29,772 nucleotides of DNA from Phycisphaeraceae bacterium. GTDB lineage: Bacteria; Planctomycetota; Phycisphaerae; Phycisphaerales; Phycisphaeraceae. Positions 1-29,772 of the stretch are shown in pieces. The stretch's first letter is position 1. Each line of letters begins with the position of its first letter. The position numbers and the translations under genes were made by a program. The stretch covers positions 1 through 29,772 of the forward strand of contig JADZET010000070.1 in assembly GCA_020850375.1 (NCBI GenBank), in the 5' to 3' direction. The notes beneath the pieces were generated by a model that worked only from the letters and a program-made list of their open reading frames with translations, was not told the DNA's origin and made no database searches.

Positions 1-376
1 CACGCTTGTTGAAGCCGCCCAGGGCGGTGAACCAGGCGGGCTCGACGAAGTGATAGAAACACACCCAGGGCTTGATGCCCTTGGCGAGCAGGCGGTCGAT
101 CAGGTCGTCGTAGTGGTCGATGGCGGACTCGTCGAAGCGGCCCTCCTCGGGCTCGACGCGGACCCAGTTGATGGAGAAGCGGTAGACCTGGTGGCCGAGA
201 TGGGCGATGAGATCGACGTCCTGCTTGTACATCTGCCAGTGATTGGAGCCCAGGCCGCAGGCGTCGGGGCCATTGGGGCCCGGGGGGTGACCCTCGACTT
301 GATAAGCGCTGGTGGCGGAGCCCCACAGGAAACCTTGGGGGAACTCCATGGCGGGGAGGCTGAAGATGTCGTACAT
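1..376 (-). CDS. Glycoside hydrolase family 1 (beta-glucosidase-like), N-terminal part only
   Basis: Reading the minus strand from ATG at 376 gives about 125 residues before the window ends, so the gene is cut at its 3' side. It begins MYDIFSLPAMEFPQGFLWGS and continues with SATSAYQVEG, YRFSINWVRVEPEEGRFDE and HFVEPAWFTALGGF. These are the classic N-terminal blocks of GH1 enzymes: the FLWGSATSAYQ start, the FSI.W.R..P..G strand and the HF..P.W block near the active site. GH1 enzymes are retaining glycosidases; the two catalytic glutamates lie beyond the visible part, so activity and substrate cannot be judged. An AGGAAG ribosome binding site lies about 9 bases upstream of the ATG. It is on the same strand as, and downstream of, the corrinoid activator and DUF1638 genes, so it may be co-transcribed with them. 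Confidence 0.85.
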   Translation of the reverse strand, partial: MYDIFSLPAMEFPQGFLWGSATSAYQVEGHPPGPNGPDACGLGSNHWQMYKQDVDLIAHLGHQVYRFSINWVRVEPEEGRFDESAIDHYDDLIDRLLAKGIKPWVCFYHFVEPAWFTALGGFNKR

Positions 377-398
377 GTTCCGCGCTTCCTGATCGCTG

Positions 399-418
399 CC
401 CCCGGAAGTTTTGACCGG
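399..418 (+). repeat. CCCCCGGAAG-type interspersed repeat, copy 1
   Basis: CCCCCGGAAGTTTTGACCGG between the GH1 start and the stop of the corrinoid activator gene. It matches the repeat family seen at 3867, 14392 (reverse), 15131, 22221 and 22653 (reverse), with consensus roughly CCCCCGGAAGTTTAYTCCGG. The CCGG ends can pair. Confidence 0.55.
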
Positions 419-432
419 CGGCCTATGGTCGA

Positions 433-2127
433 TCATGGTAGCGAAAGCTGGTCGATGTATCGGTCCTCGAAGCCGGGGTCGAGGTTGAGCTCGATGACCT
501 GCATGCTCTGGCCGAGGCGTGCGAGCTCGGGGAGGAGGCCGCGATCGACCAGGGCCATGTAGGCGCCGCCGAGGGAGGCGTTGCCGACGAGCTTGATCTG
601 GTGAGGCGTGAAGCCGGGGAGGAGGCCGCAGGCGATGGCATGGGTGATGTCCATGTGCATTCCGAAACCGCCGGCGAGGTAGAGGGTTTTGACGTCGCTC
701 GGTTGCAGGCCGACGCGGTCGAGGAGGGTCAGGATGCCGGCGGCGATGGCGGCCTTGGCCTGGAGGAGGCGGGCAATGTCGGTCTCGGAGATCAGGATGT
801 CGCGGCGGCCCTGGCCCTGGGCGATGCGGTAGGCTCGGCCGTGCTCGCCATCCTGGATGATGCTGGAGGTCAGGGGGATCGGCGGCGGATCGTTAAAGCG
901 GCCGGCGGGTGTGAGGAGATCGACGCGGCGGGCCTGGGCGAGGAAGTCGACGTAGCCCGAGCCGCAGATGCCCAGGGCGCTGCCGGGACGGGCGCCGGGG
1001 CGCTCGGCGCCGATGACTTCCATGATCGGGGCGAGGGTGCCGTCCTCGAAGCGGTAGTGGCTGACGGCGCCGTCGCCGGCGCGGATGCCCGAGGAGAGGC
1101 CGGCGCCCTCGAAGGCGGGGCCGGCGGCGGTGGCGCAGCCCCAGATGTGGTCGCCGCGCTTGAGGAGGATCTCGCCGTTGGTGCCGACGTCGACGAGGAG
1201 GCTCGGTCCTTCGTCGTAGGACAGGCCGGTGACGATGGCGCCGGCGCAGAGGTCGGCGCCGACGTAGGCCGACGCCCCCGGTAGGAGATGCACTTCGCCG
1301 ACTTGATCCAGGCCGAGCGAGCGGCCGGCGTGCACGCGATGGTCGAGGAACTTGGGCGTGAAGGGAACCATGCCCATGGGGCTGGGGTCCTCGCCGACGA
1401 GCAGGTGCAGCATCGTCGTGTTGGCGGCGACGGTCATGCCGGCGACGGCGGGGGCTGCTCTGCCATTGACGTCGACGCCTGCTTGCTGGAGGGCTTGGCG
1501 CAGCAGCGGGGTGAGGGTGTTGTCGACCACCTCCTTCTGGAGCTGGCGGATCATCGAGGGATCGGTCATGCAGAGGTTGATGCGCGTCAGGACGTCGTCG
1601 CCGAGGTGCATCTGGCGGTTGAAACCGGCGGCGCGGGCGACGACTTCGCCGGTGATGAGGTCCACGAGCATGACGACGACGGTGGTGGTGCCGATGTCCA
1701 CGGCGGCGCCGAGCGTTGCCCCGGTCGTTGGGACCAAGGGGTCTTTCGCGCCGCTGACCTGGAGGGAGAAATCGCTGACGACCTGGGGCTCGTAGGCGAG
1801 CATGGAGCGCAGGGGCAGGTGGAGGCGGAGCACATCGCTCTCGCCGGCGCGGTAGTCGCAGCCCCGGAAGGGAGTGGGGTCGCCGGGGGCGTCGGCGGAG
1901 CGGATGAGCGTGGTGCCGTCACGGATGGAGATGAGCGAGCCTTCGACGAGGTCGATGACGCAGCCCTGGCAGATGCCGCGTTGGCCGCAGCGGGTGTTGA
2001 GCGGCCAGTCCTGACGGCGGAGGATGTCGGCCAGGGGGCGATGGCGCTCCTTGGCGTCGATCCGGACGTGCGACCAGGGCTGCGGCTCGCCGGGGGCCTG
2101 CACCCACAGATCCAGAGGTTGCGGCAT
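433..2127 (-). CDS. Corrinoid-protein reductive activator (RamA/RACE type, 2Fe-2S plus ASKHA ATPase, DUF4445)
   Basis: This protein should use ATP to drive one-electron reduction of inactive Co(II) corrinoid back to Co(I) on its partner methyltransferase proteins in the cytoplasm. The N-terminal plant-type 2Fe-2S site is visible as Cys47, Cys53, Cys56 (CGQRGICQGC) and Cys90. It is followed by a linker and an actin/Hsp70-like ATPase with DIGTTTVV (about 144-151), LVDVGTNGEI (about 304) and the adenosine-site motif LAGGFG (about 498). The length of 564 residues fits the family. The ATG at 2127 is preferred because AAGGAAG sits 6 bases upstream; an ATG 30 bases earlier would overlap the DUF1638 gene. 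The family (COG3894) commonly accompanies corrinoid methyltransferases, and a corrinoid protein is encoded divergently at 3223. The partner assignment is inferred. Confidence 0.88.
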   Translation of the reverse strand: MPQPLDLWVQAPGEPQPWSHVRIDAKERHRPLADILRRQDWPLNTRCGQRGICQGCVIDLVEGSLISIRDGTTLIRSADAPGDPTPFRGCDYRAGESDVLRLHLPLRSMLAYEPQVVSDFSLQVSGAKDPLVPTTGATLGAAVDIGTTTVVVMLVDLITGEVVARAAGFNRQMHLGDDVLTRINLCMTDPSMIRQLQKEVVDNTLTPLLRQALQQAGVDVNGRAAPAVAGMTVAANTTMLHLLVGEDPSPMGMVPFTPKFLDHRVHAGRSLGLDQVGEVHLLPGASAYVGADLCAGAIVTGLSYDEGPSLLVDVGTNGEILLKRGDHIWGCATAAGPAFEGAGLSSGIRAGDGAVSHYRFEDGTLAPIMEVIGAERPGARPGSALGICGSGYVDFLAQARRVDLLTPAGRFNDPPPIPLTSSIIQDGEHGRAYRIAQGQGRRDILISETDIARLLQAKAAIAAGILTLLDRVGLQPSDVKTLYLAGGFGMHMDITHAIACGLLPGFTPHQIKLVGNASLGGAYMALVDRGLLPELARLGQSMQVIELNLDPGFEDRYIDQLSLP

Positions 2128-2137
2128 CGGCACTTCC

Positions 2138-3010
2138 TTAGCAAATCGGCTGGCCACGGAGGGTCACCGCGCGGACCACGGTTGCGTCGGGGGCGGCCTC
2201 GCAGGCCTGGCCAGGCTCGAGGACGAGGAAACGCTCGGCGTCCCAGCGGCCCATCAAGAGGTCGAGCAGGAGTTGCGGGTCGCCCTTCTGGGCGTCGAAG
2301 GACCAGCCCAGCCACTGGGCGCAGTGGCGGGTGTACTGCACGTCCTTCTCGTCGACGCCGACGCCGAGGTCGACCCAGACGGCGCGGTCGTACTTGGTCA
2401 TCCACTGCTGCTCCATCTGGACGAGGTACTCGGCGTTGTCCTGGCCGTAGAGCTGGACGTACTTCTCGAGCAGGCCCTTGTAACGCAGGGGGCCGGGAGG
2501 GACGTGGTGCTTGTTCCAACCGGGGGAGTACCAGTAGGCGCCGGGGTGCTTGGCGACGTAGTCGGCGTAGCGCTGATGGTCGCCCAGGAGCAGGGTGATG
2601 CAGTCGTGGGCGCGGGCCATGACGAGCCTGCATCGCTTGGCGGCGACGCCCTCGACCCCCCTGCTGCACAGGCCGTAGCCCAGGACGATGGCCTGGGCGT
2701 CGGTCGTTCGCTCGACGCGGTCGACGGCGGTCTGGAGATCCGCTCGCAACTTGGGCGGCTCGTTGTGCAGGCCCTGGGGCATGACCTCAAGATGGACAAT
2801 ATGACCCATCTGTTGCGCGAAATGACGAATCTCGTTCTCCATCACGGCGCAGGTGATCACGGCGATCCGCGGCGGCGGAGTCGTGGGGACGGTCTGCTGA
2901 GCGTTGGCTTGGTCGGGCACGTCGGAATTCCGTGAAATACCATGAAAAATCAGCCTTATGAGGCCTCGCATCGGCCGGCGCATCTGACGCTGGCCATCTC
3001 TTTCGTACAC
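2138..3010 (-). CDS. DUF1638 family protein
   Basis: The core matches DUF1638: an N-terminal strand RIAVITCAVMENEI, then AIVLGYGLCSRGV, a conserved ARAHDCITLLLG block and a YWYSPGW region. The biochemical role of the family is unknown to me. Its genes are often found near corrinoid methyltransferase and RamA-like genes, as here, where it lies 10 bases upstream of the activator gene and probably shares its transcript. The 5' end is uncertain. The longest frame starts with GTG at 3010 and codes 290 residues, but no ribosome site precedes it. A GTG at 2920, preceded by CACGGAA, would start just before the conserved core and give about 260 residues. A weak promoter at 3002-3030 also argues for a start downstream of 3010. 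Confidence 0.8.
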   Translation of the reverse strand: MYERDGQRQMRRPMRGLIRLIFHGISRNSDVPDQANAQQTVPTTPPPRIAVITCAVMENEIRHFAQQMGHIVHLEVMPQGLHNEPPKLRADLQTAVDRVERTTDAQAIVLGYGLCSRGVEGVAAKRCRLVMARAHDCITLLLGDHQRYADYVAKHPGAYWYSPGWNKHHVPPGPLRYKGLLEKYVQLYGQDNAEYLVQMEQQWMTKYDRAVWVDLGVGVDEKDVQYTRHCAQWLGWSFDAQKGDPQLLLDLLMGRWDAERFLVLEPGQACEAAPDATVVRAVTLRGQPIC

Positions 3011-3030
3011 TCAACCGACGCTCAGTTCAA
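3002..3030 (-). promoter_or_regulatory. Possible sigma70-type promoter for the DUF1638-activator operon
   Basis: On the minus strand TTGAAC (3030-3025) and TACGAA (3007-3002) are separated by 17 bases. The -10 match is poor. If used, transcription would begin near 2995, inside the longest possible DUF1638 frame. Confidence 0.25.
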
Positions 3031-3174
3031 GCCGTGAGGAGCGCCCGGCTCGTTCTCCGTGTGGGCGGCGATGTGGATCGCCATGTTGTCCGTCCTGACC
3101 TACATCTTGAACACCCAGAGGCCGCTCCCCCACTTGATCCATCGGCGCTCAATGATACGCTCTGTATTAATCAA

Positions 3175-3198
3175 AGCGTCAAATAATCCTTTGACGCT
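3175..3198 (+). promoter_or_regulatory. Perfect 9-bp inverted repeat just upstream of the corrinoid-protein RBS
   Basis: AGCGTCAAA (3175-3183) and TTTGACGCT (3190-3198) are perfect inverted copies around a 6-base spacer TAATCC. The element ends 10 bases before the AGGAG ribosome site (3209-3213) of the corrinoid-protein gene. It could be a dimeric-repressor operator or an mRNA hairpin; the sequence does not decide which. Confidence 0.5.
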
Positions 3199-3222
3199 AT
3201 TCCTTAACAGGAGTTCGCCACC

Positions 3223-3852
3223 ATGGCTGATCTGAACGCCCTCAAGGAAGCTGTCATCAAGGGCGATCGCGCCGGCGCCACGAAGCTGACCAAGGAACTG
3301 CTCGCCGCGGGCACGCCGCCCAAGGCGGTGCTCGACGAGGGGCTCGTGGCGGGCATGGCGGTGGTCGGGGCGCGGTTCAAGAGGAACGAGGTCTTCGTGC
3401 CCGAGGTGCTGATCGCCGCTCGGGCGATGAAAGAGGCGATGGTCATCCTTGAGCCGGTGTTGGTCAAGGCCGGCATCAAGCCCGCGCACACGGCGGTCAT
3501 CGGGACCGTGCAGGGCGACCTGCACGACATCGGGAAGAACCTGGTGGCGATGATGTGGAAGGGCGCGAACTTCGGCGTGGTGGACCTGGGGACGAACGTC
3601 TCGCCGCAGCGGTTCGTCGACGCGGCGCAGGAGCACAAGGCGTCGATCGTGGGGCTGTCCTCGCTGCTGACGACGACGATGCCGGCGATGAAGCAGGCGG
3701 TCGTCGCCCTGCGGGCGGCCAACGTGACGTCGAAGATCCTCATCGGCGGGGCGCCGGTGACGCAGGCGTTCGCGCAGGAGATCGGGGCTGACGGCTACGC
3801 CCCCGACGCGGCGAGCGCCGTCGACATCGCCCAGAAACTCGTCACCGCCTAA
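3223..3852 (+). CDS. Corrinoid (B12)-binding methyltransferase protein, MttC/MtbC type
   Basis: This 209-residue protein carries the corrinoid that shuttles a methyl group between a substrate-specific methyltransferase and an acceptor enzyme. Residues 1-85 are the helical B12-binding cap, ending in EVFVPEVLIAARAMKEAM. The Rossmann domain has the cobalt-ligand motif GDLHDIGKN with His101, then a SSLLTTTM block and GGAPVT near the nucleotide tail. The length is typical of MttC/MtbC/MtaC proteins. The ATG at 3223 follows AGGAG with a 9-base gap. It faces the activator/DUF1638 operon divergently and is followed by the zinc-site UroD-family methyltransferase. No MttB, MtbB or MtaB-type partner is visible, so the methyl donor is unknown. 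Confidence 0.93.
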   Translation: MADLNALKEAVIKGDRAGATKLTKELLAAGTPPKAVLDEGLVAGMAVVGARFKRNEVFVPEVLIAARAMKEAMVILEPVLVKAGIKPAHTAVIGTVQGDLHDIGKNLVAMMWKGANFGVVDLGTNVSPQRFVDAAQEHKASIVGLSSLLTTTMPAMKQAVVALRAANVTSKILIGGAPVTQAFAQEIGADGYAPDAASAVDIAQKLVTA

Positions 3853-3886
3853 CCCCCGGAAGCCCGCCCCCGGAAGTTTACTCCGG
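3853..3886 (+). repeat. CCCCCGGAAG-type interspersed repeat, copies 2 and 3 (tandem, hairpin)
   Basis: CCCCCGGAAG at 3853-3862 directly follows the corrinoid-protein stop codon. The fuller copy CCCCCGGAAGTTTACTCCGG lies at 3867-3886. CCGGA (3870-3874) can pair with TCCGG (3882-3886). It may act as a mRNA 3'-end hairpin. Confidence 0.6.
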
Positions 3887-3955
3887 TTATCCATATGCAC
3901 CGCATACTTGACGCAACCCAAGCACCACGTCGCTTAGGCTGGAGATCCTCCGCGC

Positions 3956-5014
3956 ATGGACAGGCCGTATTACCTCGACCTCGCCGCCCAGGGACTCCGC
4001 ATGCCCATCGGCACGGACCTGGTGCTGCATGAGCGGCCGGATGCCCGAGAGGCGGTGCTCGATGGACGCCGACTCGGGCAGGTCGTCGTCGAGTCGGCGC
4101 GGCGATATCGGACGCCGTTGGCGATGCCGCTGATGGACCTGGCGATCGAGAAGGCGTGGCTGCTGAGCATCCAGGGGGTGCCGGCCGAGCAGCATGAGAC
4201 GTATCAGTTTGCCTCATCGCCCGAGATCAACATGCGGAAACTCGACGCCGCGCTGGCGTCGACGGGCACGCCGCGGCTGACGGCGACGATCGAGGCGGTG
4301 CGGCTGGTGGCGCGTGAGACGGAACTGCTGGCGGTGGGGATGAGCATCGGGCCGTTCTCGCTGACGACGAAGATGATGCTGGACCCGATCACGCCGGTGT
4401 TCCTGGCCGGTTCGGGGGCATCGGCGGCGGATGAGCCGGAGGTGGCGGTGCTGACGGCGTTGCTGGCGATCAGCGAGAGGGTGATCCATGCGTCGGTGCG
4501 CCGGCAGATCGAGGCGGGGGCGAGGCTGATTGTTGTCTGCGAGCCGGCGGCGAACACGACGTTCATCTCGCCGAATCAGATGGCGGGCGGGTCGGATGTG
4601 TTCGAGCGGTTTGTCATCGAGCCCAATCAGCGGCTGCGGAAGCTGCTGGGCGAGCACGGCGTCGATCTATTCCTGCACGACTGCGGGGAGCTGACCGACG
4701 ACATGCTGCGACGATTGGTCGTGCTCGATCCGGCGGTCCTGAGCCTGGGGGCGAGCAGGACGCTGTGGCTCGACGCGGCGATCGTGCCCAAGACGACGGT
4801 GCTGTACGGGAACCTGCCGACGAAGCGGTTCTATTCCGATGAGCTGACGCCGGTCGGGCTGGTCGAGAAGATGACGCGGGAACTGATCGGCAGGATGGGC
4901 GAGGTCCGGCACCCGTTCATCCTGGGGTCGGAGTGCGATGTGCTGTCGGTGGCGGGGGCTCACGAGACGATCCGCCGGAAGGTCCGGGCGATGCTCGACT
5001 GCCCGGCATGCTGA
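3956..5014 (+). CDS. Zn-dependent UroD-family methyltransferase (MtaA/MtbA-like)
   Basis: This 352-residue protein has the uroporphyrinogen-decarboxylase TIM-barrel fold used by methylcobamide:thiol methyltransferases. The zinc signature is intact: His241-x-Cys243 in LFLHDCGELTDD and Cys327 in LGSECDVLSVAG, a spacing close to that of MtaA/MtbA enzymes. A VGMSIGPFSLTTKMMLDP segment (about 127-145) matches the substrate-side loop of that group. It probably moves a methyl group between the corrinoid protein encoded just upstream and a thiol; bacteria generally lack coenzyme M here, so homocysteine or another thiol is likelier (inferred). A GGAG site lies upstream of ATG 3956. Among the UroD-like proteins in this window it is the only one with the full His-x-Cys...Cys zinc site. 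Confidence 0.88.
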   Translation: MDRPYYLDLAAQGLRMPIGTDLVLHERPDAREAVLDGRRLGQVVVESARRYRTPLAMPLMDLAIEKAWLLSIQGVPAEQHETYQFASSPEINMRKLDAALASTGTPRLTATIEAVRLVARETELLAVGMSIGPFSLTTKMMLDPITPVFLAGSGASAADEPEVAVLTALLAISERVIHASVRRQIEAGARLIVVCEPAANTTFISPNQMAGGSDVFERFVIEPNQRLRKLLGEHGVDLFLHDCGELTDDMLRRLVVLDPAVLSLGASRTLWLDAAIVPKTTVLYGNLPTKRFYSDELTPVGLVEKMTRELIGRMGEVRHPFILGSECDVLSVAGAHETIRRKVRAMLDCPAC

Positions 5015-5122
5015 CGGCGTGACTTCGCCCGAAACAGGCGGGGGCGTTAACATCACGTCGCATCTGGAAAGAGTCCGAGCAGGCACACCCCCTACTTCTT
5101 CCGAGCGTGAGGAGTGATCGAC

Positions 5123-6154
5123 ATGGCTCGCTTCGCAAAACCGCAGGACATCAAGGTCGGCGTGATCGGGTACGGGGGCGCGTTCAACATGGGCAAGGCG
5201 CACCTCGAGGAGATGAAGCGGGCGGGGATGACGCCCGTGGCGGTGGCGGAGATCGACGAGAAGCGGCTGGACGTTGCCAGGAAGGACTTCCCGGGCATCG
5301 AGACGTACGGCTCGGTGGCCAGGATGCTCAAGGAGTCGGACGTCCACCTGCTGGCGATCATCACGCCGCACAACACGCACGCGGCGTTGTCGCTGCAGTG
5401 CCTGCGGGCGGGACGGCACGTGGTGTGCGAGAAGCCGTTCGCCATCACGACGGCGGAGTGCGATCGGATGATCGCCGAGGCGAAGAAGCGCAAGCTGGTG
5501 GTCTCGACGTATCACAACCGGCACTGGGACGGGTGCATCCTGCACGCGCTGGACCGGATCAAGAAGGGGGAGATCGGGCAGGTGATCCGGGTCGAGGCCC
5601 ACATGGGCGGGTACAACAAGCCGGGGGACTGGTGGCGGGCGAGCAAGTCCATCTCGGGGGGGATCCTCTACGACTGGGGGGTGCACCTGCTCGAGTACTC
5701 GCTGCAGATCATCACCTCGCCGATCGTGGAGGTCAGCGGGTTCGCCAAGAAGGGGCACTGGGCGCCGCAGAGCAAGTGGAAGCAGGACGCCAACGAGGAC
5801 GAGGGGTTTGCCGTGGTCCGGTTCAAGTCCGGGCAGTGGCTGACGCTGTGCATCACGAGCATCGACAGCAACGCCAAGCGCGGGCAGATGGAGATCACCG
5901 GGACGGAGGGGACGTACATCCTGGACTACCGCACGTGGGAGATCATCCGCCACGAGGGCCATGAGAAGGTGGTCACGTCGGGGAAGAATCCGGATTCGCA
6001 GGGGTACCGGCTCTACCAGAACGTGGCGGACCATCTGACGAAGGGGACGGCGTTGGTGATCACCGGCGAGTGGGCACGGCGGCCGATCCATGTTCTGGAT
6101 CTGGCGAATAAGAGCGTGCGAAAGGGTAAGAGCCTCAGGGCCCGGTACACGTAG
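5123..6154 (+). CDS. Gfo/Idh/MocA family NAD(P)-dependent oxidoreductase
   Basis: This 343-residue protein has the two-domain Gfo/Idh/MocA architecture. The N-terminal Rossmann fold begins with KVGVIGYGGAFNMGKAH (about 11-27). The signature VCEKPFAITT places Glu103-Lys104-Pro105 at the usual cofactor/catalytic site. The C-terminal domain carries GGILYDWGVHLLEYSL, the conserved D..H segment that shapes the sugar site. Members oxidise or reduce sugars, inositols and related polyols; the substrate is not predictable here. ATG at 5123 is chosen because GAGGAG (5109-5114) lies 8 bases upstream; an in-frame GTG at 5114 overlaps that ribosome site. It sits between two UroD-like genes and may process the demethylated product or its precursor (inferred). 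Confidence 0.9.
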   Translation: MARFAKPQDIKVGVIGYGGAFNMGKAHLEEMKRAGMTPVAVAEIDEKRLDVARKDFPGIETYGSVARMLKESDVHLLAIITPHNTHAALSLQCLRAGRHVVCEKPFAITTAECDRMIAEAKKRKLVVSTYHNRHWDGCILHALDRIKKGEIGQVIRVEAHMGGYNKPGDWWRASKSISGGILYDWGVHLLEYSLQIITSPIVEVSGFAKKGHWAPQSKWKQDANEDEGFAVVRFKSGQWLTLCITSIDSNAKRGQMEITGTEGTYILDYRTWEIIRHEGHEKVVTSGKNPDSQGYRLYQNVADHLTKGTALVITGEWARRPIHVLDLANKSVRKGKSLRARYT

Positions 6155-6180
6155 AATCTCCGATCTCAGTTCTGATTCCC

Positions 6181-7266
6181 ATGCCCACCTCCCTGACCAG
6201 CCAAGAACGTGTCCGTCGCATGATGGAGCATCGCGACCACGATCGCGTGCCGCGCAGCGACGGCTACTGGGACGAGACCATCGCGCGATGGCAGCAGGAG
6301 GGGCTGGCGGGGTCGACCGAGGCGGTGTGGAAGCTGCTGCGGCGGGACTTTGCTCACCTGTGCTGGGACTGGCCCCGGCCGTTCCCGGGAAGGTGGGAGG
6401 TGCTGGAGGAGGACCACGAGACGCGCGTGGTGATCGACGGATTCGGGCAGAAGACCCGCGAGTGGAAGCATCGCTCGGGGACGCCGGAGCACCTGGGGTG
6501 GGAGTGCGACGGTCCCCGGAAGTGGAGAGAGGTGTTTCGGCCGTCGCTGCTGGGGACGGGGCTGCAGGTCTCGATCGAGGACGGCAGGGCGCGATTCGCC
6601 GAGGGACGGCGGGATGGGTTGTGGTGCTATTTCGCGGGCGTGGAGGGGTTCGAGGCCACGCGCAAGATGCTCGGGGATGAGATGTCGCTGATGGCCATGG
6701 CGGAGGATCCGGAGTGGATCCGGGACGTCTCGGCGGTGCACACCGACGTGCTGCTGCGCGACTTCAATGCCCTGTGGGACGCAGGGGTGCGGCCGGACGG
6801 CGTCTGGATCTACGGGGACATGGCGTTCAACCACGCCACGGTGTGCTCGCCGGCGATGTACCGGGAGTTGATCTGGCCCGACCACAAACGGCTCGTGGAC
6901 TGGGCCCACGAGCGCGGGTGCAAGTTCATCTACCACACCGACGGACGGATCCACGCGGTGCTCGATCTTTACGTCGAAGCGGGGTTCGACTGCCTGCAGC
7001 CGCTCGAGGCCAAGGCGGGGATGGACATCCGGGAGCTGTGCCCGGTCTACGGCGACCGATTGGCCATGTTCGGGAACATCGACATGACCGTGGCGGGGAC
7101 GAATGACCGGGAGAAGGTCGAGCACGAGGTACGCAGCAAGCTCGCGGCGGGGATGGCGACGAAGGCGTATGCGTATCACTCGGATCACTCGGTGCCGCCG
7201 ACGGTGAGTTGGGAGACGTATCAGTGGATCATTGAATTGCTCGACCGGCACGGGAATTACATGTAA
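6181..7266 (+). CDS. UroD-fold protein, diverged paralogue (no HxC...C zinc site)
   Basis: This 361-residue protein belongs to the uroporphyrinogen-decarboxylase superfamily, in a branch common in planctomycetes and other degraders. The fold is recognised from MMEHRDHDRVPRSDGYW at the N-terminus, the central GVWIYGDMAFNHATVCSPAMY, then FIYHTDGR (252-255 HTDG) and a closing SDHSVPP block. The histidine at the metal-site position is followed by Thr-Asp-Gly rather than x-Cys, and no matching late cysteine is seen. Metal binding and methyl transfer are therefore not assured. It starts 26 bases after the oxidoreductase stop, with no clear ribosome site, so it is likely translated from the same mRNA. 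True UroD of haem synthesis is unlikely given the sequence divergence. The function is unknown. Confidence 0.82.
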   Translation: MPTSLTSQERVRRMMEHRDHDRVPRSDGYWDETIARWQQEGLAGSTEAVWKLLRRDFAHLCWDWPRPFPGRWEVLEEDHETRVVIDGFGQKTREWKHRSGTPEHLGWECDGPRKWREVFRPSLLGTGLQVSIEDGRARFAEGRRDGLWCYFAGVEGFEATRKMLGDEMSLMAMAEDPEWIRDVSAVHTDVLLRDFNALWDAGVRPDGVWIYGDMAFNHATVCSPAMYRELIWPDHKRLVDWAHERGCKFIYHTDGRIHAVLDLYVEAGFDCLQPLEAKAGMDIRELCPVYGDRLAMFGNIDMTVAGTNDREKVEHEVRSKLAAGMATKAYAYHSDHSVPPTVSWETYQWIIELLDRHGNYM

Positions 7267-7267
7267 G

Positions 7268-7286
7268 GCCCGGCCATCCGCCGGGC
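7268..7286 (+). terminator. GC-rich hairpin directly after the UroD-like gene
   Basis: GCCCGGC (7268-7274) and GCCGGGC (7280-7286) form a perfect 7-bp stem with loop CATCC, starting 2 bases after the stop codon. There is no T-run, so it may stabilise mRNA or slow polymerase rather than act as a classical terminator. Confidence 0.45.
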
Positions 7287-7315
7287 GTGCCTCGGATCAT
7301 CTGGGATTCAGAAAA

Positions 7316-7331
7316 TATCCCGGCGGGGATA
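7316..7331 (+). promoter_or_regulatory. TATCCC-GGCG-GGGATA palindrome upstream of the sigma gene
   Basis: TATCCC (7316-7321) and GGGATA (7326-7331) are inverted copies around GGCG, in the gap ahead of the sigma-factor gene. GATAAT (7328-7333) overlaps the right arm and resembles a -10 box, but no convincing -35 is seen. An operator overlapping the promoter is possible. Confidence 0.3.
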
Positions 7332-7387
7332 ATCCTCGGGGCCGCGGTGTGCATCCTTTCTGTGGAAGGCCTTCCAAGAGGTGCGAT

Positions 7388-8650
7388 GTGGATCAGGTGC
7401 GTGAACTCGTGACTCGGGCGGCTGCGGGCGGCTCGTTGGAGGAGCGCGTCGGCGCTTACGGGCAGCTTGTCGAGCGGTTTCGCGACATGGCCTGTGGGTA
7501 TGCCTATGCGATCCTGGGCGACTTCCACCTGGCGGAGGACGCGGCGCAGGAGGCGTTTGTGACGGCCTACCGGAAGCTGGGGCAGCTTGATGAGCCGGGG
7601 GCGTTCCCGGGCTGGTTCCGGAGCATCGTCAGGACGACGTGCGGGCAGATGACCCGGGGCAAGACGCTGCCGACGGCCCCGATGGATGCCGCAGCCGTGA
7701 TGCCGTCGCGGGACGACAGTCCGGGCGAACTTGCGGAGGCCCATGAGATGCGCGACCAGGTGCTTGCGGCGATCAGCCAGCTCCCGGACGAGCAACGCGA
7801 GGTCACGACCCTGTTCTACATCAACGGGTATTCGCAACAGGACATCGCCGACTTCCTGGAGGTGCCGGTCGGGACGGTCAAGAACCGGCTGCACGCCTCA
7901 CGGGGTCGGCTCAAGCAGAGGATGCTGAACATGGTCAAGGACACACTGCATGAAAACGCTCCCGACGAGCGTTTTGACAAGAGGGTCATCGAGAGTCTGC
8001 TGACGAGGCCCAATCTGCTGGAGATCGAGGACCATCCGGTGCGGCAGGTTCTGGACGCGATCCGTCAGGCGCTGGCGGAGTTCGATTTCGTCTCGGCGGA
8101 GGATGTCGTCGTGCCGCCAGCAAAGGCCACGAAGGAATCCTTCTCTCAGGCCTACCAGGTCGACGACGAAAAGATCCTGAGCTATGAGACGACGATCAGT
8201 CTGTTCCGGGCGGTCAGGGGTCGTCGCCCGCCGGTTCACCTGATCGCGGCGGGTCGGTCATTCCGCGCGGTCGGTGAGACGCCCTGGCACAGCAAGACGT
8301 TTCATCAGATGGACGCTCTGGTCGTGGAACGTGACGCGTCGGACGAACGGTGTCTCGCCCTTCTGCGACGTGTGCTGCACGCGGCGCTAGGCAATGAGGA
8401 TTTCAGGCCGGGGCAGGTCGTTCCGCTGTGGTACGCCCATGGGTACCGTGAGGCCCTGGTGCAATCGCCCGGCGGCCTGATCAACCCCGCCGGCTACGGG
8501 CGCATCGAGGCCGATGTGCTGGCGGATCTGGGCTATGACCCGGGGACAGTGGGCGGCTATGCGGTGGATTTTGGCCTGGATCGCCTGGCCATGCTGCGAT
8601 GCAGGATCGAGGATATTCATGCGCTCTGGGCGCCGCCCTACCTCCGCTGA
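7388..8650 (+). CDS. ECF-type sigma factor fused to a PheS-like class II aminoacyl-tRNA synthetase domain
   Basis: The protein has 420 residues from GTG 7388, which follows AAGAGG; longer in-frame starts have no such support. Residues 20-85 are sigma region 2 (YAILGDFHLAEDAAQEAFVT, GAFPGWFRSIVRT). Residues 127-180 are region 4 (LPDEQREVTTLFYINGYSQQ, then VPVGTVKNRLHASRGRL). After a short linker, residues 215-420 follow the alpha subunit of phenylalanyl-tRNA synthetase block by block: DHPVRQVLDAI, RPPVHLIAAGRSFR (motif 2 arginine 293), FHQMDALVVE (305-314, the PheS FHQMEGLVVD block), GYDPGTVGGYAVDFGLDRLAML (motif 3, Arg399) and a closing IEDIHALWAPPYLR. The PheS FPFTEPS phenylalanine-pocket segment is not conserved (VVPLWYAHGYREA). 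I infer a sigma factor controlled by a ligand-binding synthetase-like domain. No anti-sigma gene is adjacent. Confidence 0.85.
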   Translation: MDQVRELVTRAAAGGSLEERVGAYGQLVERFRDMACGYAYAILGDFHLAEDAAQEAFVTAYRKLGQLDEPGAFPGWFRSIVRTTCGQMTRGKTLPTAPMDAAAVMPSRDDSPGELAEAHEMRDQVLAAISQLPDEQREVTTLFYINGYSQQDIADFLEVPVGTVKNRLHASRGRLKQRMLNMVKDTLHENAPDERFDKRVIESLLTRPNLLEIEDHPVRQVLDAIRQALAEFDFVSAEDVVVPPAKATKESFSQAYQVDDEKILSYETTISLFRAVRGRRPPVHLIAAGRSFRAVGETPWHSKTFHQMDALVVERDASDERCLALLRRVLHAALGNEDFRPGQVVPLWYAHGYREALVQSPGGLINPAGYGRIEADVLADLGYDPGTVGGYAVDFGLDRLAMLRCRIEDIHALWAPPYLR

Positions 8651-8674
8651 AACGGTCGGGCCGCATGGAATGCA

Positions 8675-8714
8675 CACCGGCGAGGGCACTGCAGTCGGCA
8701 TGCCCTCGCCGGTG
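8675..8714 (+). terminator. Perfect 14-bp stem hairpin after the sigma gene
   Basis: CACCGGCGAGGGCA (8675-8688) and TGCCCTCGCCGGTG (8701-8714) are perfect inverted copies with a 12-base loop, 25 bases after the sigma stop. ACGTTTCG follows instead of a long T-run. It is the strongest hairpin in this part and likely ends or processes the sigma transcript. Confidence 0.65.
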
Positions 8715-8806
8715 ACGTTTCGATGGCCCCCAGCCACGCCCGGCGTGCGGAACTTCCCTGCATAAGCGACAATGCCCCCGGGCGGGGATGGCTGGAGTTG
8801 GCCGTC

Positions 8807-9928
8807 ATGAACACGCGTGAGCGATTCCTCGCTCAGATGCACTACCGGCCTCGCGATCGGTCGCTGATCTGGGACTTCAACTTCTGGCGCGAGACCATCG
8901 CCATCTGGCACGAGCAGGGGCTGCCCCCGGAGGTGGTGCACGACTACCGGGGGACGCACACCGACCCCTTCTTCGGGATGGACCCCACGGCGGCGTGGGT
9001 GGGGTATCCGGGGCTGTCGCCGGCCTTCGAGGCCAAGGTAATCGAAGACCGCGGGGATCACGAGGTCGTCCAGCAGGACAACGGCGTGCAGGTGCTGCGG
9101 AAGAAGTTTATGAGTTCGATCCCGCAGCACGTGGGGCATCTGCTGGTGGATCGTGAGAGCTGGAACAAACACTACCGGCCGCGGCTCGACCCGTCATTGG
9201 CCCATCGCATCAACGGTCAGAACGCCAGGGATCAGCAGGCGGCGGGCAACGTGCTGGTGGTTGGCGGCGGCAGCCTCTATGGCTGGCTGCGCGACTGGAT
9301 GGGCATGGAGAATCTGTCACTGGTGGTCTACGACGACCCCGCCTGGTTCGAGGAGATGGTCACCACCGCGGCCGACTGCATCGTCGGCGTGATCGCGAGG
9401 ATCAAGGAGCTGGGCATCCGGCCCGACGCCTGCGGGATCTGGGAAGATATGTGCTTCAACGCGGGGCCGCTGCTGAGCCCGCAGCACTTCAAGCAGTTTC
9501 TTGTGCCGCAGTACCGGCGGATCACGGACCTCTTGCACAGCATCGGCGTGGACGTGGTCTGGGTCGACTGCGACGGCTGCATTGATCAGCTCGTGCCGCT
9601 GTGGCTCGAGGCGGGTGTGAACTGCATGTTCCCCATCGAGGTCGGGACGTGGGGAGGCGACCCGGTCAAGTTTCGCGAGCAGTACGGGAAGGACCTTCTG
9701 ATGGTCGGCGGGTTCGACAAGCGTGTCCTCATGCGAGGGCCGGCGGCGATTGATGCGGAGGTTCAACGCCTGACGCCGCTGGTTGAGGAGGGCGGCTTCA
9801 TCCCGCTGCCGGACCATCGTGTGCCGCCGGACGTGCCGTACGCTCACTACATCCACTATCTCAAACAGGCCCGCAAGATCTGGGGGAAGGACACCGACCT
9901 GCGGCCGATGCATCCTTCGATAGCCTGA
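8807..9928 (+). CDS. UroD-fold protein, second diverged paralogue
   Basis: This 373-residue UroD-superfamily protein starts at ATG 8807, with TGGAG 9 bases upstream; a longer frame back to 8723 lacks family sequence. Recognisable elements are MNTRERFLAQMHYRPRDRS, FNFWRETIAIWHEQGLP, GIWEDMCFNAGPLLSP (about 210-225), VDVVWVDCDGCID (253-257 VDCDG at the metal-site position), the FPIEVGTWGGDP block and DHRVPPDVPYAHYIHYL near the end. The metal-site histidine of MtaA/MtbA is replaced by Val-Asp-Cys-Asp, so any metal binding must differ from the zinc enzymes. It follows the sigma gene and its hairpin, so it may form a new transcription unit with the next two genes. The substrate is unknown; a methyltransferase role is only suggested by context. 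Confidence 0.82.
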   Translation: MNTRERFLAQMHYRPRDRSLIWDFNFWRETIAIWHEQGLPPEVVHDYRGTHTDPFFGMDPTAAWVGYPGLSPAFEAKVIEDRGDHEVVQQDNGVQVLRKKFMSSIPQHVGHLLVDRESWNKHYRPRLDPSLAHRINGQNARDQQAAGNVLVVGGGSLYGWLRDWMGMENLSLVVYDDPAWFEEMVTTAADCIVGVIARIKELGIRPDACGIWEDMCFNAGPLLSPQHFKQFLVPQYRRITDLLHSIGVDVVWVDCDGCIDQLVPLWLEAGVNCMFPIEVGTWGGDPVKFREQYGKDLLMVGGFDKRVLMRGPAAIDAEVQRLTPLVEEGGFIPLPDHRVPPDVPYAHYIHYLKQARKIWGKDTDLRPMHPSIA

Positions 9929-9962
9929 TTTTCCCCCGCCCTGATGCTGATGAGTCCGCACT

Positions 9963-11114
9963 ATGACCATCATCCATGCGCCGATTGAACCGATGCCCCA
10001 TCTGTCGCGATGGGAAGAGAACCTGCGGCGCATCGCCGCGTCGCCGCTGGAGCGATGCCCGGAATTCCCGCGGATCGCGGAGCGATGGGAGGCTTGGTGG
10101 CATCACGAGCTGGTGGATCGGCCGGTGTTTCTGGGCAAGGTCAACACGGACCCACGGCGGGCCATGGAGAAACGGACGGACCTGCTGCACCGGCAGGACG
10201 AATGGTTCGCCGGCAAACAAGAGGATCTTGAGCAGAAGCATTTCGTCGGGGATTGTGTGCCGAACATTCGAGTGGACTTTGGGCCGGTGCTGTTGGGCGG
10301 GTTGCTGGGGGGGCGGATGGAGTTCGGGACGAGCACGTCGTGGACGCATCCGCATATCCGCGATGACTGGTCGAACCGGCCGGGGGGGAGGATCATCGAT
10401 GGGGAGCTGTACGGGCTGCTCAAGGAGCTGTTCCTGCGTGTGGCGCAGGACGCGGCGGGGCGATATCTGATCTGCACGCCGGACCTGGGCGGGTCGGCGG
10501 ACGTGCTGTCGAACCTGCGCGGGCCCGAGACGCTGTGCATGGATGTGATCGACTGTCCACGGAACATCGCCGAGACGATTGACGCGATCTACCCGGCGTG
10601 GCATGAGGCGCTGAGCGCGCTTTATGACATTGCGACGGAGGCGGGGGCGGGGCTGATCCACTGGCTGGAGATCTGGTCGAACAAGCCGTACATGATCCCG
10701 GCATGCGACTTCAACTTCCTGATTGATCAGGAGTCATTCAATCGGCTGTGCCTGCCGGACATCGCTCGGCAGACGGCCACGATCGGACGCGGGGTGTTTC
10801 ACCTCGATGGGCCGGGGGCGACGCGGCACATCGATGCTCTGCTGGAGGTGCCTTGCCTCGAGGCGATCCAGTTTGTGCCCGGGGCGGGGACGCCCTCGAC
10901 GCTGCCGTGGGTGGAGATGTTCCGGAAGATCCAGGGGGCGGGGCGGTCGTTGTTTATTGTCTGCCCGCCCGACGAGGTGCTGAGGCTCTGCCGGTCGCTG
11001 CGGCCGGAAGGGCTGGCGATTCAGGTGAACTCCGGCGGGGGGCCGGCGGAATTGAGCGAACTTTTCAACGCATTCTGCAGGCAATCGATGCGTCCGCGAG
11101 CCGGCGGGGGATGA
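9963..11114 (+). CDS. UroD-fold-like protein, third diverged paralogue
   Basis: This 383-residue protein is a more distant member of the UroD/methyltransferase superfamily. Supporting blocks are an internal ICTPDLGGSADVLSNLRGPE (about 170-190), WLEIWSNKPYMIPACDFNF (about 234-252), GRGVFHLDGPGATRHIDALL (276-294, with HLDGPGA where zinc enzymes have their HxC motif) and a C-terminal VCPPDEVLRL region. The His of the metal motif is kept but the adjacent cysteine is absent. ATG 9963 has only a weak upstream site. It is 34 bases from the preceding UroD-like gene and 84 bases before the homocysteine methyltransferase, consistent with one operon. Function is unassigned. Confidence 0.75.
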   Translation: MTIIHAPIEPMPHLSRWEENLRRIAASPLERCPEFPRIAERWEAWWHHELVDRPVFLGKVNTDPRRAMEKRTDLLHRQDEWFAGKQEDLEQKHFVGDCVPNIRVDFGPVLLGGLLGGRMEFGTSTSWTHPHIRDDWSNRPGGRIIDGELYGLLKELFLRVAQDAAGRYLICTPDLGGSADVLSNLRGPETLCMDVIDCPRNIAETIDAIYPAWHEALSALYDIATEAGAGLIHWLEIWSNKPYMIPACDFNFLIDQESFNRLCLPDIARQTATIGRGVFHLDGPGATRHIDALLEVPCLEAIQFVPGAGTPSTLPWVEMFRKIQGAGRSLFIVCPPDEVLRLCRSLRPEGLAIQVNSGGGPAELSELFNAFCRQSMRPRAGGG

Positions 11115-11198
11115 TGCTGTTTGTGGGTTGCCCCTCCGCGCCGTGAGGAGCACAATGAGCTGAGGCAGTCCGTTCATCTATCGCCTGGAGTCACTCGC

Positions 11199-12089
11199 AT
11201 GGCCAGACCCGATCTCTTGAAACTTCTCGCCCGGCGAGCCGTGCTTTGCGACGGAGGCATGGGCACGCAGCTCATCGCGGCGGGGATGAGTCCGGGTGAG
11301 CCGTCGGCGAGGTGGAACCTGGACCACGCTGAGGTGGTACAGGCGGTGCATCGGCGATACAGGGAGGCGGGATGTGATCTGGTGACGACCAACACGTTCC
11401 AGGCCACGCGGACGGCGCTGGCTCAGCACGGGCTTGAGGGGCAGACGCGGGAGATCAACCTGGCGGCGGCGCGGAACGCACGGATCGGGGCGGGCGAGGG
11501 TGCGATCGTGCTGGGGGACGTCGGGCCTTTCGGTGGGTTTCTTGACCCGATGGGGGAGACGACGGAGGACGAGCTCTCGGAGATCTTCACAGAGCAATTG
11601 CAGGCCCTGTGCGACGGGGGGTGCGACGCGGTGGTCGTAGAGACCATGGGTGATGCGAATGAGGCGGCAGTGGCGGTGCGGGCGGCGAAGCGGGTGGCGG
11701 ATTGGCCGGTGATCGCGACGTTCGCCTTCGCGCGCACGGGGGGCGTGTTCCGCACGATGATGGGGACGACGGTGGAGCAGGCGCTCCGTGCGGTGCGGGA
11801 GGCGGGGGCGGAGGTCGTCGGGGCGAACTGCGGGACGGATCTGGAGCTTGAGGATTACGTGGAGCTGGCCCGCGAGGTGGTAAAGGGGGCGGGGAAGGCG
11901 TGGGCGATCATGCAGCCCAACGCCGGGGCGCCCAAGCTCGTCGATGGGCAGAGCGTTCACCCGGCGACGCCGGGGCAGATGGCGGGGTTCGCGCCGAAGT
12001 ATGTCGGGGCGGGGCTGGCGATTCTGGGGGGGTGCTGCGGGACGACGCCGGATCATCTGCGGGCGATGGCGGCGGTGGTGAAGAAGTAA
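11199..12089 (+). CDS. Homocysteine S-methyltransferase family protein
   Basis: This 296-residue enzyme has the homocysteine-binding barrel also found as the first domain of cobalamin-dependent methionine synthase. It has the opening LCDGGMGTQLIAAGM (17-30) and TTNTFQATR. Its zinc triad is Cys211 (GANCGTD) with Cys279-Cys280 (ILGGCCGTTPDHL). ATG 11199 is chosen because TGGAG lies 8 bases upstream. Stand-alone members such as MmuM use S-methylmethionine, whereas truncated MetH-like forms can take methyl groups from a separate corrinoid protein. The presence of a separate corrinoid protein at 3223 makes the latter attractive here, but this is inference. It is the last plus-strand gene of the methyl-transfer region and converges on aat. 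Confidence 0.92.
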   Translation: MARPDLLKLLARRAVLCDGGMGTQLIAAGMSPGEPSARWNLDHAEVVQAVHRRYREAGCDLVTTNTFQATRTALAQHGLEGQTREINLAAARNARIGAGEGAIVLGDVGPFGGFLDPMGETTEDELSEIFTEQLQALCDGGCDAVVVETMGDANEAAVAVRAAKRVADWPVIATFAFARTGGVFRTMMGTTVEQALRAVREAGAEVVGANCGTDLELEDYVELAREVVKGAGKAWAIMQPNAGAPKLVDGQSVHPATPGQMAGFAPKYVGAGLAILGGCCGTTPDHLRAMAAVVKK

Positions 12090-12100
12090 GGGGCGACGAG

Positions 12101-12757
12101 CTAACCCCCCCACCGCTCGCCCAACTGTAGCGCGGCGTCGAGGCGTTGGAGGTATTCCTTGGCGGGGATCTCGGTGGCGCCGAGCAGCGCGGTGACGGGG
12201 GTGACCATCTGGATGTCGAAGAGGCTAAAGCCTCGCTCGCGCAGGCGCTCGGCCAATTTCACGACGCAGACCTTCGAGGCGTCGTTGGCGCGGCTGAACA
12301 TGGACTCGCCGAAGAAGGCGCCGGCGAGGGCGACGCCGTAGAGGCCGCCGACGAGGCGGCGTGATGGGCTCGTGGGATCATCCGTTGAGGCGGGCTGCCA
12401 GGCCTCGACACTGTGGGCGAGGCCGAGGTGGTGCAGTTGGGTGTAGAGGTCGATGATCGCGGGGCTGATCCAGGTGTCGGGGCGTTTGGGCGTGGTCTGG
12501 GCGCAGCCGGCGATGACGTCGCTGAAGGCCTGGTCGAAGGTGACGAGGTAGTCGCCGCGGCGCAGGCGCTTGGCGAGGGATCGCGGGACGCGGAGGTTGT
12601 CGAGTTCGAGAATGCCGCGCGGGTCGGCGGTGTACCAGCGGACGTCGCCGGTGGCGGGATCGGCCATGGGGAAGACGCCCTGGGCGTAGGCGGAGAGGAC
12701 CTCCTCGATGGTGATGGCGGCTTGGCTGTTGTGCTCGGGGGAGTCGGTCTGGCCCAT
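12101..12757 (-). CDS. aat: Leucyl/phenylalanyl-tRNA-protein transferase
   Basis: This enzyme transfers Leu or Phe from charged tRNA to N-terminal Arg or Lys of proteins, marking them for ClpSAP in the N-degron pathway. Family blocks are clear: YAQGVFPMAD near the N-terminus, WYTADPRGILEL, YLVTFDQAFSDVIAGCA, TWISPAIIDLYTQLHHLGLA followed by HSVEAW, LVGGLYGVALAGAFFGESMF with SRANDASK, and DIQMVTP. ATG 12757 gives 218 residues, near the usual 200-235. An in-frame start at 12829 would add 24 unconserved residues, and neither start has a clear ribosome site. It converges on the homocysteine methyltransferase with 11 bases between stops. The gene for tRNA-Phe, one of its donor substrates, lies just upstream on the same strand. 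Confidence 0.95.
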   Translation of the reverse strand: MGQTDSPEHNSQAAITIEEVLSAYAQGVFPMADPATGDVRWYTADPRGILELDNLRVPRSLAKRLRRGDYLVTFDQAFSDVIAGCAQTTPKRPDTWISPAIIDLYTQLHHLGLAHSVEAWQPASTDDPTSPSRRLVGGLYGVALAGAFFGESMFSRANDASKVCVVKLAERLRERGFSLFDIQMVTPVTALLGATEIPAKEYLQRLDAALQLGERWGG

Positions 12758-12878
12758 GCTTGAACGATACCGGGCGGCGTCGGCCACCAAAACAACACGC
12801 CGCCGGGCTGTGTGCCCAGCGGTCATCATATGAATCTTCTCAATATCCGGGACCGGCGAGACTTACAATCGGGGAAAA

Positions 12879-12951
12879 TGGCCAGGGGCGGATTTGAACC
12901 GCCGACACTGCGATTTTCAGTCGCATGCTCTACCAACTGAGCTACCTGGCC
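12879..12951 (-). tRNA. tRNA-Phe (anticodon GAA)
   Basis: The minus strand from 12951 reads GGCCAGG at the acceptor 5' strand, pairing with CCTGGCC before discriminator A. The D arm has AGCTCAGTTGGTAGAGC, the anticodon stem-loop GCGA-CTGAAAA-TCGC gives anticodon GAA, and the T arm has GGCGGTTCAAATCCGCC. It is 73 nt long and CCA is not encoded. Confidence 0.96.
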
Positions 12952-12976
12952 GATGGCCTCTCGGCGACGGCAGAAG

Positions 12977-13004
12977 AGGTTAACCTGCTGTCGTGGTCTG
13001 TCAA
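12977..13004 (-). promoter_or_regulatory. Promoter for tRNA-Phe
   Basis: Minus-strand TTGACA (13004-12999) is a perfect -35 box. TAACCT (12982-12977) follows after 16 bases as a weak -10. Transcription would start about 20 bases ahead of the tRNA. Confidence 0.5.
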
Positions 13005-13039
13005 CCATCCATCGGGCCGACGATCCTGGGACTTGACGC

Positions 13040-13663
13040 ATGACAATCAGCGCGTGGCTGGCGTATCTCGGGGCATCGGTGCTGCTGACCCTGGCGCCCG
13101 GGCCGGACAATCTGCTGGTCATCGCCACGGGGATCGCGCGGGGGCGGCGGCAGGCGATCACGCTGGCGCTGGGGATGTGCAGCGGGGTGAGCGTGCACAC
13201 GGCGGCGGTGGCGATGGGGCTGGCGGCGCTGATCTACTCGTCGGCGATGCTGTTTCATGGGGTGAAGCTGGCGGGGGCGGGGTACCTGCTGCTCCTGGCG
13301 TATCGGATGGTGCGGCACCCGGCGACGCTGGGGGGATACGCGCCGGTGTATGACGGGGGCGTGGCGTGGTTCCGGCGGGGGCTGGTCATGAACGTGCTCA
13401 ATCCCAAGGTGGCGCTCTTCTTTGTGGCGTTCCTGCCGCAGTTTGTGGATCGCGAGCGGGGTGACGCGGGGAGGCAGGTCTTCTGGCTGGGGCTGGTGTT
13501 CATGCTCCAGTCGGTGGCGATCTTTACGACGATCGGGTACTTCGCGGGGACGATCGGGCAGTGGCTTAAACAGCGGCCGGGGACGTCCCGGGTGCTAGGT
13601 TGGCTGGCGGCGGCGGCGTTCGCGGGGATCGGGCTGAAGCTGGCCCTGGCGGGCCGATCGTAA
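13040..13663 (+). CDS. LysE/RhtB family amino-acid exporter
   Basis: This 207-residue integral membrane protein exports amino acids or related metabolites across the inner membrane. The family signature is at the N-terminus: LLTLAPGPDNLLVIATGIARG, with the PGPD motif. GLVMNVLNPKVALFFVAFLPQF follows in the second half, containing the conserved NPK. About six hydrophobic segments are visible, matching the usual topology and length. The specific substrate cannot be read from sequence. It is divergent from the tRNA-Phe gene and is followed by the tandem CCGGGG repeats and the rplK promoter. Confidence 0.9.
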   Translation: MTISAWLAYLGASVLLTLAPGPDNLLVIATGIARGRRQAITLALGMCSGVSVHTAAVAMGLAALIYSSAMLFHGVKLAGAGYLLLLAYRMVRHPATLGGYAPVYDGGVAWFRRGLVMNVLNPKVALFFVAFLPQFVDRERGDAGRQVFWLGLVFMLQSVAIFTTIGYFAGTIGQWLKQRPGTSRVLGWLAAAAFAGIGLKLALAGRS

Positions 13664-13680
13664 GGGGTTGCCCACGGGGG

Positions 13681-13715
13681 GTTTCCGGGGGAGTTCCGGG
13701 GGGTTTCCGGGGGGT
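13681..13715 (-). repeat. Tandem short array of the CCCCCGGAA(A)C unit
   Basis: Three units GTTTCCGGGGG(A), GTTCCGGGGG and GTTTCCGGGGG start at 13681, 13693 and 13703 between the LysE gene and the rplK promoter. On the minus strand they read as the same CCCCCGGAA core as the interspersed repeats elsewhere in the window. Confidence 0.6.
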
Positions 13716-13734
13716 CAGGCGTCACGCCAGGGGT

Positions 13735-13763
13735 TTTGCACTGCGACCCGGCCGTGATATACT
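13735..13763 (+). promoter_or_regulatory. Promoter of the rplKAJL operon
   Basis: TTTGCA (13735-13740) and TATACT (13758-13763) are 17 bases apart, a good -10 with a moderate -35. The expected start near 13770 leaves a leader of about 95 bases. It contains CCGGG-AATAAG-CCCGG and complementary CCCTGCC/GGCAGGG segments. Such leaders often hold an L1 binding site, but I could not identify one with confidence. Confidence 0.55.
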
Positions 13764-13864
13764 GTTCGACTCTTTGCACCCTGCCCCCCCCGGATGTTTG
13801 AAAACCGGGAATAAGCCCGGCTCGGCCGGCAGGGCAGGCGACGACAGGCTCAGGAGACACGGCC

Positions 13865-14308
13865 ATGGCCAAATCCAGGAAACCGATCACCTCGCAGTTC
13901 AAGATCCAGGCCCCCGGCGGCAAGGCCACGCCCGCGCCGCCGATCGGCCCGGCGCTTGGCCAGCATGGCGTCAATCCCGGTCAGTTCATCCAGCAATTCA
14001 ACGCCGCGACGGCTGCGCTCAACGGCAAGGTCGTCGGCTGCGTCATCACCGTCTATCAGGACCGCACCTTCGAATTCGAGATCAAGAGCCCCCCTGCCGC
14101 GGTGCTGATCAAGGACGCGGCCAAGGTCGAGAAGGGCTCGGGCGTGCCGAACAAGGAGAAGGTCGGCAAGATCAACGCTGACCAGCTCCGGGCCATCGCC
14201 CAGGAGAAGCAGAAGGAGCTGACCGGGGCGAGCATCGAGGCCTGCATGCGAATCATCGCCGGCACGGCCCGATCGATGGGCGTGACGGTCGAGGGGTTCC
14301 AGAGCTAG
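13865..14308 (+). CDS. rplK: Ribosomal protein uL11
   Basis: This 147-residue protein is the base of the ribosomal stalk and binds 23S rRNA in the GTPase-associated centre. The sequence has the N-terminal domain block [19 protein letters not shown], the [10 protein letters not shown] strand, and the C-terminal RNA-binding helix [19 protein letters not shown]. The length is normal. AGGAG sits about 9 bases before ATG 13865. It is the first gene of rplK-rplA-rplJ-rplL. secE and nusG, which usually precede it, are not present upstream. Confidence 0.98.
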
Positions 14309-14391
14309 GACCGCTGTTTCGTGACGTGACAACCCAAGGGCCAACCACGAGCCTGAATCGTGGGAGATGAACCACCCCTCGCCTCGTTAGA

Positions 14392-14412
14392 CCGGAATGA
14401 ACTTCCGGGGGG
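14392..14412 (-). repeat. CCCCCGGAAG-type interspersed repeat, reverse copy between rplK and rplA
   Basis: CCGGAA (14392-14397) and TTCCGG (14403-14408) form a perfect 6-bp stem with loop TGAAC and are followed by a G-run. On the minus strand this is CCCCCGGAAGTTCATTCCGG, close to the copies at 3867 and 15131. It ends about 10 bases before the rplA ribosome site. Confidence 0.6.
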
Positions 14413-14431
14413 GCATCACAAAGGAAGACTC

Positions 14432-15115
14432 ATGCTTCGCACCATCGGCAAGCGTCTGAAAGCGGACATCGAGGGCTGGGATCGTGCCAAGGCCCTGCCT
14501 CTCCAGGAAGCCGTCGAGAAGGTCAAGAGCTTCAAGAAGACCAAATTCGATCAGTCGATCGAGCTGTGCGTGCACCTGGGGATCGACGTCAAGCAGGCGG
14601 ACCAGAACATCCGCGGGTCGATCGCGTTGCCGCACGGGATCGGCAAGTCCAAGCGCGTGGTGGCCTTCTGCCGAGAGGACGTGGCGCCCCAGGCCAAGGA
14701 GGCCGGCGCGGTCGAGGCCGGCGGCGATGAACTGGTCAAGAAGATCGAAGGGGGCTGGATGGACTTCGACGTGGCCGTGGCCAGCCCGGAGATGATGCGG
14801 GTGGTCTCGCGCCTGGGCAAGACGCTCGGCCCCAAGGGGCTGATGCCCTCGCCCAAGAACGGCACCGTGGCGCCCGACGTCCCGACGACGGTCAGGGAGT
14901 ACGCGGCGGGCAAGGTCGACTTCCGCAACGACACCGGCGGGAACGTGCACGCGGTCATCGGCAAGCAGTCGTTCGACGCCCAGAAGCTGCTCGAGAACGC
15001 CCAGGCCTTCCTGGCCCACATCGAGAAGCTCAAGCCCTCGGCAACCAAGGGCGTGTACGTCAAGAAAATCTCCATGTCCGGCACCATGACCCCCGGCGTC
15101 CTGGTCGCCCTCTAA
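14432..15115 (+). CDS. rplA: Ribosomal protein uL1
   Basis: This 227-residue protein forms the L1 stalk near the E site and commonly represses its own operon by binding the mRNA leader. Diagnostic segments are KTKFDQSIELCVHLGIDVKQ, IRGSIALPHGIGKSKRVV, the LGKTLGPKGLMPSPKNGTV block and a final VYVKKISMSGTMTPGV. ATG 14432 is chosen for AAGGAAG 4-10 bases upstream; the frame opens further back but without conserved sequence. It lies 123 bases after rplK, and that gap holds a reverse repeat copy. Confidence 0.98.
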   Translation: MLRTIGKRLKADIEGWDRAKALPLQEAVEKVKSFKKTKFDQSIELCVHLGIDVKQADQNIRGSIALPHGIGKSKRVVAFCREDVAPQAKEAGAVEAGGDELVKKIEGGWMDFDVAVASPEMMRVVSRLGKTLGPKGLMPSPKNGTVAPDVPTTVREYAAGKVDFRNDTGGNVHAVIGKQSFDAQKLLENAQAFLAHIEKLKPSATKGVYVKKISMSGTMTPGVLVAL

Positions 15116-15130
15116 CCCCCCCGGCCCCCG

Positions 15131-15150
15131 CCCCCGGAAGCTTATTCCGG
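15131..15150 (+). repeat. CCCCCGGAAG-type interspersed repeat, copy between rplA and rplJ
   Basis: CCCCCGGAAGCTTATTCCGG lies 15 bases after the rplA stop. CCGGAA (15134-15139) and TTCCGG (15145-15150) form a perfect stem with loop GCTTA. The following GTTGTCCA resembles GTTATCCA after the 3867 copy, so the homology extends past the hairpin. Confidence 0.65.
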
Positions 15151-15194
15151 TTGTCCAGGACGCCTGTCCGAACGAACAAGCAAAGGAAACGGCC

Positions 15195-15737
15195 ATGAGC
15201 AAGCCGGTCAAGAACCTGATCACCGACTCCTACAAGCAGACCTTCGACAAGATCGACGGGGCGGTGCTGATCGACATCCGCGGCATCAACTCCAAGGTCA
15301 ACAACGAGCTGCGGGCCGGCCTGCTCAAGCAGCAGGTCAAGGTGACCGTGGTCAAGAACAGCCTGGCCAAGAAGGCCTTCGCGGGCACCGCCCTGGCCCA
15401 GCTGTCGGAGCTGCTCGAGGGGCCCAGCGCCCTGGTCTACGGCGGGAGCAGCGTCGTCGAGATCGCCCGGACGATCCTCGAGAAGGCCAAGCAGTTCGAG
15501 AAGCTGCAGGTCAAGGGCGCGGTGATGGACGGCACGCTCTACCCGGCCGACCAGGTCGACGCCCTGAGCAAGTTCCCGACCAAGGCCGAGGCGCAGGGGC
15601 AGATCATCCAGATCGTCCTGAGCCCGGCGGGGCAGGTCATCGGCGCGGCGACGAGCGCCGGGTCGGCCATCGCCTCGATCCTCAAGACCATCGAGGAGAA
15701 GCTCGAGAAGGGCGAGGCGATCGCGAAGGTCGGCTAA
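15195..15737 (+). CDS. rplJ: Ribosomal protein uL10
   Basis: This 180-residue protein anchors the L7/L12 dimers to the ribosome. It shows the typical N-terminal VKNLITDSYKQTF, the core LLKQQVKVTVVKNSLAKKAF, EGPSALVYGG, and a long C-terminal helix (IASILKTIEEKLEKGEAIAK) that carries L7/L12 dimers. An AAAGGAAA site precedes ATG 15195. In most bacteria rplL follows within about 50-70 bases, but here the gap is 247 bases and contains an inverted-repeat element. Confidence 0.97.
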   Translation: MSKPVKNLITDSYKQTFDKIDGAVLIDIRGINSKVNNELRAGLLKQQVKVTVVKNSLAKKAFAGTALAQLSELLEGPSALVYGGSSVVEIARTILEKAKQFEKLQVKGAVMDGTLYPADQVDALSKFPTKAEAQGQIIQIVLSPAGQVIGAATSAGSAIASILKTIEEKLEKGEAIAKVG

Positions 15738-15746
15738 GACAAGACA

Positions 15747-15876
15747 TTCACCACGGAGGACACGGAGGGCACGGAGAGGTAAAGACAGAGATAGAAGAGA
15801 AGACAGTTGTTTGGTTTGGATGACATCATTCTTCTCTGGCTCGCAGCTCCGTGATCTCCGTGTCCTCCGTGGTGAA
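15747..15876. repeat. 130-bp palindromic element between rplJ and rplL
   Basis: The ends 15747-15767 and 15856-15876 are perfect 21-bp inverted copies, beginning TTCACCACGGAGGACACGGA on the left. The match extends inward to about 30 bp (15747-15776 and 15847-15876) with two mismatches. The middle is purine-rich (AGAAGAGAAGACAG) and non-coding. CACGGAG is repeated three times in each arm. It looks like a non-autonomous mobile or REP-like element; no target duplication is evident. Confidence 0.75.
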
Positions 15877-15984
15877 AACCGGCTCGTAAAATCCCACCCG
15901 ACGGGCCCCGGCAGGGGTTAAACGGACGCAGCGTGCGGCCGCCTCTTGGGTGACAACGTTGGACGCAAGAAAGGTTCGTGCATC

Positions 15985-16380
15985 ATGACTGACACCGCCA
16001 CGATCGACGCGGGCATCAAGGACATCGGCGACAAGATCGCCGGGCTGACGCTCAAGCAGGCAGTGGACCTGAAGAACTACCTCAAGGAGGCCTACGGCCT
16101 CGAGCCCGCCGCGGGCGGGGCCGTCATGGTCGCCGCCGCCGGCGCCGCCGCCGAGGCCCCCGAGGAGAAGACCAGCTTCGACGTCGTGCTCAAGGGCGCC
16201 GGCGAGCAGAAGATCAAGGTCATCAAGGTCGTCCGTGAGGCCACCGCCCTGGGCCTCAAGGAGGCCAAGGACCTGGTCGACGGCGCGCCCAAGACGGTCA
16301 AGGAAGGCCTCTCCAAGGACGAGGCCAATGCCCTGGCCGAGAAGCTCAAGGAAGTCGGCGCCGAGGTCGAGATCAAGTAA
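15985..16380 (+). CDS. rplL: Ribosomal protein bL12 (L7/L12)
   Basis: This 131-residue acidic protein is the flexible stalk that recruits translation GTPases. It has the N-terminal dimer domain ([20 protein letters not shown]), an Ala/Gly-rich hinge ([20 protein letters not shown]) and the compact C-terminal domain with [23 protein letters not shown] 15985 follows AAAGG with a 10-base gap. An in-frame ATG at 15946 would add 13 atypical residues. A strong terminator follows at once, so rpoB is not in this transcript. Confidence 0.98.
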
Positions 16381-16406
16381 GCCCGACAGGCCATCTTTCA
16401 GTTCAC

Positions 16407-16441
16407 AAAGGTTGCTCCCTCAGCAGGGGCGACCTTTTTTT
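16407..16441 (+). terminator. Rho-independent terminator of the ribosomal protein operon
   Basis: AAAGGTTGCTCC (16407-16418) pairs with GGGGCGACCTTT (16426-16437) through 12 positions, two of them G-U, and a run of seven T follows (16435-16441). The loop contains the stop codon of the converging DUF4145 gene. Confidence 0.93.
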
Positions 16442-17262
16442 GTCCATTCAAGCCTGTCAGCCAATAATTTTCGCTTTTTCTCGATGTTTATTGGTTCTTC
16501 ATATATGGCATACAGCCATGCCTGCAATGTCTTATTTAAGAGCGTCACGAATTCAACATCAAATGCACTCTGAATCTCTATGTTTCCCTCATTTGCATGA
16601 ACTGCCGCATTGCCACAATCCCGCAGGGCATCCAAGAAAGGTTCGCCAATGTACTGAGCCCATGTCGGGGCTTTCCCCTTGAGCATATCGTCTCTAAGGT
16701 GACCAATTTGATCATAAAGCTTGTCCTCTCGATATCCCTGATCATGCAATATGCCTTCTATTGCAGAACGGTACATGACAACGGCGGCGCTCATGGCCCC
16801 TGCAGATGATGCCCGTACGGCTTGATCCAAGTAGTATTGCACATGCAACGGCGTATGCTCAGTAGAAAAACCGTGCGTGCCGACTGGATACACCACGAGC
16901 GATGGTCTTCCATCAATATCCAGAAGAATGCCGAGGTGCTCTCTCGTGCAATAGGCACAACAAACAATAAACATTGTTGGCACAATCTCAAGCATCACTT
17001 GCTGAATACAATCCTCCTTTTGCACTTTATTGCGACCAATCGCTCTCCCCAACCCGAACATCTTTTGCATTGCGTCTTCGGGAGCGTACAGAACTCTAAG
17101 AAGAGCTTTGCGCTCATCCCAACATTCGCTGCAAAACCCCAGACCGATTTCTCCCCCAGTCCCTTTCTCCCGCTTTGATGGATGCGGTGCGTACATGTTG
17201 TAGTTAAGCAGCCCTGGGTGAGCAAGAAAAATGTCTGCTAACGTCGTTAAGTCATATAGCAT
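16420..17262 (-). CDS. DUF4145 domain protein in an AT-richer patch
   Basis: The protein has about 280 residues. The C-terminal half carries the DUF4145 pattern: [19 protein letters not shown], then [14 protein letters not shown] and a central [15 protein letters not shown]. The N-terminal half has a possible metal site ([10 protein letters not shown]) and a second Cys pair ([12 protein letters not shown]), otherwise unrecognised. DUF4145 is of unknown biochemical role; it is found alone or fused to nucleases and restriction proteins. ATG 17262 is preferred because GGTGGG lies upstream; TTG 17277 and GTG 17274 are also in frame. Base composition is far less GC-rich than all neighbours (some 60-base lines are near 40% GC), and codon use differs, which suggests recent acquisition. 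Its stop lies in the rplL terminator loop. Confidence 0.82.
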
Positions 17263-17382
17263 GTTGGGTCCCACCAAATCGTTATTTAAACATAAGGCAA
17301 TATTTTGCTTCTAGAGTTCGACGGGACGGGTCAACTTACTGCAACAATCCGGCACACCCTAACATTCCTCTTCTGCCCCCGC

Positions 17383-17388
17383 TAGAAT
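17383..17388 (+). promoter_or_regulatory. Possible -10 box for the DinG-type helicase gene
   Basis: TAGAAT lies 15 bases ahead of the helicase ATG and matches TATAAT at five of six positions. The -35 region is unconvincing. If used, the mRNA would have a leader under 10 bases, in line with the absence of a ribosome binding site. Confidence 0.35.
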
Positions 17389-17402
17389 ACACTGCGCTGC
17401 CT

Positions 17403-19553
17403 ATGTCGTTCAATCCCCTGGACATCATCGCTCCGGACGGCCCGATCGCTCGGCGATTGGGGGTCGATTATGAGTTCCGGCCCGAGCAGGGGCGGATGAT
17501 CCAGGCCGTGGACGAGACGTTGGCCAAGCGCTCGGCCCTGGTCGTCGAGGCGGGGACGGGCGTGGGCAAGTCGTTCGCCTACCTGCTGCCGGCGATCAAG
17601 CACATTCTGGATCGTGATTCGGATGCCGATGCGCGGAAGCGCGTGGTGATTTCGACGCACACGATCGCGTTGCAGGAGCAGTTGGTGCAGCGGGACATCC
17701 CGCTGCTGCAGGCGGTGCTGCCGGGGGAGTTCACGGCGGTGCTGGTCAAGGGGCGAGGGAATTACGTGTCGCTGCGGCGGCTGCGTCAGGCGGGGGAGAA
17801 GCACGCGCAGCTCTTTGGCGAGCCGGAGATGGTGCGGTCGCTGCACGCGCTCGAGGAGTGGGCGGCGGCGACGGACGACGGGTCGCTGTCGACACGGCCG
17901 GCGCTCGAGCGGCCGGCGGTCTGGGATCAGGTGCAGTCCGACGCGGGCAACTGCATGGGGCGGCGATGCCCGACGTATCAGGAATGCTTTTTCCAGAAGG
18001 CTCGACGGCGGGCGGAGCATGCGGACCTGCTGGTGGTGAATCACGCGCTGTTCTTCGCGGACCTGGCGATGCGGCAGGAGGGGGTGGGGTTTCTGCCGGC
18101 GTACGACCACGTGATCCTCGACGAGGCGCACACGGTCGAGGACGTGGCGGCGGAGCATTTCGGGGTGCGCTTGAGCGAGTATCAGGTGCGGCTGCTGCTG
18201 GGGACGCTGTTCAATCCGCGGACGTATAAGGGATATCTGCCGACGCTGGAGAAGAAGGCGGACGGGAACCTCGTGGATCGGGCGGTGGCGACGCTGCTCG
18301 AGGCCGAGCGGGAGACGCAGGTGTTCTTCGACGCCCTCGAGGCGTATGCCGAGCGGTTCGCCCGTGAGACGGGGCGGGTGCGCGAGCCGGGGTTCATTGA
18401 GAACCGGCTGAGCGAGGCGATCAAGCAGCTCTCGATGACGCTCAAGCTGGTCAAGGAGGCCTGCGACTCGGAGCCGGACCGTTACGAGCTGGCGGGGTAC
18501 ACGGCCCGCTGCGACGGGCTGGCTGCGGCGGCGGACGCGCTGGTGATGCACAAGCTGCCCGACAGCGTGTACTGGATCGAACACTCGGGGGGGGCCAAAG
18601 ACAAGGCTCCGCATCGACGGCATCGGCGGATCGCGTTGCAATGCTCGCCGATCGAGGTTGGGCCGCTCTTGAATCAGCGGCTGTTCCATGCGACCAATGG
18701 GCGGGATGAGCCGGTGGGGGTGATCCTCACGTCGGCGACGTTGGCGACGCAGACGTCCAGATCATCCAAGAATCACGGGAAGGCGAATCCGTTCGCTCAC
18801 ATCCAGGAGCGATTGGGGTGCCCGGAGGCGGGGACGCTGCTGCTGGGCTCGCCGTTCGACTTCGCCCGGCAGGCGGAGCTGATGGTTGAGCCGGAGCTGC
18901 CCGAGCCGAACCTGCCGGTGTTTTTCGAGAGGCTCATGCCGCGCGTGCTCGAGCACGTGATGCGGAGCGAGGGTGGGGCGTTCGTGCTGTTTACGGGGTA
19001 TGACCTCCTGCGTCGGGCGGCGGAGTGGCTGCGGCCGCGGCTGGCGGCGGCGGGGCTGCCGATGCTCGTGCAAGGCGAAGGGATCGACCGTTCAACCTTG
19101 CTCGAAACCTTCCGGGGGAATCCGCGGTCGGTGCTCTTGGGGACGGACAGCTTCTGGCAGGGCGTGGACGTGCGGGGCGAGGCGCTGCGGAACGTGATCA
19201 TCACACGGCTGCCCTTCGCGGTGCCGGATCGGCCGCTGGTCGAGGCGCGGATCGAGCGGATCGAGGCGCGGGGGGGCAAGGCGTTTCATGACTACTCGCT
19301 GCCGGAGGCGATCCTGAAGTTCAAGCAGGGGTTCGGGCGATTGATCCGCTCGAAGACGGATCGCGGCAGCGTGGTGGTGCTTGACAGCCGGATCGTGACC
19401 AAGTCGTATGGGAAACTGTTCCTGCGGGCGCTGCCGCCGCTGCCGGTGCGTCAGTGGCGCCGCGAGCAGTGGTGTGTGACCACGCCCATGCCTGACCCGG
19501 CGGGGATATCCTCCCCCGCCCCACGGATGCCTTCACATGACCCAGACCTCTAG
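17403..19553 (+). CDS. DinG/XPD-type superfamily 2 DNA helicase
   Basis: This 716-residue protein is an ATP-dependent 5'-3' DNA helicase of the DinG/YoaA group, used in repair and R-loop or fork processing. Walker A is [12 protein letters not shown] (49-60), motif Ia is [12 protein letters not shown], the DEAH box is at 240-243 ([11 protein letters not shown]), motif III lies in [10 protein letters not shown], and motif VI is [15 protein letters not shown] near the C-terminus. Three of the four Fe-S cysteines are present (Cys184, Cys189, Cys195 in [15 protein letters not shown]). The first is replaced by Ser123 in [11 protein letters not shown], where DinG has YVC. The cluster may be altered or absent. 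No ribosome site is evident before ATG 17403. The 3' end overlaps the acetyltransferase gene by 17 bases. Confidence 0.93.
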
Positions 19554-20019
19554 CCTGACGATCGAGCCGGCCAACCTGTCGAACCCACGTCACCAGCGGG
19601 CGGTGGTGGACCTGCTCGACCACTATGCTCGCGACCCGATGGGCGGGGGCGGCCCGCTGGCGCAGGACGTTCGCGATCGGCTGATTCCCGGGCTGCGGAG
19701 CCACCCCACGGCCGTGGTGCTTCTGGCCTGGCAGAACGACGTGCCGGCCGGCATCGCCCTGTGCTTCGAGGGTTTTTCGACGTTCAACGCCAAGCGACTG
19801 ATCAACATCCACGACCTGGCCGTCCACGCCGACTTCCGCGGCCGGAGCATCGGCCGGGCGCTGCTGCGCGCCGTCGAGGCGGTGGCTCGTCACCGCGGCT
19901 TCTGCAAGATCACCCTGGAGGTGCGGCACGACAACGCCATCGCCCAGGCGCTCTACCGGGCCGAGGGCTACGCCGAGCCCAGCGGGGACAAGCACCATTT
20001 CTGGGCCAAGAAGCTGTGA
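19537..20019 (+). CDS. GNAT family N-acetyltransferase
   Basis: This 160-residue protein has the GCN5-related fold. Motif A is [20 protein letters not shown], with the R-x-x-G/S-x-G pyrophosphate loop for acetyl-CoA. It is followed by [20 protein letters not shown] and [16 protein letters not shown], the usual last strands. The acceptor cannot be predicted. It begins inside the last codons of the helicase gene, so the two are probably translationally coupled, but a functional link is not implied. The gene converges on hisG across a 126-base gap without a convincing terminator. Confidence 0.9.
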
Positions 20020-20145
20020 CGCTTCGCGGCGGTCGCGTCATGAGCCGCGCGGGTCAGCAAGCGATATCCGAGAATGAGAGACAGAAGACCGCTCGCTCAC
20101 GCTCGCGGCTCGTTAATGCAATTCATGGTTGCGCGTTCCGCGACG

Positions 20146-21060
20146 TCAGGGGATGACTTTGTTCAGCGGGTAGCTGATGATGCCCGTGGCGCCGGCGCGG
20201 GAGAGCTTGGGGACGAGCTGGCGTTCGACGACCTCGTCGACGATGACTTCCAGGGCGACCCATTCGCCGTCGGCCAGGGGGCTGACGGTCGGGCTCTTGG
20301 CGGCGGGGAGGTGGCTGACGATCTCGTTGAGTTTGGCGCGGGGGACGTTCATCTTCAGGCCCACCTTCTGGCGGGCGGCGATGGCGCCGCGGAGCAGGAG
20401 GGCGAGGTCCTCGATCCGCTCGCGTTTGGCCGGGTCCTGCCAGGCGATCTTGTTGGCGATCAGGCGGGTGGTGCTGGTGAGGATGGTGTCGATCTCGCGG
20501 AGCTTGTTGGCGCGGAGGCTTGAGCCGGTCTCGGTGATGTCGACGATGGCGTCGACGAGGCGGGCCTTGACTTCCGTGGCGCCCCAGGAGAACTCGACTT
20601 TCTTGACGTTCACGCCGAGTTTCTGGAAGTAGCGGCGGGTGGTCTCGACGAGTTCGGTGGAGATGATGGCGCCCTGGAGGTCCTTGGGGGTGCGGACGGG
20701 GGATTCCTCGGGGACGGCGAGCACCCAGCGGGCGGGTTTCGTGGTGGCCTTGGAGTAGGTCAGCTCGCAGACCTCGTGGACGTTCGAGCCGTTCTCGCTG
20801 ATCCAGTCCCAGCCTGTGATGCCGACGTCGACGACGCCGTCCTCGACGTAGCGGCTCATCTCCTGGGCGCGGAACATGATCATCTCCATGCCCGGGTCGT
20901 CGATGGTGGGGAAGTAGGAGCGGTCGCGGACGGACACGTCGTAGCCGGCGCGTCTGAAGAGGTCAACGGTCGAGTCCTGGAGGCTGCCCTTGGGCAGGCC
21001 GAAGCGCAGGACCGACGACGGGGCGGGGTTGGAGGAAGATGATGAATCGGTGGTGCTCAC
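20146..21060 (-). CDS. hisG: ATP phosphoribosyltransferase, long form
   Basis: This enzyme catalyses the first step of histidine synthesis, ATP plus PRPP to phosphoribosyl-ATP. The protein has 304 residues, typical of the long hexameric form that does not need HisZ. Domain signatures are [18 protein letters not shown] at residue 18, a central [11 protein letters not shown], and [19 protein letters not shown] (the PRPP-binding loop D.ITETG.SL.AN). The C-terminal ACT-like regulatory domain ([19 protein letters not shown] onward) is the usual site of histidine feedback. Start is GTG 21060 with AAAAGAGG upstream. It is the last gene of the nusA-infB-rbfA strand; no other his gene is in the window. 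Confidence 0.97.
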
Positions 21061-21082
21061 GTCTGCCTCTTTTCTGGTCTGC

Positions 21083-21781
21083 CTACTTCTTGGCGGTTTT
21101 CTTGCTGGTTTTCTTGGTCGTGTGCGAGGCGGTGCGGGGCGGGGCGGGCTTCTCGGCGGGCTTGGCCGAGATGTCCGAGCCGGCCTCGTCGGACCAGGCC
21201 TGGATGGCCAGGTGGGCCGCGGCGGACTCGTCGGCCTTGAACTGCCGCTCGAGGAGGGATGAGACCTGCTCGGGGGTGGCGGTGTCGTCGAGGACGCCCT
21301 GGTCGACCATGAGGTGGGTCAGGCGGTCGTCGGCGGGGATGGCGTGGGCGCCGAAGGCGTGCAGGGCGACGTAGGCCGCGACGTAGGGGACCATGCCGGG
21401 GAGGGACTCGATGTAGGAACGGACCTCCTTCTTGGGCTTGTCCTTGAGGGCGTCGAGGCTGGTGGCGTGCTCGCGGCGGAATACTTCTTGGAGGGTGTCG
21501 CGCAGCCGGGCGGCGCGTTCGACGCCCTGGGGATAGCGCGGGCCGATGATGGCGACGATCTCGCTGGGGTGGCTGACGCGCAGGTCGTTGTGGTCGACCA
21601 GTGAGGCGGTGAGCTTGGCCAGGGCGGCGGTGGCGGCCTTGGTGGTGGTGTTCCACTGGAGGAAGGCCTGGATCAGGCAGGCCATCGGCTCGATCATCGC
21701 CGGCGGTTCGGCCGACGCCTTGGGCTTGAACCGCTTGACGAGCGCGGCGAGTTTCTTGGCGTTGACCTGGGATGTCTTCAA
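21083..21781 (-). CDS. HhH-GPD/endonuclease III-like protein with Lys-rich tail
   Basis: The 232-residue protein resembles the helix-hairpin-helix base-excision glycosylase fold. [15 protein letters not shown] helices are followed by the hairpin [20 protein letters not shown] and [13 protein letters not shown], aligning with LPGVG.KTA and the VDTH segment of endonuclease III. The Asp of that segment is kept, but the hairpin lysine of bifunctional enzymes and the C-terminal 4Fe-4S cysteines are absent. The last 25 residues are Lys/Pro/Ala-rich ([12 protein letters not shown]), like histone-like tails. Start is TTG 21781, overlapping the rbfA stop as TTGA, with GGAG 8 bases upstream. It could be a monofunctional glycosylase or a DNA-binding derivative; activity is not established. 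Confidence 0.65.
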
Positions 21782-22212
21782 GGCCGGATCTCCGGGGCGG
21801 GTGGTGGGTCTGTCGATGAAGAGTCGTCGGCCCCCGGAAGCGCCCCCGCCCCCGGAAGTGAACTCGCCTGGTCGCGCTGGCGGGCGCGATCGATGGCGTC
21901 GAGGACGTCGTCCTGTTTCTTGAGCGAGCCGTCGATCTTGAAGTTCAGACGGGGGATGGTCCGCAGGGCGGTGGCCTTGCGGAGGAGGCTCTGGATGTGG
22001 CCGGCGGCGTGGCTGAGGCCATAGAGCGCCCGCGCCTCGTTGCGCTGCGGGAGCACGGAGACGTAGACCGTGGCGTCGGAGAAGTCCGGGGTCAGGTCCA
22101 CCCGGGTGATGCTCACGAGGCCCTCGAGCCGCGGGTCGGCCAGCTTGGTCGCCAGCAGTTGGCTGACGGCCTTCTGGAGCATCGCCTCGATCTGTTGCTT
22201 GCGGTGACTCAT
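21778..22212 (-). CDS. rbfA: Ribosome-binding factor A
   Basis: This 144-residue protein assists late 30S maturation by binding near helix 1 of 16S rRNA. The KH-like core is recognised from RKQQIEAMLQKAVSQLLATK, DPRLEGLVSITRVDLTPDFS, DATVYVSVL and IPRLNFKIDGSLKKQDDV. The C-terminal tail (LPGAGALPGADDSSSTDPPP) is low-complexity and is encoded across two copies of the CCCCCGGAAG repeat (21831-21858). It follows DUF503 in the same order as in many nusA-infB-rbfA operons. Its stop overlaps the TTG start of the HhH gene. Confidence 0.93.
   Translation of the reverse strand: MSHRKQQIEAMLQKAVSQLLATKLADPRLEGLVSITRVDLTPDFSDATVYVSVLPQRNEARALYGLSHAAGHIQSLLRKATALRTIPRLNFKIDGSLKKQDDVLDAIDRARQRDQASSLPGAGALPGADDSSSTDPPPAPEIRP
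21831..21858 (+). repeat. Two CCCCCGGAAG repeat cores inside the rbfA tail
   Basis: CCCCCGGAAG occurs at 21831-21840 and 21849-21858, 18 bases apart and therefore in the same reading frame. On the coding strand they specify the repeated LPGA in the rbfA C-terminal extension. Confidence 0.6.
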
Positions 22213-22220
22213 GGTGCTGC

Positions 22221-22241
22221 CCCCCGGAAGTTATTGCCCGG
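22221..22241 (+). repeat. CCCCCGGAAG-type interspersed repeat, between DUF503 and rbfA
   Basis: CCCCCGGAAGTTATTGCCCGG lies 8 bases upstream of the rbfA ATG (minus strand). The terminal CCGG segments can pair. It is close to the consensus of the other copies, with one base less in the middle and an added GC. Confidence 0.55.
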
Positions 22242-22275
22242 CGTGATTGACGCCTGGGGGGAGGTTCGGGTGCTG

Positions 22276-22611
22276 CTATTTCCACGCCCGGTCGGCGGTT
22301 TGGGGGCTGGGAGAGGGCGATCCCTGTCCGGTGAGGATCTCCATCGCGTGGTCGCGGAGGACGCAGTCGTTGTGGCTGGTGATCATGCGCAGCACGGCGT
22401 CGAGGACGCCCTGAGCGGTGGGGACGCTCGAGGCGGCCAGGGCCACGCCCAGCGTCGCGAGGCGGGGGTCGTCCTGGGTGGCGACCTCGGCGACGGAGAC
22501 GCGGAGCTCACGGGCAAGCCGGTCCTTGAGGCTCAGCACGACGCGACGCTTGTCCTTGAGCGAGGTGGACCAGGCCATGGCGAGCTCGACCTGTAAGATT
22601 CCGACGACCAT
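22276..22611 (-). CDS. DUF503 family protein (YlxP-like)
   Basis: This 111-residue protein matches DUF503: it opens MVVGILQVELAMAWSTSLKD with the conserved SLKDKRRVVLSLKDRLARE, and continues VSVAEVATQDDPRLATLGVA. The family is a small dimeric protein encoded between infB and rbfA in many bacteria, with a suspected but unproven role near ribosome or 16S rRNA maturation. Position between infB and rbfA here supports the assignment. ATG 22611 is directly preceded by AGGAAG, an unusually close site, so the exact start carries some doubt. The gap to infB contains a long hairpin of the repeat family. Confidence 0.88.
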   Translation of the reverse strand: MVVGILQVELAMAWSTSLKDKRRVVLSLKDRLARELRVSVAEVATQDDPRLATLGVALAASSVPTAQGVLDAVLRMITSHNDCVLRDHAMEILTGQGSPSPSPQTADRAWK

Positions 22612-22652
22612 CTTCCTGAACCGGGAACGCTGTGGGGTGTTGGGGCTCGTTG

Positions 22653-22690
22653 CCGGAAACTCCGACGACCACGTCGGACTTCCGGGGGGG
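22653..22690 (-). repeat. Expanded hairpin form of the CCCCCGGAAG repeat after infB
   Basis: TCCGACG (22661-22667) pairs with CGTCGGA (22672-22678), and outside it CCGGAA (22653-22658) pairs with TTCCGG (22680-22685), followed by a G-run. On the minus strand it starts CCCCCGGAAGTCCGACG, directly after the infB stop codon. It may serve as a 3' hairpin for infB within the operon. Confidence 0.65.
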
Positions 22691-22691
22691 G

Positions 22692-25511
22692 TTAGTCGCC
22701 GAGGGTGCGTTTGACCTGGACGACCTCGTAGCAGACGAGGCGGTCGCCGGGCTTGACGTCGTCGAAGCCTTGGAGGTGGATGCCGCATTCGAGGCCGGCG
22801 CGGACGTCGCGGACGTCGTCCTTGAGGCGGCGGAGCGAGGCGATCTCGCGGTTCTCGGTGACCACGACGCTGTCGCGGACGACGCGCATCTTGCCGCTGC
22901 GACGGATGATGCCGGTGGCGACCAGGCAGCCGGCGACGGTGCCGACCTTGCCGACGCGGAAGATCTGGCGGACCTCGGCCTCGCCGTGCTGGGTCTCGCG
23001 GAACTCGGGGGCGAGCATGCCCTCGATGGACTTCTTCACGTCCTCGACGAGCTCGTAGATGATGCGGTAGAGGCGGATGTCGACCTTGCGCTCCTCGGCC
23101 AGGTCGCGGGCGTGGGAGGAGGCGACGACGCCGAAGCCGACGATGACGGCGTCGGAGGCGTCGGCGAGCAGGACGTCGCTCTCGTTGATGCCGCCGACGG
23201 CCACGTGCAGGACGCGGACGGCGACCTCCTCGGTGCCGGCCTTGATCAGGCTGTCGCGCAGGACCTCGACGGAGCCCTGGACGTCGGCCTTGATGACCAG
23301 GCGGAGTTCCTTGGCTTGGCCGAGCTTGAGCTGATCGGCGAAGTTGTCGAGGGTGACCTTGGTCTTGCTGGCGAGCTGCTTGGTGCGTTCGACCTCGCGG
23401 TACTGCATGGCGATGCGTTCGGCCTGCTGGAGGGAGTCGGTGACGTAGAACTTGTCGCCGGCGTCGGGGAGCATGTCGATGCCTGAGACCTCGAGGGGGG
23501 TGGCGGGTCCGGCGTCGCGGAGGCTCTTGCCCTTGTCGTCGGCCATGTCGCGGACGCGGCCGTAGGCCCGGCCGATGACGATGAAGTCGCCGACCTTGAT
23601 CTGTCCCTGCTGGACGAGAACGCGCGCCACGGGGCCGCGGCCCTCCTGCATCTGGGCCTCGATGACGATGCCGCGGGCGGTGCCGCCGTAGTCGGCCTTG
23701 AGCTCGAGCAGCTCGGCGCGGTAGTCGAGCATCTCGAGGAGCTCTTTGACGCCCTTGCCGCCGGTGGCGCTGGTGCGGATGATCTCGGTCTCACCGCCCC
23801 ACTCGACGGGGTTGAGGCCGTGCTCGGCGAGCTGGCCGAAGATCCGGCGGACGTTCTCCTCGGTGGCCTCGGGCTTGTCGATCTTGTTGAGCGCCACGAC
23901 GATCGGGACGCCGGCGGCGCGGGCGTGGTTGATCGACTCGACGGTCTGGGGCATGACGCCGTCGTCGGCGGCGACGACCAGGACGACGATGTCGGTCATG
24001 TTGGCGCCGCGGGCGCGCATGTGGGTGAAGGCCTCGTGGCCGGGGGTGTCGAGGAAGACGACGGTCTTTTCCTTGCCCTCGTGTCCGGCGACGGTGACAC
24101 GGTAGGCGCCGACGTGCTGGGTGATGCCGCCGGCCTCGTGGACGGCGACGTCGGCCTGGCGGATGCTGTCGAGGAGGCTGGTCTTGCCGTGGTCGACGTG
24201 GCCCAGGACGGTGACGACGGGCGGGCGCGGTCGGACGTCGATCTCCTTGCGGGACTCGAACTCGGCCAGGACGGTCTGCTCGTCGGTCTGCTGCTCCCTG
24301 ACGACCAGCTCGAGGTCGTACTCGAGGGCGACCTCCATGGCGGTCTCGGCGCTGATGGAGGAGTTGATGGTGGTCATCGTGCCCTTTTTGAAGAGGTACT
24401 TGATGATGTCGGCGGCCTTGATGCCGGTGGCGGCGGAGAGGTCCTTGATGAAGATGGGCTCGGCGATCTCGACGCGACCGGAGCCGGCCGAGGGTGCGAC
24501 GGCGCCGGGCTGGCCCTCCTTCTTCTTCATGTCGCGGCGGCGCTGCTTGAGGAAGCCGGCGGCGCCGCGGAGGCGGGCGTCGAGTTCGAGCAGGTCCTGC
24601 TCGCTGAACTTGGTCGGTCCGGTGGGCAGGCCCTCGGCGGATCGTCCTCGGCGGGTGGTCAGGGAGCGGCGTTTGCCGCCGGCCTTCTTGCCCGCGGGGC
24701 CCTCGCCCTCACCGGCGCCCTGCTTGCCGCCGACGCCGCGTCCGCGGGCCGGGCCGCGTGAGCGGGAGATCTCGCCGTCGCCGGATTCGTCGGTCTGACC
24801 GCCGGCGGGGCCGGCCGGGCCGCGTTTGGGGCGCGGGGCCTGGACCTGGTCGGGGCGTTCGATGCGGACGACGCGCTGACCTTTGAGGACGGCCTCCTTG
24901 GGCTTGTCGAGCTTCTCGCCGGCGGGTCGGACGACGGTGGGGCGATCGGGCACGTTGGGCCGGCCGATCGGGGACGGTGGGACGGGCTGGCGCGGCTCGG
25001 CGGGCGTGACCGCGCGGGCCTTGGCCTCGCCGTGCGGGTGGGCTGGGGTGGCGTGGGCTGGGCCGGATTCCGCGGTCTGGACCTGCGGGGGGGGCTCGGT
25101 CGTGGGGGCTGTCGCGTGGGGACGGGCGGGCGCTTCGGTGGTCGGCTCGACCTCGGGCGATTCGGAGGTCACCGCGTCGGCGCTCGGAGCGTCCTGCGCC
25201 GGCTCGACCTCCTGCTCGGCGGTGGCGGTGGCGGTGGAAGACTCCGCGTGGCCGTCCTTCTTGTGATGGCCGGCGCGGGCGCGGGCCTTGCGCACCTTGG
25301 TCAGGTCGACCTTCTCGGCCGTCTCGATGGCGGTGTGGGCGTCGCTCTCCTGGCTGAACCATTCCATGATGGTCTGGATCAGCCCGAGCTTGACGGTTGA
25401 CATGTGGTTCTGGATGCCGGGCACGCCCTCGGCCTGGCATTTTTCCACGATCGCCTTGCTCGACACGCCCAGCTCTTTGGCGACCTCGAAGATCCGCTTG
25501 GCCTTAGCCAA
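22692..25511 (-). CDS. infB: Translation initiation factor IF-2
   Basis: This GTPase delivers fMet-tRNA to the 30S subunit and promotes subunit joining. The protein has 939 residues from TTG 25511, which is preceded by GGAAGGAGT; the frame continues upstream without family sequence. An N-terminal IF2_N motif ([20 protein letters not shown]) is followed by a long Pro/Ala/Glu- and Arg/Gly-rich linker, then a second IF2_N ([20 protein letters not shown]). The G domain has GHVDHGKT (about 436-443), DTPGHEAF (about 486) and NKID (about 540), and domains II-IV follow to the end. It lies 81 bases downstream of nusA. The use of TTG for an essential factor may limit its translation. Confidence 0.98.
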
Positions 25512-25592
25512 AATAGACTCCTTCCTGACCGACCGGCCCAACCACCGTGCGGCGAGAACGCGCCGCCGGCCCGACACACCTGCCCGTCACGA

Positions 25593-27062
<1,470 letters not shown>

Positions 27063-27214
27063 GTCACTGTCCTTGCCCGCCGAGCCTCTTGCCCGGACGG
27101 CTATTTGTTCAAGTTGTTCGGTCGTGAGATTGTCGAGTCGTCGAACGAGGCGTGGGTTTGGTTCTCTGTGGGTTCTCCAGGGGGGGGTGACGAGCCGGGG
27201 CGGCGATGTCTCCT

Positions 27215-27251
27215 AAAAAAACAAACCACGATCCGCCCAAAGCGTTCGTGG
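27215..27251 (-). terminator. Intrinsic terminator upstream of nusA
   Basis: On the minus strand CCACGA (27251-27246) pairs with TCGTGG (27231-27226), with inner CGC/GCG pairing, followed by TTTGTTTTTTT ending at 27215. It points toward nusA, about 150 bases before its start codon. Confidence 0.8.
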
Positions 27252-27556
27252 CCTGCGCCTCACCCGTTCGACGGGCTCGCCTCCCAACAAGGGAGTCATA
27301 CCCATCCGCGGGTCGACCGCGATGCACACCTGCGCCTAAACCATAGCCCCTCCTTTGTGGGGTTCCCTGATCCGGCGGGCAATCGCCCGCTCGAACTTGG
27401 GGGGTCCAGACGCCTTGGGAGCCTGCGGAACAGGCTCGACGGCGGCGGCAAGCTCGGTGGCTGCCGCTGCCATCAATGTACCCGAGGCCTCAGGCCGGAT
27501 TGTCGCAGCGCATCATGCACAGGTCACGCTCCGGTCGTTCACCGACGCAAGTCAGA
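27215..27556 (-). ncRNA. Putative nusA leader RNA or independent small RNA (about 340 nt)
   Basis: The region lies between a minus-strand promoter (27563-27590) and a minus-strand intrinsic terminator (27215-27251). It has no convincing protein. Many short hairpins are visible: GAGCCTG/CAGGCTC around 27419-27437, GCGGGC/GCCCGC around 27376-27391, CTCCC/GGGAG around 27282-27296 and CCCGT/ACGGG around 27264-27276. I looked for tmRNA, RNase P and SRP RNA landmarks and saw none. A regulated leader of nusA, an unknown sRNA, or both are possible. Confidence 0.35.
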
Positions 27557-27562
27557 ATGAGT

Positions 27563-27590
27563 ACTGTAGATAACGCGAGGTTATTGTCAA
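27563..27590 (-). promoter_or_regulatory. Sigma70-type promoter of the nusA leader transcript
   Basis: TTGACA (27590-27585) and TACAGT (27568-27563) are 16 bases apart on the minus strand. The spacer contains the inverted repeat ATAAC-GCGAG-GTTAT (27570-27584, plus strand). This is a plausible operator position. A G-run tract lies just upstream (27598-27624). Confidence 0.6.
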
Positions 27591-27879
27591 GCGGCGAGGG
27601 GGGGGTGAGGGGGCCTTGGGCGGGATGGAGAAAGAGGTGCGGGGTAAAAATTCCTGCGTAGGGGGGGGTTACAGTCACCGGGCTGTGTGGTGGGGGCTGG
27701 GAGGCCTGATCCTGCGCCCCGACCGCCGTACCCCATTTTTAGCCTCACCAGTGGCGTTTTTATAAGCACAAGGTAAACTCTACGTCTTACGTACCGTTAT
27801 CGGTGCCAGCCCCCCTTTCGGCGAACTCGCCAGAGTCACCCACCGCCGAGCCATTCGGTCAGATCACCCAAGGTGTTGC

Positions 27880-29022
27880 ATGCAAGGTCGTGGCATCCAC
27901 GACAGCGCTGGCGTCTTAGTTGAACCTCCGGCCCGGGAAGTTTCCGCGGGCCAGGCGGTCGCGGCTGAGCCTGCGCCATGTCCGGCCACCACGGGCGTGC
28001 TTCGGCCGGGGGTGACGGTGCTGATCCCGGCGTACAACGAGTCGGCCAGCATCGCGGACACGATCAAGAGCCTGCAGGCCCAGACGGTCAGGCCCACCGT
28101 CATCCTCGTCGTCGATGACTGCTCGAAGGACAACACCGGCCAGATCGCCCGGGAGCTGGGGGCGACGGTGATCCGGCCGGAGAAGAACACGGGCTTCAAG
28201 GCCGGGGCGCAGATCTTCGGGCTCAAACAGATCGACACCGAGTTCGTGCTGGCCATCGACGCGGACACGACGCTGGCGCCGGACGCGATCGAGCGGATCC
28301 TCGCCCCCATGGCGGACGCGAAGAACGGGGCGGCGTGCGGGATGGTGCTGCCGCGGTACGTCAAGACCATCTGGGAGCGGGGGCGGTACGTGGAGTACCT
28401 GTTCGCGTTCACCTTCGGCAAGGCGATCCAGAACCACTTCCACCGGCCGATGATCGCGTCGGGGTGCTTCACGATCTACCGGACGGACCTGCTGCGGAAG
28501 ATCGGGGCGTGGCAGCCGCGGACGGTGGCCGAGGACCTAGACCTGACCTGGACGTTCTTCGCCAACGGGTACAACATCGCGTTCGTGGAGAAGGCGGTGT
28601 GCTACCCGATCGAGCCGCACGACTTCCACTTCCTGCGCAAGCAGTTGCGGAGGTGGTCGCACGGGTTCTTCCAGTGCATGCGGATCCACTGGCGGATGGT
28701 GCTCGATCAGCCCTACCTGCGGTCGATGATCGCGGTGGGGATGTGGGACGCGCTGATCGCGTCGATCGTCTATCTGTTCCTGCTGCCGCTCCTGGCGGTG
28801 CTGCTGCACCCGATCTACCTGCTGCTTTACTTCATCGACGCGCCGGTGGTGGCGGTGCCGGTGCTGATCGGGGCGGCTCGACGTGGGCAATTCTGGAAGG
28901 CGCTGATCAGCCTTCCGGGTTTCTTTGTGCTTCGACTGGTCAACTCGGTATTCATGCTCGAGGCGGCTTGGAGTGAACTGATCCTTCGCAAGCCGCTGGC
29001 GGTTTTTGAGAAGGGACATTAG
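27880..29022 (+). CDS. Processive family 2 glycosyltransferase (membrane)
   Basis: This 380-residue enzyme belongs to the cellulose/chitin/poly-GlcNAc synthase type of GT2. Catalytic motifs are in order: VTVLIPAYNESASIADTI, VVDDCSKDNTG, AIDADTTL (DxD), ASGCFTIYR, AEDLDLTW (catalytic Asp) and QLRRWSHG (the QxxRW signature). At least two to three membrane segments follow near the C-terminus (LFLLPLLAVLLHPIYLLLYF and later). The first 40 residues are not conserved. ATG 27880 has AAGG 6 bases upstream. The product is likely an extracellular or cell-surface polysaccharide; which one cannot be told. The next gene starts 2 bases after the stop and may be a partner. Confidence 0.92.
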   Translation: MQGRGIHDSAGVLVEPPAREVSAGQAVAAEPAPCPATTGVLRPGVTVLIPAYNESASIADTIKSLQAQTVRPTVILVVDDCSKDNTGQIARELGATVIRPEKNTGFKAGAQIFGLKQIDTEFVLAIDADTTLAPDAIERILAPMADAKNGAACGMVLPRYVKTIWERGRYVEYLFAFTFGKAIQNHFHRPMIASGCFTIYRTDLLRKIGAWQPRTVAEDLDLTWTFFANGYNIAFVEKAVCYPIEPHDFHFLRKQLRRWSHGFFQCMRIHWRMVLDQPYLRSMIAVGMWDALIASIVYLFLLPLLAVLLHPIYLLLYFIDAPVVAVPVLIGAARRGQFWKALISLPGFFVLRLVNSVFMLEAAWSELILRKPLAVFEKGH

Positions 29023-29024
29023 CC

Positions 29025-29474
29025 ATGGCAGCGGGTCTTCCCAGCACGGGCATCGGCGGCATCTTCTACCTCCTGTTGGTCCTGTGGATGCCGCTGCGCG
29101 AGTTGCAGATGACGATCCAGGGGCGCAGCAGCCTTGCTCGCTGGCGCGGGATCGCCATGCACTGGTTCGTGGTCGGGTGCATGATCGGGATGATCTTCGG
29201 GCAGGGGTACCTGATGGACGCGATGTGCGAGTGGCTGCTGAAGATCTCGCCTCTGGACTCGTCGCTGCAACTGGCGAGCATGCTGCTGGATGACGCGTCG
29301 TCGCCGGCCTTCGCGCTGACGCCGGTGGCGCTGCTGTTGGTGGTGCTCGGGGCGGTGCACGTGGCGCGGGCGATGGCGCACCGGCAGGACCAGACCCCCC
29401 TGCCGACCGGCACGACGACGCAGGCGGCTGGGACGACGCCCACTCTCGTGGCGAGCGAGGCCGCGACGGCGTAA
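29025..29474 (+). CDS. Small membrane protein next to the GT2 gene
   Basis: I do not recognise this 149-residue protein. It has hydrophobic segments at about 10-27 (IGGIFYLLLVLWMPLREL), 45-64 (MHWFVVGCMIGMIFGQGYLM) and 96-115 (FALTPVALLLVVLGAVHVAR). A Thr/Ala-rich tail follows. The tight 2-base spacing from the glycosyltransferase suggests translational coupling and a role in the same polysaccharide synthesis or export complex, by position only. Confidence 0.75.
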   Translation: MAAGLPSTGIGGIFYLLLVLWMPLRELQMTIQGRSSLARWRGIAMHWFVVGCMIGMIFGQGYLMDAMCEWLLKISPLDSSLQLASMLLDDASSPAFALTPVALLLVVLGAVHVARAMAHRQDQTPLPTGTTTQAAGTTPTLVASEAATA

Positions 29475-29556
29475 CGCCCCTATTGCCCGGGTCGGACGTC
29501 AGGCAGGAACTTTCGCCTGCCCTGTCAGCCGTGGGGCGCTTGGCTGATTCAACCGC

Positions 29557-29584
29557 TTGACACCCCGTGGCCAGCCGGCACAAT
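29557..29584 (+). promoter_or_regulatory. Promoter for tRNA-Gly
   Basis: TTGACA (29557-29562) is a perfect -35 box and CACAAT (29579-29584) follows after 16 bases. The start would be near 29591, 28 bases before the tRNA. Confidence 0.6.
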
Positions 29585-29618
29585 GAATCCGTCGGTTGGC
29601 CGCCCTGCCGACCGCCGT

Positions 29619-29691
29619 GCGGGTGTAACTCAGTTGGTAGAGTGTCAGCTTCCCAAGCTGAATGTCGCCGGTTCGAATCCGGTCACCCGCT
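29619..29691 (+). tRNA. tRNA-Gly (anticodon CCC)
   Basis: The acceptor GCGGGTG (29619-29625) pairs with CACCCGC (29684-29690) and the discriminator is T, as in bacterial tRNA-Gly. The D arm has AACTCAGTTGGTAGAGT, the anticodon stem TCAGC/GCTGA encloses loop TTCCCAA (anticodon CCC), and the T arm is GCCGGTTCGAATCCGGT. CCA is not encoded. Confidence 0.96.
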
Positions 29692-29772
29692 TTGCCCCCC
29701 TTCTATGACGGCAACCATTCCCCTGCCTGCATCATATGCCGACCGGACGGGCCGGCGGGGTGTGGATTGCCC

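Follow-up and report, generated by a model that had tools for sequence, protein, structure and literature searches.

What can a protein do in which an ECF sigma factor is joined to the catalytic core of a class II aminoacyl-tRNA synthetase? A gene for such a protein is found in the window (the whole stretch of 29,772 nucleotides from a Phycisphaeraceae bacterium analyzed here). An earlier note, made from the letters of the DNA, had proposed a sigma factor gated by an amino acid, an adenylate, or another small carboxylate. Paralogous synthetase cores are used for sensing in HisZ and in the HisRS-like domain of Gcn2; both are HisRS-derived and, unlike the window protein, are not fused to a sigma factor. 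If gated in this way, it would be the first sigma factor known to us with an aminoacyl-tRNA synthetase core as its switch. The same note knew of no characterized sigma factor of this kind and, in agreement, we did not find a paper on a sigma–synthetase fusion in the open-licence literature. The fusion appears to represent a type of regulator not described before. A review on non-canonical ECF sigma factors describes SnoaL, TPR, WD40, Cys-rich, and anti-sigma-like extensions, and its text mentions neither synthetases nor ankyrin repeats (PMC8999054). In Gemmataceae, ECF domains are reported in combination with WD40 repeats (PMC11032199).

A sigma factor with a PheS-like core

The frame opens with GTG at 7388 and closes with the stop codon at 8650, with zero internal stops (Table 1). 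The single frame described earlier, with sigma regions 2 and 4 followed by a PheS-like core, is borne out by the open reading frame and by Pfam. Both sigma families, PF04542 and PF08281, are over their cut-offs with no region-3 family listed, and the protein scores 84.5 bits with TIGR02937 (cut-off 42.9). PF01409 (tRNA-synt_2d) matches residues 215–415 with an E-value of 6.1e-20, over positions 58–237 of the 246 of the profile. In the AF2 prediction, the pLDDT is 92–98 across the C-terminal domain, which is thus structured, and the comparison of the model with PDB entries agrees on the PheS-like fold that had been read from the letters.

Table 1. Features of the fusion gene and its surroundings (positions in the window)
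Feature	Positions	Strand	Basis
Complete gene, ECF sigma + PheS-like class II synthetase core, 420 aa	7388..8650	+	Frame, Pfam, relatives
Sigma region 2, residues 27–87	7466..7648	+	Pfam PF04542 (Sigma70_r2), 7e-12
Sigma region 4, residues 123–175	7754..7912	+	Pfam PF08281 (Sigma70_r4_2), 3e-14
Linker TLHxNAPDERFxxKVIxELLxRPxxLEI, residues ~184–212	7937..8023	+	36-relative consensus
PheS-like class II core, residues 215–415	8030..8632	+	PF01409, AF2/PDB comparison, position counts
Predicted own promoter GATAATCCTCGG-N8-TGTGCATCCTTTCTGT, 24 nt 5′ of start codon	7328..7363	+	Promoter model
Perfect 14-bp palindrome TGGAAGGCCTTCCA, directly 3′ of −10-like element	7363..7376		Sequence
Shine-Dalgarno-like AAGAGG	7376..7381	+	Sequence
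Strong hairpin after stop codon, 14-bp arms 8675–8688 / 8701–8714	8675..8714	+	Sequence

The ten neighbors of the gene in the window are without an anti-sigma domain. In the review, ECF sigma factors with a C-terminal extension similarly have sigma regions 2 and 4, a fused domain, and no nearby anti-sigma gene, and the extension is considered to set the activity (PMC8999054). The window fusion is different in having a PheRS-like catalytic core as its extension and a backbone that bears many unrelated domains. The window protein belongs to an ECF sigma subfamily and probably functions as those ECF sigma factors do whose C-terminal extension is regulatory.

A frameshift or an assembly join between the two halves is excluded: PF01409 and sigma domains occur together in all 120 listed relatives (the best 120 of 894 with E ≤ 1e-3), locus L001 carries an ortholog that is 89% identical (L and G numbers denote loci and genomes), and dN/dS between window and L001 is 0.19 overall (0.11 in the sigma part and 0.21 in the PheS-like part). 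From these ratios, the fusion gene is under purifying selection. A library of defense systems gave a single weak hit (PDLC01851, E 0.009), which covers the sigma region-4 part and was set aside.

The core compared with PheS

The motif-2 and motif-3 segments quoted in the earlier note are present, and so are the ATP-contacting arginines, at residue 293 in motif 2 (which we take to be R204 of Thermus thermophilus PheS) and at residue 399 in motif 3 (presumably R321). The two elements said to be absent are indeed missing. The pattern FP[FY][TV]EPS of the phenylalanine pocket is found in 0/20 fusion cores and in 0/121 aligned sequences (the window protein with the best 120 of 894 relatives, hence its closest relatives); in true PheS cores, all 30 counted, FP[FY]TEPS occurs in 26 and FPFVEPG in the remaining four. 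At the N terminus, residues 27–175 are sigma regions 2 and 4 in place of the tRNA-binding coiled coil of PheS, and no PheS N-terminal domain is among the eight Pfam families that match the window protein at E ≤ 1.

In the same set of 121 (window and best 120 of 894), the motif-2 position is Arg in 108 sequences and the motif-3 position in 107; both arginines are kept in 100, neither in six, and one or both are gone in 21, so that catalysis is not general among the fusions. In FHQ, Gln is retained in 100, His in 119, and Phe in 105. Glu or Gln occupies the H178 position in 91 of them and Thr the S180 position in 100, while at motif 3 the window protein itself deviates with D at G316 (these three positions follow what we take to be the T. 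thermophilus PheS numbering). Among five stretches compared in this set, the pocket segment is the most variable (2.79 bits), followed by stretch 236–262 (2.56), the H178 stretch (1.82), motif 2 (1.57), and motif 3 (1.21), with a domain mean of 1.89 bits. At the FPF positions, both residues are aromatic in 44/121 and one or both in 99/121. Again for the window and the best 120 of 894, the two sigma regions have mean pairwise identities of 67% and 72%, and the PheS-like part has one of 44%. Judged from such alignments, a conserved sigma part with a variable synthetase part would fit an output that is conserved and a binding site that has diversified.

PheS (bacterial PheRS alpha) has in common with the fusion the fold, the order of elements, and motifs 2 and 3 of a class II core. 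The fusion differs by lacking the FPFTEPS pocket and the PheS N-terminal part, by being joined to a sigma factor, and by forming a separate clade: when 20 fusion cores and 30 true PheS cores are placed in one tree, a branch supported at 100/100 divides the fusions from the rest. With the curated pheS model, the window protein reaches 64.5 bits, below the cut-off of 237.45. SrmL ("PheS-related mystery ligase," NCBIfam NF051887) is, like the fusion core, related to PheS, by its NCBI name; as parent family it was rejected, with 64.8 bits against a cut-off of 300, in a match confined to the synthetase part, and no SrmL above cut-off occurs across 11 fusion genomes. By scores, pocket, and N-terminal part, the window protein is neither PheS nor SrmL. 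The cores of PylRS and SepRS, genuine tRNA ligases, are 14%–22% identical to the fusion core versus 23% for Escherichia coli PheS.

Distribution and ancestry

A second search, with the synthetase part of an Acidobacteriota member, was evaluated for the best 120 of 1707 matches: PF01409 occurs with sigma region 2 in 107/120 and alone in 13/120, and these 13, shorter and mostly on short contigs, are possibly truncated. Among the matches listed from both searches, there are at least 227 fused relatives. In a scan of a genome collection, 79 loci were kept, of which 12 are fusions (L001–L008, L059, L063, L074, L076); the taxa named in the records of the 79 are Phycisphaerae, other Planctomycetota, Hydrogenedentota, Armatimonadetes, and Acidobacteria. 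Fusions occur in at least 7/397 genomes in the class of G001 (G001, G002, G004, G011, G029, G097, G229), at least 3/68 in the phylum of G003, at least 4/201 in the phylum of G007, and at least 6/193 in the class of G012; the counts include two fusions cut by contig ends and are lower bounds, with two groups sampled, 4–26 best candidates taken per genome, and an E limit of 1e-60 or 1e-65. A stop is reported within the match in G451; the gene call there (L099, 1456–2742) runs through.

A separate PheS, over the cut-off of the pheS model, is present in 30/30 genomes of one set (17 with a fusion) and in 2/4 of a further set of fusion genomes, that is, in 19/21 fusion genomes. In G001 (the nearest relative) and G006, only fusion-type matches were found, and PheS was not found in the 5.5 kb around the PheT-like gene of G001 (L224); loss and assembly gap are indistinguishable in these two drafts, because their completeness is not given. 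G001 has a second sigma–PheS-like gene, L225 (contig C183), cut by the contig end. By reading, it consists of the tail of sigma region 4 followed by an Acidobacteriota-type PheS-like core. As a true PheS it is ruled out, with 59.4 bits in the curated pheS model and 205 bits to a fusion-core model versus 61 to a true-PheS model.

In a rapidly built tree with 83 sigma domains (SH-aLRT support only; L014, L025, L026, and L048 excluded), the PheS label requires five changes, of which at least three are forced by well-supported branches. The seven Acidobacteriota-type fusions form a long branch of their own; L002, with a PheS-like domain, is sister at 100% to L010, whose C-terminal domain is unrelated. 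Since the sigma parts of the fusions are not one group, the PheS-like module has moved between sigma backbones or was replaced on them. L002 and L010 are titled Actinomycetes bacterium, yet their sigma genes group with Planctomycetota; for L002 the title looks wrong, because its genome (G002) belongs to the same class as the Phycisphaeraceae genome G001.

The loci without PheS-like domain gave 67 ORFs, of which 63 were scanned (L014, L025, L026, and L048 were dropped as truncated, open-ended, or out of frame). All 63 have sigma regions 2 and 4. In their C-terminal parts, the best 25 of 27 Pfam families comprise ankyrin repeats in 35, HEAT in four, an ATP-synthase-type ATPase in three, and, once each, SecA core, glyoxalase, type II secretion F, GNAT, a bifunctional nuclease domain, a Rho RNA-binding domain, and DUF3471. 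In the sigma tree, the ankyrin label is a crude pattern (31 rows versus 35 by Pfam), which leaves the PheS label unaffected. By reading, a relative in Dictyobacter kobayashii (L067) also resembles the ankyrin type. The PheS-like domain has many alternatives on one and the same sigma backbone.

Promoters and neighborhood

Upstream of the genes with this backbone, the consensus is GGTAACCTTTT-N8-nnTGGGTCTTT, a layout that we take to be close to the ECF promoter type AAC...GTC. It was chosen by eye after inspection of every member's upstream sequence, including those of the PheS fusions, and the start consensus of the held-out model came from the same look. That model was trained on 65 members without PheS-like domain, a set that excludes L038, L048, and the Acidobacteriota-type fusions, and was then used to score 13 PheS fusions with 500 shuffles each. 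The predicted site of the window, the variant TAATCCTC/TGCATCC, has a modest held-out score of 9.0 bits (p 0.026 with shuffles preserving single-base content only). Values of p ≤ 0.03 occur in 10/13 fusions (L001–L005, L007, L063, L103, L104, and the window), with L103/L104 and window/L001 being near-copies; L006 and L008 (p ~0.06) and L099 (p 0.82) are not significant.

At a threshold of 19 bits, the final model matches 47 times in 1.18 Mb, each time before the sigma gene itself and on its strand; since these own sites trained the model, the informative part is the lack of other matches. The site of the window (13.8 bits) and that of L001 (13.5 bits) are each the best in their own sequence. 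At lower thresholds, non-own matches number 31 versus 38 in the reversed-sequence control at 13 bits, 10 versus 12 at 15 bits, and 6 versus 2 at 17 bits. With up to three mismatches, the window-type promoter has a single match in the window and a single one in G001, each located at the sigma gene, and a degenerate pattern yields 89 matches versus 144 in the reversed control in 20 genomes of non-PheS members. The −10 element plus palindrome recovers the own site without mismatch in 5/10 genomes, with two further sites at three mismatches, and nothing, own site included, in the other five. The Acidobacteriota-type fusions have another common upstream motif, GTCACR-N14-GTGTCYT, likewise chosen by eye. 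Its exact form matches six times in 12 genomes, five of them at the own gene, with none in the six genomes without fusion; one mismatch gives 70 matches versus 45 in the control in fusion genomes and 46 versus 29 in the others, an excess that is alike in both and thus no signal. In these scans, the own gene is the only detectable target, although targets with weaker promoters may exist.

A palindrome of the type GAAGGCCTTC follows the −10-like element in the window, L003, L006, L007, L011, L018, L062, L103, and L104. The perfect 12-bp form occurs in 4/67 (including window and L001) versus a shuffle mean of 0.3%. As the palindrome also precedes relatives without PheS-like domain (L011, L018, L036, L062), it looks like a promoter-proximal DNA element. 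The hairpin after the stop codon is kept in L001, has no clear T tract, and separates the fusion gene from the next gene; a terminator scan of 3000–12200 does not list it, and no sigma-70 promoters were found in the same interval.

The fusion gene sits inside a corrinoid methyltransferase island (about 433–12089) with a RACo activator, DUF1638, a B12-binding corrinoid protein, three URO-D-family proteins, a GFO/IDH/MocA oxidoreductase, a homocysteine methyltransferase, and a protein without Pfam match (9963–11114). L001 has the island in the same gene order. Among 22 fusion loci compared (nine with short flanks only), no counterparts of the island genes occur at the others, and therefore the island is not taken as an evident target. 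There is no conserved operon beyond near-relatives (window/L001; L074/L076/L126; L103/L104); one additional pair, L002/L004, is at distant places. A tRNA-Phe (GAA) gene lies at 12879–12951, about 4 kb downstream on the opposite strand, and its proximity is probably a coincidence.

Possible functions

The reading that we prefer, and that we regard as evenly poised, is a ligand-gated, autoregulated ECF regulator contained in one protein. An ECF sigma factor without anti-sigma partner would have its activity set by the fused class II synthetase-like domain. This domain, which is kin to PheRS alpha, has kept the ATP-binding motifs and exchanged the phenylalanine pocket, and for that reason it probably binds an amino acid or another small carboxylate, in many members perhaps held as the adenylate. 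Binding would free or block the sigma part, and the active form would transcribe its own gene from a dedicated promoter, in a positive feedback. If so, an amino acid or carboxylate would act on transcription initiation within one polypeptide, and the PheS fold would have a second life outside translation. The gated sensor of the earlier note thus stands in part. The conserved sigma part and the pocket segment, the most variable stretch, are consistent with it. However, the C-terminal part may be an output, and not an input, because the domain is one of many alternatives and the only promoter site found is that of the own gene. A sensor without a detectable second target is odd. Further points against the preferred reading are the ATP arginines lost in 21/121 (window and best 120 of 894), the D at G316 in motif 3 of the window protein, its modest held-out promoter score, the non-significant sites of L006, L008, and L099, the lack of a true PheS among the matches in G001 and G006, and a gene neighborhood that is conserved in near-relatives only.

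The main rival, somewhat unlikely in our view, takes up this point: the sigma part would transcribe only its own gene, and the C-terminal domain would be the effector, an adenylate-forming ligase or a binding protein. The exchanged ankyrin, HEAT, SecA-like, and PheS-like domains would then be different outputs of one autogenous expression device. The 47/47 promoter matches at the own gene, the non-own matches near control at lower thresholds, the genome scans with own sites or no excess, and the likeness of some C-terminal domains to enzymes or motors agree with this. But other targets may have weaker or different promoters, ankyrin repeats, which as a rule serve for binding, make up 35 of the 63 other C-terminal parts, and the decay of ATP residues in 21/121 (window and best 120 of 894) is unlike a needed enzyme. 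Control by the sigma factor of the neighboring corrinoid/URO-D methyltransferase island (3223–12089), with a methylated or amino substrate of that pathway as the signal, is suggested by the position of the gene between URO-D-family genes of the same strand, with the corrinoid protein, RACo, and homocysteine methyltransferase nearby, and by the order kept in L001; it is very unlikely, given the other fusion loci without such genes (9/22 with short flanks only) and the absence of a second good promoter site before the island.

Recognition of RNA, such as uncharged tRNA or the own leader with the palindrome at 7363–7376, would suit the synthetase ancestry, the tRNA-Phe gene, and the palindrome near the start codon in the window, L001, and several relatives. 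We consider it highly improbable: a sigma factor, and not a tRNA-binding coiled coil, precedes the core, the palindrome is shared with relatives without PheS-like domain, and Rfam, at gathering scores, yields no riboswitch or T-box and only the two tRNAs. It is hardly credible that the protein is a subunit of a functional phenylalanyl-tRNA synthetase or a fusion without function. The PF01409 match with motifs 2 and 3, and the G001 and G006 drafts with only fusion-type pheS matches (G001 with its PheT-like gene), would allow it, but the pheS score is far below the cut-off, the pocket is replaced, nearly all fusion genomes (19/21) have a separate PheS, fused relatives number at least 227 among the matches listed, and selection is purifying.

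More broadly than the gated regulator that we prefer for the window, and only tentatively, we envisage a cross-phylum family of autogenous sigma factors with a single conserved ECF backbone, interchangeable C-terminal modules (PheS-like, ankyrin, HEAT, SecA-like, and others), and private promoters, each read by the sigma factor that it drives and absent from the rest of the genome. The PheS-like members would signal via an acyl-adenylate formed or held in a remodeled pocket, as a single-gene, self-amplifying metabolite switch. Swappable modules, together with a promoter that seems to serve its own gene only, point to a class of regulators that could be reused as ligand-responsive switches, testable in E. 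coli. Other members carry further modules. A C-terminal domain of ~370 residues (FPSCL...GPP...GW.FFQ), with no evident counterpart in the best 25 of 27 Pfam families, occurs on the sigma backbone in L021, L024, L038, and L043. Unexpected C-terminal parts, by reading SecA-like, ATP-synthase-type ATPase, type II secretion F, and glyoxalase, are present in L039 (9971–12511, Lentisphaerae), in L056, L061, and L062 (Chloroflexota), and in L046 and L050.
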